Shown: positions 1 through 64,000 of the stretch, one piece after another
Numbering within the stretch: the stretch's first letter is position 1
How the letters are laid out: each line of letters begins with the position of its first letter
Origin: Chloroflexi bacterium 44-23
GTDB lineage: Bacteria > Chloroflexota > Anaerolineae > Anaerolineales > Anaerolineaceae
Length of the DNA: 64,000 nucleotides
NCBI GenBank assembly: GCA_001899005.1
Contig: MKUW01000007.1
Coordinates: 1 to 64,000, forward strand
Direction of reading: 5' to 3'
Notes under the pieces: generated by a model
Told to the model about the DNA's origin: nothing
Database searches by the model: none
Seen by the model: only the letters and a program-made list of their open reading frames with translations
Program-made: the position numbers and the translations under genes

Positions 1-2
1 TC

Positions 3-131
3 GGTGCGGAAGAGATGGGAGAAGCTGGGGAATTGAATAATGAAGTGAAAGCAAAGATGAGTAGAACCAATAGTGCTGATTTTAGAAAAAATGCGAATAT
101 TCGCAAGTTGAAATGCATTTTGCACCTTTGA
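3..131 (+). CDS. possible 3' end of an unidentified gene (partial)
   Basis: One forward frame is open from the window edge and ends at a TGA at 129-131, giving about 42 residues that are charged and polar in the first half and basic towards the end. I do not recognise it. It could be the tail of a gene that starts outside the window, or chance. The 195 bases that follow (132-326) are AT-rich and show no gene. Confidence 0.2.
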   Translation, partial: GAEEMGEAGELNNEVKAKMSRTNSADFRKNANIRKLKCILHL

Positions 132-326
132 GTAGAGAGAGTTGGTGAAGTTTAAGGTGCAAGAATGGTGCGAACTTCTCTTTTTTATGAAATTCAGTGA
201 AAATAAATTAGAAATTCTCAGGAAGTCAAAACATGTTCAACCCATCTCTTTAGATAAAGAATGATATTATTGGTAAGCTCCATAATTATTTTTCTTATAC
301 CATTTTGATGGAATTTAACATTCTGT

Positions 327-2279
327 ATGGAATTTATAAGCTTTCAATCATTAAAAACCATTTTGATAATTATCTTGATGTTTACTTTGCCTGGGTGGGC
401 AATGCTATCCATTTTTAATTATTGGAAAAGATGGGAAACATTACAACGTTGGGTCATTGCAATTTGTTTAAGCATAAGCTTTTACCCTGTTTTATTTTAT
501 TTAACGCGGTATTTACTGCCAGAATTTCAAATTGGGCCGAACAAGTTAATATTAATTGGTTTTATATCACTCCTTTTTATTGGAATCAATTTACGTAGGC
601 ACATGGTTGCACAATTTCGATTTGAGAAATTAGAAATTATTGCGATTCTTGTTATCATGCTTACAATTGTTACGAGATTAATTGTTTTGAGCAGCCACCC
701 ATATCCTGCCTGGACAGATTCACTACACCATACATTAATAACTGAATTAACCGCGCAATCTGGGAGATTGCCATTTACCCTTCAGCCCTATGAAAATGTC
801 AGGCTGGATATGTACCATTTGGGTCTGTATGCGTTGACTGGATCTCTAGAAATGTTAGCGCAGATTCCTGCATATACTGTCTTACAGTGGATGTCTGAAA
901 TTTTAAGTGGTTTATGTGGAATTGGCATATTTTTGTTTTTAGACAGGTACTTTAGTAGAAAGTCAGCGATTATTGGGTTAATTATCTGCGGATTGTTTTC
1001 ATTTCAACCCAATTGGTATTTCAACTGGGGCAGGTTCACTCAATTGTCCGCCCAAATCATTTTGGTAACAGGCTTTGTTTTAAATTGGGAAGTGATACAT
1101 GATTTTGAAAATTTAAAACCAAAAATGTCTATCCTAAGTCTCCTTTTGGCTGGTCTGCTGAATGCAGGTATTTTTCTGCTTCATTTCCGGGTTGCCATTT
1201 TTTATGCTATGGCGTTGATAATAGTTTGTTTTTACAAATTATTTCTTGTTCTTAAGCAAAAAGAATTCATCGTTCCTTATCTTAAGAATTTGTTTTTACT
1301 TATAGTAATTTCTTTGATTCTCATTTTGCCTGTGGTTATCCCAGCAATGAAAATCTATTTCTTGCGGTCTCAAGGTATGCAAATTGAATTATCAGGTGGA
1401 AGTGTTGATTTATCCGCATATATTACCCCGTTGGTAACGATATTTGACATTGGAATTCGAAAGTGGTTGTTTTTATTCTCCTTGCCATTCATTGGAATTT
1501 CATTGCTTAAGAGGAACAAATATAGTATAGGAATCCTTATATGGGTCATCTTATTATATATCTTGGGATACATTTATATGCTTGGAAATGCAGCGTTAAT
1601 TGTTACCAATATTGGAGCAATATTAATCATGTTGTATATCCCTTTGGCATTATTGATTGGAATAGGATTTTTTGAATTTACTAAAATAATACCTGATCGA
1701 TTTACGAAATGGATTTTTATTGCCTTCTTAATTTCTGCTCTACCATTTTCTTTTATGAGGACAAAAGACGTAGATGATGGGCGTTTTTTTATAGAAACTG
1801 ATGATTTATCGGCCATGAGTTGGATAAATGAAAACCTGCCAAAAGATGCCATAATTGGAATAAAACCCTTTTTTTGGCAAGAAAATTACCCGCACGGAAT
1901 AGATGCAGGAATGTGGATCCCGTATTTTACAGGGAGACAGACAAATATAGGCACTATGCTATTTTCATTGGGCTCTAAAGAGGATAATAGTTTTGTAGTA
2001 GGCAGCAGTAGAGCAATAAATTCTATTCTTAAAAATTATGACCCAGATAATGTTGATATTATATGTGACCTGGGAATTACTTATTTCTATGAAAAGAACA
2101 ATTCTATCCGTCTATTAGAAGATTATCTAAATACTGATTTATTAAGTATAGTATTTCAAAACACTCAAATTCGAATAATTAAATTTTCTTGTGATAAAGA
2201 TTATACAGATCATACAGAAGCCATCGGAGAATTATTTAATGTTGGGGCTTTTCTTAATAACAAATTTTATTTTCCGTAG
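327..2279 (+). CDS. large polytopic membrane protein, GT-C-like / DUF6541-like
   Basis: A 650-residue integral membrane protein. Roughly a dozen or more hydrophobic segments fill residues 1-475, beginning with a helix ending in LPGWAML. A loop near residues 125-135 carries PAWTDSLHH, placed like the acidic first-loop motif of GT-C glycosyltransferases. Residues ~490-650 form a soluble tail with a segment (AMSWINENLP) typical of the extracytoplasmic tails of these proteins in environmental bacteria. The likely role is glycan or lipid-linked sugar transfer or surface glycan assembly, which would fit the neighbouring polysaccharide genes, but the substrate is unknown. The ATG at 327 has no clear Shine-Dalgarno. 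The gene is strongly AT-rich like all of 1-10446. It is followed by a 300-base gap and a broken insertion sequence. The membrane character is certain; the family assignment is tentative. Confidence 0.75.
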   Translation: MEFISFQSLKTILIIILMFTLPGWAMLSIFNYWKRWETLQRWVIAICLSISFYPVLFYLTRYLLPEFQIGPNKLILIGFISLLFIGINLRRHMVAQFRFEKLEIIAILVIMLTIVTRLIVLSSHPYPAWTDSLHHTLITELTAQSGRLPFTLQPYENVRLDMYHLGLYALTGSLEMLAQIPAYTVLQWMSEILSGLCGIGIFLFLDRYFSRKSAIIGLIICGLFSFQPNWYFNWGRFTQLSAQIILVTGFVLNWEVIHDFENLKPKMSILSLLLAGLLNAGIFLLHFRVAIFYAMALIIVCFYKLFLVLKQKEFIVPYLKNLFLLIVISLILILPVVIPAMKIYFLRSQGMQIELSGGSVDLSAYITPLVTIFDIGIRKWLFLFSLPFIGISLLKRNKYSIGILIWVILLYILGYIYMLGNAALIVTNIGAILIMLYIPLALLIGIGFFEFTKIIPDRFTKWIFIAFLISALPFSFMRTKDVDDGRFFIETDDLSAMSWINENLPKDAIIGIKPFFWQENYPHGIDAGMWIPYFTGRQTNIGTMLFSLGSKEDNSFVVGSSRAINSILKNYDPDNVDIICDLGITYFYEKNNSIRLLEDYLNTDLLSIVFQNTQIRIIKFSCDKDYTDHTEAIGELFNVGAFLNNKFYFP

Positions 2280-2576
2280 TGGATTTTAATATTGATAAAA
2301 TAATTAAAAAGAACACCATTATCCATTTAGGCTTTGGCAATAAATTATAAAAAAAATCAATTGGAAAAATTTCACAGAATACAAAACCCTGTTTCTTTCT
2401 TAAATACAAGTCATAAATAACAAAATACCTTTAATTACCCAATGATCTAATATTAGTTTAATTTCATCCAATATTTTTCTCTTCTCACTTATTTCCGTTA
2501 TTAATGTTGATAACAATCGAAATTGTGAAGCCCTTTTAAAAATTGCTTTAACTCTGGTCTGGTATGAAACTTTTTA
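2280..2576. other. AT-rich gap without a recognisable gene
   Basis: About 300 bases between the membrane-protein gene and the transposon remnants. No open frame of note, no clear hairpin terminator and no convincing promoter were seen. The right part adjoins a possible transposase remnant. Confidence 0.5.
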
Positions 2577-2687
2577 TTAATTCTTCCAAGTGAATTGATG
2601 TCTGTGTGGATTTCGTTGCTCCGAGAGAAAATCAATGACTAAGCAACCTTTGTTCTGTAATTTTAAGTCAGGAATATCCATTTTTCT
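2577..2687 (-). pseudogene. possible IS630-type transposase C-terminal remnant
   Basis: Directly after the TAA of the IS256-type transposase the same reverse frame stays open for 36 codons to a TAA at 2577-2579. Its end reads NPHRHQFTWKN, preceded by VIDFLSEQR, which resembles the C-terminal region of IS630-superfamily transposases (a helix followed by NPH/AKPF-x-W). No ATG-led gene of sensible size exists here. It would be a decayed insertion-sequence fragment into or beside which the IS256 element came. The resemblance is by eye and short, so this is a weak call. Confidence 0.3.
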
Positions 2688-2730
2688 TTAACAATTTAGT
2701 ATTTTACTAGCACAAAAATGTTTTCCTATT
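2637..2730. repeat. left copy of a 94-bp imperfect inverted repeat
   Basis: This stretch is the reverse complement of 3954-4047 with three mismatches in 94 positions by my alignment. It contains the stop codon and last ~13 codons of the transposase frame at 2688-3857 plus about 50 bases beyond it. That length is well above the 20-40 bp terminal repeats usual for IS256 elements, so it is probably duplicated flanking DNA rather than the IS ends. Confidence 0.85.
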
Positions 2731-3857
2731 GGCCACTCCTCACTAATTTCCATTAGTTTTGCTGAAATAAGTCTCAAACATGATGCTTCATTCGGAAAAA
2801 CGCCAACCACTCTTGTTCTCTTTCTAATCTCTTTATTTATCCTTTCCAGGCTATTAGTTGTTCGGATTGATCTATGATGTTCAAGTGGAAAATCAATAAC
2901 AGTAAACCCCTCAGATAAATTATCCTCCATCCAGGCAGATAATCGAGGAGCTGAGAGTGCATATTTCTGAATTGCATTTTGGAGAAATAATTCAGCTGTT
3001 CTTCGATCAGGTGCAATGAACATCGCACGAATGTCTGCTGCTACTTCCATCCGCATTGATTGTTTCGGAATATAAGCCCCAGCATTCTGTTGTAAATGAA
3101 ATTGACATCTTTGCCATGGAATGCTTCCTAACACCGATCTTCTGGCCGCCCCTAATCCACTGTGGTCATCACTGGTTACCAACTCCACTCCTCGCAATCC
3201 TCTGTCTTTCAAGCCCTGTAAAAAAGCCTTCCAATGGGTTTCATGTTCACTCAGAGAGGCTGATACACCCAAAATCTGCCTTTCTCCCCCTGGTGTGATC
3301 CCAGAAGCCACTAATACAGCTGCATCTCGCACTTGTCCTGCTTCTCTAACTTTTTCATATCGTGCATCCAGAAACAGATAACGAATTTCTCCCAGTGGAC
3401 GTTCTCTCCATTCTTGTAGAACTGTATCTAACTTTGCAGCAGCTCGGCTGACCTGCATGGGCGTGATTTCTACACCGCACAATTCTTCTGTAATAGCTTT
3501 TACTTTTCTGGTTGATACTCCTTGAACATACATTTCGGCTAAAGCTATCACCAAAGCCCGTTCACTGCGCATTCCCTTTTCTAGCGCCGAAGGATAAAAT
3601 CCACCTTCTCATACTTGTGGTATTGCAAAGGTAATCTCTCCTAACCTGGTCTTGACTATTTTTGGCTTGAACCCATTAGCATAATCTTGCCGCTCTGGAC
3701 TGCGCCCATATCTTTCTACTCCTAAATATTTCTCCCGTTCCCTTTGCATTGCTGCGTTGATCATGATCCGCAGTAATTCTGGTAAGTATTCCATTCCTTG
3801 TTCTGAAATTAACTCTAAATATTCCGACGGTAGTGTAAAATCATTGTTGTGGGTCAT
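2688..3857 (-). pseudogene. IS256-family (Mutator-like, DDE) transposase interrupted by an in-frame TGA
   Basis: Read from ATG at 3857 the frame encodes an 82-residue N-terminal part ending AIPQV, then TGA at 3609-3611, then continues in the same frame for 12 codons to an internal ATG and 294 more residues. One C-to-T change (CGA to TGA) explains the break; no frameshift is needed. Family landmarks are intact: the first Asp in LFLDARYE, the second in VTSDDHSG, the Glu in NSLERINKE. The restored length, about 389 residues, fits the family. A good Shine-Dalgarno (AGGAG) precedes the 3857 start. The last ~13 residues after EEW look foreign: family members usually end GK-x-YLN, whereas here the sequence coincides with the left 94-bp repeat. 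The protein is therefore probably doubly damaged. Confidence 0.88.
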
Positions 3858-3923
3858 GGTTTCTCCTTTTTTGGGCTTCGTGACCTTAAGGATAACCTGG
3901 CCTACACTCTTTTGTTAAGGTTC

Positions 3924-3953
3924 AGTAGTTTACAGAAAATAGTTTACACTACT
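3924..3953. repeat. probable IS256-type terminal end (5' side of transposase)
   Basis: The sequence AGTAGTTTACAGAAAATAG followed by TTTACACTACT sits about 65 bases upstream of the transposase start and is itself imperfectly palindromic at its edges (GTAGT...ACTAC). Its position and look match an IS256 terminal repeat. No partner copy was found on the other side of the transposase. 3858-3923 holds only the transposase leader. Confidence 0.45.
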
Positions 3954-4047
3954 AATAGGAAAACATTTTTGTGCTAGTAAAATACTAAATTGTTAAAGAA
4001 AAATGGATACTCCTGACTTGAAATTACAGAAAAAAGGTTGCTTAGTC
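3954..4047. repeat. right copy of the 94-bp imperfect inverted repeat
   Basis: Reverse complement of 2637-2730, with differences at three sites. It starts immediately after the presumed IS tip at 3953 and ends at CTTAGTC. Because the left copy codes the transposase tail, this copy is an inverted duplicate of that tail outside the gene. Confidence 0.85.
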
Positions 4048-4076
4048 TAATCTACTAATTTAACCCATAAGAATTA

Positions 4077-4105
4077 TTGAAATAGGCATAGATAAATAAT
4101 ATAAA
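4077..4105 (+). promoter_or_regulatory. candidate sigma-70-type promoter for the 4142 gene
   Basis: TTGAAA at 4077-4082 and TATAAA at 4100-4105 are separated by 17 bases, about 36 bases before the start codon. The region is AT-rich, so chance matches are easy. Confidence 0.45.
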
Positions 4106-4141
4106 TGAATTAGAAAGAAATTAACAATCTGGAGGAATATA

Positions 4142-5587
4142 ATGAAACGGATATCTTATATTGTAATTATTGCTTTGCTTTTAGTAATTTTGCCGGTTAG
4201 TACGGTCACAGCACAATCTGCGACAAATACTAGTTGGACTTCATCAATTACGTATTATTCTCCAAGTAGCACAGCTGGAGAATTAAATATTAACTATTAT
4301 GATGGAACTACCATATATACAGCTGGACCATTCCCCGTTAGCCCGCATGGTGCAGGGTCCGTAAACATCGGCTCAACTTCAGTTCCTGATGGGTTCGGAG
4401 GTTCCGCTGTCCTTTCGGCTAACGTCCCGATTAATGCAACTTATGTCCAATTTGCAAAAGATTCTCCTACTTCGTATTCTCGTGCATTTTACACTGGCTT
4501 TGATGAAAGCAAGGCGGGATCAAAGTTCTATTTAGCAACAGTAAGAGCAAACGGTATATCAACAACAACATTTGGTGTTCAGAATATTGAATCTTTCGAG
4601 ATTACAGCAACCTTAGATTTCTTCAGTGTTGGAGCTACTACTCCAACATTTTCAGTGTCTGTAGATATTATGCCTAATGCTACTTATATTTCCAGTGTCC
4701 CTGACGTTTCAACTTACCCAGGTGGATCATTTGACGGTTCATTAGTTGTAACTGCAACCAAGAAGGGAGATGTTGCAACGCCAGGCAAAGTAGTAGCATC
4801 AGCCCAAGAGACTCTTGATAACGGCGTAAGTGTTTATGCTTTTGAGGGAGCGAAAGAAGGAGCAACAGAAGTATATTTGCCGTCTGCCATGTGCAACCGG
4901 GGTGGACAAACTTCTTATTTTGCTATTCAAAATACGGGAGATGACACAGCTTCGGTAATAGTAGATTACTATAATACTTCCGGGGTAAAAGTTGGTTCTA
5001 TGCCTTCTACAAATATTGCAAAAGGTGCGAAATTGTCTACAAATCCATGTAACGACAGCCTGTTGGTGGGTGAATTAGGGTCAGCGGTGGTAAAAAGCAC
5101 AAATGGAAAGCCTCTGATTGCTATAGGTAAAGTTGCAAGTGATGCTGGTTTAATCACAGCATTTTCTGGTGAAATAATTGGTTCTACAACGGTTGTAGCT
5201 CCTTATGTAAGATGGGCTGCAGATCAAAATACAAGCTGGAGTGCATATTTGGCGATTATGAATGTTGGCTCAACAAATGCAGAAAATATTATCGCTAATT
5301 ATTATGATGCCTCCGGTACTTTGAGAGCATCTCATGTCCTTGCTAGTGCTTTAACACCACTTGCGCCATTCACAAAAGTAAATACCAATCCTAGCTCAGC
5401 GGGCGCTTTAATTAATAATAGTTTTGGATACACTGTTGATGGAGGGGCAAACGGTGGTGCTGTAGAAATAATAAGTGATCAACCAGTAGTGGCTCTGGTT
5501 CGGTTGACAACGAATCCATTAACAATTCCAAATATTTCAATGTTAGGTGAAGATTATATTGGAATTGCAGTAATGCCTATCCCATAA
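4142..5587 (+). CDS. secreted beta-rich repeat protein of unknown function
   Basis: A 481-residue protein with a clear Sec signal peptide (MKRISYIV, hydrophobic core, cleavage after TVTA-Q). The mature part is rich in Gly, Ser, Thr, Asn and Val, with few charged residues. At least three related ~100-residue units can be seen: residues ~27-110 (SITYYSPSS, NINYYDG), ~245-335 (SYFAIQNTGD, VDYYNTSG, KLSTNPC) and ~355-465 (SAYLAIMNVGS, ANYYDASG, KVNTNPS). Each has an aromatic-rich strand, an x-YYD/N-x-SG turn and a NTNP-like segment, suggesting tandem beta-sandwich domains. Cys251 and Cys302 could form a disulfide. No anchor or catalytic motif was seen. A strong Shine-Dalgarno (GGAGG) precedes ATG 4142. 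It probably acts at the cell surface or outside; the function is unknown. Confidence 0.85.
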   Translation: MKRISYIVIIALLLVILPVSTVTAQSATNTSWTSSITYYSPSSTAGELNINYYDGTTIYTAGPFPVSPHGAGSVNIGSTSVPDGFGGSAVLSANVPINATYVQFAKDSPTSYSRAFYTGFDESKAGSKFYLATVRANGISTTTFGVQNIESFEITATLDFFSVGATTPTFSVSVDIMPNATYISSVPDVSTYPGGSFDGSLVVTATKKGDVATPGKVVASAQETLDNGVSVYAFEGAKEGATEVYLPSAMCNRGGQTSYFAIQNTGDDTASVIVDYYNTSGVKVGSMPSTNIAKGAKLSTNPCNDSLLVGELGSAVVKSTNGKPLIAIGKVASDAGLITAFSGEIIGSTTVVAPYVRWAADQNTSWSAYLAIMNVGSTNAENIIANYYDASGTLRASHVLASALTPLAPFTKVNTNPSSAGALINNSFGYTVDGGANGGAVEIISDQPVVALVRLTTNPLTIPNISMLGEDYIGIAVMPIP

Positions 5588-5607
5588 GAAGCCTATTATA
5601 TTTTCTA

Positions 5608-5638
5608 TAAGACTGTCAATAGTTTGGCAGTCTTTTTT
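5608..5638 (+). terminator. rho-independent terminator
   Basis: AAGACTG and CAGTCTT form the lower stem and CAA/TTG extends it, with a short loop, followed by a run of T. It lies about 20 bases after the stop of the secreted-protein gene. Confidence 0.85.
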
Positions 5639-5670
5639 ATTTTAATTCTGAAATATGGTATAAATTATCA

Positions 5671-5698
5671 TTGATCATATATCATCCAATAAGATAAT
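5671..5698 (+). promoter_or_regulatory. weak promoter candidate for the lipoprotein gene
   Basis: TTGATC at 5671-5676 and GATAAT at 5693-5698 with a 16-base spacer lie about 50 bases upstream of the ATG at 5750. Both boxes are imperfect. Confidence 0.3.
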
Positions 5699-5749
5699 AT
5701 TAAGTATTCTATTTACTCGTATATTCTGAGTATTTAGGGAAGGATATTT

Positions 5750-6190
5750 ATGAGCAAGAAAATATATTTCCTAATTATTATTTCAATTTTCCTGGTTTCG
5801 TGCAGTAATGGGATAAATAGCACGAACATCGTCTCCCACAATATTGATCCAACAAAAGTTGTTTTAGACAAAGGGGCTGGAGGTATTATGGGGGAGTTAA
5901 TCATTCCGCCTTTTTGGGATGGCGAACAAATTTATGCTTATGCCGCCCCATATTTAGGTGACCCAGAAGGAGAAGGGATTTTTATTCTTGATGATAAAGT
6001 TAATAAATACGCTAGAGTCGAGGCAGATAATTATTTTCAAATTGCAAATATTGACCCAGGTATATACATATTGGTAGTAGGACCAAATACTGATTCTGCA
6101 AAGGCATATCGTAAAAATGGGATTGCTGTGAAAATCACAATTACTAGTGATGAATTTACTGATGTAGGAAAGTTATATATCGAAAATTAG
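5750..6190 (+). CDS. small lipoprotein with a beta-sandwich domain
   Basis: A 146-residue protein starting with a lipoprotein signal: MSKKIYFL, hydrophobic core, lipobox LVSC with Cys19 as the expected lipidation site. Residues ~45-146 resemble a carboxypeptidase regulatory-like (transthyretin-type) beta domain, with IMGELIIP, then FQIANIDPGIYIL and a final strand GKLYIEN. It would be anchored to the outer face of the membrane and may bind carbohydrate or protein; no catalytic residues were seen. An AGGGAAGG Shine-Dalgarno supports the ATG. It has its own gap on each side, so it is likely monocistronic. The following 217 bases (6191-6407) are AT-rich with no feature I can name. Confidence 0.75.
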   Translation: MSKKIYFLIIISIFLVSCSNGINSTNIVSHNIDPTKVVLDKGAGGIMGELIIPPFWDGEQIYAYAAPYLGDPEGEGIFILDDKVNKYARVEADNYFQIANIDPGIYILVVGPNTDSAKAYRKNGIAVKITITSDEFTDVGKLYIEN

Positions 6191-6407
6191 GGATTAATAG
6201 TTATGTGTAATTTTTCCATAACAATAGCAGAACCCAAGAAAATAATGATAATGCAAATTATTGAAAACCTGAATTAATTACTTAGACAGAGATATTAATT
6301 CATTTCTGTTATTTAAGATAAAAAAACTGGAAGAACTCGTAAGAGAATTGAAAAACGTGTTCTCTCTGGTTATACATTTACCTATTTTTGGATTGAACAA
6401 TTGTTAA

Positions 6408-7412
6408 TTACTTTAGTCTCTCTTTTTGGTCTAAATTTTCACATTCTTTAGATTGTCGAGTCCCCCTAGAAGATATCCAACCTAAGAAAGCAAGAATTGA
6501 TTCACCTGCTAATCCTAGCAGTCTCATTATAATACTTGCCCCAAGAGCTACAGAGGTAGATATTGTAGGAGTCAATGTTATCATTAGAAGAGCTTCCCTT
6601 ATACCTAATCCGTTCGGAGTAATTGGATTTATAAATCCTATAACCCAACTGATTACATATGAAAACATTACCAAAGGATAAAAAGAGAAATTTAAAGGGA
6701 TGAAAGCTGATAGTACAAAAAACAAACTAAACCCTTGTGCAATCCAAATACTTAAAAATAAAAATAGTAAAAAACAAACTTTCCAAAATGGTAAATTCTT
6801 CAGCTTACAAATGTCATGGAAGAAAATAACAGCTTTCGATAGGGCTATTGAATTGCTGCTATTAATTTTTTTCTTACCAATGACTAATAAGAGTATTAAT
6901 AAAATTGAACAAACAATAAAAAATACCAAAATCCAAGATAATTGCTTTATTTCCAATTCAATTCCCCAGAGAACACCGACGAGAGATAGAGAAATGCCCA
7001 TTAAAAGATTAAGGAGAATTTCTAAACTAGTGCCTGAAATATTCTTTGACATGTCAATTCCGAGATTTAAACCCATGGCTGACCTAGAGAAAATATACCA
7101 ATAATTACCTGGTAAATAACGAAGTAATCCAGATATAAAATAGATATAGATAGAATTACGAAATCTAATTTTCCCGCCCAAACTGTTAATTAGGATGTGC
7201 CAAGTCAATACGTGGGCAAGTAAAGTATAGATAAAAAATATAAATGCAATAAGGAAATATAAAGAATTTACGATTTTCAGATCCACAGAGTCATTCGCAT
7301 TAATTTTGTTGAATTGAAAATAAACAGCGAAAATTAATAAAACAATAAAAAGTGTCTTAATAATTTTATTGTTAACGATTCTTATTATGTTTATACTAAA
7401 ATTATTTCTCAA
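6408..7412 (-). CDS. lysylphosphatidylglycerol-synthase-TM-like flippase family protein
   Basis: A 334-residue membrane protein with about eight hydrophobic segments. RYLPGNYWY near residue 96 matches the R-x-LPG-x-x-W signature of the LPG_synthase_TM / UPF0104 family, and a late segment contains NPITPNGLGIRE, also typical of it (PGGLGxRE). Family members are flippase-like proteins or membrane partners of glycolipid and glycan assembly. The start is TTG at 7412, supported by GAGGT about nine bases upstream. It is last in a leftward gene string with the pyruvyltransferase-like gene seven bases upstream, so a role in moving or processing a lipid-linked glycan is inferred. Confidence 0.8.
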   Translation of the reverse strand: MRNNFSINIIRIVNNKIIKTLFIVLLIFAVYFQFNKINANDSVDLKIVNSLYFLIAFIFFIYTLLAHVLTWHILINSLGGKIRFRNSIYIYFISGLLRYLPGNYWYIFSRSAMGLNLGIDMSKNISGTSLEILLNLLMGISLSLVGVLWGIELEIKQLSWILVFFIVCSILLILLLVIGKKKINSSNSIALSKAVIFFHDICKLKNLPFWKVCFLLFLFLSIWIAQGFSLFFVLSAFIPLNFSFYPLVMFSYVISWVIGFINPITPNGLGIREALLMITLTPTISTSVALGASIIMRLLGLAGESILAFLGWISSRGTRQSKECENLDQKERLK

Positions 7413-7419
7413 AAAGATC

Positions 7420-8583
7420 TTACCTCAACACTTTGTTTAATAATTCAATATTAAATTCGGCTTGAGACCTTAATATTTCTAGATTTGTTACTAAGGTGCT
7501 TTTTATTTTTTCCGAATTACGAGTTAATGTTTGGATTAATTGAATGACATTTTCAGGTGTAAATTCTTCGATTGGTAAAGAAAAATCCGATAATTTCATC
7601 GCACTGAAAAAACTTTTTCCTTTTTCTTGATAATACAAACCAATTATTGGTGTACCACTGCAAGCAGCTAAAATTGTGGCATGCATTCGCATTCCAATTA
7701 AGAATTTTGTGTGTTGAAAAAAAGCAATTAATTCGGATGGTTCATATTCTTTATAGATAATACAAGCTGATTCTTGATGGTGCATATATGAGATAATTTT
7801 TTCAGAGACTTCTTCATCTCCTTGTTCTATCCCCGGGTACATAGGAATGAAGAATACATTGTAATGCAATGTCTCTATTATCCAATCGGCAAGTTTGGCG
7901 AAGTTAGTTAATACTGTTAAAAATTTGTCTTTGTCTTTGTGAAAAAATTTCTTTTGCCAGCTAACTGGAAATAATGAAGATTTATAATAGAACCATTTTC
8001 TTGGTGCAATTATAACAAAAGGTTTAGAGACCAGCTTTCTTAACTCTGATGGGATGTTTGTGGTAGGTCTTAAAATAACTGCTGGATCCGCTGTTACGAA
8101 AATTGGTGTTTTCACATTTAATTTAATGAGGACATTTTTTGAATGGATGTCCCGAACAGAAATTAATTGAAACTTGTCTAGGATAAATTTTGATAATTTC
8201 CTCCAAAATGATCCATGTATCTCTTCAACACCTAAGGCAAAACCTATTACTTTTTTTCTTAGTATTAACGCAGACATTAAAATGTAGAATTGAAAAACTA
8301 AAAAAATTTTACTTGAAGTATTTTGTAATAAGTGTCCACCACCCCATAGCAAGATATCTGATTGAGATACCGTTACTAATAAAGAAAAAATATTCCTACG
8401 ATTAATTGCATTTAAACCTGGAAAATCAGTTTTTGTTTTTTTTTGGTCTCCGCTGAGGATTGAAATTTCTGAATCATATTCCATTTTTTTAATCAGGTCT
8501 ATTGTTCCAGAAAGAATCGCTCGGTCTCCTCTATTTGACCAAGAATCACCCCCAGCAATACAGATATTTATCCTTTTATTCAT
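7420..8583 (-). CDS. polysaccharide pyruvyl transferase family protein
   Basis: A 387-residue protein of the PF04230 type. The N-terminus reads NICIAGGDSWSNRGDRAIL, a glycine-rich loop of the N/S-RGD-x-A form, followed by a WGGGHLL segment. The C-terminal half carries IGMRMHATILAA and GLYYQEKGKSF, the R-x-H-x-x-I / YxxK signature of the family. Members transfer pyruvate from phosphoenolpyruvate to sugar residues of surface polymers (CsaB-like) or act as polysaccharide modification enzymes. I chose ATG 8583 over the upstream ATG at 8604 because AAGGAAA precedes it and the overlap with the methyltransferase gene falls to 8 bases. It is co-directional with GT4, methyltransferase and flippase-like genes. 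Confidence 0.85.
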   Translation of the reverse strand: MNKRINICIAGGDSWSNRGDRAILSGTIDLIKKMEYDSEISILSGDQKKTKTDFPGLNAINRRNIFSLLVTVSQSDILLWGGGHLLQNTSSKIFLVFQFYILMSALILRKKVIGFALGVEEIHGSFWRKLSKFILDKFQLISVRDIHSKNVLIKLNVKTPIFVTADPAVILRPTTNIPSELRKLVSKPFVIIAPRKWFYYKSSLFPVSWQKKFFHKDKDKFLTVLTNFAKLADWIIETLHYNVFFIPMYPGIEQGDEEVSEKIISYMHHQESACIIYKEYEPSELIAFFQHTKFLIGMRMHATILAACSGTPIIGLYYQEKGKSFFSAMKLSDFSLPIEEFTPENVIQLIQTLTRNSEKIKSTLVTNLEILRSQAEFNIELLNKVLR

Positions 8584-9235
8584 TTGTTTCCTTGGATTTT
8601 CCATGCATTAATATATAACCGTTTAATCCTCTGGATTTTTTTGAATCAAAACGAAAAACAGTCTCGATAATAAATCGTGTAATTGAGGGGGAAAATTCAG
8701 CTACAAACCTGATCAATAAATAGAAAAACCGCCAACAGGGCGCATTCCAGTCTTTGTATTCTAAGCTGAAATATTTCGAAAAAAGAATTTCCAACTCGTT
8801 TTGGGTGTATCCTAATCGATAAATATGACCCCATTTCCGACTTATGTATTTTGTAAGAAAAAAGGGATTAAGTAGAATTGTTTTTTGTGGCGTTGTAAGA
8901 AATAGACAGCCGTCGAGCATAAGAACATGTTTTATAGAACTCGGCAATAAGTTAGCATTTTCAATATGTTCAATCACATCCAAAAGAAAAACTTGCTTGA
9001 AAACGCCTTGCTTGAAGGGTAAGAAATTTGCATCAGCACAAACAAACAGGTATTTATTCCCTAACTGTTTTTTTAGTTCTAAATCCACACCAATTTTCAA
9101 AGGTGCTTCAATATTAGACAGAATTAAATCATCGTGACAGCCAATGTCTAAAATGGGTCCATCAAATGCACTTAATTTTAAGAATTTTATTAATTGCAAT
9201 CTGTAAAGAGAACCAATACGCTCTTTCATTCGCAT
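8576..9235 (-). CDS. class I SAM-dependent methyltransferase
   Basis: A 219-residue protein with the SAM-binding motif I ILDIGCHDD (residues ~30-38), an acidic end of strand 2 (GVDLEL), CADANFLPF as motif II and a VFLLDVIEHIE segment typical of Methyltransf_11/13-type enzymes. It probably methylates a sugar or lipid-linked intermediate of the surface glycan. Its start overlaps the stop of the GT4 gene in a TAATG arrangement, indicating translational coupling. Confidence 0.85.
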   Translation of the reverse strand: MRMKERIGSLYRLQLIKFLKLSAFDGPILDIGCHDDLILSNIEAPLKIGVDLELKKQLGNKYLFVCADANFLPFKQGVFKQVFLLDVIEHIENANLLPSSIKHVLMLDGCLFLTTPQKTILLNPFFLTKYISRKWGHIYRLGYTQNELEILFSKYFSLEYKDWNAPCWRFFYLLIRFVAEFSPSITRFIIETVFRFDSKKSRGLNGYILMHGKSKETNE

Positions 9236-10446
9236 TAGATTATATTATTGAACTCGACTTCAAATTCTTTGGCAACACAAGTCCAATTGTATGTATCCTC
9301 GACCAGTTTCCTTGAGTTCAAACCCATTTCCTTTAATTTTGCATGATCATTGAGTAAAGATAAAATGGCATTTGAAAGTGCATCCACATCTCCAGGTTGA
9401 ACCAATAATCCATTATATTCATTTTTTACTACTAAACTAGTTCCGCCTATATTTGTTGCTATTATTGGAAGTGAACAAGCCATAGCTTCTAAAATTACTG
9501 TTGGTAACCCATCCATATTCCCAAATTTATCAATGATAGAGGGTTGAATGAATATATCCCCACCACTTAGAAACTCTGCAACCTTATTCCAATCTACCTT
9601 TCCAACAAAAATTACGTTTTTCTTGAGATGGAGATTATTAACCATCGCTTGGAGTTCATTCTTTAATTCTCCTTCACCCCCTATGAATAAAGTAAGATTT
9701 GATTGGTGCGAAATTAGTTTTGAAACTGCCAAAATGAGATTTGAAAACCCCTTTTTGTAAACAAGTCTTCCGAGCGCGACTAATATTCCTCCTCCTCGTT
9801 CCAAATTTTGATATCCAAAATCGTTGTTATTTGTCATCACTTTATGAAACTTTTGGGGATCTGCTCCCCAAGGGATTAATTTGATGTTTTTTGTACACCC
9901 AATGGAAACAGCTATTTTCATTAACTCTGGACTGCAAGCACTGACAAAAGAAGAATTTATAAGAATAAATTTCGCTGTTTTACGGAACATCCAATTTTTG
10001 TTTGCCAAATAAATATCTGACCCATGTAATGTGATAGCAAGTGGAATTCTTAAAATTTTTGAAACAAAAAGTGCTGGAAGCCCATTTGGAAGAACCCAAT
10101 GTGCATGAATTATTTGAGCTCTTTGTTTTTTTGCAATTTCAAGTAATTTAATAAATGACGCAATTAAAAATAATGGAAGCAAAAAATAAACGCCTTTTTT
10201 AAGTTTCCCATCACCAATTAATGAGTTAGCATGACCTAAAATATGCCATTTCCCAAGAATTGCATATCTGAAACGATGGATATTTATTTTCTGAGTGAAT
10301 TTGTCATCCACCAGAGGATCGTATGGGGCGACTACTTCAATTATATTTCCAAGTTTTTCGAATTCTTCACATATTGATTTTACAAATGGAGCTGTCCCAT
10401 CACCATTAAAACGCGGGTATGAACTCGCTAAAACACTTATTCGCAT
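9235..10446 (-). CDS. family 4 glycosyltransferase (GT-B fold)
   Basis: A 403-residue retaining glycosyltransferase of the GT4 type. Residues 1-180 form the acceptor domain (ISVLASSYPRF, HAHWVLPNG, TLHGSDIYL). The donor domain has LVALGRLVYKKGF and the EAMACSLPIIAT motif with the E-x7-E layout that binds the sugar nucleotide. It transfers a hexose or related sugar to a surface glycan precursor in the cytoplasm; donor and acceptor are unknown. A GAGGGG Shine-Dalgarno precedes ATG 10446. It is the first AT-rich gene left of the composition break at about 10450. Confidence 0.9.
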   Translation of the reverse strand: MRISVLASSYPRFNGDGTAPFVKSICEEFEKLGNIIEVVAPYDPLVDDKFTQKINIHRFRYAILGKWHILGHANSLIGDGKLKKGVYFLLPLFLIASFIKLLEIAKKQRAQIIHAHWVLPNGLPALFVSKILRIPLAITLHGSDIYLANKNWMFRKTAKFILINSSFVSACSPELMKIAVSIGCTKNIKLIPWGADPQKFHKVMTNNNDFGYQNLERGGGILVALGRLVYKKGFSNLILAVSKLISHQSNLTLFIGGEGELKNELQAMVNNLHLKKNVIFVGKVDWNKVAEFLSGGDIFIQPSIIDKFGNMDGLPTVILEAMACSLPIIATNIGGTSLVVKNEYNGLLVQPGDVDALSNAILSLLNDHAKLKEMGLNSRKLVEDTYNWTCVAKEFEVEFNNII

Positions 10447-10456
10447 ATGCCCCTCG

Positions 10457-11395
10457 TTAGAGATTTTTATCTTTTTTTTCTTCCATCACGATCTCTTCCA
10501 ACAATTTCCTGTTACTTGCAATTAGATCTGCCAGCAGACCGTTCAACATGGTCTGGAATCCGACGATCAACAATACTGCTGCCAGGATCACGGATTGGAT
10601 GTGCCCGGCTCCCTGTCCTTGCAAGACAAAATACAGGTACCTTATTCCCAGTGCAACACCAACGGCAATCATTGCAAGCCCAATCGAAAAAAATACCCGA
10701 ATCGCGCGATACATGGCGTACGCCCGTACAATGGTAACCCCCGAACGTAACAGGTAATCCCACATGCCAAGCATGAGCCGTGATGGGCGTTTGGGTGGAT
10801 TGGTTCTGACCGGTACGCTGGCGACATTAATGTGACGGTTGCCGGCCTGTATTAAAGTCTCGAGGGTGTATGAGTAATCGGAGAGCACATTAGTCTTCAA
10901 GGCGGTTTCACGCGACATGGCACGAAAGCCGCTGGTGGCATCCGGAATTTGAAGGCCGGAGGCTCTGGATACAATAAAGCTGCCAAAGGTCTGCAGCTTG
11001 CGCTTTAATGGGGTAAAACTTTCTTCCTTTGCCACGCCGCGATCACCGATTACTAACTCAGCTTTTCGATCCAAAATCGGTCGGATCAGAACGGCAATAT
11101 CTGCCGATACATATTGGTGGTCTGCATCGGTATTGACGATGATATCAGCCCCCAGGCGTAATGAGGCATCCAATCCGGCTTTGAATGCACCTGCCAGCCC
11201 CTGGTTTTTCTGCAAGCGCACGATGTGATCGGCACCATGCTCAAGGGCAACTTTGGCAGTATTATCCTGACTGCCATCATCAATGATGAGCGTTTCGATC
11301 TGATCCACTCCGTCAATTTGACGAGGGAGCGATTTCAGGGTTTCAGGCAGAGTCAACGCCTCATTATAGCAAGGGATTTGGATAATTAGTTTCAT
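10457..11395 (-). CDS. GT2 family glycosyltransferase with C-terminal membrane helices (DPM/GtrB-like)
   Basis: A 312-residue protein. The GT-A domain (residues 1-~215) starts [17 protein letters not shown], has [10 protein letters not shown] and the metal-binding NTDADHQY (D-x-D). Two hydrophobic segments follow at ~225-290, and a charged tail ends the protein. This layout matches polyprenyl-phosphate sugar transferases of the dolichyl-phosphate-mannose synthase type, which load a sugar on a lipid carrier for GT-C enzymes; several GT-C-like proteins are encoded in this window. ATG 11395 is chosen because the GT2 domain begins there; upstream codons look like leader DNA. GC content is clearly higher than in the GT4 gene 10 bases downstream. 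Confidence 0.88.
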
Positions 11396-11536
11396 TAAGC
11401 AACTATTTTTGTCACATGGAGATCTAGAAATAAGTATATCATAGCGAATCAAACACAATAATTTGTCAGCAGCATTTAGGCATGGCTCTTGCAAATAGAT
11501 ATGGTAGTTTTTCTGTGCGGTTCTTGGAGTTGTGTG

Positions 11537-12238
11537 ATGAAAAAATTTTTCAGCTTTTTTGTTTTGATTTTTTTAATCGGCTTGGCGTGCTCTTTGGTGC
11601 CTTTGTCTTTGCGTTTGCGTTTGCACAATTCTGGTCCGAAATGGTTCCCTACGTCTGCTGTAATTGAGGGGAATCTTGTAACTGACCCGCAACAAAATTT
11701 CCCGAACCCATTTTACGAAGCTGAATTAGGCGCGAAAGGAGAAATGTTTGCAAAGCTAACGCCTCAGCCATTGCTTACGTCTACAGAAACGACAGCAATG
11801 ACAGAGGATAAGTTTGCGAATTCGCAGCAATTCGCATATTCAATCCAAATGCTTACCCCAATTTTTACGACAAATTTTGTCCACCTGGAGGAAGGCTGCC
11901 ATTGGCTGGGAATGAGCGGCCAGGTTTTCGATATTAACAATCAGCCTGTTGAGGGGATGGTAGTCGCTGTGACGGGGAAACCTGGATATGCAATCCCTGC
12001 TGCGCTGGCATATAGCGGCCTTGCGCCAGAATATGGCCCGGGCGGTTATGAAGTTTTTCTGGGAAATGAAAATTTAGGGGGAGAATACAAAGTTCAGTTG
12101 TTTGATTATGAAGGCACTCCACTATCTGCAGAGGCAAATGTCTCTGTTCCGCCCGGGTGTGATTCCAACCTGATTATCATAAATTTTATTGATTCGTCCA
12201 AGTCAAATTCGATCTTCTTGCCATTAATTAGCCGCTAG
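11537..12238 (+). CDS. secreted protein with FLPLI-type C-terminus
   Basis: A 233-residue protein with an N-terminal hydrophobic segment ([18 protein letters not shown]) that is either a signal peptide or, given LACS, a possible lipobox. The middle contains a carboxypeptidase-regulatory-like stretch ([17 protein letters not shown] ... VAVTGKP ... [13 protein letters not shown]). The protein ends SIFLPLISR, the short hydrophobic tail that I recall on many secreted Chloroflexi proteins. A TTGGAG Shine-Dalgarno fits ATG 11537; a TTG at 11489 is an alternative. The cell-surface location is inferred, and the function is unknown. It is divergent from the GT2 gene. Confidence 0.75.
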
Positions 12239-12321
12239 TCACCGTTTGGCATGCAGTAACTCAGCAGCGGCTTGGTTTGGAATTATCTGAAAGATTCGAT
12301 GCTGTTTTAGATTGAAGCTAA

Positions 12322-12360
12322 TCGTCATATTTCGTCATTATGTTGGAGATATGAGATATT
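12322..12360 (+). promoter_or_regulatory. possible operator upstream of the locus promoter
   Basis: TCGTCAT occurs twice exactly 10 bases apart (12322 and 12332), and GAGATAT occurs twice in tandem just downstream inside a rough palindrome. They lie directly upstream of the -35 box of the promoter for the winged-helix regulator gene, so they could be binding sites for that regulator. This rests on pattern only. Confidence 0.3.
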
Positions 12361-12365
12361 TCCAC

Positions 12366-12394
12366 TTGACCGATTCATAATAGCAGTTTATAAT
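12366..12394 (+). promoter_or_regulatory. near-consensus promoter of the polysaccharide locus
   Basis: TTGACC at 12366-12371 and TATAAT at 12389-12394 with a 17-base spacer. The predicted transcription start is about 15 bases before ATG 12416, leaving a very short leader with no obvious Shine-Dalgarno. Confidence 0.75.
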
Positions 12395-12415
12395 TCAACA
12401 ACTGAATTTTAGCCT

Positions 12416-13860
<1,445 letters not shown>

Positions 13861-13877
13861 GTCGGGTGTATCTAAAA

Positions 13878-14729
13878 ATGTCTGTTGAACAGAATCAGCT
13901 CCCTGTTACGTATTTAAAACCAGCCAAAGGATTGGCTGCGCTTAATTTACGTGATTTGTGGGACTACCGCGAACTGATTTATTTTCTCACCTGGCGTGAT
14001 CTGAAAGTTCGTTACAAACAGACATTGTTAGGTTTTTCCTGGGTTATCTTGCAGCCTGTTATTAATATGGTTGTATTTACCATTTTGTTTGGTGAGTTGC
14101 TCTCGGTTCCAACGGGAGGAATTCCATATCCGATCTTTTCATTTGCCGCTTTACTGCCCTGGACTTATTTTGCAGGTTCACTTTCACGCTCATCGACCAC
14201 TCTGGTGGGCAGTGCGAATTTGATCAGCAAAGTTTACTTCCCGCGTATGGTAATTCCCATTTCAGGCGTACTCTCAGGCTTTGTCGATTTTGCAATTGCC
14301 TTCATCATTCTGGTCATTATGATGTTGTTTTATCGCATCATTCCAACCTGGAATCTTCTTCTGCTTCCATTGTTCTTGATTTTGGCAATGCTGACTGCGC
14401 TTGGTTTTGGCCTATGGTTATCGGCGTTAAATGTCCGTTTTCGCGACATTAATCATCTCGTTCCTTTCATTATCGAAATCTGGAAGTATGCCACGCCTGT
14501 TATTTATGGAAGTGCTCTTATTCCAGAAAAATATCGCTTTCTTCTGGGGCTTAATCCATTAACAGGAGTGGTGGAAGGTTTTCGCTGGGCAATATTGGGT
14601 GAAAAATATGTGCAATCTTTTAATCCCGAGCCATTATTCATCATTTCAATTGCAATCACCTTTGTCGTTCTGATCAGCGGAACTTTATTTTTCCGTAATA
14701 CTGAACGTACCTTTGCGGACATTATTTAA
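13878..14729 (+). CDS. ABC-2 type polysaccharide export permease (Wzm-like)
   Basis: A 283-residue permease. The N-terminus has the characteristic amphipathic stretch before the first helix (YFLTWRDLKVRYKQTLLG), then about six membrane helices with the FAALLPWTYFAGSL segment and a final NPLTGVVEGFRW loop typical of TagG/Wzm/RfbA permeases. It pairs with the ATPase directly downstream to move lipid-linked polysaccharide across the membrane. ATG 13878 is preferred because an upstream ATG at 13827 would overlap the previous gene by 34 bases. Confidence 0.92.
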   Translation: MSVEQNQLPVTYLKPAKGLAALNLRDLWDYRELIYFLTWRDLKVRYKQTLLGFSWVILQPVINMVVFTILFGELLSVPTGGIPYPIFSFAALLPWTYFAGSLSRSSTTLVGSANLISKVYFPRMVIPISGVLSGFVDFAIAFIILVIMMLFYRIIPTWNLLLLPLFLILAMLTALGFGLWLSALNVRFRDINHLVPFIIEIWKYATPVIYGSALIPEKYRFLLGLNPLTGVVEGFRWAILGEKYVQSFNPEPLFIISIAITFVVLISGTLFFRNTERTFADII

Positions 14730-14730
14730 G

Positions 14731-15990
14731 ATGAATGATATAGCGATCCACGTAGAGAATATTTCCAAAAAGTATATTATTGGTGCATTACAGGAACGCC
14801 ATGATACGTTGCGTGATCTGATAGTCTCAGCGTTTCGTCAACCCTTTGCACGCAAAAAAAACCAGGAAAATCGTGTTCTGTGGGCGTTGCGCGATATCAG
14901 TTTTGACATCCATCGCGGCTCTGTGGTTGGAATCGTTGGCAGAAATGGCGCCGGAAAGAGCACGCTATTAAAAGTACTTTCTCGTGTAACTGAACCAACC
15001 AGTGGGGTCGGTGAAATTCGAGGGCGGGTCGGGTCACTTCTGGAAGTTGGCACAGGTTTCCACCCGGAATTAACCGGGCGCGAGAACATTTTTTTGAATG
15101 GTGCCATTCTGGGAATGAAACGAACTGAGATTGAGAAAAAGTTTGATGAGATTGTGGAATTCTCGGAAGTTACCAGGTTCATCGATACACCCGTTAAACG
15201 TTATTCGAGCGGCATGTACCTGCGTTTGGCTTTTGCCGTGGCAGCTCATCTCGAACCGGATATTCTGGTAGTTGATGAGGTGCTGGCTGTCGGCGACGCT
15301 GAATTTCAGCGTAAATGCCTTGGTAAGATGAGCGATGTTGCAGAACAGGGCCGCACAGTTTTGTTTGTTTCCCATAACATGTCTGCCATTTTGAGATTAA
15401 CAGAAGAGACATTAGTACTTGAAAAAGGTAAAGTGATTATGCGCGCGCCTTCACCGGAGGCAGTTGATTTCTATCTTTCCTCTGGTTTCGCTGAAACCGG
15501 TGAACGCTATTGGCAGGGGGATGAAATTCCAGCTTCGGCAGCTCCATTTCGCCCACTTGCGCTGCGGATTAGAAATGGGCAGGGCCTTGTGATGGATACA
15601 GTTCGCTCGGTTGAAGATATGAGTATTGAATTTGAATACCAGCTCTTTGCACCGATTAGTGGTTTGCGGATTGGGTTTTACTTGATGAGTACCCGTGGCG
15701 AATTTGTTTTCACAACTTTTGACACCGATGAACCTGCGTTATTTGAAAAACTCACGCTCAGACCAGCCGGCCGGTATATCAGCCGCTGTAAGATTCCTGC
15801 CGATACCTTCAATGAAGGCCGTTTTGTGGTTGGAATAAATGCCAGCTCGTATCGTATTCAGCGTTACTTTCAGGATGAACGCGCATTGACATTTAATGTT
15901 GACCCGGCTGGTGCACCCGGAATGCAATGGCCGGAACAGAGATTGGGACCCATTCGTCCCAGATTGGATTGGCAAATTGAGGTCATATGA
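14731..15990 (+). CDS. polysaccharide ABC transporter ATPase with carbohydrate-binding tail (Wzt-like)
   Basis: A 419-residue protein. Residues 1-~245 are the ATPase: Walker A GRNGAGKS (70-77), the LTGREN loop, signature YSSGM (158-162), Walker B ILVVDE (178-183) and a switch His in VSHNMS. Residues ~270-419 form a beta-rich extra domain like the C-terminal domain of Wzt proteins, which recognises the end of the finished glycan before export. It starts one base after the permease stop, so the two form a unit. The presence of the tail suggests export of a chain with a specific terminal modification, for example methyl or acidic sugar. Confidence 0.92.
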   Translation: MNDIAIHVENISKKYIIGALQERHDTLRDLIVSAFRQPFARKKNQENRVLWALRDISFDIHRGSVVGIVGRNGAGKSTLLKVLSRVTEPTSGVGEIRGRVGSLLEVGTGFHPELTGRENIFLNGAILGMKRTEIEKKFDEIVEFSEVTRFIDTPVKRYSSGMYLRLAFAVAAHLEPDILVVDEVLAVGDAEFQRKCLGKMSDVAEQGRTVLFVSHNMSAILRLTEETLVLEKGKVIMRAPSPEAVDFYLSSGFAETGERYWQGDEIPASAAPFRPLALRIRNGQGLVMDTVRSVEDMSIEFEYQLFAPISGLRIGFYLMSTRGEFVFTTFDTDEPALFEKLTLRPAGRYISRCKIPADTFNEGRFVVGINASSYRIQRYFQDERALTFNVDPAGAPGMQWPEQRLGPIRPRLDWQIEVI

Positions 15991-17597
15991 CAATAGCAGG
16001 TAAAGAAGGCATTAAACGAATTCTTGGAAATGTTCCCTATACAGCAGAATTATATTGGCTCTTACGTCAGCATGGAAAGCCAATCAGCCGCTTTTCATTG
16101 CAGCATCTTGATCAACATCTGCCGCTTCTTCTGGAACAAACTGGGGCACTTAAATCAAATTCAAAACCAGGGAAAAAGATTTTCTTGTTTGCTTCTTTGC
16201 ATTACTGGATTGAGCATGCCACATTATTAGGCCTGGCACTTTCCAGTCAGGGGCATACCCCGACACTTGGTTACCTACCGTTCAGCGAATGGCGTACGCC
16301 CATCAATCGCTTCGATTTACGCCGTCAGAATATTTACGCAAAGAGAATCTTAGAGAAAACTGCGCCTTTTATGGAGACAGTATCCTTTCTCAGTAAAAGA
16401 GCTCCTTATATAAACCTTAATGCTGAGTTGGAGGATATGGTTCGCCAGATTAGTCTCTATGATTCACAATATACGGAACAGATTGAAGAAATTGACACAA
16501 ACAGCGATATCTACAAACTGCGTTACCGCCGGAATCGTGATGCTGCGCAAACGATTTTGGGTTGGTTGCGTACTCATCGTCCGGACGTGGTCATTGTTCC
16601 TAATGGAAGTATTATGGAGTTAGGGGTCTGTTATCATGTGGCGCGCTTCCTGAAGATCCCGACTTTGACTTACGAGTTTAGCGATCAACGCAATCGCTTC
16701 TGGGTTGCACAAAATGAGCAGATTATGCGTCAGAATACAAAATCTCTTTGGGAAGCACGCTCCGAGGTGGTTTTATCGGACAAGCAACTAAGCCGGGTTA
16801 AATCTTTAATGCTCTCACGCCAGAAAGCATCTCTGTGGGAAAACTTTTCGCGCACGTGGCAGGGAGTTCCAACCCAGGGCACCGAGAAAATTCGCAAGCA
16901 GGTAGGATTGGATGATCGTCCGGTTGTATTGTTAGCCACAAACGTGTTAGGTGATAGTCTTACCTTGGGACGGCAGGTATTTACCAAGAGCATGGCGGAA
17001 TGGATTGAGCGAACCGTGCAATACTTTGTTCCCCGTGATGATGTGCAATTCGTTATTCGAGTTCATCCAGGTGAGATTCTGACCCGTGGCGTCTCGATTG
17101 TGGAAATCATCCATAAGCTCATGCCGGAATTACCGGAACACATTCACCTCATTCAACCAAAAGATGCCATAAATACCTATGATCTGGTTGAAATAACGGA
17201 CGTTGGTCTGGTGTATACCACTACGGTTGGGATGGAAATGGCGATGGCGGGAATTCCGACCATTGTTGTTGGGCAAACCCATTACCGCGGGGTAGGCTTT
17301 ACTTACGATCCTGATTCTTACGTCAATTATTATAAAATGTTAGGGGCCATGCTTGAAGACCCGGCGGAATTCCGCCTCTCCCAAGAAAAAATTGAGCTGG
17401 CATGGAAATATGCTTACCACTTTTTCTTTGATTTTCCGCGACCTTTCCCCTGGCATCTGGTGCGCATGTGGGATGATTTCAAAGAAAATGATTTGCAAAA
17501 AGTGTTTAGCCCGCAGGGCTTAGAGGAGTTTGGGGATTCATTTGGTTATCTGACCGGAGAAAAGCTGGACTGGAAAAATGTGCACTACGAAAATTAG
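15987..17597 (+). CDS. capsule-type GT-B glycosyltransferase candidate
   Basis: A 536-residue protein without membrane segments. The C-terminal half has IRVHPGE, then INTYDLVEITDVGLVYTTT and VGMEMAMAGIPTIVVGQ, the layout seen in capsule biosynthesis / KpsC-KpsS-like and CDP-glycerol transferase-like GT-B enzymes. It is the same length as the protein encoded at 30939 and shares this C-terminal pattern, so the two are paralogues. The donor may be a CMP- or CDP-activated sugar, which would fit the cytidylyltransferases nearby, but that is inference. It overlaps the ATPase gene by four bases. Confidence 0.75.
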   Translation: MTIAGKEGIKRILGNVPYTAELYWLLRQHGKPISRFSLQHLDQHLPLLLEQTGALKSNSKPGKKIFLFASLHYWIEHATLLGLALSSQGHTPTLGYLPFSEWRTPINRFDLRRQNIYAKRILEKTAPFMETVSFLSKRAPYINLNAELEDMVRQISLYDSQYTEQIEEIDTNSDIYKLRYRRNRDAAQTILGWLRTHRPDVVIVPNGSIMELGVCYHVARFLKIPTLTYEFSDQRNRFWVAQNEQIMRQNTKSLWEARSEVVLSDKQLSRVKSLMLSRQKASLWENFSRTWQGVPTQGTEKIRKQVGLDDRPVVLLATNVLGDSLTLGRQVFTKSMAEWIERTVQYFVPRDDVQFVIRVHPGEILTRGVSIVEIIHKLMPELPEHIHLIQPKDAINTYDLVEITDVGLVYTTTVGMEMAMAGIPTIVVGQTHYRGVGFTYDPDSYVNYYKMLGAMLEDPAEFRLSQEKIELAWKYAYHFFFDFPRPFPWHLVRMWDDFKENDLQKVFSPQGLEEFGDSFGYLTGEKLDWKNVHYEN

Positions 17598-17609
17598 AGG
17601 ATTTGCAGT

Positions 17610-18521
17610 ATGGCGGATGATCAAGTAAAGCAAGACGTACGCAGATTCTACGATCAAATTGGCTGGCAAACCGAATCGGATGGTTTTTATCAAAATGCAC
17701 GCTATGAAGATTTACGACCGGTATCAGCCAGCTATATCTATAAGTGTCATATGCGTGTTAACCGTCATCTCATACGCCCGGGACATTTTCTTTTGGATGC
17801 CGGCTCGGGACCGATTCAATATCCAGCTTATTTAACCTACGGAGAAGAATTTGCTTATCGACTTTGCGTGGATATTTCCTTTCTCGCAATGAAAGAAGCG
17901 CGTAAGCGACTTGGAAACAAAGGGCTGTATGTGGTGGCGGATGTGGCCAACATGCCATTTATATCAGGCGTAATTGATGGTCTGGTTTCTTTGCATACGC
18001 TGCATCATTTGCCTCTGGCTGAGCAACGAAAAGCATACAATGAATTTGATCGCTTGCTGGCTCATGGAAAAGTTGCTGTGATCGTCAATGGTTGGACGGA
18101 ATCCCGTTTGATGAAGCGTTGGGCTTGGTTGCAACGCATTATGGAATCAGCTGGTGCAAAAATTTCCAGTTCACGCAGAAAAAATTCGGAAAGATCCGCT
18201 GAAGAATTTCCAAAGTCAAAGCCCGAAAATGGACCGTCTGGTAAAAATAAGCCGCAAGATAAAAAAGTAACAGGCACCTTTATTGAAAAGTTAGATGCGC
18301 AATGGTTGCGGAGAGAACTGGCGGAAAACGATATCCAAATTCTGGTCTGGCGCAGCGTAAGCGTCCGCTTTCTACGGGCAGTAATCCACAGTGTTTTGGC
18401 CGGAAAACTCTTGCTGGCTCTTTTGTACATGTTAGAAGAAAAATATCCATCATATTTTGGGGTCAATGGGCAGTACCCGTTGGTTGTATTCCATAAATCT
18501 GAATCAATGGATAATCGATAA
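17610..18521 (+). CDS. class I SAM-dependent methyltransferase with a charged insertion
   Basis: A 303-residue protein. SAM-binding motif I is LLDAGSGPIQYPAY near residue 62, with CVDISFLA as the strand-2 acidic turn and VVADVANMPF as motif II; SLHTLHHLPL follows. Residues ~190-228 are an unusual low-complexity stretch rich in Ser, Lys, Glu, Pro and Gly that is probably disordered and splits the fold before the last strands. It likely methylates a sugar in the surface polymer, possibly the terminal cap read by the Wzt-like tail. A GAGG Shine-Dalgarno precedes the start. Confidence 0.82.
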   Translation: MADDQVKQDVRRFYDQIGWQTESDGFYQNARYEDLRPVSASYIYKCHMRVNRHLIRPGHFLLDAGSGPIQYPAYLTYGEEFAYRLCVDISFLAMKEARKRLGNKGLYVVADVANMPFISGVIDGLVSLHTLHHLPLAEQRKAYNEFDRLLAHGKVAVIVNGWTESRLMKRWAWLQRIMESAGAKISSSRRKNSERSAEEFPKSKPENGPSGKNKPQDKKVTGTFIEKLDAQWLRRELAENDIQILVWRSVSVRFLRAVIHSVLAGKLLLALLYMLEEKYPSYFGVNGQYPLVVFHKSESMDNR

Positions 18522-18536
18522 ACAATGGGAGTAGAT

Positions 18537-19544
18537 ATGGATTGGTCGCAAAAAGTAGTTTTGGTAACCGGAGGGACTGGCTCCTTTGGTAAGAAAATGG
18601 TGCGAATTTTATTGGATGAATACCATCCAGCAAAAGTAATCGTTTATAGCCGCGATGAATTAAAGCAGCATGAAATGAGAGTGGCCGGGTATCAAGATGC
18701 CAATCTCCGCTATTTTATTGGTGATGTGCGCGACCTGGATCGCATGCGCAGGGCTTTTGAAGGTGTGGATATTGTCATTCATGCGGCTGCTCTGAAACAA
18801 GTGCCCGCCTGCGAATATAACCCGATGGAAGCCATTAAGACTAATATTCTTGGCAGCAGCAATGTAATTGATGCTGCCTTGGATGCCGGTGTGGAACGCG
18901 TCATAGCGCTTAGCACGGACAAAGCTGTCAATCCAATCAATTTATACGGTGCGACCAAGTTGGCAGCCGAGAAATTGTTTGTACAAAGCAATTCCTATGC
19001 AGGCGGCCGGAAATCCCGATTTGCTTGCGTGCGTTATGGCAATGTGGTTGGCAGCCGTGGCAGCGTTGTACCGGTTTTCTTGCGCCAAAGGGATAACGGA
19101 GAGGTTTCCATCACGGATGAACGTATGACCCGCTTTTGGATTTCATTGGAACAGGGTGTCCGTTTTGTCATCCGTTGTGTGGAGCAAATGCATGGGGGGG
19201 AGGTATTTGTACCGAAAATTGCATCGATGTCAATTGTTGATTTGGCGAAATCTATCGCACCGGATGCGAAAATCAACGTGGTCGGTATTCGCCCGGGTGA
19301 AAAATTGCATGAGGTGCTTATTTCTGAAGACGAAGCCAGAACAACAGTTGAATTGGATGACATGTTTGTCGTTCAGCCGGCTGAAGCACTCTGGTTTGGA
19401 CGCGATTGGGAAAAAATTGGAAAATTGATCGAGGGTGACTATCGATACGCCAGCAATACCAATGATCAATGGTTGACTGTTGATCAAATTGGCGCGATTA
19501 TTGCCCCGATTGAAACAGCTTATTATGCCGGTTCATTGAAATGA
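18537..19544 (+). CDS. pseB: PseB-like UDP-GlcNAc 4,6-dehydratase (inverting)
   Basis: A 335-residue SDR enzyme. GGTGSFG (12-18) binds NADP. HAAALKQVPACEYNP, the STDKAVNP loop (Asp127, Lys128) and YGATK (Tyr136, Lys140) are the signature of inverting 4,6-dehydratases such as PseB/FlaA1/CapE. The product would be UDP-2-acetamido-2,6-dideoxy-beta-L-arabino-hexos-4-ulose, the first step to pseudaminic acid or to L-FucNAc/L-QuiNAc. ATG 18537 is chosen because GGGAG lies just upstream; ATG 18525 has none. It overlaps the reductase gene by four bases, so the pair probably acts in sequence. Confidence 0.88.
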   Translation: MDWSQKVVLVTGGTGSFGKKMVRILLDEYHPAKVIVYSRDELKQHEMRVAGYQDANLRYFIGDVRDLDRMRRAFEGVDIVIHAAALKQVPACEYNPMEAIKTNILGSSNVIDAALDAGVERVIALSTDKAVNPINLYGATKLAAEKLFVQSNSYAGGRKSRFACVRYGNVVGSRGSVVPVFLRQRDNGEVSITDERMTRFWISLEQGVRFVIRCVEQMHGGEVFVPKIASMSIVDLAKSIAPDAKINVVGIRPGEKLHEVLISEDEARTTVELDDMFVVQPAEALWFGRDWEKIGKLIEGDYRYASNTNDQWLTVDQIGAIIAPIETAYYAGSLK

Positions 19545-20458
19545 CACGTTTTTTGGTTACCGGTGCCAGTGGGTTATTAGGAATTAATTTGTGCCTGCAG
19601 TTATCGGCTGAGAATGAAGTAATTGGTGTTGTTCACCAACAGAAACTCGTAAAGACACCTTTCACAGTGGTTGAGGCTGATCTCAGCGATGCGAAAATAC
19701 CTTTGAACTGGATTGAAGATCTCAAACCGGATGTGATTATTCATTGTGCTGCTATGGCAAATATCGATGCCTGTGAAAAGGATCCTGAAAAGGCCAAACA
19801 AATAAACACGGACCTTCCGGAAATGTTGGCATTCCTCAGTCATAAGAATGGCATTCAGTTGATTCATGTCTCAACGGATGCTGTTTTTGATGGCGCCAAA
19901 GGAGATTATCGCGAAGAAGATCAGCCGAATCCCTTAGGCGTATATGCACAAACGAAACTTGCCGGAGAGCAGGCTGTATTGGCTGCAAATGCGGATGCGC
20001 TCATCGCTCGCGTGAATTTCTATGGTTGTAGTGTCACAGGGTCGCGTAGTCTGAGCGAGTTCTTTATTTATAATCTATTGGCCAACCAAGAAATGATGGG
20101 TTTTACCGATGTATTCTTCTGCCCTTTGCTCGTCAATGACCTTGTCGATGTTTTACTCAAAATGGTAAATTTACGCTTGCATGGCCTCTATCACACAGTC
20201 AGCAGCGAATGCCTGAACAAGTATGAATTTGGTAGGCGAATTGCCAATCTCTTCAATTTCAACGCTGATCTGATCAAACCTGTCAAAGTATCAGAAAGCG
20301 ACTTGGTGGCCGTGCGTTCCCCGAATTTGTCAATGTCGACAGAGAAGTTAGCAAACGCACTTGGAAATCCACTGCCCGACCAACAGGCAGGTTTGGACCG
20401 TCTTAAGAAATTATATGACCAAGGGTATCCACAGCGAATTCGGTTGTTTTCAGGATAG
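19541..20458 (+). CDS. RmlD-like sugar-nucleotide reductase (SDR)
   Basis: A 305-residue protein of the RmlD substrate-binding type. TGASGLLG (7-14) binds NAD(P). VIHCAAMANIDACE (~68-80), STDAVFDG and Y-x-x-x-K in YAQTKLAGE are the classic dTDP-4-dehydrorhamnose reductase landmarks. Coupled to the PseB-like gene, it could reduce the 4-keto group of the UDP-sugar, as CapF/WbjC-type reductases do in L-FucNAc/L-QuiNAc synthesis, rather than rhamnose synthesis; no rmlA/B/C genes are present here. The substrate is inferred from neighbours only. Confidence 0.8.
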   Translation: MTRFLVTGASGLLGINLCLQLSAENEVIGVVHQQKLVKTPFTVVEADLSDAKIPLNWIEDLKPDVIIHCAAMANIDACEKDPEKAKQINTDLPEMLAFLSHKNGIQLIHVSTDAVFDGAKGDYREEDQPNPLGVYAQTKLAGEQAVLAANADALIARVNFYGCSVTGSRSLSEFFIYNLLANQEMMGFTDVFFCPLLVNDLVDVLLKMVNLRLHGLYHTVSSECLNKYEFGRRIANLFNFNADLIKPVKVSESDLVAVRSPNLSMSTEKLANALGNPLPDQQAGLDRLKKLYDQGYPQRIRLFSG

Positions 20459-20507
20459 CATTTATAAATTGTTAGAATTTAATGAAGAAATGAAAGGAAG
20501 GAAAATA

Positions 20508-21575
20508 ATGGAAATTAAAATTGGGAAACATACCATCAGCCCTGACCATCCGACCTATTTCATCGCAGATATTGCAGCCAACCACGACGGCAGTCTGGAG
20601 CGGGCCAAATCATTAATCCGTCTGGCAAAGAATGCCGGAGCAGATGCTGCCAAATTTCAAAACTTTCAAGCTCCCAAAATCGTGTCTGAGTACGGATTTA
20701 TGCGGATGGGTGAGCAGCAATCGCACCAGTCACAATGGAAAAAATCCGTAACGGAAGTTTATCAAGAAGCGACTGTGCCCTTTGATTGGACGCCTGTTTT
20801 GAAGGAAACTTGCCAGCAAGTTGGAATTGATTATTTCTCTTCCCCCTATGACTTTGAATCAATTGACTATCTAGAGCCGTTTATGCCCGCTTATAAGGTT
20901 GGCTCTGGTGAAATTGATTGGCTGGAAGCCCTGGAACGAATGGCTTCCAAAGGTAAGCCGATTTTCCTGGCTACCGGTGCTTCCACAATTGGTGAAGTTC
21001 AGAAGGCTGTCCACACAATTCTGAAGATCAATCGTCAATTGGTTTTGATGCAATGCAATACGAATTACACAGGCAGCCTGGAAAACCTGCGTTATGTCAA
21101 TTTGAATGTTTTGAAGACTTATGCAACCATGTTCCCTGATTTGATTTTAGGGCTTTCGGATCATACACCCGGGCATGCAACTGTCCTGGGAGCGGTGGCA
21201 CTGGGTGCACGCGTGGTTGAGAAACATTTTACTGATGATACCACCCGCGAAGGTCCAGACCATCCCTTCGCGATGGATCCGGATTCGTGGTGGAATATGG
21301 TCAAGAAAACACGCCAATTGGAAGCAGCCTTAGGATCACCTGATAAAGTCGTTGCTGAAAATGAAAAAGAGACTGTCATAATCCAGCGACGTTGTTTAAG
21401 GGCAGCCAGAGATTTGCAGGCTGGTGAAATTCTCACACGGGCAATGATCGACGTATTACGCCCGGCCACTGTGGGTGCAATCAAACCGGATGAGATCGCT
21501 CAAGTGATTGGCACGCAAGTGTTAGAAGATTTACCAAAAGGTAAAGAGATTCGTTGGACGGATCTCGGAAAATAA
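20508..21575 (+). CDS. nonulosonic acid synthase with SAF domain (NeuB/PseI/LegI-like)
   Basis: A 355-residue enzyme. Residues ~15-265 form the NeuB TIM barrel: FIADIAANHDGSLERAK, AAKFQNF, KVGSGEIDW, ATGASTIGE and GLSDHTPG. Residues ~290-355 are a SAF (antifreeze-like) domain (RCLRAARDLQAGEILT). It condenses phosphoenolpyruvate with a six-carbon amino sugar (or its analogue) to a nine-carbon acidic sugar. A strong Shine-Dalgarno (GGAAGG) supports ATG 20508. Another NeuB homologue without SAF is encoded at 30061, so the locus probably makes two different acids. The upstream PseB-like gene favours pseudaminate-type substrate but aminotransferase and acetyltransferase genes are missing nearby. 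Confidence 0.88.
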   Translation: MEIKIGKHTISPDHPTYFIADIAANHDGSLERAKSLIRLAKNAGADAAKFQNFQAPKIVSEYGFMRMGEQQSHQSQWKKSVTEVYQEATVPFDWTPVLKETCQQVGIDYFSSPYDFESIDYLEPFMPAYKVGSGEIDWLEALERMASKGKPIFLATGASTIGEVQKAVHTILKINRQLVLMQCNTNYTGSLENLRYVNLNVLKTYATMFPDLILGLSDHTPGHATVLGAVALGARVVEKHFTDDTTREGPDHPFAMDPDSWWNMVKKTRQLEAALGSPDKVVAENEKETVIIQRRCLRAARDLQAGEILTRAMIDVLRPATVGAIKPDEIAQVIGTQVLEDLPKGKEIRWTDLGK

Positions 21576-21597
21576 CATTGGAAGGTTAAAAGTAAAT

Positions 21598-22713
21598 TTG
21601 CGTATCCTGTACTTCAGCCGTGGTTACACACCTCATGATTTTCGTTTCCTCTCATCTTTGGCGGATAGCGAGCATGAAGTTTTCCATTTGCAATTGGAAG
21701 AGGATGCGCGAAAAGTGGAAAGCCGGCCGATACCCGCAGCAGTCAAAACATTACATTGGCGTAGGGCACATTCAAAGCTCTCATCCCGAAATTTCCTCGC
21801 TTACCGCCAGGCGCTACTGGAAATAATTCATCAGGCAGACCCGCATCTGGTGCATGCCGGCCCGATTCAAAGCTGTGCGTTTTTGACTGCTACGACTGGG
21901 TTTAAACCCCTGGTCAGCATGTCTTGGGGATCAGACATCCTTAAAGAAAGTGATCGTAATTTGATTACAAAATGGATCACAAAATATACACTTTCACGCA
22001 CGACGCTTTTATTAGTGGATAACGAAGCTGTATTGAAGAAGAGCCTTGTTTTGGGAGCGCGAGCAAAAAGGATTGTGAAATTTCCCTGGGGCATTGACCT
22101 GGAAACCTTTTCTCCCCGCCATGAAAGTTTGTTGAGGCGACAACTTGGCTGGCAGGAAAACTTTGTGTTGTTGTCATTGCGCTCCATGGAACCTATTTAT
22201 GGGGTGGATGTCATCGCGCAGGCGTTCAGTTTGGCGGTCAAGGAAAACCCTTCAATTCGGTTACTATTACTGGGCGGTGGATCCCAGGAGCAGAAAATAC
22301 GCGACATTCTGGACCAAGCTGGTGTCACACAATATGTAAATTGTGTTGGTCATGTTTGTCAAAAAGAGCTTCCTGATTACTATCAAGCCTGCGACGTATA
22401 TGTCAGCGCTTCTCATAGCGACGGTTCATCCGTCTCTTTAATGGAGGCTCTAGCGAGCGGAAAGCCGGCACTGGTCTCAGATATCCCAGGCAATCGTGAA
22501 TGGATTGATGCCAATCGCAATGGCTGGTTTTTTGGTGATGGAAATGTTACTGAATTGAAAGACAGGATTGTGAGCATTGCACAAAACAAACCCGTGCTTG
22601 CAAACTTTGGTGCCAATGCTAGAGAAAAAGCTGAGCAAAAAGCAAACTGGCAAAACAATTTTCAGATTTTGCTAAAAGCATATCAAACAGCCCAAAGATT
22701 AACGAAAGGATGA
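21598..22713 (+). CDS. family 4 glycosyltransferase
   Basis: A 371-residue GT-B enzyme. It begins with TTG (ILYFSRGYTPHD follows at once, as expected for the first strand), with GGAAGG about 12 bases upstream. Acceptor domain: VHAGPIQSC and MSWGSDIL. Donor domain: LSLRSMEPIYGVD, then SHSDGSSVSLMEALASGKP with the E-x7 motif and SDIPGNREW. It adds a sugar to the growing repeat unit. Donor not predictable. Confidence 0.87.
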   Translation: MRILYFSRGYTPHDFRFLSSLADSEHEVFHLQLEEDARKVESRPIPAAVKTLHWRRAHSKLSSRNFLAYRQALLEIIHQADPHLVHAGPIQSCAFLTATTGFKPLVSMSWGSDILKESDRNLITKWITKYTLSRTTLLLVDNEAVLKKSLVLGARAKRIVKFPWGIDLETFSPRHESLLRRQLGWQENFVLLSLRSMEPIYGVDVIAQAFSLAVKENPSIRLLLLGGGSQEQKIRDILDQAGVTQYVNCVGHVCQKELPDYYQACDVYVSASHSDGSSVSLMEALASGKPALVSDIPGNREWIDANRNGWFFGDGNVTELKDRIVSIAQNKPVLANFGANAREKAEQKANWQNNFQILLKAYQTAQRLTKG

Positions 22714-22724
22714 GGATAATGGGT

Positions 22725-22742
22725 TCAGGCGTGTACGCCTGA
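22725..22742 (+). other. intercistronic hairpin
   Basis: TCAGGCG and CGCCTGA form a perfect 7-bp stem with a TGTA loop (or 8 bp with a 2-base loop). It sits between the GT4 stop and the start at 22756. There is no T-run after it, so it is not a standard terminator; it may be an RNA-stability or processing element. Confidence 0.5.
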
Positions 22743-22755
22743 TCATCGATATCAT

Positions 22756-23541
22756 ATGAATTCTAGAATTGTAGCCATAATTCAAGCCAGAATGGGTTCC
22801 AGCAGGTTGCCAGGGAAAGTCTTGATGGAAATCTGTGGGAAGCCAATCATTGCGCATCTCTGTGAGCGCATTCAATCCTCTCAATTATTGACCGAAATCG
22901 TAATTGCAACCACGACCGAAATTGCTGACGACGCTATTGCGAAGTTTTGCAGCGGAAATAATATTCATTGCTTTCGGGGAAGTCAATACGATGTTCTCGA
23001 CCGTTATTACCGGGCGGCAATGATTTACGATGCGGATGTGATCGTGCGCCTGACTGCGGATTGCCCCTTGCTGGATGGCGAGCTGGTGGATAGTGTGGTA
23101 CAGGCGTTTCTGGATCAAAAAGTGGATTTTGCTGCCAATCGTTTACCGCCGCCCTGGAAGCGTACATTTCCAATTGGACTGGATATTGAAATTGCCAGTT
23201 TCGCTGCACTTGAAGAAGCCTGGAATAAGGCTGATCAGGTCTTTGAACGGGAACACGTAATGCCATATTTGTATAATCAACCGGGTCGATTTAAGACGCT
23301 CTTATTGCAGAATGAACGGGATTACGGCACCCGTCGTTGGACGGTTGATACACCCCAGGATCTGGAATTGATGGATACAATATTTACTCATTTCAAACCG
23401 CGCACAGATTTTTCATGGAAAGAGGTACTCTCTTTTCTCGATAATAATCCTGAGATCGAACAGCTCAACAAAAATATTCAACACAAATCTATGCAGGAAA
23501 CCGATGAAAGGAACCAATCCGCCCAGGCGGATATTGTCTGA
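22756..23541 (+). CDS. SpsF-type cytidylyltransferase family protein
   Basis: A 261-residue nucleotidyltransferase. The N-terminus IIQARMGSSRLPGKVL is the signature P-loop of SpsF/PseF-like and CMP-sugar synthetases; TADCPLLD carries the metal-binding Asp, and RWTVDTPQDLELM the C-terminal motif. It probably activates the nonulosonic acid made by the 20508 enzyme as a CMP derivative. The last ~25 residues are charged and look like a tail. Its stop overlaps the next ATG (TGATG). Confidence 0.85.
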   Translation: MNSRIVAIIQARMGSSRLPGKVLMEICGKPIIAHLCERIQSSQLLTEIVIATTTEIADDAIAKFCSGNNIHCFRGSQYDVLDRYYRAAMIYDADVIVRLTADCPLLDGELVDSVVQAFLDQKVDFAANRLPPPWKRTFPIGLDIEIASFAALEEAWNKADQVFEREHVMPYLYNQPGRFKTLLLQNERDYGTRRWTVDTPQDLELMDTIFTHFKPRTDFSWKEVLSFLDNNPEIEQLNKNIQHKSMQETDERNQSAQADIV

Positions 23542-24476
23542 TGCAGCCTCTCATAACCATTTTTAGTGCACCAAAACCATTTCGTGATGAGCATATAAGC
23601 ATGATCCAAATGAATGCCATTCGCTCCTGGCAGCAACTTGGAAATCAGGTAGCTGTTGTGCTCATCGGTGATGAAGAAGGCATTCGCGAGGCTGCGGAAG
23701 AATTGGGTGTCGGTTTTATTCCAGACGTTGCTCGAAATTCACAGGGTACACCACTTATCTCTTCAATCTTCGCACTAGCCCGAAGCAGCAATGAGAGCCC
23801 CTTGCTTGCCTATGTTAACGCGGATATTATTCTCTTTGAAGATTTTATTGATGTGGCTTTGAAAGTGCAAAGATTGGCTGAAAAATTTTTAATAGTTGGC
23901 CAGAGATTCGATTTGGATGTTAAAAGCCCTGTGCGGTTCACTTCTGATTGGCAGATAAGATTAAAAGAGCAGGTCAAGATTTCCGGACGATACCATCCAC
24001 GCGGTGGCAGCGATTATTTTATTTATGCGCGTGCCTGTTTTCAGCAAATTCCTGAATTTGCTGTTGGCCGGGCGGGATGGGATAATTGGATGTTCTACGA
24101 AGCCCGCCGTCAGGGGTGGCAAGTGGTGGATGCAACCGGTAGTATTCTAATTATTCATCAGGACCATGATTATGCCCACCTTCCGGGAGGTCAAGCCCAT
24201 TATCGCCTGCCGGAGACCGGCGAAAATGTCCGCCTTGCCGGCGGCAAACGGACAATTTTTACGCTTCAAGATGCCAATTATACGTTTTCTTCTGGCAAGT
24301 TAACCAGAATTAAAAAAAGAGGAAAAGATTTTTGGCGAGAGGTTGAAATATTTCCGTTGACAAAATTGAAATCGAGATTTCTGGGAAATCTTACCTTTGG
24401 GCTTTTTCACCCCCGCAAGGCGATCCAGGAAATTCGAGCTTTCTTATATGCCAAAAGAGTCAAAGCAGTCAAGTAA
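23541..24476 (+). CDS. GT-A-like glycosyltransferase candidate
   Basis: A 311-residue soluble protein. The start ITIFSAPKPF, an LLAYVNADIILFEDF segment with an N-x-D-x metal-site layout (around residues 93-103) and PRGGSDYFIYARACF followed by GWDNWMFYEARRQGW suggest a nucleotide-diphospho-sugar transferase fold. I recognise the type from polysaccharide loci but not a characterised family member. It is translationally coupled to the cytidylyltransferase gene and precedes a GT2 gene. Confidence 0.65.
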   Translation: MQPLITIFSAPKPFRDEHISMIQMNAIRSWQQLGNQVAVVLIGDEEGIREAAEELGVGFIPDVARNSQGTPLISSIFALARSSNESPLLAYVNADIILFEDFIDVALKVQRLAEKFLIVGQRFDLDVKSPVRFTSDWQIRLKEQVKISGRYHPRGGSDYFIYARACFQQIPEFAVGRAGWDNWMFYEARRQGWQVVDATGSILIIHQDHDYAHLPGGQAHYRLPETGENVRLAGGKRTIFTLQDANYTFSSGKLTRIKKRGKDFWREVEIFPLTKLKSRFLGNLTFGLFHPRKAIQEIRAFLYAKRVKAVK

Positions 24477-24493
24477 ATTTAATTGGAGAATTC

Positions 24494-25453
24494 ATGCGTA
24501 TCGGACAAAACCCGGCTAAATTTGTAAATACCGTTGAAAAACCCGCCAATATTACCGTGGTGATCCTTTCTTACATTCCCTACATAAGTGGCTTTTATGC
24601 ACAAGCATTGGATGTTTTGAGAGTTTGTTTGAATAGTGTGTTTAATGAAAACAAATTGGAATTTGATTTAATGGTGTTCGATAATGGCAGTTGTGAAGAA
24701 GTACAGGATTATCTTCTTCAAGAACAACGCGATGGCAAGATTCAGTTCTTAACCCTGTCTGAAAAAAATTTGGGCAAGGGTGGCGCCTGGAATGTCATTT
24801 TGAGAAGTGCTCCAGGTGAATACATTGCCTATGCCGATAGTGATGTCAACTTTCACCAAAACTGGTTGTCGCAAAGCATGCAAATCATGAAGACATTTCC
24901 GAGAGTTGGCATGGTAACTGCCCGTCCGTTTTTCACCAAAAGAGAATTTTTGACATCTACTTTTAATTGGGCAGAAAATGCTCCGGATTCGAAAATTGAG
25001 AGAGGAAAATTAATTGCCTGGGATGTATTTTCGCAGTTTAATCTCAGTCTGGGTCAGGAAATTGATGCAATTCGAGCAGAATATGAAGCTGCGGAGATTG
25101 TTCAAATTGAACATGCAGGTGTCAAGGCCATCGCGGGCGCATCGCATTGGCAATTTTTAACCCGAAAAGATGTCATAGCTCAATTCCTGCCATTTGATAT
25201 GACCCGACCGATGGGGCAAGTCCGGCAGTTGGATGAGAAAATGAATGCTGCCGGATATTTACGCTTAATGACAGCTGAACCCCTGGCAGATAACATGAGT
25301 AATACGTTAACAGTAAATACCGAATCTCAAGCCAATGCGGATTCTGCTCATTCTTTCAGGAAGAAAAAAAGCCTGCTAGAATTTGGACCGATTAAAAAAT
25401 TGTTGCTGGCGCTCCATCACCGTATATTTCTGCTGTATTATGACAAACGCTAA
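24494..25453 (+). CDS. GT2 family glycosyltransferase
   Basis: A 319-residue protein. After a short leader the GT-A domain begins ITVVILSYIPY (residues ~20-30), then MVFDNGSCEE and the YADSDVNF metal-binding D-x-D. The middle region (~150-260) is not conserved enough to predict the substrate. Residues ~270-319 are polar, then basic with a hydrophobic end. TTGGAG precedes the start. Confidence 0.83.
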   Translation: MRIGQNPAKFVNTVEKPANITVVILSYIPYISGFYAQALDVLRVCLNSVFNENKLEFDLMVFDNGSCEEVQDYLLQEQRDGKIQFLTLSEKNLGKGGAWNVILRSAPGEYIAYADSDVNFHQNWLSQSMQIMKTFPRVGMVTARPFFTKREFLTSTFNWAENAPDSKIERGKLIAWDVFSQFNLSLGQEIDAIRAEYEAAEIVQIEHAGVKAIAGASHWQFLTRKDVIAQFLPFDMTRPMGQVRQLDEKMNAAGYLRLMTAEPLADNMSNTLTVNTESQANADSAHSFRKKKSLLEFGPIKKLLLALHHRIFLLYYDKR

Positions 25454-25494
25454 TACTTTCTACTCATTCAAAGAAAAACGCAGGCCTTGATTAC

Positions 25495-26967
25495 ATGATT
25501 GAAACAAAAAAGCAAAGACGAATTTTTATCTGTGCAGACCACGGGTTGGCAATTGTTTATTTCTTGCAGTCCAGGGTTGTTCCTGCATTGATAGAAAAAG
25601 GTTTTGAGGTTGTCTTATTGACTGATGAAGGTTTGCTGCAGCAAATCAGTATGAAATTTGGGCAACCAGGTTTGATTTTTGAGAGTTTGCGATTACAAAA
25701 AGCCAGAGAATACAGCAATTCTGTTTCTCCTTCGAGCCAGTATTGGCTGTCTCATTTGCGCAGATTTGGTGCATCACGCCGTATAAATACCGAAGCTTTA
25801 GATAGCCAGATTCCGCAGGTAGAATTTGAAGCCCATGGCAAACGGAAAGTTGTGGCCTACATCATGCGCCTTGGTCTCTGGCTGATGCGCAATTTTTATT
25901 GGGCAAGAGAATTTGTACGTAAATCTCAGCTACGTTATCAACCCGATCTGTATGCAGACCTGTTTGAAAAGTATGACCCGGAACTGGTGATTGCCAGTAC
26001 ACCCGGCTGGCGTTATGATCGTTACATCTTGCGGGAAGCTGCACAACGGAATATCCCAACAGCAACGGTGATCATTGGATGGGATAACCCCAGCAGTTAC
26101 AGTTTGTCCGGCGCCCCAATGGACTGGGCAGTTTGTTGGTCGCAGATTCAGGCACAAGAATTGGTACTGGGCTCGGATTGGAAACCAGAACAGGTTTTTG
26201 TTGGCGGAATTCCTACCTATGATGGGTATTTCAAGAGACTCTGGCAAATGGAAAAGGATGCATATTATGCCTTACATAAATTGGATCCGAAGCGAAAATT
26301 GATCGCCTATGCCAGCAGTTTCATCACATTCGCGCCTAACATTGAAAATATTAAGGCGCTGGTAGCCCTGGTCGAGGGAGATCAGTTGGACGAACCTGCG
26401 CAACTGCTGATTCGTCTGCATCCAAATCACTTTCTTTCCGATCCTCTCTATAAAGGTGAGCGGGAAGAAGTTCAAGAACTGGTTGAAAATAGTAAATATG
26501 TCAAACTCGTAGAACCAGTCCCTTTGGGTGGTGAACTTGGTTACTACTCAGGCGAAGATATGCCGGAGAAATCTTCCATGATGGCGCATGCAGATATTTT
26601 CACAACCGTCTATTCCACCATGCTGGTGGAAGCCGCCATTCATGATCGGCCGGTAATAAGTATTTGTATTGATCAAGCCGGAGGTTGGAATAAACCCGAT
26701 AAATATTCACTTTCACTAACCAAAATCGGAAAATGGCCTACCCATGATCGTTTTCGCCGCGCGAAAGCAGGCGATGTTGTTTATAATTCTCATGAATTGA
26801 AAAATGCACTTAATAAAGCTTTTCACGAAAACCCAACCAAAAAAAATAATCGTAAAAAGTTTGTGGAAGATGAAGTTACCTATACAGATGGAAATTCAGG
26901 AGAGCGTGTGGCAGATATCATCAGCAATTTCAGCGGGAAACACTTTACTCAGAAGGACAGCCAATGA
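25495..26967 (+). CDS. GT-B-like transferase, CDP-glycerol transferase-related candidate
   Basis: A 490-residue soluble protein. It starts IFICADHGLAIVYFL, and has ELVIASTPGWRYDRYI at the domain junction, LIRLHPNHF, and TVYSTMLVEAAIHDRPVISI near residues 375-395. That arrangement (R-x-HP followed by an S-T-x-x-x-E-A-x-x-x-x-R/KP helix) is shared by CDP-glycerol glycerophosphotransferases, polysialyltransferase-like and capsule GT-B enzymes. It could transfer a CMP/CDP-activated residue. It overlaps the downstream oxidoreductase gene by four bases. Confidence 0.65.
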   Translation: MIETKKQRRIFICADHGLAIVYFLQSRVVPALIEKGFEVVLLTDEGLLQQISMKFGQPGLIFESLRLQKAREYSNSVSPSSQYWLSHLRRFGASRRINTEALDSQIPQVEFEAHGKRKVVAYIMRLGLWLMRNFYWAREFVRKSQLRYQPDLYADLFEKYDPELVIASTPGWRYDRYILREAAQRNIPTATVIIGWDNPSSYSLSGAPMDWAVCWSQIQAQELVLGSDWKPEQVFVGGIPTYDGYFKRLWQMEKDAYYALHKLDPKRKLIAYASSFITFAPNIENIKALVALVEGDQLDEPAQLLIRLHPNHFLSDPLYKGEREEVQELVENSKYVKLVEPVPLGGELGYYSGEDMPEKSSMMAHADIFTTVYSTMLVEAAIHDRPVISICIDQAGGWNKPDKYSLSLTKIGKWPTHDRFRRAKAGDVVYNSHELKNALNKAFHENPTKKNNRKKFVEDEVTYTDGNSGERVADIISNFSGKHFTQKDSQ

Positions 26968-27959
26968 AGTTCTTAATCGCTGGCTTTGGCTCAATTGGCA
27001 GGCGTCATTTTCGCAATCTGCTCACTCTGGGACAAAAAGATATCCTCTTTCTGCGCTCTTTTAAGAGCACACTCGAAACAGATGAGTTGGATGGATTTGT
27101 TGTGGAAACTGAGCTTGATAAAGCACTTGCCCACCGTCCGGATGCGGTCATTATTACGAACCCAACTGCTTTGCATTTGGATATAGCCATACCGGCGGCC
27201 AGGCAGGGTTGTAACCTATTTTTTGAAAAGCCAATATCCGACTCCCTGGAGCATATCGATCAATTAAAAGCTACCCTTGAATCTGGCGGTGGTCAGGCGA
27301 TGACAGGTTTCCAATTTCGTTTTCACCCTGGCCTACAAAAGATAAAAGAGCTGATTTCAGGTAAGGTAGTTGGTAATTTGGTTGCATGCTGTGCGCATTG
27401 GGGCGAGTTCCTACCCGCCTGGCATCCCTGGGAAGATTATCGCCAAAGCTATAGCGCCAAAAAAGACTTGGGCGGAGGGGTAGTATTGACACTCAGTCAT
27501 CCGCTCGATTATGTTCACTGGTTACTGGGCGATGCGGAATCTCTTTGGAGTTTTATTGCGCAGGTACCTACACTTGAGATTGAAACCGAAGCTGTAGCAG
27601 AGATCGGCATTCGGTTTACGCAGGGTGTTGTTGCAAGTATTCACCTCAATTACATTCAACATCCACCTGTTCATAAACTTGAGTTGATTGGTGATCAAGG
27701 CACCATTCGCTGGGATAACGCCAGTGGCTCAGTTGAGCTGTATCAAAGAGAAACCAATCTTTGGCAGTCTTATCCCACACCAGCCGGATTCGATCGCAAT
27801 GATATGTTCCTGGCTGAGATGCAACATTTCATTGATTGTGTTCAGAAACAGAAAACCCCGGTTTGCACACTTGAGGACGGAATTTATACCCAAAAGCTGG
27901 TGAACGCAGTTTACCAATCTGCGATTGAAGAACGAATCATAAAATTTCACGGGAATTAA
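26964..27959 (+). CDS. Gfo/Idh/MocA family oxidoreductase
   Basis: A 331-residue protein. Rossmann motif FGSIGRRHF (8-16), then ITNPTALH and the FFEKPIS segment (EKP, catalytic Lys) characteristic of the family, followed by the C-terminal alpha/beta domain with GGGVVLTLSHPLDY. It oxidises or epimerises a sugar or sugar nucleotide. Homologues often sit beside SDR/NeuA/NeuB genes in legionaminic-acid-type clusters, exactly as here. Confidence 0.87.
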   Translation: MKFLIAGFGSIGRRHFRNLLTLGQKDILFLRSFKSTLETDELDGFVVETELDKALAHRPDAVIITNPTALHLDIAIPAARQGCNLFFEKPISDSLEHIDQLKATLESGGGQAMTGFQFRFHPGLQKIKELISGKVVGNLVACCAHWGEFLPAWHPWEDYRQSYSAKKDLGGGVVLTLSHPLDYVHWLLGDAESLWSFIAQVPTLEIETEAVAEIGIRFTQGVVASIHLNYIQHPPVHKLELIGDQGTIRWDNASGSVELYQRETNLWQSYPTPAGFDRNDMFLAEMQHFIDCVQKQKTPVCTLEDGIYTQKLVNAVYQSAIEERIIKFHGN

Positions 27960-27994
27960 GAGAATCCCAGACATTTTTGTTAAGGAAACCCAAC

Positions 27995-28819
27995 ATGACT
28001 GAAACAGTTTTTGAGAAATTCAATATGAAAGAAAAATGTGCGATTATAACCGGTGGCGCAGGCTTATTGGGCAGGCAATTTGCCCGCACCCTGGCGGAAG
28101 CTGGCGCTGCAGTTGTGGTGGCAGATGTTATGTCCGAGCGAGCTCAATCGGTCGCTGACGAACTGGTTTCAAAAGGCTACCAGGCTACTGCTGTGCAAGT
28201 GGATGTGACCAATGCTCAATCGGTCCAGGCCATGGTTGCGCTAACTTTGCAACATTATAAGCGCTTGGATGTGTTGGTTAACAGCGCTGCAATGGATCCA
28301 AAATTTGATGATGAACATGCCGGTCAACATACAAACCGCTTTGAAGATTACCCGGTAGAGGCTTTTCGTTCAGCCCTGGATGTTAACCTAACCGGCATGT
28401 TTCTCTGCTCTCAGGCTGCCGTGGCGCCGATGATCGAACAGAACTACGGTTCAATCATCAACATTTGCTCTACATACGGTCTGACAGGCCCGGATCAGCG
28501 GTTATATGAACGCGATGGCCAACCAAAACAGTACAAGCCTGTCTTTTACTCGGTGACCAAAGCCGGAGTGCTTGGATTAACCCGCTATCTGGCGACCTAT
28601 TACGCCGGCACAAGAATTCGCACCAATGCGCTCACACCTGGCGGTGTTTTTAACCAACATGATGATGTTTTTGTAGAAAAATATTCAGCACGAACTGTGC
28701 TGGGACGAATGGCCAATCAAGATGAGATGAATGGGGCTATCCTTTTCCTGGCATCCGATGCCTCCTCTTATATGACTGGTTCAAATCTGGTTGTAGATGG
28801 TGGGTGGACAGCATGGTAA
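27995..28819 (+). CDS. classical SDR oxidoreductase, PtmA-like
   Basis: A 274-residue short-chain dehydrogenase. TGGAGLLG binds the cofactor, VNSAAMD is the NNAG-like motif, ICSTYGLTG holds the catalytic Ser and YSVTKAG the Tyr/Lys pair; DGGWTAW ends the protein. The position between Gfo/Idh/MocA and NeuA-like genes recalls PtmA, which acts early in the legionaminic acid route of Campylobacter. AAGGAAA precedes ATG 27995; an upstream TTG (27977) is less likely. It overlaps the next gene by seven bases. Confidence 0.87.
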   Translation: MTETVFEKFNMKEKCAIITGGAGLLGRQFARTLAEAGAAVVVADVMSERAQSVADELVSKGYQATAVQVDVTNAQSVQAMVALTLQHYKRLDVLVNSAAMDPKFDDEHAGQHTNRFEDYPVEAFRSALDVNLTGMFLCSQAAVAPMIEQNYGSIINICSTYGLTGPDQRLYERDGQPKQYKPVFYSVTKAGVLGLTRYLATYYAGTRIRTNALTPGGVFNQHDDVFVEKYSARTVLGRMANQDEMNGAILFLASDASSYMTGSNLVVDGGWTAW

Positions 28820-30045
28820 GCCCAAAATTAGAGGTTTTGGCGATCATCCCGGCGCGTGGCGGCTCAAAGGGCATTCCCCGTAAAAATATCCGTGATTTTG
28901 CCGGTTATCCACTGATTGCGTACAGTATCATGGCTGCACTTACTTCCCGCTATGTCACGCGCGCAATTGTTTCAACCGATGACCAGGAAATTGCAGAGGT
29001 CGCACGCCAATTGGGAGCGGAAGTTCCCTTCCTTCGGCCGGATTCCATTGCTGAAGACCTGACACAAGATTTGCCGGTCTTTCAACATGCCTTGCAGACA
29101 CTGTATGAAACCGAAGGCTACCAACCGGAACTGATCATTCAATTGCGCCCAACTTCTCCGATCCGACCGGTAGGTCTGGTCGATGAGGCTGTTGAGACTC
29201 TGCTAAACCACCCTGACGCTGATTCCGTTCGCGGTGTGGTGCCTTCAGGCCAAAATCCTTATAAAATGTGGAAGGTGGATCCCGAAAGTGGATATCTCAA
29301 GGGGCTGATCCCAGTCAATGGACTGGCTGAACCATACAATGCTCCCCGCCAGAGTTTGCCGGAAACTTTCTGGCAGACGGGTCATATTGATGTGATCCGT
29401 ACGGAAGTTATTCTGTATAAAAACTCGATGTCGGGAAATAGGATTGTGCCAGTCTTCATAAGCCCGGACTATACCGTTGACCTTGATCGACCTGCTGATT
29501 GGCCAAAGGCTGAATGGCTGGTGTGGAATGCAGGTCTGGATATGGTAACGCCTGGTAATCACCGCCGCCCTCTGCCTGACCCGGTGAAATTGGTTGTATT
29601 CGATTTTGATGGGGTCATGACCGATAACCGTGTCTTTATCAACGAGCAAGGGTTGGAGAGTGTGGCCGCAAATCGCGGTGACGGGATGGGCATCGGCTTA
29701 TTGAAAAAAGCTGGCGTCGCAGCGCTAATTTTATCGAAAGAGGTTAATCCTGTAGTCAGTGCACGCAGTCAGAAATTGGCCATCCCTTGTATTCAAGCGG
29801 TGGACGATAAGCCATTAGTATTGAAAAAATATATGAAAGAAAATGGTTTTGATCCGCAGCAAGTCATCTTTGTAGGCAATGACATTAATGATGTTCCTTG
29901 TTTTCCTATCGTGGGCTGTGCGTTGGCAGTAGCCGATTCCCACCCAAGTGCCTTGCGCCAGGCTGACATCATTTTGCAGAACAAAGGCGGTTACGGTGCT
30001 GTTCGAGAAATATGTGACCGAATTCTGAGTGATCTGAGAAAGTAG
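28813..30045 (+). CDS. NeuA-type CMP-acylneuraminate synthetase fused to a KdsC-like HAD phosphatase
   Basis: A 410-residue fusion. Residues ~5-235 are the cytidylyltransferase: IIPARGGSKGIPRKN, STDDQEIA, LRPTSPIR and DYTVDLDRPADW. Residues ~255-410 are a HAD domain of the 8-/9-phosphate phosphatase type: VVFDFDGVMT with nucleophile Asp264 and Asp266, ILSKE as the Ser/Lys region, and VGNDINDVPC as the Mg-binding loop. The same domain order occurs in animal CMAS. In bacteria the fusion suggests that the synthase makes a phosphorylated acid (as in the KDN-9-P or Neu5Ac-9-P route), which is dephosphorylated and then activated by one polypeptide. Catalytic residues of both halves look intact. Confidence 0.9.
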   Translation: MVSPKLEVLAIIPARGGSKGIPRKNIRDFAGYPLIAYSIMAALTSRYVTRAIVSTDDQEIAEVARQLGAEVPFLRPDSIAEDLTQDLPVFQHALQTLYETEGYQPELIIQLRPTSPIRPVGLVDEAVETLLNHPDADSVRGVVPSGQNPYKMWKVDPESGYLKGLIPVNGLAEPYNAPRQSLPETFWQTGHIDVIRTEVILYKNSMSGNRIVPVFISPDYTVDLDRPADWPKAEWLVWNAGLDMVTPGNHRRPLPDPVKLVVFDFDGVMTDNRVFINEQGLESVAANRGDGMGIGLLKKAGVAALILSKEVNPVVSARSQKLAIPCIQAVDDKPLVLKKYMKENGFDPQQVIFVGNDINDVPCFPIVGCALAVADSHPSALRQADIILQNKGGYGAVREICDRILSDLRK

Positions 30046-30060
30046 ATTAAGGAGTATAAA

Positions 30061-30939
30061 GTGTCGAAAACAGTAAAAATTGGTAACGACTGGGTAGGTG
30101 ATGAATACCCTGTATATATTGTTGGTGAAGTTGGAATCAATCATAACGGAGATATTGAGATTGCCAAGAAATTGATTGAAGCAGCTCATTTTGCCGGTAT
30201 GAATGCCGTTAAATTCCAGAAACGCACCCCTGAAATCTGTGTTCCTAAAGAACAACAAGCACAAATGCGTGAGACTCCATGGGGTTATATTTCCTATCTG
30301 GATTACCGCTATAAAGTTGAATTTGACGCAAACCAATACCAGCAAATTGCTGAGTTGAGCAATAGGAAGGGCATCACCTGGTTTGTTTCGGTTTGGGATG
30401 AACTTTCGGTTGATTTTATGGAAGAATTTGATCCGGCATGTTATAAGGTTCCTTCAGCCTCATTGACCGATTTGCCGCTCTTGAGGAAGCTACGTTCAAC
30501 TGGCAGACCGATTATATTGTCAACCGGTATGTCTACGTTCCAGCAGATCAAACACGCTGTTGATGAGATCGGAACAGACAACCTGGTGATAACACATGCG
30601 ACCAGTGCTTATCCATGTGCTCCGGAAGAGCTGAATCTTAAGATGATCCAGACCCTTAAAAATGAATTCGATTGCCCGATTGGTTATTCAGGGCACGAAG
30701 TTGGCCTGGTTCCCTCGGCCATTGCTGTGGCATTAGGCGCCTGCCTTGTGGAACGTCATATCACCCTTGATCGCGCCATGTGGGGCTCAGACCAGGCAGC
30801 TTCGGTAGAACCGCAAGGAATGGAAAAACTGGTCAAATATATCCGCGTAACTGAAAAATCGATGGGCGATGGCGTTAAGCACGTTTATGACAGTGAAAAG
30901 TCGAGCATGGAAAAATTGCGTCGGGTGAAATCTTTTTAA
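30061..30939 (+). CDS. nonulosonic acid synthase without SAF domain (NeuB-like)
   Basis: A 292-residue protein covering only the TIM barrel: YIVGEVGINHNGDIEIAK, AVKFQKR, KVPSASLTD, STGMSTFQQI, ATSAYP and YSGHEVGLVPS, with ERHITLD near the end. The SAF domain, present in the homologue at 20508, is missing; the frame ends at a normal stop, so this is a natural short form. It starts with GTG after a clear AAGGAG. Directly downstream of the NeuA-HAD fusion, so synthase, phosphatase and CMP-activation are encoded together. The following gene starts in the stop codon (TAATG). Confidence 0.88.
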   Translation: MSKTVKIGNDWVGDEYPVYIVGEVGINHNGDIEIAKKLIEAAHFAGMNAVKFQKRTPEICVPKEQQAQMRETPWGYISYLDYRYKVEFDANQYQQIAELSNRKGITWFVSVWDELSVDFMEEFDPACYKVPSASLTDLPLLRKLRSTGRPIILSTGMSTFQQIKHAVDEIGTDNLVITHATSAYPCAPEELNLKMIQTLKNEFDCPIGYSGHEVGLVPSAIAVALGACLVERHITLDRAMWGSDQAASVEPQGMEKLVKYIRVTEKSMGDGVKHVYDSEKSSMEKLRRVKSF

Positions 30940-32549
30940 TGCAAAGCAAGGTTGAATGGTTTACAAAGGGGTTAAGGCGCCGGTATTTGCAGGGACGCAA
31001 TAACCGCAACTTAACCCGCCTGGCTTCACAGGTTGCGCAACACTCTTCACCAGACGAAGATATAGCACCGGTTGTCTTTTTCAATGCATCTACCCGTTTG
31101 GTTGGAATGAGCTTAAACGCTGCCTTTTCCTTGATTAGCGCCTGGTCTTTGCGTTTACAAGGTGTGCCTATCATTAATTTTATTTGTAAATCAGGTATGT
31201 CCCACTGCATGCTAGGCAGCACTCTTGGAGACCCATTGGCTGCACCACCCTGTAAAGGTTGCATTCATCAATCTCAGGTTTTGTTTCACAAAGCCAACAA
31301 CGAATGGTTTGATTACCAACCGAATCCTGATTTGTCTGCTCAATTGCAACAGCTCTCTCTCACTCAGCTGGTGGATTTTCAATGGGATGCCATGCCTTTA
31401 GGTGCGTTAATTTTACCGGGTATTCGCTGGGTTTTGCGTTGCCATCATTTGAAAGATGACTCTGCTACGCGACAACTTTATGCTCAATACATACTTTCTG
31501 CTGAGAATATAGCGCGCCAATTCAAATATGTCATAGAGAATTACAAGCCGCAAAAAATTATTGTGTTTAATGGCATTTCCTATCCTGAAGCAACTGTACG
31601 TTGGGTGGCTTTACAGCATGGAATTCCCGTTGTTACACATGAAGTTGGTTTAATGCCATACAGTGCTTTTTTTAGTGAAGGTCAAGCCACTGAATACCCG
31701 ATTAATATCCCTGAGACTTTTGTGTTGACCCCACAACAAAACCAGAAATTAGATAACTACCTCCAGAATCGATTTCAGGGTAACTTTGAGATGGCAGGTA
31801 TTCGCTTTTGGCCATCCATCAGGTCATTAAGCAGTGAATTCCTTCAATTTGCTAACCAATTTGAACAAATCGTGCCGGTGTTCACCAATGTAATTTTTGA
31901 TACTTCCCAGTCGCAAGCGAATATAATTTTCTCAAACATGTTTGACTGGCTTGATTCTTTGATCCCGATCATTCGACAGACCCCAAATACATTATTTGTC
32001 ATTCGAGCTCATCCGGATGAATCGCGGCCAGGCAAAGCCAGTCGTGAGAGCGTGGCCGATTGGGTGAAAGAGAAAAAGCTGCAAGATCTGCCAAATGTAA
32101 AATTTGTTGAATCAAATGAATTTATCAATTCGTATGAACTTATTCAGCGCTCCAAATTTGTTCTCATTTACAATTCCACTGTCGGGATGGAGGCCGTTTT
32201 ATTGGGAACAAATGTAATTGCTGCAGGCCAATCACGTTTTACGAGCCTGCCAACAGTCTACTTTCCAAAAAGTGCACCGGAATACCTTGAAATGGTGCAG
32301 TCATTTTTGGCTAACGGCACCTCTGGAGTGCCTGAAATATTTGTTCAGAACGTCCGTCGTTTTTTGTATACTCAACTTTACCGGGTCTCACTACCATTTG
32401 ACAAATTCATAGAAGAAGACCAGGTTTGGAATGGTTATGTACATCTTCGGGATATAAATTGGAGTGACTTGTTACCTGAAAATTCAGCAACCCTTAAAAC
32501 TATTTCTGAAGGTATTTTATTCCGGAAACCCTTTGAGTTGGATCGATGA
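30939..32549 (+). CDS. capsule-type GT-B candidate with a four-cysteine N-terminal cluster
   Basis: A 536-residue soluble protein. The C-terminal half has IRAHPDESRPG, INSYELIQRSKFVLIYNST and VGMEAVLLGTNVIAAGQ, mirroring the protein encoded at 15987. The N-terminal part differs: Cys83, Cys90, Cys105 and Cys108 (C-x6-C-x14-C-x2-C, with PPCKGC) form a cluster that could bind zinc or an iron-sulfur centre. Probably a glycosyltransferase, perhaps using a CMP-activated acid, but this is inferred. It overlaps the next GT2 gene by four bases. Confidence 0.72.
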   Translation: MQSKVEWFTKGLRRRYLQGRNNRNLTRLASQVAQHSSPDEDIAPVVFFNASTRLVGMSLNAAFSLISAWSLRLQGVPIINFICKSGMSHCMLGSTLGDPLAAPPCKGCIHQSQVLFHKANNEWFDYQPNPDLSAQLQQLSLTQLVDFQWDAMPLGALILPGIRWVLRCHHLKDDSATRQLYAQYILSAENIARQFKYVIENYKPQKIIVFNGISYPEATVRWVALQHGIPVVTHEVGLMPYSAFFSEGQATEYPINIPETFVLTPQQNQKLDNYLQNRFQGNFEMAGIRFWPSIRSLSSEFLQFANQFEQIVPVFTNVIFDTSQSQANIIFSNMFDWLDSLIPIIRQTPNTLFVIRAHPDESRPGKASRESVADWVKEKKLQDLPNVKFVESNEFINSYELIQRSKFVLIYNSTVGMEAVLLGTNVIAAGQSRFTSLPTVYFPKSAPEYLEMVQSFLANGTSGVPEIFVQNVRRFLYTQLYRVSLPFDKFIEEDQVWNGYVHLRDINWSDLLPENSATLKTISEGILFRKPFELDR

Positions 32550-33499
32550 AACCTGTTTGCTCAATCGTAATCCGCGCGTTTAACGAAGAAAAGCACATTG
32601 GAAAGCTGCTGGAAGGAATCTTTCATCAAAGTCTGGATGAGATTCAGGTTATTTTGGTCGATTCAGGATCAACTGACGCCACTCTTAAAATTGTCAATCA
32701 ATATCCGGTGGAAATAATTCATATTCAGCCTCAAGATTTTACGTTTGGTCGTTCAATTAATATGGGTGTGTCTGCTGCCCAGGCGGATCTGGTTGTATTT
32801 GCAAGCGCACATGTATATCCGGTTTACCCTGATTGGCTGGAACGGTTATTGGAACCTTTTCAAAACGGAAAAATTGCCCTCAGTTATGGAAAACAACGAG
32901 GTAACGAAATTACTAAATTCTCGGAACAAATGATTTTTGCCCATTGGTTCCCGGAAACCAGTAATTTTAATCAGGATCATCCGTTTTGTAATAATGCCAA
33001 CGCTGCGATTCGGCGGGAACTTTGGATTCAGCATCCTTATAATGAAACATTGTCTGGCCTGGAAGATCTCGAATGGGCTCAATGGGCAGTGGATCAGGGA
33101 ATGCAGATCGCATATGTTGCAGAAGCAGAAATCATTCATGTTCATAGTGAAACTTGGCGGGGAATTCAGAATAGATATAAACGTGAGAGCATGGCTTTTA
33201 AAATGATTTATCCGCAAGAAAAATTTACTTTTAAAGATTTTTTGCATGCCCTGATCAGCAACGTGAGTAGTGATATCAGAATAGCCCGCATTCAAAAAAA
33301 AGCACTGCAAAATGTCAGTAATATTTTTGCTTTTCGTTGGCATCAATTTTTGGGAACCTATCGCGGTTATAATCAAACCGGACCATTGACCTGGAAATTG
33401 AAGCAGACTTTTTATTATCCGCGTTGGGATGGAGAGGAAGCTGGTAATCAAAGGTCAGTAGCTCCTATCCGCTACCAGGATCAGTCAAAGAAAGGGTGA
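32546..33499 (+). CDS. GT2 family glycosyltransferase
   Basis: A 317-residue GT-A enzyme: CSIVIRAFNEEKHIGKLL at the start, LVDSGSTDAT, then FASAHVYP at the position of the D-x-D motif, and LEDLEWAQW as the catalytic-base region. The E-D-L-E-W form is typical of rhamnosyl- and related transferases. The absence of a plain D-x-D motif (S-A-H instead) is known in this branch. Substrate unknown. Residues ~215-317 include a basic region near the end. Confidence 0.82.
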   Translation: MKPVCSIVIRAFNEEKHIGKLLEGIFHQSLDEIQVILVDSGSTDATLKIVNQYPVEIIHIQPQDFTFGRSINMGVSAAQADLVVFASAHVYPVYPDWLERLLEPFQNGKIALSYGKQRGNEITKFSEQMIFAHWFPETSNFNQDHPFCNNANAAIRRELWIQHPYNETLSGLEDLEWAQWAVDQGMQIAYVAEAEIIHVHSETWRGIQNRYKRESMAFKMIYPQEKFTFKDFLHALISNVSSDIRIARIQKKALQNVSNIFAFRWHQFLGTYRGYNQTGPLTWKLKQTFYYPRWDGEEAGNQRSVAPIRYQDQSKKG

Positions 33500-33504
33500 G
33501 ATAT

Positions 33505-34221
33505 ATGCATAACGCTCAAACCATCGTTGCATTAGTTCCCATGCGTCATCATTCCGTACGCGTGCCAGGAAAAAATTACAGGGAAATTAATCGCAAACCT
33601 CTTTACCATCACATCCTGGAAACTTTGCTGAAATGTGCTGAAATTGACCAGATACTGGTTGATACTGACAGTGACCTGATTCTATCCGGTGTAAATGAGC
33701 ATTTTCCATCAGTTAAGACTGTTCACCGGCCCGATCATTTGACAGCCGATACCATTCCGATGAATGAGATATTGCTTTATGATACAAGTATTGTCACTGG
33801 CGATTTTTATCTACAGACTCATAGTACCAACCCCTTATTGCAAGCGACAACTATTTCGAGTGCCATTCGAACATTCCTTGACCATCAGTTGGAATACGAT
33901 TCTTTATTCTCGGTGACACGTTTTCAAACCCGCTTGTGGGATAGCCTGGCCAGGCCGGTTAACCACAATCCTGCGATTTTGCTGAGGACACAGGACTTAC
34001 CGCCCTTATTTGAAGAGAATTCATGCCTCTATTTATTCAACAAAGAGATCTTAAGCCGCAAACATAATCGAATTGGTGATCGCCCATACCTTTTCGAAAT
34101 TGGACGAGACGAAGCCTATGATATCGACGAGGAGTTGGATTTCTTAATGGTGGATTTAATGCTTAGGAATCGCGAGTCCGAAAATTCGAATGAACCCGGT
34201 GGTTCATCAATAATTGCTTAG
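33505..34221 (+). CDS. NeuA-family cytidylyltransferase (third in the locus)
   Basis: A 238-residue protein. VALVPMRHHSVRVPGKNY is the nucleotide-binding loop in a variant form (usual ARGGSKG replaced by MRHHSVRVP); VDTDSD and QTHSTNPLL follow, and IGRDEAYDIDEELDF is the metal-binding C-terminal motif. It should make a CMP-sugar distinct from those of 22756 and 28813. ATG 33505 has GGGTGA seven bases upstream; GTG 33496 is possible but too close to the upstream purine stretch. Confidence 0.82.
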   Translation: MHNAQTIVALVPMRHHSVRVPGKNYREINRKPLYHHILETLLKCAEIDQILVDTDSDLILSGVNEHFPSVKTVHRPDHLTADTIPMNEILLYDTSIVTGDFYLQTHSTNPLLQATTISSAIRTFLDHQLEYDSLFSVTRFQTRLWDSLARPVNHNPAILLRTQDLPPLFEENSCLYLFNKEILSRKHNRIGDRPYLFEIGRDEAYDIDEELDFLMVDLMLRNRESENSNEPGGSSIIA

Positions 34222-34232
34222 TGGAGATTAAT

Positions 34233-35210
34233 GTGAAAAAATCAGTTCTACTTTCAGCTCCTTACATGCTGCCATTTCTTGACCGGTTTAGCCCGGTGCT
34301 AAAACATTTTGGCCTCGAGTTGATTGTACCGGAAGTAAGTGAAAGGCTTTCCGAACGGGATCTGCTGCAATATGCCGGTCAATTTGATGGTGCTATTTGC
34401 GGCGATGACCAATACAATGAACGTGTTATACGCGCTTGCCTTCCCAGGTTGAAATTTATCTCGAAGTGGGGAACCGGCATTGATTCAATCGACAAAAAAT
34501 TTGCATTATCTGTCGGTGTTGGCGTTGGCAACACTCCGAATGCCTTTACCTTACCCGTTTCAGATAGTGTGATTGGCTATATCCTCACCTTTGCTCGTAC
34601 AATACCCTGGATGGATCGGGCAATGAAAAATGGCGAGTGGCAAAAAATCCCTGGCAGATCATTGTCCGAATGCACGCTGGGAGTAATCGGGGTTGGCGAT
34701 GTTGGTAAGGCTGTCATTCGAAGGGCGCGTGCATTTGGCATGAATCTGCTTGGGAATGATATTCGCAATATTGAACCGGATTTTATCCTTGAACAGGGTT
34801 TGAAAATGGTGGATTTAAAGACATTGTTATCACAGGCTGATTTTATCAGTGTGAATTGTGATCTTAATCCTACCAGTTACCATCTTATTAATGCTGATAC
34901 GCTGGACGCGATGCAGCCTCAGGCTATTTTGATCAACACTGCTCGCGGTCCGGTGGTGGATGAACAAGCATTAATTACAGCCCTACACAATCAAGAAATC
35001 GGCGGTGCAGCCCTGGACGTTTTCGAGGTGGAACCTTTACCTGAAGATTCCCCTTTAATGAAAATGGATAATGTCCTCCTGGCACCCCATAATTCCAACT
35101 CCAGCCCACAAGCCTGGGAACGGGTGCACTGGAATACAATTCGAAATTTGCTAAATGGTCTGGCAATTGATGCTGCAGATTTTGATGAAATCATTATGTT
35201 GAATTCATGA
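34233..35210 (+). CDS. D-2-hydroxyacid dehydrogenase family protein
   Basis: A 325-residue NAD-dependent enzyme. GVIGVGDVGKAVIRRA is the cofactor motif; INTARGPVVDE (Arg), DVFEVEPLP (Glu) and LAPHNSNSS (His) supply the catalytic Arg/Glu/His set. SerA-like enzymes of this type occur in sugar acid pathways as well as in serine synthesis. Start GTG 34233 is preferred because GTGGAG lies 7 bases upstream; GTG 34221 overlaps the preceding stop. A role in the acidic sugar module or in supplying a non-carbohydrate substituent (for example lactate- or glycerate-like groups) is a guess from context. Confidence 0.85.
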   Translation: MKKSVLLSAPYMLPFLDRFSPVLKHFGLELIVPEVSERLSERDLLQYAGQFDGAICGDDQYNERVIRACLPRLKFISKWGTGIDSIDKKFALSVGVGVGNTPNAFTLPVSDSVIGYILTFARTIPWMDRAMKNGEWQKIPGRSLSECTLGVIGVGDVGKAVIRRARAFGMNLLGNDIRNIEPDFILEQGLKMVDLKTLLSQADFISVNCDLNPTSYHLINADTLDAMQPQAILINTARGPVVDEQALITALHNQEIGGAALDVFEVEPLPEDSPLMKMDNVLLAPHNSNSSPQAWERVHWNTIRNLLNGLAIDAADFDEIIMLNS

Positions 35211-35223
35211 AGCGAGGTGGAGT

Positions 35224-35964
35224 GTGAAAAATGATGGCAAACGTGTGATGCTCATCACCGGAGCTGCAGGAGGCATTGGCCGGTCAACCCTGCATTTGTT
35301 TGCTGAGAAAGGTTGGCTGGTGATTGGGGTGGATCGATCAGCTTTTAATGGTAACTTTCCAGACAGTGGACTCTTTATTCAAGCGGATATTTCTGATCCA
35401 GCCCAATTGACTGCTATTTACGATCAGGTAAGCCGGTTCACGAACACACTTGATGCGGTTATCAACAACGCAGCTTTACAAATTGTGAAACCTTTGTTAG
35501 ATACAAGTGTGGAAGAATGGGATGCGGTTATGGCTTCCAATTTGCGCTCGGTCTTCTTGGGTGCCAAGCTTTCTTATCCATTGCTAAAGAATCATGGGGG
35601 CGGTGCAATTGTCAATGTTTCGTCAGTTCATGCGCTGGCGACTTCTCCGAATGTGGGCAGCTATGCTGCCAGCAAAGGCGGTTTATTAGCTTTGACGCGT
35701 TCCATGGCGATTGAGTTTGCAAAAGACCATATTCGGGTGAATGCCATCCTACCAGGAGCAGTTGATACTCCTATGCTTTCCGCCCACCTGGACCAGGCCC
35801 GCTTGGAGAATCTGGCCAGAAAAACGGTCAACGGACGCATTGGTAAGCCTTTAGAACTTGCCCACGCGATTTACTTTCTGGCGGATGAGGAGCAATCCTC
35901 CTTTATGACCGGTCAATCGATCATTGTTGATGGTGGTGCGACAGCAAAATTGAGCACGGAGTGA
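35224..35964 (+). CDS. classical SDR oxidoreductase
   Basis: A 246-residue enzyme: TGAAGGIG binds the cofactor, INNAALQ, IVNVSSVHA with catalytic Ser, YAASKGG with Tyr/Lys and VDGGATAK at the end. Full length for the FabG-like group. GTG start preceded by GAGGTGGA. It lies between the hydroxyacid dehydrogenase and a MptE-like gene, so it probably belongs to the sugar-modification set; substrate unknown. Confidence 0.86.
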   Translation: MKNDGKRVMLITGAAGGIGRSTLHLFAEKGWLVIGVDRSAFNGNFPDSGLFIQADISDPAQLTAIYDQVSRFTNTLDAVINNAALQIVKPLLDTSVEEWDAVMASNLRSVFLGAKLSYPLLKNHGGGAIVNVSSVHALATSPNVGSYAASKGGLLALTRSMAIEFAKDHIRVNAILPGAVDTPMLSAHLDQARLENLARKTVNGRIGKPLELAHAIYFLADEEQSSFMTGQSIIVDGGATAKLSTE

Positions 35965-35968
35965 ACAA

Positions 35969-36772
35969 TTGAACGCTGTTAAACAAAATCTACCCGAGCC
36001 CGTCCTTCAAAATTTACGTAATGCAGTCGATGCTGTCAAACGCATACCCGAGCTGCCGGCAGCCTACTTGCATCCCTGGCGTAGACAATCCCGGGAGCAG
36101 CTGTCACGATATCATGAAATTCATAAGAATGAGCGTTGTTTTATTTTAGGGAATGGACCCAGTCTCAGGAACACGGATTTAACAAAGCTGCGCGATGAAT
36201 TTACTTTTGGAATGAATCGCTTTTACCTGGCATACGATGACCTTGGTTTCTCGACCACCTACTTTGTTTCAGTCAACGATCTGGTTATAGAACAATGTGC
36301 TGCTGATATTCAAAATCTACAGCAGCCGCGCTTTGTTTCATGGCGAGGTGGCAGAAAATGGCTGAAACCTGAGAAAGATTTAAATTTTTTGTATAGCACC
36401 TATACAGGCCCAAAATTCGCCAAAGATATTCGCAATCGCCTGTGGGAAAGCGCTACTGTAACCTATGTAGCCTTACAGGTTGCCTTCTATATGGGTTTTT
36501 CCGAAGTGATTCTGATTGGGGTTGACCACAATTTCGCCACCAAAGGAGCAGCAAACACCACAGTTGTCTCTCAAGGCGATGACCCCAACCACTTTCATCC
36601 GGGTTATTTTGGCAAAGGATTCCGCTGGCAACTGCCTGATTTGGATAAATCTGAAATTGGATACAGGATGGCAAAAGAAGCTTTTGAAAAGAACGGCCGA
36701 CGAGTTGTGGATGCGACCGTTGGCGGGAAGCTGGAGATCTTTGACAAGGTCAGTTACAAGGATTTATTTTAA
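35969..36772 (+). CDS. DUF115 / MptE-like family protein
   Basis: A 267-residue protein. CFILGNGPSLRNTDL (~53-67) is the phosphate-binding loop of the DUF115 (6-hydroxymethylpterin pyrophosphokinase MptE-like) family; FGMNRFYLAYD and LIGVDHNF support it. Bacterial relatives are linked to nonulosonic acid or flagellin glycosylation (Maf-like) and may be transferases. It starts with TTG, supported by GGAG seven bases upstream. Last gene of the packed rightward string; the 74-base convergent gap downstream shows only a weak GTTG/CAAC hairpin. Confidence 0.78.
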   Translation: MNAVKQNLPEPVLQNLRNAVDAVKRIPELPAAYLHPWRRQSREQLSRYHEIHKNERCFILGNGPSLRNTDLTKLRDEFTFGMNRFYLAYDDLGFSTTYFVSVNDLVIEQCAADIQNLQQPRFVSWRGGRKWLKPEKDLNFLYSTYTGPKFAKDIRNRLWESATVTYVALQVAFYMGFSEVILIGVDHNFATKGAANTTVVSQGDDPNHFHPGYFGKGFRWQLPDLDKSEIGYRMAKEAFEKNGRRVVDATVGGKLEIFDKVSYKDLF

Positions 36773-36846
36773 CCTTAAATCCGTTGTAATAACGCAACGC
36801 TATCTTCGATTTTGCTGAAAGACTTGTTATTCTCTAGAATTAGAGG

Positions 36847-38883
36847 TTAGTTTTCTTGCTTGCAGATTAAATCTGAGATTGTCTTTTTTTGGTATCCGAA
36901 ACCAGGAGGGTACTCAGGTGCGGATTGCAAAGCCTGACATAATGAATATTTCAAAGTATCATTATTTAATATCTGGTTTTCAGCAATTTGAATGGCTTTT
37001 TCATTTTGACCGCTGTTGACCAACCCTTCCACAAAAACGAAATATTCAGAGGTATCGACTGGTTTGAAGCCACCTGCGACTGTCGTATAATATATGTCGA
37101 CTATCTTTTGCCAATCTCCTTTCTGTCTGGCCAGTGAGGCTTTTTGGAAATAATAGCACCAACCATGTTCCGGTTCATCTCCGAAGATGGATTTGGGTGG
37201 AATAGGTAGCTGGCCTTTGGTGTTTATTCGACTGAGATTTGAAAAATTTGCAACAATATTAACATATTGTTTTTCGTTGAAAGAGTAAATGGGCAAATTT
37301 CCGTCAAATGCATGCAAACAAGAACCTGTGATAGGTTGCCCAATTAATAAAAACTTGGAGTAGTCGCGTGGAATGTAAATATCGCGTACATTCCCCTCTC
37401 GCAAATTTCCTCCTATCACATATGCTATGGTTTCTTGGTTAAGAATCTGTGCTTGAATAGGGAGAGACGAAAGTTGTTCGGGAAAATAAATTAAGTTGAT
37501 AGGACCCCATATTTCGTAATCTTCCCGGAAAGAATTTTCTTCCGGCAAGTAGCCCATGACTAATGTATTTTCCAGTATAGCTGGAGCCCTCCAACTCAAC
37601 TGCCACCAGAAATCCCGCTGGATCTCCCAAAAGCCACTCCATGCTTGCGCATTAAGAATTTGAGTTATAACCGAAAAACCAATCAATGCGACCAGAAAAA
37701 ATTTCTGATAGTTGAGTTTCATTGATAACAAAATACCCAAAAGAATGATGATTGTTCCTGCAGAAGGATGTAGAGCGTAGGCTTTATAAACATCATTCAG
37801 ATTGAGAAAACGATTTGAAATTACGACTGGTAATATTGCACCAAGTACGATAATACTTCCAAGCGTGATCCAAACCCATGATTTTACATACTCTTTTTCT
37901 TTAATAGGAGAGGATTTCGTGACATGTAATAAAAGTAAAGAAAGCAGAATCACGAATGATCCCACTGCAACAGCAAGTAAAATTTGACTATATCGTGAAG
38001 ATGACAAAAGTCGAAAAGGTTGAATAAACCAGGCAAACATGGAAGCAGAAAAAAAGTCCTTTGTCGTCTGGAAGATAAGACGCAAGATCATTGTAAGGAA
38101 ATCGCTTTGGTATGAGTCAATCAGACCAGCGAGGTCGGTGGCATTGCGAGAACTTTCAAAAATAAAGTATCGCCAATAAAGGAAAACTGCAATACCTACC
38201 AACAAAGGTAGGTAAAGCTTGACTAGCTTCTTGATAACTTGAATCACATTATCATTATTTAATTGGCGTTGGACGTAGAAAAGTAGAATCAGACGCATTA
38301 CTTCTAACCCAATCATGTACTCATAGATCCATACATAAAACATTGTCAGGAGCATAGAAATGGCTATCAAAAGATACCGACGAACACCTTTTTTAGTTCT
38401 CAGGGCCAAAAGGCTGAGTGCAATGGAAAATAGTGCACCTGAGAAGCCAATCAGGTGATTAATCTTTGTAGCCGCGTTAGGTTGTGCCAAAAAACCAGGA
38501 AAAACTACGAAAAGCATTGCTGCCAAAATGGATAGTTCTTTCTGTTTTGGCCAGACCAGTATTAGGATCCAATAAAATGCAAATGCTCCTGAAATCCGGA
38601 ATATTAAAGCAAAGATATGCCAACCGGCGATGTTTGGTCCAATAACACGGAAAAAGAATGAATAAATAATGCCCATAAATGGACGGTCGAAGCTGAACAA
38701 GGAAATCAGGCTGGTTGCTCCCCTTGAAACTCCTGACCATAGCATATACCAATCATCATAGTAAAACCCTAATTTTGGAATCATGATTCCATAGGTCACT
38801 CCGGCAGTCAGGCTGATCATAATCAAGGCGAGCAAAGGCCCTTCTGAAATCCGTCCTTTAAATCGATTAAGAAAATTGATCAT
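36847..38883 (-). CDS. large membrane protein, GT-C-like, with soluble helical tail
   Basis: A 678-residue polytopic protein: about 10-12 hydrophobic helices in residues 1-~410, with FYYDDWYMLW in the first extracytoplasmic loop placed like the acidic catalytic motif of GT-C enzymes (GT39/GT83-like). Residues ~430-560 form a soluble region and ~580-670 a helix pair repeat (YYFQKASLARQKGDWQ, EKAIQIAENQIL) resembling TPR units. Likely transfers a sugar from a polyprenyl carrier outside the membrane; unproven. It is oriented against its neighbours and is somewhat more AT-rich, so it may be an insertion into the locus. Confidence 0.72.
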   Translation of the reverse strand: MINFLNRFKGRISEGPLLALIMISLTAGVTYGIMIPKLGFYYDDWYMLWSGVSRGATSLISLFSFDRPFMGIIYSFFFRVIGPNIAGWHIFALIFRISGAFAFYWILILVWPKQKELSILAAMLFVVFPGFLAQPNAATKINHLIGFSGALFSIALSLLALRTKKGVRRYLLIAISMLLTMFYVWIYEYMIGLEVMRLILLFYVQRQLNNDNVIQVIKKLVKLYLPLLVGIAVFLYWRYFIFESSRNATDLAGLIDSYQSDFLTMILRLIFQTTKDFFSASMFAWFIQPFRLLSSSRYSQILLAVAVGSFVILLSLLLLHVTKSSPIKEKEYVKSWVWITLGSIIVLGAILPVVISNRFLNLNDVYKAYALHPSAGTIIILLGILLSMKLNYQKFFLVALIGFSVITQILNAQAWSGFWEIQRDFWWQLSWRAPAILENTLVMGYLPEENSFREDYEIWGPINLIYFPEQLSSLPIQAQILNQETIAYVIGGNLREGNVRDIYIPRDYSKFLLIGQPITGSCLHAFDGNLPIYSFNEKQYVNIVANFSNLSRINTKGQLPIPPKSIFGDEPEHGWCYYFQKASLARQKGDWQKIVDIYYTTVAGGFKPVDTSEYFVFVEGLVNSGQNEKAIQIAENQILNNDTLKYSLCQALQSAPEYPPGFGYQKKTISDLICKQEN

Positions 38884-39193
38884 AGTTTTTATCTCTAATA
38901 GTGAATGAAAAAAAGCGTTAAAGTGTCACCCAAACATTTATTTTTCCAAGTATAACAGCACCCTGATAGTTTGTTGTTTTGAATAGCGGATTTTAAAAAA
39001 AGTATCAGTAAATAAAGTTGTTCTTTAAGAGGAGGTTTGCAATAAATCGGAAATCGGAATTCAGGTTTAAAAAAAATAATTAGCGAAACATAAACTGCAA
39101 AGATTCCCCTGTATAGTATCGATCAGGATAATTCTGCTGGTAAAATTGACTTAAATCTGTTTGCTTTTTCTATAAAATGAATCGGATAAAAAA
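38884..39193. other. divergent intergenic region, 310 bases
   Basis: AT-rich DNA between two diverging genes. A weak rightward promoter candidate (TTGACT 39146-39151, TATAAA 39171-39176, spacer 19) would start RNA only about 10 bases before the TTG at 39194. No gene, hairpin or repeat was recognised. Confidence 0.4.
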
Positions 39194-40141
39194 TTGCCAG
39201 ATCCACATCTAACCATCATCACGCCCTCATTTAATCAGGCACAGTTTCTTGAATCAACCATCAAATCCGTGCTCAATCAACAGTATCCCAATCTGGAATA
39301 CATGGTGTTCGATGGTGGATCAACCGATGGCAGCGTTGAGATGCTTGAGCGTTATGAAGAGCAACTGGCATACTGGATCTCTGAACCCGATCAGGGGCAA
39401 GCGCATGCCTTCAACAAGGGTTTGGCCCGCGCCAAAGGTAAGTATATTGGCTGGCTAAATTCGGACGACCTTTACTTGCCGGGCAGCTTGCAATCCGCGA
39501 TTCAACTACTCGAAGATAATCCGGGGGCTGCATTTGTTTATGGGAATGTCCAGGCGATTGACGCAGCAGGTAAAGTCACCAATATCATGCGCTATGGAGA
39601 CTGGCAGCTAGAGGATTTAATGTGTTTTAATATCATCGGTCAGCCGGGGGTTTTTATGCGCCGGGATTTATTGCAGAAAGTAGGAGGTCTTGACCCTTCC
39701 TACCATTTTCTTTTGGATCACCATTTATGGCTGCGATTGGCCTCACAGGGTCCAATATTCTTTAGCGGCCAGAACTGGGCGGCCGCTAGGTTTCATGCTG
39801 CGGCGAAAAATGTTGCTCAAGCGGCATCTTTCGGAAAAGAAGCATTTCGCATAGTTGAATGGATGAAAAATGAACCGGCTCTTTCTGATTTGTTCTTGAA
39901 GAATCAAAAAAAGATCTATGCCGGTGCTTATCGCATGGACGCCCGTTATCTGTTGGACGGCGGGAAAAACCGGCCTGCACTTAAAGCTTATTGGAAAGGG
40001 TTAAGATACGATTTCCTCACTGTGATTCCGGAATGGCATCGAATGGGATTTGCCTTAATCAGTATGATGGGATTATCCAGACTCAAACAAGTTTATTTAC
40101 GAATTCGATTCTTGGTGAAAAGACCGGATAAAATAAGATAA
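39194..40141 (+). CDS. GT2 family glycosyltransferase
   Basis: A 315-residue GT-A enzyme: LTIITPSFNQAQFLESTI, VFDGGSTDGS, WLNSDDLY (D-D metal site) and HHLWLRLA, as in WcaA-like/colanic acid transferases. The start is a TTG without a convincing Shine-Dalgarno, right where the first strand begins; an earlier start in frame was not found. Strongly similar by eye to the GT2 encoded at 41694, on the other side of a GT-C gene. Stop and next ATG overlap (TAATG). Confidence 0.85.
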   Translation: MPDPHLTIITPSFNQAQFLESTIKSVLNQQYPNLEYMVFDGGSTDGSVEMLERYEEQLAYWISEPDQGQAHAFNKGLARAKGKYIGWLNSDDLYLPGSLQSAIQLLEDNPGAAFVYGNVQAIDAAGKVTNIMRYGDWQLEDLMCFNIIGQPGVFMRRDLLQKVGGLDPSYHFLLDHHLWLRLASQGPIFFSGQNWAAARFHAAAKNVAQAASFGKEAFRIVEWMKNEPALSDLFLKNQKKIYAGAYRMDARYLLDGGKNRPALKAYWKGLRYDFLTVIPEWHRMGFALISMMGLSRLKQVYLRIRFLVKRPDKIR

Positions 40142-41685
40142 TGAGTAAAGATTCTGAACTTGCTACAGCCCAGAATTGTGTCAGAGAGAAAGTGGTATTT
40201 GAACAATATTCCTGGCTCTTTCGAATTACAGTTTTAATAATATTTTTGGCTGGCCTTGGCATTCGCCTATATGACTTACGCGATGCCCCGCTCGATTTTC
40301 ATCCAACCAGGCAACTCTATTCTGCCTTGAAGGCGCGTGGAATGTACTACCAGAATCTTGAGACTGCTCCTGATTGGCAGCGTGAACTGGCTGTCGAGCA
40401 ATGGAAGACACAGGGGCTGATCGAGCCGCCTTTGATGGAGAGAATCGCTGCCATCGGTTATTCTATTGCCGGTCAAGAGATTCTGTGGCTGCCGCGCCTG
40501 TTTTCCATCATTTTCTGGATGATGGGTGGGATTGCTTTATTATTATTAAGCATTGAAGTTGCTGGAAAAAATGGGGCGGTATTTTCACTACTGTTTTATC
40601 TCTTCACGCCTTACCTTGTTATTGCCAGCCGTTCTTTTCAGCCAGACCCTTTGATGGTTTCTTTGATGGTTTTTTCGATTTGGGCGTTGGTGCGTTGGCA
40701 GCGAGTAATGACCTGGAAATGGGCAGTTAGCGCCGGTCTTCTTGCTGGGTTGGCGATTTTTGTAAAGAATGTTGTCGTTTTTCCAATCGCGGCTGCCTTT
40801 TTGGCAGTTACAGTCTCTCAGTTTAAATTTCCAAATATTGTTAAACAAAAACAAGTTTGGAGCATGGCTGTATTGGCGATCTTTCCTTACCTGGCCTTTA
40901 TGACATATGGATTATTCATTAACGGTCAATTGCAATCTCAATTCAGTTTACGTTTTTTCCCTCAGCTTTGGTTAACAGCAGAGTTTTGGCTGCAATGGAA
41001 TGGGAATATTAGCCGCGTGATCGGATTTGTAATCTTTTTAGTCTCCATTCTCGGAACGTATTTATTGGTGAATACAAATCGAAGAATAGTGATTGCTTTG
41101 TTTGCCGGTTATTTTCTTTATGGGCTGGTGCTGCCCTATCATATTTCGACCCATGATTATTACCAACTGCCATTGGTATTACCGGTAGCTCTAGGGCTCG
41201 CTGCCTTATTTGAACTTGTAATTGACTCTTTACGGGCATTAAAGTGGCAAAATTTCTTGATCGTTATAACGGTTGCGAGTTACTTTTTGCTGATCAATGC
41301 CTGGGACGCGCGCGTATTATTAAAAAAATCAAATTATGCCAATGAAGTGATTTTTTGGCAGGAAATGGGTGCCAAATTTACACGTGACGATGCTGTCATA
41401 GGGATAACACAGGATTATGGCTACCGTTTTGAATACTGGGGCTGGCATAAGATTCAAAACTGGATGTCCTCTTCAGATATCGCTTTGCGTGAACTGGCCG
41501 GCCAGGAGCTGGATATGCAAGCTCTATTTGATGAGCAAATAGCAGGCAAGGATTTCTTCCTGGTTACGCAATTGAATGAGCTCAATGCGCAACCAATGGT
41601 CAAACAATTATTATTTAATAATTATTCTGTTGCGGAAGAAACGGATGATTATATAATTTTCGATTTACATAAAGCACATCCATAG
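40141..41685 (+). CDS. GT-C (GT39-like) membrane glycosyltransferase
   Basis: A 514-residue protein with about 10-12 membrane helices. RLYDLRDAPLDFHPTRQL, in the first outer loop, is the catalytic acidic motif region of PMT/ArnT-like enzymes; RSFQPDPLM in a later loop is also conserved. The C-terminal ~110 residues are soluble. Expected role: transfer of a sugar from polyprenyl phosphate to a lipid-linked glycan or protein outside the membrane, working with DPM-like GT2 enzymes such as the one at 10457. Confidence 0.85.
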   Translation: MSKDSELATAQNCVREKVVFEQYSWLFRITVLIIFLAGLGIRLYDLRDAPLDFHPTRQLYSALKARGMYYQNLETAPDWQRELAVEQWKTQGLIEPPLMERIAAIGYSIAGQEILWLPRLFSIIFWMMGGIALLLLSIEVAGKNGAVFSLLFYLFTPYLVIASRSFQPDPLMVSLMVFSIWALVRWQRVMTWKWAVSAGLLAGLAIFVKNVVVFPIAAAFLAVTVSQFKFPNIVKQKQVWSMAVLAIFPYLAFMTYGLFINGQLQSQFSLRFFPQLWLTAEFWLQWNGNISRVIGFVIFLVSILGTYLLVNTNRRIVIALFAGYFLYGLVLPYHISTHDYYQLPLVLPVALGLAALFELVIDSLRALKWQNFLIVITVASYFLLINAWDARVLLKKSNYANEVIFWQEMGAKFTRDDAVIGITQDYGYRFEYWGWHKIQNWMSSSDIALRELAGQELDMQALFDEQIAGKDFFLVTQLNELNAQPMVKQLLFNNYSVAEETDDYIIFDLHKAHP

Positions 41686-41693
41686 AGAGAAAA

Positions 41694-42488
41694 ATGGAAG
41701 CACCCTTAATTTCAATCGTGACCCCTTCTTTTAATCAAGCCCCATTTTTGGAAAAAACGATACTTTCGGTCTTAAACCAATCATATTCCAAAATTGAGTA
41801 TATTGTTATGGATGGTGGGTCTGATGATGGAAGCCGACAAATTATTGAAAAATATAACGATCGCATTGCTTATTGGCAAAGTGAAAAAGATGCCGGTCAA
41901 ACCAACGCGATTAATAATGGCTTCTCGCACGCTCACGGGCAAATCTATGCCTGGATAAATTCGGATGACACCTATGAAACGGAGACATTCGCCAGGGTAG
42001 CACGCTATTTCCAAACGCACCCTGAGGTGGGTCTGGTCTACGGGGATTGTAATTTTATTGACCAAAATGACAGGCTGATCGGCAAATTTAATGCCCGCCA
42101 AACCGATTATCGCCGTCTCAGGCGAGGATATGTTCATATTCCTCAGCAAGCCGCATTTTGGCGAGCGGATCTCTGGAAGCGATTAGGCCCATTGGATGAA
42201 TCGATTTACTTTGCCATGGATTACGATCTCTGGCTGCGTATCGCCAAGGTTGCCCCAATTCGCTACGAACCGCAGTTATGGGCAAATTTTCGTCTGCATG
42301 GGGGCGCAAAAACGATAACAGAGGATGATCGTTGCTGGCCGGATATGCTCAAGATCCATTACCGGAATGGTGGTTCTGTGTTGTCATTTATTGTGGCCAA
42401 ATATTGGCTGCGAAAATTTGTTGCACCCTTTTTGCGTAAAAAACGTCAAAAGATGATGAGATTACCTCCTTCAGGCAAGCATGTATGA
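41694..42488 (+). CDS. GT2 family glycosyltransferase
   Basis: A 264-residue GT-A enzyme: ISIVTPSFNQAPFLEKTI, VMDGGSDDGS, WINSDDTY and DYDLWLRIA. It is a shorter paralogue of the protein at 39194 and shares the same landmark order. It starts eight bases after the GT-C stop, so the three genes form a unit that ends the polysaccharide region. Confidence 0.87.
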   Translation: MEAPLISIVTPSFNQAPFLEKTILSVLNQSYSKIEYIVMDGGSDDGSRQIIEKYNDRIAYWQSEKDAGQTNAINNGFSHAHGQIYAWINSDDTYETETFARVARYFQTHPEVGLVYGDCNFIDQNDRLIGKFNARQTDYRRLRRGYVHIPQQAAFWRADLWKRLGPLDESIYFAMDYDLWLRIAKVAPIRYEPQLWANFRLHGGAKTITEDDRCWPDMLKIHYRNGGSVLSFIVAKYWLRKFVAPFLRKKRQKMMRLPPSGKHV

Positions 42489-42536
42489 TCTATAGGGGGA
42501 TGATTTACTTCTGGTTATAATGGTATTGGAGATGAA

Positions 42537-42884
42537 ATGTTGAATAAAAAAATTGATCTGAATAAACCGGGTTTCTTTTCAGGGCTGATCATTCAGCTTA
42601 AATTAGTGATCCTTTTGATGAAAGACCGCCGCATCAATCCTCTTTTAAAACTTTTACCTTTTGCCGGTATTCTTTATCTTGTTTTTCCGGATCTGCTGAT
42701 TGGTCCAGTTGATGATGCTGTCATCTTATTTGGTGGTTCATACCTTTTTGTAGAGCTTTGCCCATCTGCGATCGTCGCTGAACATATGCATAAATTGCAT
42801 ACTGAACATTCTAAAAGCAGGCAAGAAAAACAAATTGACAAGAATGTAATTGATGGCGAGTTTCGAGATATGGATGAGAAATAA
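42537..42884 (+). CDS. DUF1232 (YkvA-like) small membrane protein
   Basis: A 115-residue protein. LLPFAGILYLVFPDLLIGPVDD (shown to PVDD) is the DUF1232 signature with two short hydrophobic stretches at ~35-85; the last 30 residues are charged. Function in this family is not established. GGAGATGA lies upstream of the ATG. It probably stands apart from the glycan genes. Confidence 0.8.
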   Translation: MLNKKIDLNKPGFFSGLIIQLKLVILLMKDRRINPLLKLLPFAGILYLVFPDLLIGPVDDAVILFGGSYLFVELCPSAIVAEHMHKLHTEHSKSRQEKQIDKNVIDGEFRDMDEK

Positions 42885-42904
42885 TTAAGAATGATTTGGT
42901 TTGC

Positions 42905-44203
42905 ATGAAACGGTTGGTAATTCTATTATTTTCAATGGCTGCCGTTATTTTGATTGGCTGTCAAACCAATCCTCCAACAACTCCGCCTGTCATTCATGTA
43001 ATCACGGCAACTGCAAGCCCGCCGATGTCCACGTCTGAGCCAAATCAGACTGTGGCGGCCAGCACTGCAACGATTACTTCCACTCCGCTGGCTTTGAGTA
43101 GCCCGTTGCCTGCCGCGACAAACGTTTTGGACTTTCCGGATACGTCGAAGTATGAATGGAAGAAGATTGTGGATGGTTTTCTAAAACCACTGGGTATGGC
43201 AGCCCCCCAGCATTTGCCGGATGTCTTTTATATTCTTGAGCAAAATGGTCTGATAAAAATTGTGCAGAAAGGAATAGTTCTTCCAGATCCATTTATTGAT
43301 TTAAGCAACCAGATCAACAGCAATGGAAATGAGCAAGGTTTACTGGGTATGGCACTTGACCCTAACTATGGCGAGAATAGGCTTTTTTATTTAAACTACA
43401 CAAACTTGAATGGAAATACCACTATTTCTCGCTTTCAGGCGGGAGCTGATTTTCTGAGTGCTGACCCAAAGTCCGAGAAGATCCTTTTAACACAGGAACA
43501 GCCTTACTCCAATCATAACGGTGGCAATCTCATTTTTGGTCCGGATGGTTTCCTATATATCGGGTTCGGGGATGGTGGCTCGGGTGGAGATCCAAAACAC
43601 AATGGGCAAAACATGGATACAATTTTGGGAAAAATTATACGTATTGCAGTATCCGGACAGGAAAGCTACGCAGTTCCTGATAATAATCCCTATATTGGCG
43701 GTGGTGGACGCAGTGAAATTTGGGCCAGTGGCTTGCGTAACCCATGGAGGTTTTCGTTTGATCGCAGTAATGGAGATATGTTCATCGCGGATGTGGGTCA
43801 AAATAAATGGGAAGAAATCAATTTCGTAGCAGCCGGTTCGGAACCCGGAATAAATTTTGGTTGGAATTATCGTGAAGGAAAACACTCCTTTGAGGGACAG
43901 GTTCCTGTTGGGTTGAATCTACAAGATCCGGTGGCTGAATACGATCACTCTGAAGGATGCTCTGTAACAGGAGGATATGTCTACCGCAGTACTATTTTGC
44001 CGGAGTGGAATGGTGTGTATTTCTATGGTGATTATTGTACAGGGAAAATCTGGGGCTTGTTGCCAGACGGTCAAGGCGGCTGGAGAAATAAGTTGCTTTT
44101 TGAGACCAATCAGAATATCAGCTCCTTTGGAGAGGATCAAAATGGCGAGTTATATCTTATTTCTCACCACGGAGCTTTGTTTCGCCTGGAGGAAAGAGAT
44201 TGA
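42905..44203 (+). CDS. lipoprotein PQQ-type sugar dehydrogenase (Gdh-B/Yli-like)
   Basis: A 432-residue exported lipoprotein: lipobox LIGC with Cys ~19, then a ~50-residue Ser/Thr/Pro-rich linker. Residues ~90-430 form a six-bladed propeller of the soluble glucose/sorbosone dehydrogenase family, with GLLGMALDP, YSNHNGGNLIFGPDGFLYIGFGD cut to its key parts HNGG and GFGDGG, ASGLRNPWRFSFD and INFGWNYREG. These residues include those lining the PQQ site in relatives. It likely oxidises aldose sugars outside the membrane, coupling unknown. ATG 42905 chosen because the signal peptide starts there. Confidence 0.85.
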   Translation: MKRLVILLFSMAAVILIGCQTNPPTTPPVIHVITATASPPMSTSEPNQTVAASTATITSTPLALSSPLPAATNVLDFPDTSKYEWKKIVDGFLKPLGMAAPQHLPDVFYILEQNGLIKIVQKGIVLPDPFIDLSNQINSNGNEQGLLGMALDPNYGENRLFYLNYTNLNGNTTISRFQAGADFLSADPKSEKILLTQEQPYSNHNGGNLIFGPDGFLYIGFGDGGSGGDPKHNGQNMDTILGKIIRIAVSGQESYAVPDNNPYIGGGGRSEIWASGLRNPWRFSFDRSNGDMFIADVGQNKWEEINFVAAGSEPGINFGWNYREGKHSFEGQVPVGLNLQDPVAEYDHSEGCSVTGGYVYRSTILPEWNGVYFYGDYCTGKIWGLLPDGQGGWRNKLLFETNQNISSFGEDQNGELYLISHHGALFRLEERD

Positions 44204-44255
44204 AGAGAGACTGAAATGGTTTCTATGAAAATTAATATGATTGTTTAGGTATGAT

Positions 44256-44284
44256 TTGAATAAGCAGTTCTTATTTGGTAGAAT
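44256..44284 (+). promoter_or_regulatory. promoter candidate for the small Cys-rich protein gene
   Basis: TTGAAT at 44256-44261 and TAGAAT at 44279-44284 with a 17-base spacer, about 34 bases before the ATG at 44318. Confidence 0.55.
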
Positions 44285-44317
44285 AAGATCAGTACGGAAT
44301 AAAAGGAGTTAACCCAA

Positions 44318-44542
44318 ATGGCACATAAAAAATGGAAAGTAGCCAAGCAAATCTATTGTGATCACGCTGGTTGCAATGTGAGCCTGGAATATCAAGTTAT
44401 TCTGCCGGCTGAGATTTTGCCTGATCAACCTGCACGAATCATTGCTCACCGCTGCTCAAAGGGGATGCAATGCAGCCAACTGACCAAACCAACCTGTGTC
44501 TGGTCCGGCACAAACCCGAATTATGATCCTTTTCAGGCCTGA
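44318..44542 (+). CDS. small cysteine-rich protein, possible metal binder
   Basis: A 74-residue protein with five Cys: IYCDHAGC (C-x4-C), then HRCSKGMQC and KPTC, plus one nearby His. The spacing suggests a zinc- or iron-binding fold. I do not recognise a characterised family, but strong AAAGGAG before the ATG, its own promoter candidate and a strong terminator downstream indicate a real and possibly well-expressed gene. Confidence 0.75.
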   Translation: MAHKKWKVAKQIYCDHAGCNVSLEYQVILPAEILPDQPARIIAHRCSKGMQCSQLTKPTCVWSGTNPNYDPFQA

Positions 44543-44672
44543 TATTCACGAGTAAGTGGATCAGGATTTCGTAATCAGGTTATTAGAAAAAATCTTTCCA
44601 CGCAAATAATTGGATATTTGTAAATTATTTCTGGATTTCTTTTTCTCGGATTCTTATCTTTATAAAAAAATA

Positions 44673-44706
44673 GTAAAAGAGGCTGAGTATTGTCAGCCTC
44701 TTTTAC
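44673..44706. terminator. bidirectional rho-independent terminator
   Basis: GTAAAAGAGGCTGA and TCAGCCTCTTTTAC form a perfect 14-bp stem with a 6-base loop; the A-rich and T-rich stem ends give a T-run in both directions. It lies between the convergent Cys-rich protein gene and kbl. Confidence 0.92.
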
Positions 44707-44727
44707 ATTTAGGTTCTTATAAAAAAA

Positions 44728-45912
44728 CTATGCGATAACGCCGAGCTTTTTACCAACTTTCGCAAAAGCTTGCAGGCTGAGATCCAGATCTTCTTTTGAA
44801 TGGGTGGCAGAGATCATAACACGGATGCGTGCTTTTCCTAACGGCACGGTTGGAAAACCGAGTGCCATAGCGAATACTCCTTCCTCGTAGAGCTCACGGC
44901 TGAATTCGCGCGCCAGAATGGCATCTCCAAGCATAACTGGCGTAATTGGTGTTTGCGAAAGACCGGTATCAAAGCCCAGTTTCTTCATCTCAGATTTGAA
45001 GTAGTTCCCGTTTTGCCATAGTTTGTCAACAAGCTCGGTTGATTGTTCCAGCACATCCACAGCAGCCAAACAGGCAGCCACATCGGCTGGTGTTGCTGCT
45101 GAAGAAAACAGAAATGGGCGTCCGCGTTGACGTAACCATTCAATGATGATTGATTTGCCTGCTACCATGCCGCCCATGACACCGAATGCCTTCGACATTG
45201 TGCCGACTTCCACATCGACTTTTCCGTGCAAATTGAAATGATCCACAATTCCTCGGCCGCCTTTACCCACAACACCCTCGCCATGTGCATCATCAACCAT
45301 CAACATGACATCGTATTTATTGGTAATCTCGTAAATATTGTCGAGGGGAGCCATGTCGCCGTCCATGCTGAAAACGCCATCTGTGATTACCAGCATTCTC
45401 CGAAACTTGTCCTGATTTGTTTTAATTTGAGACTCAAGATGCTTGGCATCTGTATGGTTATAACGCAGGATTGTAGCGCCAGAGAGGCGGCTGCCGTCTA
45501 TTATGGAAGCATGATTGAGTTCATCCGAAATGATGGCATCGCCTTTGCCAACCAGGCAGGGAATTGTCGCCAGGTTAGCCATAAAACCTGATTGAAATGA
45601 GATACAGGCTTCCACACCCTTGAAAGTCGCCAGCCTTTTTTCTAATTCGAGGTGTAAATCCATCGTGCCGGCTATAGAACGCACAGCGCCAGGTCCCACT
45701 CCGAAGTCATCAATCGCTTTTTTGGCCGCACTGACCAGTTTGGGGTGGTTTGCAAGACCAAGGTAGTTGTTAGAACAAAAATTGAGCACCCTTTTTCCAT
45801 CGACAACCAGCCAGGCGCCTTGTGGAGAGCTGAGGGTGCGAATTTTATTGTAAAACCCTTCTGATTTCAATTTTTCGATCTCTTCCGGAATCCAGACCAA
45901 TCTTTTTGACAT
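44728..45912 (-). CDS. kbl: glycine C-acetyltransferase (2-amino-3-ketobutyrate CoA ligase)
   Basis: A 394-residue alpha-oxoamine synthase: [35 protein letters not shown] (Asp that binds the PLP ring nitrogen) and [12 protein letters not shown] with the PLP Lys241. It cleaves 2-amino-3-oxobutyrate with CoA to glycine and acetyl-CoA in threonine degradation. Overall sequence fits Kbl best, but related 8-amino-7-oxononanoate synthase (BioF) is not fully excluded. A threonine dehydrogenase gene is not adjacent. GAGGT lies upstream of the start. Confidence 0.92.
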
Positions 45913-46100
45913 GATTTACCTCGTTTTCTCAACAAAATTTGAAACCTACTGATTAATTATATAACAGCAAATTTATAAGATTATTCAACGAGATGAAATT
46001 ATAAGAAATCGTCTTTGATTGGAAACAAGAGCGTTTAAAATGTTATTGGGATCGGTTGAATTTTATTCACCAGGAGGAAATCATCTGACTATGAATGAGA

Positions 46101-47732
46101 TTAATCCATCGCCCAACCGCTCAGATAGCCCAATTCAAATAATGCTTCAGCAACTTTGGCGGCAGCGCCATTGTGAATAATGGCTAGGTTTTCTGTCAAG
46201 ATCTCATCAATAAATTTTTTTTGTTTGCTATTCTGAAGGGAGACAATAATTTGGGGGTTTGATACCCTTAATAACACCACCCGGTGAATATCAACTTCCT
46301 TGCCATTCTTTTCCCAATTTTCCAATGCAGTTTTAACTTTGATTGGTACTGGATGGGCAATTGCTTTTTGTAATAATGAGATCAAATGGCTGGCTTTGAG
46401 GCCTTGTTCTTGTGCGTTTAACATGGATTGCGCAGAAATTTGATATTGATATGAATCTGTAAACGGTGTGATCCAATCGCAAAAGCGAGCAATCTGGTAC
46501 CTGATCGCCAAAGGAGCGCCAAATGGGACGTTTATCTTACCTTGTGGGTTGATTTGTAATATTTCCTCATTGATCAGATCTGTTTTTGGAGTTTGATGAT
46601 CAATGAGTGCGATACCTGTATCGGTCAGGCGAAATGCGCAATTTTCAGAAGCAATCTGATCGGCGGCAAGATCGAGAATACCGAACCAATGCAATGGCCC
46701 GTTGATCATAAAACGAATATAAGCCCCTTCAATTTGCTGCCAATAACGAAATCCACGCAAATATTCACCTGTAATGGCATCTTTTACATACCAGGAGTCA
46801 TAATCTCCGGCTAGACGCAGAAATTCAGGTTCTTTCTGGTAAATACTATTCACAAAACTTTCGATATTCCACCATTGGCCGCTTTCGAGCTCTGCTATTT
46901 TTTCCATAAGAAAATTGCGAGCCATCGTTGAGTTGTTTTGGGGCTGTGATTCAAATGTGAGTGTTGGGATTAGCATTAATTCATTGCTCTGGCTGCATGA
47001 TACCCAGGTAGAGAACAGTGACAAAAGTGCTTTCCCTTTCGCGGCTTCCAGCAGTTCACGAGCAACTTCAGTATTGAGGTGATGATCCCCATGCAGTATA
47101 TTTGCACATTGAAAAAGTTGGAGGAGAAAAGGTTGTGATTGACCAAATTTTAGATGGGGAATTGACTGGTGCTGAATTCCTTTGCGAATAGCTGCCAATA
47201 ACGTGCAAGTATCTTGTAAAATTGGGCTGTCAGTCAGTTTGGTAAAGAGAATCTCACCCGGTGATGCCTGACGGACTGTATCTTTTTTTTGAGCTGTTGC
47301 GAATGGCTGAACAAGCTCAATGATTTCGTCTGGCAGGTATGCATATTCCTGAGGAACATTCTTAAAATTCAGAAAAGCCCTTCCTATAATCGCCCGATAC
47401 CACAATACTTCTGCCGGATTGGCTGGCTTTAAATCCGGTCGTTCGCGATCACGCCGGGATACTCCCATTACACGCACTTCCCCAAAATCCCGGCTGAATT
47501 TTGGCCAGGGTAGATGGCCATCATGGTCATATATCGCCAGGATAGCATCACGAGCATTCTCAGGCAAGGATTGGAAGACCTCTTCGAATAATTCCTTGTT
47601 TGTCATTGCGTTGATGATTAACGGCCGCGCGGAAGCTGCATCCGGGGCGTTTAAATCAATGCCCCAAGCATCCGCTACGATTTTTAAGAAAAACAGGTCA
47701 TGTCCAAGAAGTGTGTTGATAAGAGCTGGCAT
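46101..47732 (-). CDS. helicase-associated (XPB/Ssl2 N-terminal-like) domain protein
   Basis: A 543-residue soluble protein with helical repeats, no membrane segment and no visible ATPase motif. The parts ILAIYDHDGHLPWPKFSRDFG, EVLWYRAIIGRAFL and LHWFGILDLA match my memory of helicase_C_3-type proteins in which the XPB N-terminal-like domain stands alone. It could act in DNA repair or transcription as an adaptor; this is a tentative assignment. It has no close partner genes. Confidence 0.55.
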   Translation of the reverse strand: MPALINTLLGHDLFFLKIVADAWGIDLNAPDAASARPLIINAMTNKELFEEVFQSLPENARDAILAIYDHDGHLPWPKFSRDFGEVRVMGVSRRDRERPDLKPANPAEVLWYRAIIGRAFLNFKNVPQEYAYLPDEIIELVQPFATAQKKDTVRQASPGEILFTKLTDSPILQDTCTLLAAIRKGIQHQSIPHLKFGQSQPFLLQLFQCANILHGDHHLNTEVARELLEAAKGKALLSLFSTWVSCSQSNELMLIPTLTFESQPQNNSTMARNFLMEKIAELESGQWWNIESFVNSIYQKEPEFLRLAGDYDSWYVKDAITGEYLRGFRYWQQIEGAYIRFMINGPLHWFGILDLAADQIASENCAFRLTDTGIALIDHQTPKTDLINEEILQINPQGKINVPFGAPLAIRYQIARFCDWITPFTDSYQYQISAQSMLNAQEQGLKASHLISLLQKAIAHPVPIKVKTALENWEKNGKEVDIHRVVLLRVSNPQIIVSLQNSKQKKFIDEILTENLAIIHNGAAAKVAEALFELGYLSGWAMD

Positions 47733-48119
47733 TTGGGAAGTCGCACCCTATGTAAACGAAAAATTTGTATAAAAGCGGAAAAGCGATTAGGCATTTATTG
47801 ATATTGTCAATAAAGGTAAACCAGCATGAAACTTGCATGTTTTATGGTACTATACCACAAAAGAATCTAAGGTCTGGCGGGAGACGAAAAACCATTTTTA
47901 CAGAAATTATACGCAATACTGATATCAATAACCATATAATGACACATGGGAACTCAGTTATTTGGAGATTGGATGAGCATGAAGCGAGTTTTCTCAAAAT
48001 ATCGTAACGAGCTGAAAATTCTTTGGCTATTTGAAAATTCACTTAATTGGAATAAATTGACTTCAATATCGCTTGCCTGTATAATTCCATGAGTCCCAAC
48101 TTGAATATAAGGACAATTT
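47733..48119. other. divergent intergenic region, 387 bases, with the signalling-operon promoter at its right end
   Basis: No gene is convincing here; short open frames on both strands lack ribosome-binding sites and recognisable content. The only clear element is the promoter at 48057-48085, described separately. Confidence 0.6.
48057..48085 (+). promoter_or_regulatory. consensus-like promoter of the signalling cluster
   Basis: TTGACT at 48057-48062 and TATAAT at 48080-48085 with a 17-base spacer. RNA would start near 48092, about 28 bases before the ATG at 48120, which has AAGGA upstream. Confidence 0.78.
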
Positions 48120-48935
48120 ATGGCTCTTAAAGGAAATCTTCGCGATTTCTCGATTACGCAATTATTAAATCTCGTTAATTTGGCTTGCAAAACCGGCACC
48201 CTCGTTATAGAAGGACCAGGTGATGTTGCTCAAATTTCATTTCGCGAAGGTAAATTGGCTTATGCACAATTGGGCCATCACGATAATACACTTGCCGGAA
48301 TTCTTCGCAGAAATCGCAAGATCAGTGCCCGTCAATACGCCATCCTCCAGGAACGTGCTCAAAATATGGGTGATAAAGAATTGGGCCTTTTGTTGATTAA
48401 CGCTGGCTACCTCACTCAAACTGACATTATTGACAGTTTGCAGCAGTATTTTATTGCGATTGTGCGTCAATTGTTCACATGGGTGGAGGGCTTTTTTCAT
48501 TTTGATACGAACAAATTTTCACCCTCCGATAAGATACCGATTAGGATGGATTTGGAGAATCTGATTATCGAAGGTTCGCGTCAATTGCGTGAATGGGAAC
48601 AACTCCAGCAGGAAATTCCCAGCCTGGATATGTCACTTAAGTTTATGGATCGCCCCGGCACGAACATTCGGAATGTTAATTTGAGTGTGGAAGAATGGCG
48701 CGTGGTTTCTTATGTCAATCCAAAAAACACGATGCGCCAAATAGCACAAACAACCAAGCTAAATGAACTCGAGATTCGGCGGGTAGTCTACGCACTTTTG
48801 CAGGCTGGTTTGGTTGAAATTATCCGGCCGGGAAATGCTCCGGTGGCCATCCAACCTAGAGCCTTCCCCACTACCGACAAAAAAGAACAAAAATCATTGG
48901 TAAACAGGATTATTGATCGGATCCGTGCGATCTAA
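48120..48935 (+). CDS. DUF4388 domain protein (PatA-like N-terminus)
   Basis: A 271-residue protein. Residues 1-~135 are DUF4388: LKGNLRDFSITQLLNLVNL, TGTLVIEGPG and ISFREGKLAYAQ. Residues ~60-125 also contain a segment like those of type II/IV secretion GspE N-termini (ELGLLLINAGYLTQTDI). Residues ~170-250 look like a winged helix. DUF4388 proteins occur with Ras-like GTPases and receiver proteins in gliding and chemosensory-type clusters. It heads the operon and probably links the signal to an output; mechanism unknown. Confidence 0.85.
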   Translation: MALKGNLRDFSITQLLNLVNLACKTGTLVIEGPGDVAQISFREGKLAYAQLGHHDNTLAGILRRNRKISARQYAILQERAQNMGDKELGLLLINAGYLTQTDIIDSLQQYFIAIVRQLFTWVEGFFHFDTNKFSPSDKIPIRMDLENLIIEGSRQLREWEQLQQEIPSLDMSLKFMDRPGTNIRNVNLSVEEWRVVSYVNPKNTMRQIAQTTKLNELEIRRVVYALLQAGLVEIIRPGNAPVAIQPRAFPTTDKKEQKSLVNRIIDRIRAI

Positions 48936-48955
48936 TAAGACGTAGAGGAATTAGT

Positions 48956-49498
48956 ATGCAAACTGTCAAAATCGTAGTCACAGGCCCATTCAGTGCAGGC
49001 AAAACAGAATTTATCCGGTCTGTGAGTGAAATTGACGTAGTCTCTACCGAACGAAAAATTAGCGCAGAAGCTGAGAAAATTAAAGAATCTACCACAGTTG
49101 CAATGGATTTCGGGCGAATTACCGTTGATGCTGAATTGGTTCTTTATTTGTTCGGTACTCCGGGTCAGCGACGTTTTGATTTCATGTGGGAGATTCTTTC
49201 CGAAGGAATGCTCGGTTTTATTGTGATGGTTGACAGTGTCCGACCGGAGACCTTCCGGGAAGCGCGCAGTATTCTGGAGACATTTCGGGCTTATGCACCG
49301 ACCCCGTATGTGGTTGCAGCCAATAAACAGGATCTCGAAGATGCCTGGGATTTGGATGATATGCGCGTAGCATTACGCCTGGACCCGAATGTAAAGTTCT
49401 TACCTTGTGTTGCGCATGATAAAGAGTCGGTAAAAAAAGTTTTATTAGAACTGCTCTATACGATTTTGGCTGAAATGGAGTCGGGTAATAAAGCTTAA
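48956..49498 (+). CDS. small Ras-like GTPase (COG2229 type)
   Basis: A 180-residue GTPase: P-loop GPFSAGKT (10-17), FGTPGQ (67-71) in place of the usual D-x-x-G switch II, typical of this prokaryotic group, and NKQD (123-126) for guanine specificity. Relatives work with DUF4388 or Roadblock proteins, as here. The switch I Thr is not obvious, so effector contacts may differ. AGAGGA precedes the start; the hydrolase gene begins at the next base after its stop, implying tight coupling. Confidence 0.92.
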   Translation: MQTVKIVVTGPFSAGKTEFIRSVSEIDVVSTERKISAEAEKIKESTTVAMDFGRITVDAELVLYLFGTPGQRRFDFMWEILSEGMLGFIVMVDSVRPETFREARSILETFRAYAPTPYVVAANKQDLEDAWDLDDMRVALRLDPNVKFLPCVAHDKESVKKVLLELLYTILAEMESGNKA

Positions 49499-50284
49499 AT
49501 GTCATCAATAACGACAGATAAGGGAATATTACACTACGAAGTCCTCGGTCGTGGTGATCCGGTGATTTTCTTGCATGGATGGCTGGGTTCTTGGGCTTTA
49601 TGGAAAGACGTAATGACTTCAATTGCCAGTCGTCACCGTGCATATGCACTTGATTTTTGGGGTTTTGGTGAATCAGGCAGAAAACGAGATTCATATCAAA
49701 TGGAAGATTTTGTTGATCTCATTTATCAATTTATGGATCAGCTCGGAATTGAATCAGCCCCGTTGATTGGCCATAGCATGGGGGGAACGGTCAGCTTGTT
49801 GACTGGTTTGCGCCACCCGGATAGCGTATCAAAAATCATTGTTGTTGGATCGCCGATTAAAGGGTCTTCATTGGCATTGCCGCTGAAACTGGCAGGTGAA
49901 AAAAGGATTGCATCCTTTTTATATTCAAATATAAATATTTTTCGGTTTTTTATGAAACTGTATGCCCCAATCATTTGTAAAGATGCTCGATTTCCCGGAT
50001 TGATTGATCAGGATATTATGAACTCAACAGTTGATTCCTTTTTGAAGAGCATCGCTGATTTGAGGCATACTGATTTAACCATCGAAATGCAGACGATTCA
50101 GATGCCCATTCTGGGTCTTTATGGAACAAAAGACAATATTGTAGCTGCTACTGAGTGGAAGACATTAAAAAATAGTGCACCTCATGCTAAAATACAATTG
50201 TTTCCGCGGTCTGGACATTTCGTAATGTTAGACCAGCCACAACGCTGCACCGAATCAATTCTGGAATTTTTACAGAAAGAGTAA
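49499..50284 (+). CDS. alpha/beta hydrolase with intact catalytic triad
   Basis: A 261-residue protein. HGWLGSW forms the oxyanion region, GHSMG (91-95) the nucleophile elbow with Ser93, Asp212 (GTKDN) and His240 (RSGHF) complete the triad. A lid region spans ~130-185. Substrate unknown; the family includes esterases, lipases and C-C hydrolases. It is closely similar to the protein at 59447, where the Ser is replaced by Gly. It immediately follows the GTPase gene. Confidence 0.9.
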   Translation: MSSITTDKGILHYEVLGRGDPVIFLHGWLGSWALWKDVMTSIASRHRAYALDFWGFGESGRKRDSYQMEDFVDLIYQFMDQLGIESAPLIGHSMGGTVSLLTGLRHPDSVSKIIVVGSPIKGSSLALPLKLAGEKRIASFLYSNINIFRFFMKLYAPIICKDARFPGLIDQDIMNSTVDSFLKSIADLRHTDLTIEMQTIQMPILGLYGTKDNIVAATEWKTLKNSAPHAKIQLFPRSGHFVMLDQPQRCTESILEFLQKE

Positions 50285-50285
50285 A

Positions 50286-50906
50286 ATGCAAACAATGATG
50301 AAATCACTTTCTCCAATCGGTTTTTCCAAAAACATGCTCACAATTTTATCCTCAGCTGCAGATGAAGTTCTTGGTCATCTTCGTACGAATTCAAGCAAAA
50401 AAGATTGGCAACCCAAAGAAAATGAAGATATATGTGGTGATACAAATCTTGTGCTTGAATCATTTCAAGATAGTAAGCGCTTGGAGGAAAAATACGGAAA
50501 ACTTGGCTCACTAGGTCTGGCGACCAGGATAGGTGAAGCCAGCTTTCGTTGTTTTGTGCGTCAGGAGGGGGAGGATTATCAACTAACTGATATGAATTAT
50601 CGCCTGATGAGCCTGAATCAGCGTTTTTTGTTCGGTTTGGAAAAAGTAGCTGAATTTGTAAATTTGAATTTAAAATGGCAAATCGACGTCTTTGATAATC
50701 TTGAGGAATGGGTCTGGCAAATCTCACACCATCCAGATAGCTGGCAATGGAATCAGGTTTGGGCTTTTTATTTTTCCGGTTTATTAAGAGAATACTTATC
50801 ATGGACTTCTGGTGGAAGGTACTTCGTATTATCACCTCAGTTAATTGATAATAACAGTGAGATTGTCCATCAGATTAGAATATCCAAGACTCCATTGGGA
50901 AATTAA
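50286..50906 (+). CDS. unknown protein, V4R-like hydrocarbon-binding candidate
   Basis: A 206-residue soluble protein. The segment KYGKLGSLGLATRIGEASFRC and later SLNQRFLFGLEKVAEFVN recall small-molecule (V4R/hydrocarbon) binding domains found beside GTPase and Roadblock genes, but I am not certain and no cysteine pair typical of V4R is present. Gene order (two bases after the hydrolase stop) says it belongs to the same operon. It may be a ligand sensor of the cluster. Confidence 0.5.
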   Translation: MQTMMKSLSPIGFSKNMLTILSSAADEVLGHLRTNSSKKDWQPKENEDICGDTNLVLESFQDSKRLEEKYGKLGSLGLATRIGEASFRCFVRQEGEDYQLTDMNYRLMSLNQRFLFGLEKVAEFVNLNLKWQIDVFDNLEEWVWQISHHPDSWQWNQVWAFYFSGLLREYLSWTSGGRYFVLSPQLIDNNSEIVHQIRISKTPLGN

Positions 50907-50907
50907 A

Positions 50908-52191
50908 GTGACCATCCTGAAAGTAATTTTGCCATCAAGTCGTCAGATTATTCCATTTAATGAACCGGCTCGTGACTTGCGGCTGCAAAACAAACCATTG
51001 TGGTTGATTCAACGTGATGTGCTTTCAAAATATACGCACTCTGAACTACAACTGGCGATTGATCAGCCTCTGCCAAAAACAAATGAGGCTTGTGTGGTTT
51101 ACCGTGACAATCTTTATTTTGATGATGCATTTATGAGCTATTTCCTGAATGCAGCTCAAAAAGGCGGCAAGGCAGTCCAGGCGGCTTTGAAACTTTCTGA
51201 TCAAGCCTTTCGAGAACATTGCTTACCTCTTTCAGATTCTTACCAGCAGATAGGAGATACATACTTACTGGAGCTTTGGTATTATCCTGAAGGACCCTCA
51301 GAGAATGCGGATCCTTTGATAATGGATCTGCAATCACAAGAAATTGGTTATTATCATGTACCAACTTATATGGCAACCAATGCCGGTGATCTGGTTTATT
51401 ACGTTCCTTTACGATCAATTATTGCAATAGATTCCTGGGTGCATGTCTTTATTGCTGATTGCGTTTTTGGAGTCTTTGGAAGAGGTGCTCGTTTTGAAGA
51501 TGAACTCAAGACAAACCCATTTTTCAAATTAAAAATATTAATAACTTCCATGTTAGAGGGTAAACAATTATTGCAATGTTCCAGGTTGGTACGAAAGGGT
51601 CAAAATTGCACCATCGATCCCTCGGCTGTGATCAATGGGCCGGTTACCATCGGTGACAATGTTACGATTGGGGCTGGGGTGATTATTGAAAATTGTATCA
51701 TTGGCAACAACGTGAACATTTCGCAGGGTTGTAATTTAATGCTGTCTGTGATTGGTGACGGTACTTTTTTGCCTTTTCGTGCTTCACTTTTTATGACAAC
51801 AGTAATGGATAATAGCATGGTGGCGCAAAATACCTGCCTGCAGATGTCTGTCATTGGACGAAATAGTTTTGTAGGTGCCGGTACGACTTTCACTGATTTT
51901 AATCTGTTGCCGCAGAAATTGCGTGCCCGTAATGCCAGTGGCGATTTGGCGAATTCCAACCGGCCAGTATTGGGAGGTTGTGTTGGTCACAACTGCCGTA
52001 TTGGTGCGGGGATGATCATTTTTCCCGCCAGAACAATCGAATCGGATGTAGTCCTGGTCAGTTCAAATGAAAGAAGAGTGATTGATCATGATGTCCATTT
52101 TGAAGATAGCGATCATCATTCTTTCGTCACCGGGGTATTGCATAAAAGGCTTTATCCAAGAGACCTTAACACCAAACCTGAAACCTGGTAG
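50908..52191 (+). CDS. NTP-transferase-like protein with left-handed beta-helix (sugar nucleotidyltransferase-like)
   Basis: A 427-residue protein beginning at GTG 50908, one base after the previous stop. Residues ~1-170 resemble the NTP_transf_4/GlmU-like N-terminal domain, although the usual G-x-G-T-R loop is not visible. Residues ~225-390 carry hexapeptide repeats (IDPSAVINGPVTIGDNVTIG, VIIENCIIGNNVN and so on) of the left-handed beta-helix. The C-terminus has RVIDHDVHF. Function may be in sugar activation, acyl transfer or simply scaffolding. An unusual guest in a signalling operon. Confidence 0.75.
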   Translation: MTILKVILPSSRQIIPFNEPARDLRLQNKPLWLIQRDVLSKYTHSELQLAIDQPLPKTNEACVVYRDNLYFDDAFMSYFLNAAQKGGKAVQAALKLSDQAFREHCLPLSDSYQQIGDTYLLELWYYPEGPSENADPLIMDLQSQEIGYYHVPTYMATNAGDLVYYVPLRSIIAIDSWVHVFIADCVFGVFGRGARFEDELKTNPFFKLKILITSMLEGKQLLQCSRLVRKGQNCTIDPSAVINGPVTIGDNVTIGAGVIIENCIIGNNVNISQGCNLMLSVIGDGTFLPFRASLFMTTVMDNSMVAQNTCLQMSVIGRNSFVGAGTTFTDFNLLPQKLRARNASGDLANSNRPVLGGCVGHNCRIGAGMIIFPARTIESDVVLVSSNERRVIDHDVHFEDSDHHSFVTGVLHKRLYPRDLNTKPETW

Positions 52192-52373
52192 ACCACCTAT
52201 AAAACATGAAGAATCCTTTGGATCACACTTTGTCTCGCAATCCGCCAACTATCCCCGGGTGATTTCAAAGGTATAATTAATGTGTAATTAAATAATCTGT
52301 AATCTTTCATTTCTTGAAGAACATTCTTGGTTTAAATGACCTGCTATTAAATTATTTGCATAAGGGAGGTTTT

Positions 52374-53270
52374 ATGGGTAAAGCTCGCATTTTGGTGGTA
52401 GAAGATGATCTCGATATCTCGAATATGTTGAATATTTACTTTAAATCTCAGGGATATGATGTTGACCTTGCTTTGCGGGGTGAAACTGCCCTTGAAAAAA
52501 CAAGACAGACATTGCCGCACTTGATCGTTTTGGATATTATGCTGCCAGACATCGATGGGTATGAGGTTTGCCGTCGCTTGCGATCCAATACAAGGACAAG
52601 CCATATTCCGGTAATATTCCTGACGCAAAAGGATGAACGCAGTGATAAATTACAAGGGCTCGAATTGGGTGCCGATGACTATATTACCAAACCATTTGAT
52701 ATTGAAGAATTACGTTTGCGGGTTCAAAACGCAATTGCACGTGCTGAGCGCGAGAGCCTGACAGATGCACAATCCGGCCTGCCATCAGGAAAATTAATTG
52801 AAGATCAAATGCGCAAGGTAATGCGCGATAAATCCTGGGCATTAATGGACATTCAAATAAAAAATTTTGAACCATTTAAAGAGGTGTATGGCTTTATTGC
52901 AGCCAGTGACGTCTTACGGTTTACAGCAATGTTAATGGGAGAAACGCTGGATGAAATGGGTAATGAAACCGATTTTGTCGGTCACGCAGGTGGAAATAAT
53001 TTTGTGATAATTTGCCACCATAATAGCGCGGCGAGAATTGCCGAATCTCTGCGGAAAAAATTCCAGGAGTCAATTCAGACGCATTACACTTTTATGGACC
53101 GTCAGCAAGGTTATTTCACCTCATTAGATGTCAATGGCAATTCTCAACAATATCCGTTCATGGCTTTGGCAATTGGGATAGTATCACCGAAAACCCATCA
53201 GTTTTCTGATATCAGGGAAATAACAGAGCTGGCTGCGGAAGCCCGTCGAACTGATCTTCTTGCAAATTAA
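52374..53270 (+). CDS. response regulator with degenerate GGDEF output
   Basis: A 298-residue protein. Receiver domain 1-~120: acidic pair EDD, phosphoacceptor Asp54, Thr84 and Lys106. The second domain (~125-298) has the GGDEF-domain framework (SLTDAQSGLPS, FKEVYGF) but the signature reads GGNNF at 206-210, so both acidic catalytic positions are lost; diguanylate cyclase activity is unlikely and it may bind GTP or act by dimerisation. AAGGGAGG precedes ATG 52374. The preceding 180 bases have an isolated TATAAT at 52272-52277 without a clear -35. Confidence 0.88.
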   Translation: MGKARILVVEDDLDISNMLNIYFKSQGYDVDLALRGETALEKTRQTLPHLIVLDIMLPDIDGYEVCRRLRSNTRTSHIPVIFLTQKDERSDKLQGLELGADDYITKPFDIEELRLRVQNAIARAERESLTDAQSGLPSGKLIEDQMRKVMRDKSWALMDIQIKNFEPFKEVYGFIAASDVLRFTAMLMGETLDEMGNETDFVGHAGGNNFVIICHHNSAARIAESLRKKFQESIQTHYTFMDRQQGYFTSLDVNGNSQQYPFMALAIGIVSPKTHQFSDIREITELAAEARRTDLLAN

Positions 53271-53285
53271 ATTGGTAGTTTTCTA

Positions 53286-56200
53286 ATGAATTTAAGTACA
53301 GATATGCTTTTTGGGATCTTTCTCATTGTATTAGGGGTGGTCCTCTGGTTATCTGTTCGTTTTATGCTAAAAAGCCTGTTTAGTGAAAGGCAAACAAAAA
53401 TAACAGGGTTCAGCGACCTTGTCAACAAAGCAAACGATAATTTATCTGAAGCAATTATCCAGTTATTGCCAGGTGGAAAAATCCTTTCAATTAATCGTAA
53501 TGCATATTCAATCTTTGGGGTTGAGGAAGATCCGCCAGTCACACTTAACTCTCTGGCAAAAAATGTTGAACCCGAATCACTTTTTTACCAGGTTTGTTCT
53601 CAGCCAGATACAGTTGAATTATCAATTCAGGCTAAAAATTATCAGGCGATGAGTTACATGCTTCCAGAGCGGACATTATTGTTTATACGCCCAATCGGCA
53701 ATCAGATAGAACGCCAGGAAACACAAAGAAACACAGTTACTTCAGAATTATCGGCAGGATTGAGTCATGCTTTGACAATCAGTCTTGACCCTGAGCTATT
53801 AGTCTTAAATGTCTTGACTCAAATGAAAGAATTTATTTTGGCAGATCAGGTCGAAATCAACTTATTAAATGATGAAGCAACTCATTTGATTCCTTTTCGT
53901 ATTCAAACCGGAAAGAATGGTGAAAAACCATTTCGCGCAGAATCGAAGGAAAAAATTGGAGAGGGTTTCTCTGGCAAGATTATCCAATCTTCAGAAGCAG
54001 TTTGGGTACGGGATTTGAGGGAGTACGAATCTACCCTTCATGAAATAGAAGAACAAACCTCTGATTTTAAATCTTTTATGGGTTTTCCTTTGATCGTTGA
54101 TCATGAGGTTCTTGGTACTCTTGAGTTTTACAGTAATCGCTTGGACGGATTCAAAGACAACCAAAGAGAAAGCGTTGAAAAAGTACTTCCCCAAATAACC
54201 GCAGCGCTAAATAATGCAATCCTTTATAGGGTGGAAAAGCACAAAGCAGAAGAATTAAAGTCTCTGGCTCATTTGGCACAATCAGCCAGTTATTCACGTG
54301 ACCCTTACGATATTTTTGAACGTATGTTAAACACAATTTCACCTTTGATTTCAGTCGAAATAATCGGTTTCTTATTGTTTGATGAATCAAAACTGATGTT
54401 GGAAGCACAAAGACCATTCGTTGGATTACCAGGTCCATTTGTCGAGATTTTTAAGACGACGATTATTCAAGGCAGTCAGGCTGAGAAAATAATCCGTTCG
54501 CATGATGTACTCCTCACAGAAAATGCTGAAATGGATTTTCATTGGATCACATTAGGGTTGGATCATATTGCCAGAGCTGCCAGTATTAGGGAATCAGTGC
54601 TGATACCGCTCATTTCGGGTGGAGAAATTTTTGGATTCTTGATGGCTGGCAACCATAAGGCAAAACCGGCAGCATTCAGTCAGATGGAAATGCGATTGTT
54701 ATTGATTGTCGCAAATCAGGCAGCCCCATTGATCGAGAACATGCTCTTGATTCAACAATTAAATCGGAAAGCACGCTTGGCGGAAGTGTTGCGAAAAATT
54801 GCTGTTTTTGCCAACTCAGGAACAAGCTTGGAACAGATTTTCAGTTATTCGCTCGAACAACTGGCAGAATTGTTCAATGCCGATTGCTCAGCCCTTTTTC
54901 TTTTGGAAAATAATGCAAGCCAATTAGCACTTCAAAACGGTTCGCTGTTTGGATGCGTTGGTGAATCTGCTTTCGATAGTATCCTTCCAATCCAGGATGA
55001 TCAATATCCGTTTACAACGACCAATTCCCTGAAATCAATTGTGATTGGGCGTTTTGATGAATCTGAACCCATCGTTCCTTTTTACCAGAAACTTGTGGAT
55101 AAGTGGCATCTGTTATCTGCGATGATTGTTCCTCTCATAATCGAGGATGAAGGAATTGGTGAGCTTTGGGTTGGCTCAGGAAAGGCAAACCTCTTTGATT
55201 TCGGTGATATTCCTTCCCTCCTACCGGTAGCACAACTACTGTCTGAAGTGATCGAACAATCAAAACATGGTGACCAGAGTCAGGTGCAGTGGAAGAAGAA
55301 GGTTGAGAGGCTTACTGTGGCGGCAAGAGTCAACCGGGAGATTCTGAATTCACAGGATATAAATACGATCCTGCAGATTATCGCGCAGGAAGAAATGCAT
55401 ATTGTAAATGCTCATGCATTTTCCTGGGTAATTATTAAACAGGATAACAGTAACAATAAATCATTAATGATCCTGATTGAAAAAGGTGAAAAACTAACCA
55501 GCGAAATACGAGGATCACTTGCGACGTTGATAGCGCAAGGTAAGAGAGTTTTCGGTCAAGATGAAGATTTACTAATTGGCGAGAACCGCGCTACTATTTT
55601 CTATCCATTCGAATTGGGAAATTCATATTTTGGTGGTTTGTTTCTTTATACCAACCAAAAAAAAGGCTTTACACAAGCCGATCTGGACAGTGTTCAATCT
55701 TTTATCAGCCAGGTCCATCAAGCGTTAATCACCACTTTCAATGCCTGGGAGCAACAAAACACATTGGAATTTATGAAAAGTAAAATGGACCTCCAGAAAC
55801 GGCTGTTTTCAATCTCACAGAGGCATGGGAGCGAGTTAGCCATCCAATCAGTGTTGGATCCGATTGTGGCCGAATTAATGGGATTTTTCACTTTCCGGGA
55901 AGTCAGTATTTATAAATTTTCAAGAGATGACCATGGGTATAAGCAGCTTTATTGCCATACGGCTGATGACATGAATGAGATCGCAACCAATTCAGACTTG
56001 ATTGATTGGCAAACGGTTGAATTGCTTAAGAAACCACAGTACCGTCGTGAGAATTTCTATCAATATCAATCATCAGAGCTACCTGATATTTTCTCTCGCA
56101 GATGTAGTGAGGAAGAAAATAAACCACTCGATTTGCTTTTCAACCCAATTGCTGATTTTGATACAAACCCAGCGGGTTTGGTGTGCCTAGGCGTTGATCA

Positions 56201-59072
56201 TGGTGTCCAAATTACAGATTCGACACTCGAGTTATTGCAGGTTTTCATCGATCAGATAGGTCTGATTTTGGAAAATGATGCCAGCTATCAGGTTTTTGAT
56301 TTTGAAACCAATGAGGATTTCGAGAAAGAAAAAGTGACCGATGCCACTTTGGAAACGATCCAACCTGTTGAGAGCCTTATGGAGAGTAGCAGGTTTCAGC
56401 AACTTTTTGGAGACTCGTTATTTGAAGATCTTCTAAGAATGGAAGATACCAAACTCTTCTTTTCTAATTTTATAAAGGCGATTATTACAAAAACTGAATT
56501 TGATCGGGTGATTTTATTTATTGAAAACCCGGATGGTTCGGTCTGTGTCCAAGAATCAAGCTCCGCAGAAATTGACCCAAATCGGCTGAACGCATTGCTT
56601 GGTCAAAGAAATCCAATTCAAGCAGTTCTGAACAATTGGGCTCCCCAAACGTATCCATCGCATGAAATAGAGGGCGATTGGAAACGGGATCCATTTTTCC
56701 ATGAACTGATGGCGGATGATTATTTATTCCTTCCCTGGCAAATTTCCTCAAAAAAAAGAGCAGTGTTGCTGATGATGCGGAACGGCAAGATATCTCCATT
56801 ATCTGAAAAACAAATTGCTTCTTTCCTCGAAAAACTGAAATTGATTGGTTTTTTGTTGGATTATCGTACTGAAAAAGAACAACAGTCCATTCAACTTAAT
56901 GAAATAAATGACTTAAATCAGTTTGAACAGTTAACTAACTCCTTGAATCCTGAGGAAATCCTTGGGCAGCTACTACAAACATCATTTGAGCAAGTGCCAG
57001 TTGCGCAAGCGGGTTGGGTTGGGATTTGGCTTGAGTCAGACCAAGCATTAAAACCAGTTTTGGCAAAAGGCTATCGTAATAGTGCTGCTTTGTTAAGAAT
57101 CCGGTTTACGAGCGCGGTTTGGGCAATACCTTCCATAGTGATGGAAAAACGTGAGGTATTACAAATTAATGATCTTAACTTCGCAGCAAATTATCCGCTG
57201 CTGCCAGAAGATCTGGTCCATTATCAAACAGCGACCGGTGGCCCTCTTCCGATTGGCAATTTGATAGCCCCGCTCTATTTTAAAGATCGAAATCTGGGTA
57301 TTTTGGTTCTGGAGAATTTTGACGGCAGCAGTAAATTCTCAAATAAAGACACCGGCAAGGTTGCAGCCATGGCACAACAAACATCGAAGACTTTGCACAA
57401 TGCTTACCTTTATCGCGACTCCTTGTTAATTTCAGAAAATTTGGAAAATCAACGCGATCAGCTGCTCCTCCGTTTGAGCATAATTGCAGCTACTGCCGGT
57501 GAAAAAGATTTGGAAACAAACATAACAACAGCTCTGGACCAGATGAGTGATGCTATTCACGCAGAAATGGCTATGTTATTTAATTCAGACACAAAAAAGT
57601 TGTACCAATGCGCTCGGGATACGAACAATAAGAATGCTGAAGCGACTTCACTTTCGCTTGAGTTGCTGCAAAGTATTGGTGAATCATTAATCGGGAACGA
57701 TGAAACGCTGATCCTGGACGAAATTTACAAGAATGAAAAGTGGCTTGAGAAGATCAGCTCAGATTTCCCTTACTTAAGTCTTATTTCAATTCCGTTGCAA
57801 TACTCTGGAGAAAACCTTGCGGTTCTTTTGTTCGCTCACTCAGAACCATTTCACTTCTCGAAAAGTGACCAGCAATTGCTCGAATCGATTGCGCCACAGT
57901 TAAGTCAGTTAATAGTTCAGACTAATTTAAAAGACCAGTTGAGGCAACAACAGAATCGTTTGGCTGAAGCTGAAGTAGAAAAAATTGATATATCCAGTCG
58001 CTCGCTCGCAGTACTTGAAGCGCTTAAAGATGGGGTAATAATTTGTAACCCAAGCAACGAGATCACATTCAGCAACCATGTAGTCGAGAAAATTCTTGAT
58101 CTGCCATATGCATCCATTCAGAACTTATCAATTGAGGAGCTGGCCGAAAAATCAAAAGGCAGTCTGGACAAATGGAAAAATAGCATTTTCCAATGGGCAA
58201 ATAATGCCGCTTTTTTGAATGTCGGGCAGCAATACTCTGAAAGAATTCATCTGGCAAGCCAGCGAATTATCGCAGTGCAAGCATCACCGGTTTTATGGAA
58301 CTCCCAATATCTGGGAGCTGTGACCATGTTACGTGATATGACAGTCGAGGCTCAGGTGGACCGAATAAAAACTGAATTTATTGCAAATGTCAGTCATGAA
58401 CTGCGCACACCATTAACGTCAATAAAAGGGTATATAGATATTATGTTAATGGGGGCAGCAGGAGAAATCTCCGATCAACAAAAACGTTTTCTGACTGTTA
58501 TAAAGAATAATTCTGCGCGTTTGAATGTGCTGGTGGATGATTTGCTGGATGTCGCGAATATTGAAAATGATAGAATCCGCTTTGATTTGCGTGCCGTTTA
58601 TCTGGATAAAATCCTTTCCCAATTAATTAAAGATTATCAATCTCGGTCAGAGCAAGAAAATAAAACCCTAAAATTTGATGTCAAAATTCCCAAGAATCTG
58701 AGACCGGTTCGTGCGGACGCACAACGTGTTAAACAAATCCTTTCCATATTATTGAAAAATAGCTATCAATATTCACAATCTGGTGGCAAAGTGATTGTTC
58801 GCGTCAGCCAAAGCACATCTGAGACACAAATTGATATTCAAGATTTTGGGATTGGCATTAAAAAAGAATATCAAGATCATATTTTTGAACGCTTCTTTCG
58901 TGGTGAAGATGAGCTTGTTCTAGCTACATCTGGAACAGGATTGGGATTAGCGGTTGCAAAATCGTTGGTTGAGATGCAAGGGGGTCAGATCTGGTTCTAT
59001 AGCTCAGGAATTAAGAATGAAGGCTCTCTGTTTTCTTTTACGATTCCGATTTACATGCAGGAGAATGGTTAA
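53286..59072 (+). CDS. giant membrane-anchored multi-GAF/PAS hybrid-input histidine kinase
   Basis: A 1928-residue sensor kinase. One N-terminal membrane helix (~8-31), a short PAS-like segment (~45-110), then about eight GAF-like modules starting near residues 158, 320, 495, 671, 836, 1048, 1210 and 1386, a PAS domain from ~1576, HisKA with phospho-His ~1704 in VSHELRTPL, and HATPase with LLKNSYQYS (N box ~1824), DFGIGI (G1), ERFFRG (F) and GTGLGLAVAKS (~1883, G2). Catalytic motifs look complete. It probably integrates several ligands or redox signals and phosphorylates the receivers at 52374 and 59073 on either side. The number of GAF repeats is by eye, so it may be off by one or two. Confidence 0.9.
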   Translation: MNLSTDMLFGIFLIVLGVVLWLSVRFMLKSLFSERQTKITGFSDLVNKANDNLSEAIIQLLPGGKILSINRNAYSIFGVEEDPPVTLNSLAKNVEPESLFYQVCSQPDTVELSIQAKNYQAMSYMLPERTLLFIRPIGNQIERQETQRNTVTSELSAGLSHALTISLDPELLVLNVLTQMKEFILADQVEINLLNDEATHLIPFRIQTGKNGEKPFRAESKEKIGEGFSGKIIQSSEAVWVRDLREYESTLHEIEEQTSDFKSFMGFPLIVDHEVLGTLEFYSNRLDGFKDNQRESVEKVLPQITAALNNAILYRVEKHKAEELKSLAHLAQSASYSRDPYDIFERMLNTISPLISVEIIGFLLFDESKLMLEAQRPFVGLPGPFVEIFKTTIIQGSQAEKIIRSHDVLLTENAEMDFHWITLGLDHIARAASIRESVLIPLISGGEIFGFLMAGNHKAKPAAFSQMEMRLLLIVANQAAPLIENMLLIQQLNRKARLAEVLRKIAVFANSGTSLEQIFSYSLEQLAELFNADCSALFLLENNASQLALQNGSLFGCVGESAFDSILPIQDDQYPFTTTNSLKSIVIGRFDESEPIVPFYQKLVDKWHLLSAMIVPLIIEDEGIGELWVGSGKANLFDFGDIPSLLPVAQLLSEVIEQSKHGDQSQVQWKKKVERLTVAARVNREILNSQDINTILQIIAQEEMHIVNAHAFSWVIIKQDNSNNKSLMILIEKGEKLTSEIRGSLATLIAQGKRVFGQDEDLLIGENRATIFYPFELGNSYFGGLFLYTNQKKGFTQADLDSVQSFISQVHQALITTFNAWEQQNTLEFMKSKMDLQKRLFSISQRHGSELAIQSVLDPIVAELMGFFTFREVSIYKFSRDDHGYKQLYCHTADDMNEIATNSDLIDWQTVELLKKPQYRRENFYQYQSSELPDIFSRRCSEEENKPLDLLFNPIADFDTNPAGLVCLGVDHGVQITDSTLELLQVFIDQIGLILENDASYQVFDFETNEDFEKEKVTDATLETIQPVESLMESSRFQQLFGDSLFEDLLRMEDTKLFFSNFIKAIITKTEFDRVILFIENPDGSVCVQESSSAEIDPNRLNALLGQRNPIQAVLNNWAPQTYPSHEIEGDWKRDPFFHELMADDYLFLPWQISSKKRAVLLMMRNGKISPLSEKQIASFLEKLKLIGFLLDYRTEKEQQSIQLNEINDLNQFEQLTNSLNPEEILGQLLQTSFEQVPVAQAGWVGIWLESDQALKPVLAKGYRNSAALLRIRFTSAVWAIPSIVMEKREVLQINDLNFAANYPLLPEDLVHYQTATGGPLPIGNLIAPLYFKDRNLGILVLENFDGSSKFSNKDTGKVAAMAQQTSKTLHNAYLYRDSLLISENLENQRDQLLLRLSIIAATAGEKDLETNITTALDQMSDAIHAEMAMLFNSDTKKLYQCARDTNNKNAEATSLSLELLQSIGESLIGNDETLILDEIYKNEKWLEKISSDFPYLSLISIPLQYSGENLAVLLFAHSEPFHFSKSDQQLLESIAPQLSQLIVQTNLKDQLRQQQNRLAEAEVEKIDISSRSLAVLEALKDGVIICNPSNEITFSNHVVEKILDLPYASIQNLSIEELAEKSKGSLDKWKNSIFQWANNAAFLNVGQQYSERIHLASQRIIAVQASPVLWNSQYLGAVTMLRDMTVEAQVDRIKTEFIANVSHELRTPLTSIKGYIDIMLMGAAGEISDQQKRFLTVIKNNSARLNVLVDDLLDVANIENDRIRFDLRAVYLDKILSQLIKDYQSRSEQENKTLKFDVKIPKNLRPVRADAQRVKQILSILLKNSYQYSQSGGKVIVRVSQSTSETQIDIQDFGIGIKKEYQDHIFERFFRGEDELVLATSGTGLGLAVAKSLVEMQGGQIWFYSSGIKNEGSLFSFTIPIYMQENG

Positions 59073-59450
59073 ATGGCGAATATCTTTATTGTTGAAGATG
59101 AAAAAGATATTCGTGAGTTGGTTGCCTTTACTTTGCGTTATGGCGGGCATTCTGTTAAGCAGTTTGCCAATGGTGAGGAAGTTTTTACCGCATTAGCAGA
59201 TGAAATCCCGGATCTGTTTATTCTGGACGTGCGAATGCCGGGTGTATCCGGATACGAACTTTGTGAGAGCATTAAGCAAAATGTAAAAACCGCCTCAATC
59301 CCTGTCATTTTTCTTTCGGCGAAAGGGCAAAGTGAAGAAATTTCGAGAGGTTTTGATGCTGGCGCGATCGATTATATTTTAAAGCCATTCATTCCAGAAC
59401 AACTGAATAACAAAGTTAATCAAATTCTATCTATTGATGAGCAATCATGA
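59073..59450 (+). CDS. single-domain response regulator receiver
   Basis: A 125-residue CheY-like receiver: EDE at 8-10, phosphoacceptor Asp52, Ser82 and Lys104 (ILKPF). No output domain. It starts directly after the kinase stop, so it is the likely phospho-partner; the next gene overlaps its end by four bases. Confidence 0.93.
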   Translation: MANIFIVEDEKDIRELVAFTLRYGGHSVKQFANGEEVFTALADEIPDLFILDVRMPGVSGYELCESIKQNVKTASIPVIFLSAKGQSEEISRGFDAGAIDYILKPFIPEQLNNKVNQILSIDEQS

Positions 59451-60232
59451 GCGCAATTCTGCTGGAGAATGATCTTCTTCACTATGAAGTTTTAGGCCGG
59501 GGAAAACCAGTTTTTTTCCTGCACGGTTGGTTTGGATCCTGGCGGTATTGGATTCCGGCCATGCAGGCGGTTTCGCTCGATTATCGCGCTTATGCTTTTG
59601 ATCTGTGGGGTTTTGGTGACTCTGCCAAAAACCAGAAATATTCATTGGCAGAGCAGGCCCAAATGATTTTTGATTTTATGGATAAAATGGGAATTTTTCG
59701 TGCAGCTTTGATCGGACATGGGTTAGGCGCTCTGGTTGCATTTGAGGTTGCCAAGCACTGGCCGGAATTGGTGGACCGCATTATGGCGATTGCTTGCCCT
59801 ACTCGTGAAAGTCAACTGGAAGAGAATGCATTAGAAAAAGGTGATCAAATATCACAGAAGTTGGTTAAAGATGGTTTGGAAACAAATGAAAACTTGTTAG
59901 CAGACGCAAAAAAGAACGATCTTGCAGCAGCTCTTATTACGTTCTCTCACGAAACATTTATCGAATCAGCCCAAAGTTTTGAGATCCCGGTAACAGAGAG
60001 CCTTTTTGTTTATGGTCGCCAAGATCCCTTTGTCAAGTGTCCAAAAGCAGAAGATTTTGAAAACCTCACAGATCGACAGCATCTTCTTGTTTTTGAGCAA
60101 TCGGGACATTTTCCTTTTTTGGAAGAAAGCAGTAAGTTTAATCGTTTATTGGGTGAATTTCTAACACTCACACCAGGTACAGAGTTGCGCGACTTGCAAC
60201 TTAAGGAAGAATGGAAGCGACGCATTCGTTAA
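59447..60232 (+). CDS. alpha/beta hydrolase paralogue lacking the nucleophile serine
   Basis: A 261-residue protein, the same length as and similar throughout to the one at 49499 (LHYEVLGRG, FLHGWFGSW, WGFGDS). The nucleophile elbow reads GHGLG (90-94): codon GGG gives Gly92 where Ser is required. Asp193 and His221 remain. Ordinary serine hydrolase chemistry should be lost; it may be a ligand receptor, as in plant alpha/beta-fold receptors with changed triads, or use another residue. It ends the signalling cluster. Confidence 0.9.
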   Translation: MSAILLENDLLHYEVLGRGKPVFFLHGWFGSWRYWIPAMQAVSLDYRAYAFDLWGFGDSAKNQKYSLAEQAQMIFDFMDKMGIFRAALIGHGLGALVAFEVAKHWPELVDRIMAIACPTRESQLEENALEKGDQISQKLVKDGLETNENLLADAKKNDLAAALITFSHETFIESAQSFEIPVTESLFVYGRQDPFVKCPKAEDFENLTDRQHLLVFEQSGHFPFLEESSKFNRLLGEFLTLTPGTELRDLQLKEEWKRRIR

Positions 60233-60279
60233 TCAACGGGTGCTGTTTTCTATTTTTCACAGGGCAAAAATACACCGAA

Positions 60280-60308
60280 TTGACAATTCCACGGCCGTCA
60301 TCTATACT
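60280..60308 (+). promoter_or_regulatory. strong promoter of the thiamine operon
   Basis: TTGACA at 60280-60285 and TATACT at 60303-60308 with a 17-base spacer: a full -35 match and near-full -10 match. RNA would start near 60315, just before the riboswitch. Confidence 0.9.
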
Positions 60309-60324
60309 AACCTGGAACACAGAT

Positions 60325-60427
60325 AAGGCACCGGGGAGCTCGAAGGCAATATGCTTGAGCTGAGAGGAGAACAAAGCGTTCTCGACCCTTATACCTGATC
60401 CGGATAATGCCGGCGGAGGGAATTGCT
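60325..60427 (+). promoter_or_regulatory. TPP riboswitch (thi box)
   Basis: The conserved core is present in order: CCGGGGAGCTC, GAGCTGAGAGG, GACCCTTATACCTGATC, GGATAATGCCGGCGGAGGG. Thiamine pyrophosphate binding should fold the aptamer and allow the terminator at 60438 to form. It controls the thiamine genes that follow. Confidence 0.97.
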
Positions 60428-60437
60428 TGCAGAATAC

Positions 60438-60473
60438 AACAGCCATTCTCTCTAAAATGAATGGCTGTTTTTG
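60438..60473 (+). terminator. riboswitch-controlled rho-independent terminator
   Basis: AACAGCCATTC and GAATGGCTGTT form an 11-bp stem with a 10-base loop, followed by TTTTTGT. It lies between the aptamer and the Shine-Dalgarno (GAGGAAG) of the 60486 gene, so control is transcriptional. Confidence 0.92.
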
Positions 60474-60485
60474 TATTGAGGAAGT

Positions 60486-61160
60486 ATGAAATATGCGAGA
60501 GCGTTTGTTTTTTTAAATGGAGAAATTAATCACCCCGAAAAATTGCTTGCTATGCTTAATGCTGAAGTGTATCTGGTTGCCGTGGATGGCGGGTTAAGGC
60601 ATCTGCTCGCTCTGAACATGAAACCGCACATTCTAATTGGCGATCTTGATTCTGTTCACCCTGCAGAATTGAAATGGGCGCAAGAACAGGGAATTCCAAT
60701 TGTGCAGCTGCCAGTAAAAAAAGATGAAACGGATCTGGAAGCAGCCTTACAGCATATTATAGAACTGGGGATTCTTGATATCGTGTTACTGGCAGCCATA
60801 GGAAACCGCATTGACCATACGCTCGCAAATATTTTTATCCTTACCAAACCAGATTTCAATAAACATTCGATCCGAATTTGGGATGGCAATCAAGAAATTA
60901 GCGTGATTACGGAAAGTATGGATATTTTTGGAAACAAAGGTGATCTTCTGTCTCTCTTGCCGCTTAGTGAAAGAGTTTTGGGAGTAACCACTGAAGGACT
61001 TGAGTATCCATTGGAGCATGAGGCGCTGTATGTCTGGAACGCGCGTGGAGTCAGTAATGTGATGTCTTCTCATCATGCCAATGTGACCGTCCTGGAGGGT
61101 AATTTGCTCTGTATTCATTTCAAAAGTATGAATGGACAAGAAAAGGAAAATTTATTATGA
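60486..61160 (+). CDS. thiN: thiamine pyrophosphokinase
   Basis: A 224-residue enzyme: VAVDGGLRHLL, LIGDLDSV (metal-binding D-x-D), DETDLEAAL, GNRIDHTLANI and LPLSERVLGVTTEGLEYPL are the expected TPK landmarks. It converts thiamine and ATP to thiamine pyrophosphate, matching a TPP riboswitch upstream. GAGGAAGT precedes the ATG. Its end overlaps the transport gene by four bases. Confidence 0.95.
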   Translation: MKYARAFVFLNGEINHPEKLLAMLNAEVYLVAVDGGLRHLLALNMKPHILIGDLDSVHPAELKWAQEQGIPIVQLPVKKDETDLEAALQHIIELGILDIVLLAAIGNRIDHTLANIFILTKPDFNKHSIRIWDGNQEISVITESMDIFGNKGDLLSLLPLSERVLGVTTEGLEYPLEHEALYVWNARGVSNVMSSHHANVTVLEGNLLCIHFKSMNGQEKENLL

Positions 61161-62215
61161 GAATAAATAGGCACTTATTTATTTCTTGGGTATTACTGAT
61201 TTTGCTTTTGAGCAGCTGCCGACCTAAATCGGAGGACAAAGATATTACTGTATTAAATGTGATGACGCATGATTCATTTGCGGTCAGTGAAAACATTATT
61301 CAATTGTTTGAACGTGAGAATAATGCCCAAGTTAAATTTCTATTGTCCGGTGATACCGGCGCAGCTTTGAATCGAGCGATTCTAACGAAAAATTCGCCTC
61401 AGGCGGATGTCTTTTATGGGGTAGATAACACTTTCCTTTCTAGAGCGCTCTCTGAAGGGATATTTGAACCTTATGCTTCGAACTTAATCAATGAATTATC
61501 TGAAGATCTTCTGCTGGATCCCAGCCAGCGATTACTACCAGCTGATTATGGGGACGTTTGCATAAATTATGACCGCGCTTATTTCTCAGCTCACTCATTA
61601 GCTTTGCCGGTTTCCTTGCAAGACCTGACTTTACCGCAATACCGGGGACTGCTGGTGGTTGAGAATCCGGCCACTTCTTCACCAGGTCTGGCGTTTTTAA
61701 TGGCAACAATTGCAGAATTTGGTTCGGATGGATTTATAAATTTCTGGAAAGAGTTGCGCGCAAATGGTTTAGTGGTTGTGAATGATTGGGAAAGTGCCTA
61801 TTATAGCAATTTTAGTGCATCTTCTGGTAAAGGCAGCCAACCTATGGTCGTATCATATAGCTCCAGCCCGGCTGCTGAAGTTATTTTCGCAGATCCGCCC
61901 GTTGATGATGCACCTACTGCATCACTGATGGGGAAAAATATGTGTTTTCGACAGGTTGAATTTGTTGGCATTCTGGCTGGCACAAAACAAAGGGATCTGG
62001 CGGAAAAATTTGTTGATTTCGTGTTGAGCGTTCCATTTCAAGAAGATATCCCTTTGCAAATGTTCGTGTACCCGGCCAATAAGAATGCCAAGTTGCCTAA
62101 AGAATTTAGCCAATATGCACAAACAGCCAAACAACCCGCTACCCTTGATCCTCAATTAATCGCTGATTATCGGGATGCTTGGATTGAAGAATGGACTGCG
62201 GCGGTGTTGAGATAA
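61157..62215 (+). CDS. thiB: thiamine ABC transporter substrate-binding lipoprotein
   Basis: A 352-residue lipoprotein: lipobox LSSC near residue 22, then an extracytoplasmic binding fold (LNVMTHDSFAVS, SGDTGAALNRAIL, ADVFYGVDNTFL, YGDVCINYDR, VVENPATSSPGLAFL) typical of the ThiB/iron-type family. Operon with thiN and the riboswitch makes thiamine the expected ligand. Confidence 0.93.
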   Translation: MRINRHLFISWVLLILLLSSCRPKSEDKDITVLNVMTHDSFAVSENIIQLFERENNAQVKFLLSGDTGAALNRAILTKNSPQADVFYGVDNTFLSRALSEGIFEPYASNLINELSEDLLLDPSQRLLPADYGDVCINYDRAYFSAHSLALPVSLQDLTLPQYRGLLVVENPATSSPGLAFLMATIAEFGSDGFINFWKELRANGLVVVNDWESAYYSNFSASSGKGSQPMVVSYSSSPAAEVIFADPPVDDAPTASLMGKNMCFRQVEFVGILAGTKQRDLAEKFVDFVLSVPFQEDIPLQMFVYPANKNAKLPKEFSQYAQTAKQPATLDPQLIADYRDAWIEEWTAAVLR

Positions 62216-62217
62216 CA

Positions 62218-63918
62218 ATGCTGTCAGAAGATAAAAAACCAGTTCAAGCGTTACAATTTAATATTCGTCTGTTGTTTTGGCTGGTCCCGGTCGCATTTTT
62301 TGCATTATTCTATGTGCTACCTATTGGTTCTATTCTGGAGCATATTGTTGCGGATCCGGGTAGTATTGGTAAGTTGCAATCAGTTTGGCCTAAAATTTGG
62401 AGCCCTCTAAAATTTACAGTTTGGCAGGCTGTCTTATCCACGTTGATTACAATGCTTATTGGAGTACCAGCGGCATTTGTCTTTGCCCGGTTTCGCTTCC
62501 CGGGGAAAGGATTAATGAAGATTTTGACAACCATCCCCTTCATTATGCCTACCGTGGTGGTTGCCGCTGGCTTTAGCTCGTTAATAGGTCCGCAAGGATG
62601 GCTTAATGTTCTTTTGATGAATCTGATGGGTTTACAACACCCTCCGCTTCAAATCCTTAATACAATTTACGCCATTGTTCTCGCACATGTTTTTTACAAC
62701 ACTACTGTCTTCATCCGCGTGTTGGGAGGAGCCTGGTCACAATTAGATCCGAAAATGGAATATGCTGCCCGATCTTTGGGTGCCTCAGCGATAAAAGTAT
62801 TTAAAGAAATAACACTTCCGTTGTTACGGCCTGCATTTTTCTCAGCACTTTTGTTAGTCTTTTTATTTGACTTTACCAGCTTTGCCGTTATTCTTCTATT
62901 GGGAGGCCCAGGCTTTGCCACACTCGAGGTAGAAATTTATACGCAGGCTCTCCATTTGCTCAATTTGCCGATGGCTGGTTTGCTTTCGTTTGTTCAGTTG
63001 ATGTTTACATTGATGTTAACAGTAGGTTACTCACGGCTTAATCAGCGCAAATCTCTTGCCTTACAACCCAGAGATCCGATTGAAGTTGAGAAGCCTGCTG
63101 TGAATCTTGCTGAAAAAATGCTCTTATGGGGTGTAAATTTAGTCTTGTTGCTCTTATTAATTTCGCCACTCATTTCCCTGGCAATTCGTTCCATCTTAGC
63201 GCCAGCGAATAACGCAGGTGTGGGCAGGTTGAGTTTGCGTTATTATACAGCGCTTTTTGTAAACCAACGAAGCTCTCTTTTTTATGTGCCGCCCGTGGAA
63301 GCAATTATCAATTCGCTTTGGATAGGTTTTTTAACGATTACATTCACTTTATTAGTTGGTTTTTTTGCTGCCAAAACGTTATCCAGACGTACCAAGGCAA
63401 GCCGCCTGTTCGATATTTTGTTAATGCTCCCATTAGGCACGTCAGCTGTGACTCTTGGTTTGGGTTTTTTATTGGTGTTCAACCGCCCGCCTTTAATTGC
63501 TGGTCATTCGTTTGTGCTGATTCCATTGGCACATTCGCTGGTGGCATTGCCTTTTGTCGTTCGCATTTTGCAGCCAGCAATTGAGTCAATTCCCGATATT
63601 TATACTCAATCTGCCGCTATTCTGGGAGCATCCCCCTGGCAAGTCTGGAGACAGATTGAACTTCCACTACTCGCTCGCTCATTTTTATCCGGCGGCATCT
63701 TTGCATTTACAATTTCTATTGGTGAATTCGGGGCTACCACTTTTCTATCGACGCCGGATCTGCCCACTATCCCGGTAGCAATTTATCGCTATCTTTCACA
63801 ACCGGGAGCATTGAACTATGGACAGGCAATGGCTATGGCCACGATTTTGATGGTGGTTTGTGCTCTGGCAATTATGGTAGTTGAAAAATTACGACTGCCA
63901 GGAATATCCGATTTTTGA
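62218..63918 (+). CDS. thiP: thiamine ABC transporter permease
   Basis: A 566-residue permease with about 12 membrane helices in two halves. Each half contains an EAA-like cytoplasmic loop (AARSLGASAIKVFKEITLPLL in the first; SAAILGASPWQVWRQIELPLL in the second, shortened here to their ALGA/ILGAS-type cores). Layout fits the ThiP/FbpB double permease. ATG 62218 follows the ThiB stop by two bases; an in-frame upstream ATG inside thiB is less likely. Confidence 0.93.
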   Translation: MLSEDKKPVQALQFNIRLLFWLVPVAFFALFYVLPIGSILEHIVADPGSIGKLQSVWPKIWSPLKFTVWQAVLSTLITMLIGVPAAFVFARFRFPGKGLMKILTTIPFIMPTVVVAAGFSSLIGPQGWLNVLLMNLMGLQHPPLQILNTIYAIVLAHVFYNTTVFIRVLGGAWSQLDPKMEYAARSLGASAIKVFKEITLPLLRPAFFSALLLVFLFDFTSFAVILLLGGPGFATLEVEIYTQALHLLNLPMAGLLSFVQLMFTLMLTVGYSRLNQRKSLALQPRDPIEVEKPAVNLAEKMLLWGVNLVLLLLLISPLISLAIRSILAPANNAGVGRLSLRYYTALFVNQRSSLFYVPPVEAIINSLWIGFLTITFTLLVGFFAAKTLSRRTKASRLFDILLMLPLGTSAVTLGLGFLLVFNRPPLIAGHSFVLIPLAHSLVALPFVVRILQPAIESIPDIYTQSAAILGASPWQVWRQIELPLLARSFLSGGIFAFTISIGEFGATTFLSTPDLPTIPVAIYRYLSQPGALNYGQAMAMATILMVVCALAIMVVEKLRLPGISDF

Positions 63919-63927
63919 GGCGATGAA

Positions 63928-64000
63928 ATGCTGACTGTTGAAAATATTGAGAAGATGTATGAAGGGAAACCTTTACTGCGAGGTATCAGTTTTGAATTAA
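63928..64000 (+). CDS. ABC transporter ATP-binding protein, 5' end only (ThiQ-like)
   Basis: ATG at 63928 opens a frame that runs to the window edge with MLTVENIEKMYEG, the usual first strand of an ABC ATPase, and PLLRGISFEL. It is cut before the Walker A motif. Position after thiB and thiP makes it the thiamine importer ATPase (thiQ). Confidence 0.88.
   Translation, partial: MLTVENIEKMYEGKPLLRGISFEL

Follow-up and report, generated by a model that had tools for sequence, protein, structure and literature searches.

Does the short tail at the C-terminus of an exported Chloroflexota protein act as a sorting tag and, if so, which enzyme could read it? The question is raised by a gene of the window (the whole stretch of 64,000 nucleotides that was analysed) whose product ends in IFLPLISR. 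An earlier note had described such tails as common at the ends of exported Chloroflexi proteins, and had proposed an undescribed sorting or anchoring tag. Members of the Chloroflexota abound in sludge, sediments and microbial mats; the means by which they retain proteins at their surface are poorly known.

The window gene and its product

The gene (11537..12238, forward strand) is an intact open reading frame (ORF) of 233 codons; an alternative upstream start, TTG at 11489, is also open. The protein begins with a hydrophobic segment, predicted from its sequence to be a signal peptide or possibly a lipoprotein signal (residues 1–18, 11537..11590). A cysteine in this segment would fit a lipoprotein, although GLAC, with G at −3, makes a poor lipobox. 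Alignment of homologues, an AlphaFold model and Foldseek delimit a conserved beta-sandwich domain at approximately residues 120–219 (11894..12193). It is followed by a short linker (residues 220–225, 12194..12211) that lies past the end of most homologues, by the tag IFLPLISR (residues 226–233, 12212..12235) and by the stop codon TAG (12236..12238), relative to which the position of the tag is fixed, with the proline five residues from the end. The AlphaFold model (mean pLDDT 77, 25 sequences) consists of the beta-sandwich and an unordered tail, and pLDDT is below 50 at residues 228–233.

No domain was found in a Pfam search of the protein. Its Foldseek matches, to intradiol dioxygenases, pilins and carboxypeptidases N/M/D, are weak, and carboxypeptidases N and M align at 21–22% identity; the domain had been called carboxypeptidase-like, which was reasonable but, at such scores and identities, is a guess only, and the family is not demonstrated. 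Relatives of the protein were found in 40 of the 41 genomes searched, its own genome included, and a scan of genome contigs with the window protein as query found no relative. Among 25 aligned homologues, five carry the tail (those of the window, L124, L126, L129 and L131), four have a decayed form of it, and 16 stop 1–5 residues after the domain. Since most homologues end without the tail, it is a removable add-on.

The gene is flanked by a glycosyltransferase gene on the opposite strand and by a regulator gene ahead of a surface-polysaccharide locus. This locus contains an ABC-2/Wzt-like exporter (13827–15990), a NeuB-family synthase (20466–21575) and a fusion of a cytidylyltransferase with a HAD hydrolase (28804–30045), and a nonulosonic-acid surface glycan is therefore possible in this Chloroflexota genome. 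Elsewhere in the window, the gene at 4142–5587 encodes an exported-type protein of 481 residues without any Pfam match.

A tail fixed at the exact C-terminus of exported proteins

The tail has a constant form of eight residues, approximately [VIL]-[YF]-L-P-L-[VI]-x-[KR]-stop, and the window protein has [YF]-L-P in the corresponding place, as IFLPLISR-stop at the extreme C-terminus behind an N-terminal hydrophobic signal. Genomes were searched with [FY]-L-P-L-[IV]-x-[KR]-stop in the form of a degenerate DNA pattern, which is slightly looser: TRR also admits TGG, so that a few matches are not stops, and a few such endings are included in the counts for the relatives and for the phylum (without them, G091 drops from three to two). 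The window's own genome has nine matches, against three for the reversed control pattern. Six of the nine sit at the ends of long frames that look exported as far as they are visible (three extend beyond the locus, with their N-termini outside the view), one lies in a frame of 99 residues without a signal, and two are in very short frames. Similarly, the 41 relatives have 122 matches against 19 for the reversed control (sum of rows). A chance origin of the tail was rejected on these controls and on the unrelated architectures of the proteins that carry it. The 99-residue frame (L009 1501–1524) has a cytoplasmic-like start, presumably DNA-methylase-like, and ends in KTYLPLVVR; it is perhaps a fusion or a remnant.

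Exported and other ORFs were compared under a strict C-terminal rule. The tail ended 9 of 65 exported ORFs and 0 of 263 others in G016, 2 of 60 and 0 of 277 on contig C28 of the own genome, and 1 of 6 and 0 of 48 in the window; it was absent in the tag-poor relative G017 (0/54 and 0/285) and in the sample from G204 (0/46 and 0/289). That G204 contig holds one variant tail, VFIPLLLKQ, and the 11 genome-wide matches of G204 lie off this stretch. Pooling the own, G016 and G204 contigs, which were picked independently of the tag, places the tail on 11 of 171 signal-peptide ORFs versus 0 of 829 others (p = 2.8e-9). Among all ORFs studied, 56 strict motifs were counted: 53 at the exact C-terminus, one three residues before it and two internal. 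Because the C-terminal pattern had served to select 40 neighbourhoods of this set, the internal counts alone are free of bias: both internal motifs are in exported proteins, with none in 422,489 residues of other ORFs. Four of the 53 C-terminal matches are in ORFs that a simple rule does not call exported, and in three of these the start or the signal may have been misjudged. Proline stands at −5 in 64 of 65 tagged signal-peptide or open ORFs, most of them fetched with a pattern that fixes it there, and in 11 of 12 tail matches of signal-peptide proteins on contigs that were not tag-selected.

The statement that such tails are common on exported Chloroflexi proteins is thus borne out, by 11/171 versus 0/829, for a subset of the phylum. 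Equal frequency in cytoplasmic proteins, or a lack of enrichment at the exact C-terminus, would have spoken against the earlier note; instead, non-exported ORFs do not carry the tail as often as exported ones, and it is tied to the exact C-terminus.

The two internal copies of the box occur in exported proteins of L083 and L108. One, QVFLPLIRRPYPH, is 45 residues from the protein start and the other, KVYLPLILRIYP, is at residue 145, as if the tag had been read through or were used near the N-terminus too.

The constant distance to the stop codon could also reflect an action of the C-terminal codons in translation, with a pausing peptide at termination that aids co-translational export. We consider this extremely unlikely: the stops are ordinary (TAA/TAG/TGA 26/20/13 in 59 tagged genes versus 95/45/52 in 192 untagged ones), and the tag is absent from most exported proteins of the same genomes.

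A stricter pattern, run over the GTDB collection, gave at least 120 loci. Among the matches listed, assigned by record title, 103 are in Chloroflexota and 17 are from other or unassigned genomes. One of these 17 ends an exported frame, in a metagenome-assembled genome (MAG) of Elioraea, and another ends a frame of 575 residues that has no signal; the others are at the ends of short frames, have no start or are not stops. The last 30 residues of the Elioraea match are identical to those of a locus in a Roseiflexus MAG (L226 and L267), and binning contamination is therefore probable. Carriers among the matches listed belong to Chloroflexales, Herpetosiphonaceae, Anaerolineaceae, Caldilineaceae, Ardenticatenaceae and Thermoflexales. 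The restriction to Chloroflexota accordingly held (103 of at least 120 loci, among those listed) for a subset of the phylum. Even inside the window's taxonomic family, the tag is patchy, with 17 matches in G005, 14 in G016 and none in a pattern search of G013–G015, G017, G018, G022 and G024.

The motif is already catalogued in NCBIfam, so that the word "undescribed" was wrong in this respect. Release 20 contains NF050076 (sort_motif_YLP) and NF053834 (ultrashort_CTERM), both called "YLP-box putative sorting motif-containing protein"; they span 11 and 10 positions, and both profiles finish on the last residue of the protein. A tagged protein of L113 (8819–9757) passes both models (16.1 against a cut-off of 15, and 14.5 against 10), and one of L107 passes NF053834 (12.6 against 10). 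For the window protein, no NCBIfam family was found at E ≤ 10 and neither YLP-box model gave a score; its tail has the same form as the YLP-box, yet it is not a member by NF050076 or NF053834. In the library output, these entries give the name of the motif and no enzyme, and a full-text search of the open-licence text of PubMed Central found no paper describing the motif and no use of "YLP-box". What is new here is the candidate partner, a PorU-like C25 protease; the motif itself was already in the database.

PorU-like C25 proteases in tag-bearing genomes

The tag is confined to exported-type proteins of unrelated architecture. Together, 49 tagged proteins match 103 Pfam families, none of which occurs in more than five of the 49; they include Ig and cadherin-like repeats, beta-helices, lectin-like domains, RCC1 and nucleases. 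The tag is also an add-on to otherwise untagged families, as in that of the window protein, and an inherited domain was rejected on both grounds. A DNA-level element was rejected as well: there are 57 distinct nucleotide strings among 58 tags, with all four proline codons in use, and this diversity indicates that the tag is under selection as protein. Tagged proteins are large, with a median of 742 residues versus 331 for untagged exported ones. A lipobox is found in 3 of 59 tagged versus 43 of 192 untagged signal-peptide proteins (p = 0.0018), and a hydrophobic segment in the last 45 residues is not commoner among the tagged ones (3/59 versus 12/192). The fixed place of the tag suggests that the free C-terminus forms part of the signal. 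One tagged protein (L118 9759–11075) has a lipoprotein-type signal and aligns along its entire length with NCBIfam NF053835, "PDIAV motif-containing lipoprotein"; the tag and a lipid anchor can therefore coexist.

Co-occurrence of the tag with secreted PorU-like C25 proteases (PF01364) is near-perfect. Above 130 bits, a threshold picked after the scores were seen, C25 is present in 22 of 22 phylum genomes with at least three tag matches versus 12 of 229 others (p = 2.6e-23). Of the 46 genomes with any tag match, 33 have such a C25, against 1 of the 205 that have no match. The remaining 13 of the 46 have only one or two tag matches apiece. In G242, the single no-tag genome with a strong C25, the frame adjoining the C25 gene ends in the variant YFIPLIGR. 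Among the 41 relatives, the corresponding fractions are 14/15 versus 2/26, and 7/8 versus 2/26 when the window's genus is counted once (p = 5e-5), which controls partly for phylogeny. With any match at E ≤ 0.001 accepted, they become 14/15 versus 13/26 in the relatives and 34/46 versus 6/205 in the phylum.

There are also exceptions. G012, which is 87% complete, has three tag matches and no C25, and G014 has C25 and no tag match. In the tag-rich G010, the sole strong C25 lacks both catalytic residues. G005, with its 17 matches, has only a divergent C25 type above 130 bits, so that no single orthologue is universal.

Several lines of evidence relate these proteins to PorU, which itself belongs to C25, bears a C-terminal signal and removes a different C-terminal tag in another phylum, Bacteroidota. 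The type IX sortase PorU model NF033707 is the best NCBIfam match for all 13 C25 proteins scanned, with scores from 67 bits (G010) to 316.6 bits (own copy, G000:C7), all below the NCBI cut-off of 420 bits. In the PDB, PorU (6za2) is the sole match for the G156 protein, and the own copy matches 6za2 first and gingipains next. The His/Cys catalytic dyad is intact in 41 of 42 C25 domains, G010 being the exception. In the tree, 20 C25 domains from families f35, f45 and f71 group in a single clade (support 100/98); a divergent clade unites those of G010, G005 and one own paralogue, and the lipoprotein-type paralogues of the own genome and G004 make up a further separate one.

Our preferred reading, for which we put the case close to even, is that the tail is a short C-terminal sorting tag on Sec-exported proteins that is perhaps cut by a PorU-like C25 protease. 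After export, the free C-terminus would be recognised on the outer face of the membrane, and the protease would use its His/Cys dyad to cut at or just before the YLP-box. Cleavage would then either release the mature protein or join its new C-terminus to an amine or glycan of the envelope, as is done by PorU, and tagged proteins would thereby stay at the surface with neither a lipid anchor nor a transmembrane helix.

The tag, intact or decayed, is also found at the end of most C25 proteins, although not of the lipoprotein-type ones. C25 proteins may therefore be mere cargo, a favoured class among the tagged surface proteins as gingipains are in type IX secretion, with another receptor or enzyme reading the YLP-box. 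In support of this, G010 is tagged while its C25 is dead, and G005 has only the divergent type. However, Big_9, the commonest cargo domain tested, co-occurs with the tag far less sharply than C25 does (20/22 versus 77/229), and PorU shows that a C25 protein with a C-terminal signal may still be the enzyme. We judge the cargo explanation rather unlikely. The co-occurrence makes C25 a candidate for the tag enzyme, and doubt about this role comes from the cargo alternative, the dead G010 copy, the lack of C25 in G012 and the absence of a universal orthologue.

Gene neighbourhoods bear on the same point. Six strictly tagged non-C25 genes were found near C25 genes, in 5 of 20 fetched regions, where about three were expected by a rough estimate; this excess is suggestive only. 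Clustering of the ORFs in 40 neighbourhoods of tagged genes found no recurrent enzyme family, and the families present were common ones (ABC transporters, response regulators) along with the tagged families. The sorting tag of the earlier note gains support from its place on exported proteins and at their exact end, and the co-occurring enzyme for which it had advised a search has a strong candidate in the PorU-like C25 family; sorting or anchoring is a putative function of the tag, and processing a possible role of C25.

An enzyme may also be superfluous if the tail docks passively on the membrane surface, an S-layer or a wall polymer. The tail is indeed short, hydrophobic, basic at its end and unordered in the AlphaFold model, the lipobox is rarer in tagged proteins, and two motif copies are internal to exported proteins. 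Nevertheless, we regard passive docking as improbable, as the strict place relative to the stop suggests that a free C-terminus is recognised, and passive docking would require no protease family to accompany the tag.

As to other neighbours of C25 genes, G258 and G156 have a DUF11 protein that bears an LPXTG-like anchor, and G034 has a DUF11 protein. On contig C12 of the own genome (L322 3454–10697), an untagged PorU-like C25 of the lipoprotein type is clustered with a DUF4012 protein, two YLP-tagged proteins and two one-helix proteins of 283 and 176 residues. L328 has a similar cluster without the tagged pair.

Relation to known sorting systems

The type IX system resembles the YLP-box system in having a C-terminal signal on exported surface proteins, and the C25 proteins found here are best matched by the PorU model and 6za2. 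The two differ in that the type IX signal is a folded domain whereas the YLP-box has eight residues, and in that the C25 scores are under the PorU cut-off. An outer membrane and its translocon were checked through Omp85 alone. Omp85 was found in 0 of 41 relatives (controls 7/14); there is therefore no sign of an outer membrane, and an outer-membrane beta-signal was rejected on this count. In type IX secretion, cargo is cleaved, and its new C-terminus is modified and attached in a sortase-like reaction (PMC4560394). The role proposed here for C25 is drawn by analogy with this reaction.

It is possible, although we lean against it, that PorU-type sorting operates in Chloroflexota without type IX secretion or an outer membrane, with a secreted PorU-like C25 cysteine transpeptidase that cuts the YLP-box and joins the protein to a glycan or amine of the envelope. 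If so, this sorting class would differ both from sortases and from the intramembrane enzymes exosortase, rhombosortase and myxosortase, and it would suggest that PorU-type sorting predates type IX secretion or is the more mobile of the two. Should C25 prove to be the enzyme, such sorting operates outside Bacteroidota and needs no outer membrane. More generally, a named partner family makes an orphan database motif a testable system. In tag-rich genomes, many large surface proteins bear the tag, and their export can be predicted from the sequence alone.

The PEP-CTERM, GlyGly-CTERM and MYXO-CTERM tags, of exosortase, rhombosortase and myxosortase respectively, are likewise C-terminal signals on many unrelated exported proteins per genome. 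They are tripartite, with a motif, a transmembrane helix and a basic cluster (PMC11980579), unlike the YLP-box, which has no helix. Of 41 genomes, only the tag-poor G033 has an exosortase (PF09721) that scores above cut-off, and exosortase was rejected as the tag enzyme.

With the sortase/LPXTG system, the YLP-box shares a C-terminal signal, an LP motif and basic residues. In LPXTG proteins, however, a hydrophobic helix and then a basic cluster come after the motif, whereas the YLP-box tail ends with the motif and has no transmembrane helix. A classical sortase (PF04203) that treats the tag as a degenerate LPXTG signal is very improbable in our view, despite the LP within the tag and the presence of sortases in 176 of 251 phylum genomes. 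The tag-rich G016 (97% complete, nine contigs) has no PF04203 candidate, which contradicts this explanation unless its assembly misses a sortase, while the tag-poor G033 and G017 have 15 and five; moreover, just 3 of 59 tagged proteins have a hydrophobic segment near the end. In some genomes, a classical sortase gene does lie within about 1 kb of a C25 gene, namely in G148, G117, G141, G073, G082, G109 and G037 (L325 5218–9012).

Follow-up and report, generated by a model that had tools for sequence, protein, structure and literature searches.

The window, a 64,000-nucleotide stretch at the start of a contig of Chloroflexi bacterium 44-23, carries two paralogous genes for α/β-hydrolase-fold proteins of 261 residues each, here called B (upstream) and A (downstream), with the genes of a histidine kinase cassette between them. 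The features of this region are the following.

48120..48935, forward strand: DUF4388 protein
48956..49498, forward strand: small Ras/MglA-like GTPase, directly upstream of B in 39 of 47 loci
49499..50284, forward strand: B, paralogous hydrolase of 261 residues with an intact Ser93-Asp212-His240 triad (GHSMG)
50286..50906, forward strand: 206-residue protein, its position between B and the next gene conserved
50845..52191, forward strand: left-handed β-helix (LbH, hexapeptide) protein, a conserved cassette member found also in the other class that carries orthologues of A, which we take to be Chloroflexia
52314..53270, forward strand: response regulator with a degenerate GGDEF domain (GGNNF), the true start likely being a downstream ATG
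53286..59072, forward strand: multi-GAF/PAS sensor histidine kinase of 1928 residues
59073..59450, forward strand: stand-alone receiver domain, overlapping A by 4 nt
59447..60232, forward strand: A, α/β-hydrolase-fold protein (PF00561) of 261 residues without the nucleophile serine
59720..59722, forward strand: Gly92 of A (codon GGG), in the nucleophile elbow GHGLG (residues 90-94)
60023..60025, forward strand: Asp193 of A (GAT), catalytic-acid position, conserved in 128 of 132 orthologues
60107..60109, forward strand: His221 of A (CAT), catalytic-base position, conserved in 131 of 132 orthologues
60194..60229, forward strand: basic C-terminal tail of A (LQLKEEWKRRIR), A-specific and conserved, with low pLDDT in the models
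60222..60243, forward strand: terminator-like stem-loop followed by a T-rich tail at the end of A, a pattern match that does not exceed the shuffled mean

Membership of A in the superfamily is secure, as its score against the PF00561 (Abhydrolase_1) profile is 76.8 bits, compared with a curated cut-off of 25.8. The NCBIfam search with A returned no model above cut-off, and the Ndr profile gave no match at E 0.001. Ten PF00561 hydrolases were identified in this genome; nine have the G-x-S-x-G motif and A alone lacks the serine. The original prediction described A as a pseudo-hydrolase in which serine had given way to glycine (GHGLG, codon GGG) while Asp and His were kept, and named as its counterpart the paralogue at 49499, likewise of 261 residues and with GHSMG. 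The open reading frame 59447-60232 and that of B confirm both descriptions. A thus departs from serine hydrolases at the elbow, where 119 of 132 orthologue rows also lack serine, and agrees with them in having an acid after β7 (Asp193) and a histidine after β8 (His221). The pseudo-hydrolase reading is supported, and the same pattern is found across the orthologues.

The AlphaFold model of A from the window is of moderate quality (pLDDT 77.7, pTM 0.83), while that of the Thermanaerothrix orthologue is confident (pLDDT 93.2, pTM 0.92). Both have the canonical order of strands and helices, with Asp193 and His221 placed after β7 and β8, respectively. In the Thermanaerothrix model, the fold is canonical, the elbow lies at residues 91-93 and the cap is short and helical. 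Residues ~251-261 of this model are conserved and yet of low confidence and unpacked, which suggests that the C-terminal tail of A may be a docking segment. The best structural matches of A are tied at Z 27.7-28.9. They include the lactonase AidH as well as the S102G mutant in complex with C6-HSL (Z 27.7-28.1, tied with the others). RsbQ was not among the structural matches listed, which is evidence neither for nor against a relationship.

The original prediction asked whether glycine is fixed in the orthologues and held that serine in them would mean a recent loss or a sequencing error. Glycine is not fixed. Across 132 readable rows, residue 92 is Gly in 92, Ala in 17, Ser in 13, Thr in 5, Asp in 4 and Asn in 1; in a second collection (79 distinct rows), Gly occurs in 68, Asp in 6, Asn in 3 and Ser in 2. 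Serine is therefore present in a minority, and a recent loss is not supported. The other two triad positions hardly vary: Asp193 is Asp in 128 of the 132 rows and Asn in 4, and both Asp193 and His221 are kept in 79/79 distinct rows of the second collection. In B, the triad Ser, Asp and His is invariant (47/47 rows).

On the tree, A and B form separate groups (SH-aLRT 89). Residue 92 of A changed at least 21 times, a count that is only approximate because the tree method was a 'quick' one and some branches are long, that of A from the window (0.92) among them. By comparison, His221 changed once, Asp193 three times, and His26, Trp28, His91 and Gly94 not at all. The tree leaves it ambiguous whether residue 92 was Ser or Gly at the root of the A group. 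In the window's own genus, two members with Ser92 (codon AGC) and one with Asn92 are nested within a Gly clade, and the serine of these two is apparently a regain. The branch of A from the window is unusually long in relation to its relatives of the same genus, and that of B from the same genome is also longer (0.47). Three orthologues (L050, L079 and L080) combine Asp92 with Asn193, possibly a swap, while other Asp92 orthologues keep Asp193; the sole orthologue in which His221 is replaced, by Tyr, is L156:10031-10828, where Ser92 is still present.

The pattern of conservation indicates that A can fulfil its conserved role without the serine hydroxyl but not without Asp, His and the oxyanion loop. 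It follows that selection across the family cannot be for a covalent serine-hydrolase mechanism. To judge from the alignment, simple decay does not describe the protein either, the oxyanion loop, His and Asp being among its most constrained sites.

Full-length orthologues of A occur throughout the window's family and order, and further in its class and in another class of the phylum, so that A represents an old family of orthologues shared by Anaerolineae and Chloroflexia. The best 80 loci of the second collection include those of the isolates Thermanaerothrix daxensis, Anaerolinea thermolimosa, Levilinea saccharolytica and Longilinea arvoryzae. A viral or mobile origin was considered and rejected, as a search of viral contigs found no relatives of A.

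The gene neighborhood of A is far more constant than its residue 92. In 130/130 loci with readable upstream sequence (one further locus stops at a contig edge and was left outside this count), A lies directly 3' of a receiver/response regulator or kinase gene: a stand-alone receiver in 120, a receiver that scored closest to the response regulator-GGDEF protein in 3 and the kinase itself in 7. This adjacency holds for every state of residue 92 (Ser, Gly, Ala, Thr, Asp and Asn), and complete genomes of Chloroflexia keep the order LbH protein, response regulator, multi-GAF kinase, (receiver), A, the open frames of the kinase there reaching 3,487 residues. Given this constant position behind a sensor kinase or response regulator gene, A is probably a signaling component rather than an ordinary enzyme. 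In 121 rows, the phospho-acceptor and Lys motifs of the stand-alone receiver are retained. The response regulator at 52314-53270 has GGNNF in place of the GG[DE]EF signature of an active diguanylate cyclase; the signature is absent in 35 rows, all 35 of which retain the receiver Asp, and is missing also in three genomes of the other class. By these motifs, the response regulator is a conserved pseudo-diguanylate cyclase and the second degenerate enzyme of the cassette.

The relationship between A and B is less tight. The original prediction viewed the two as a catalytic/non-catalytic pair. In favor of this, B is also present in most genomes that have A, and the two proteins share 30 conserved positions with identical residues, including the HxW..SW..W motif at the pocket mouth, DxxGFG, the Asp and the His, which would be compatible with a common ligand class. 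A pair is thus possible, but A and B are far apart in Chloroflexia, and it is the kinase or response regulator that adjoins A in every readable locus; this adjacency, together with the separate setting of B, identifies the kinase cassette and not B as the constant partner of A. The nucleophile Ser and several cap residues are conserved in B and not in A. Conversely, R33, Y34, R233, L234 and, in the tail, K253, W256, R258 and R259 are conserved in A and not in B, and these A-specific residues are candidates for contact with the kinase. Around B, the DUF4388 protein and the small Ras/MglA-like GTPase (48120-49498) form a pair that precedes the gene, and a PATAN-MglA gene association has been described (PMC4316618). 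The 206-residue protein encoded at 50286-50906 has no Pfam or NCBIfam match.

Downstream of A, at 60280-60439, a promoter-like match (TTGACA-17-TATACT, 11/12) is followed by a TPP riboswitch (RF00059), beyond which lie genes for a thiamin pyrophosphokinase and for thiamine-transport-like proteins. Because the stem-loop, the promoter match and the riboswitch separate them, co-transcription of A with the thiamine genes is unlikely, and A probably closes a transcription unit of its own, although scans for such patterns carry little weight as evidence.

On balance, we are inclined, with some reserve, to regard A as a non-hydrolytic sensory or adaptor subunit that binds a ligand within a phylum-specific signaling cassette. 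The cassette would comprise the LbH protein, the response regulator with its pseudo-GGDEF domain, the multi-GAF histidine kinase, the receiver domain and A, the last having presumably descended from a serine hydrolase ancestor common to B. The pocket of A may still bind a small carbonyl-type ligand without cleaving it, the ligand being held through the oxyanion loop (backbone of His26/Trp28/Leu93) and His221. Binding would then shift the helical cap, and either the cap or the C-terminal tail would touch the kinase or the receiver and alter phosphorylation. B, whose triad is complete, may produce or remove a ligand of this kind, or respond to it.

Several known proteins render such a ligand-receptor role plausible. 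AidH S102G is inactive, and its 1.33 Å crystal structure nevertheless holds the substrate (PMC3532132). It shares with A the fold (Z ~28) and the same Ser-to-Gly change, although it is an engineered mutant of an AHL lactonase, not a natural protein, and is ~20% identical to A. The mutant shows that a hydrolase can become a binder through a Ser-to-Gly exchange, without implying that A binds AHLs. RsbQ-like hydrolases are paired with PAS proteins, including PAS-histidine kinases (PMC3183031), and the RsbQ/RsbP system resembles A in that an α/β-hydrolase-fold gene adjoins a PAS-containing signaling gene. However, RsbQ needs its intact Ser-Asp-His triad for signaling (PMC3183031), whereas A has Gly92; the RsbQ gene lies immediately upstream of its N-terminal-PAS partner, whereas A lies immediately downstream of the receiver or kinase; and the kinase of A is a multi-GAF protein, usually with a separate receiver in between. 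The strigolactone receptor D14 signals without a need for hydrolysis (PMC6331613), as is proposed here for A, but it is a plant protein with a full triad and an F-box partner. In addition, the S97A and H247A variants of D14 lose the ligand-induced Tm shift (PMC6331613). The loss of response in S97A indicates that removal of the serine does not always preserve binding, which calls for caution with the binder model. The kind of protein would then be a known one, namely a hydrolase-fold sensory partner of a signaling protein, and what appears new in A is the lack of a nucleophile in a family spread over much of the phylum. A search of the open-access literature found no described serine-less bacterial hydrolase coupled to a kinase.

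The main rival to the binder or adaptor reading, possible though we give it limited weight, is that A is an enzyme that works without the serine. Its His221-Asp193 dyad would serve as general base for a substrate bound in the oxyanion hole, in the manner of HOD and AqdC, and the kinase would read the product or its absence. These cofactor-free dioxygenases dispense with the nucleophile, which is naturally Ser or Ala, and keep His-Asp (PMC10548524), much as A does. A pure binder would have little evident need for Asp193, whose conservation thus fits serine-independent catalysis as well. The position of the acid differs, however: in HOD it is Asp126, 25 residues after Ser101, while in A it follows β7, and no conserved Asp was found in the A alignment when one was sought ~25 residues after the nucleophile position. 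Moreover, residue 92 of A varies also to Gly, Thr, Asp and Asn, unlike in the HOD type. HOD and AqdC have known substrates and no signaling context, and the invariant kinase coupling of A does not in itself require an enzyme.

It is distinctly less probable that A is a ligand-free scaffold or adaptor for the kinase or receiver and that folding alone accounts for the retention of Asp193, His221 and the oxyanion residues. The A-specific conservation of the tail and of R33, Y34, R233, K253, W256, R258 and R259 would suit such a function. Nucleophile-less hydrolase folds with regulatory roles are known in ABHD5/CGI-58 (PMC8850477) and the NDRG proteins. In the latter, which are non-enzymatic, all three triad residues have been replaced (PMC7022630), so the hydrolase fold does not need Asp and His; A retains both and has no Ndr match. 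ABHD5, a lipase co-activator regulated by ligands, has Asn at the nucleophile position, and both it and NDRG are eukaryotic and without a histidine kinase partner. A mere scaffold is also hard to reconcile with the pocket side of A, whose residues belong to the most constrained ones.

That A is still a hydrolase, using water, Asp92 or another residue as the nucleophile or retaining activity in the Ser-bearing members, seems very improbable. Four rows have Asp92, and Asp nucleophiles are known in haloalkane dehalogenases and epoxide hydrolases. The thirteen Ser92 orthologues have an intact triad in nearly all cases, and some of them may therefore hydrolyze. Most rows, however, have Gly or Ala, which offer no side-chain chemistry, and S102G abolished the activity of AidH (PMC3532132). 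A recent loss of function, a pseudogene, a frameshift or a sequencing error in the window can practically be dismissed despite the long terminal branch, since the frame is open, the tail is conserved and orthologues in the family, the order, the class and another class likewise lack the serine.

In a bolder form of the preferred ligand-binding reading, a two-component system found throughout the phylum would combine a giant GAF kinase, A as the sensory subunit on which this kinase depends, and a pseudo-diguanylate cyclase. Active B would work on the same ligand, and the two hydrolase-fold proteins would be 'reader' and 'eraser' in a bacterial pair resembling hormone receptors. In this full extent, the proposal is rather unlikely. 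Hydrolase-fold receptors such as D14 and RsbQ have left open whether signaling needs catalysis, and the A family amounts to an evolutionary test of this point run many times over, in which residue 92 changed repeatedly while the kinase partnership and the remaining active site were kept. The natural series of Gly, Ala, Ser, Thr, Asp and Asn allows binding to be separated from turnover. The cassette is a conserved and apparently uncharacterized signaling system of Chloroflexota with cultured members in Thermanaerothrix, Anaerolinea, Levilinea and Longilinea.

One contig of Levilinea saccharolytica holds two copies of the A region (L191 and L193) ~35 kb apart, on opposite strands and with equal scores, which represent either a real duplication or an assembly artefact. 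Elsewhere, the kinase partners of A appear as large open frames, of 3,487 residues at L265:1891-12351 (reverse strand) and of 2,797 residues at L264:2655-11045 (forward strand).
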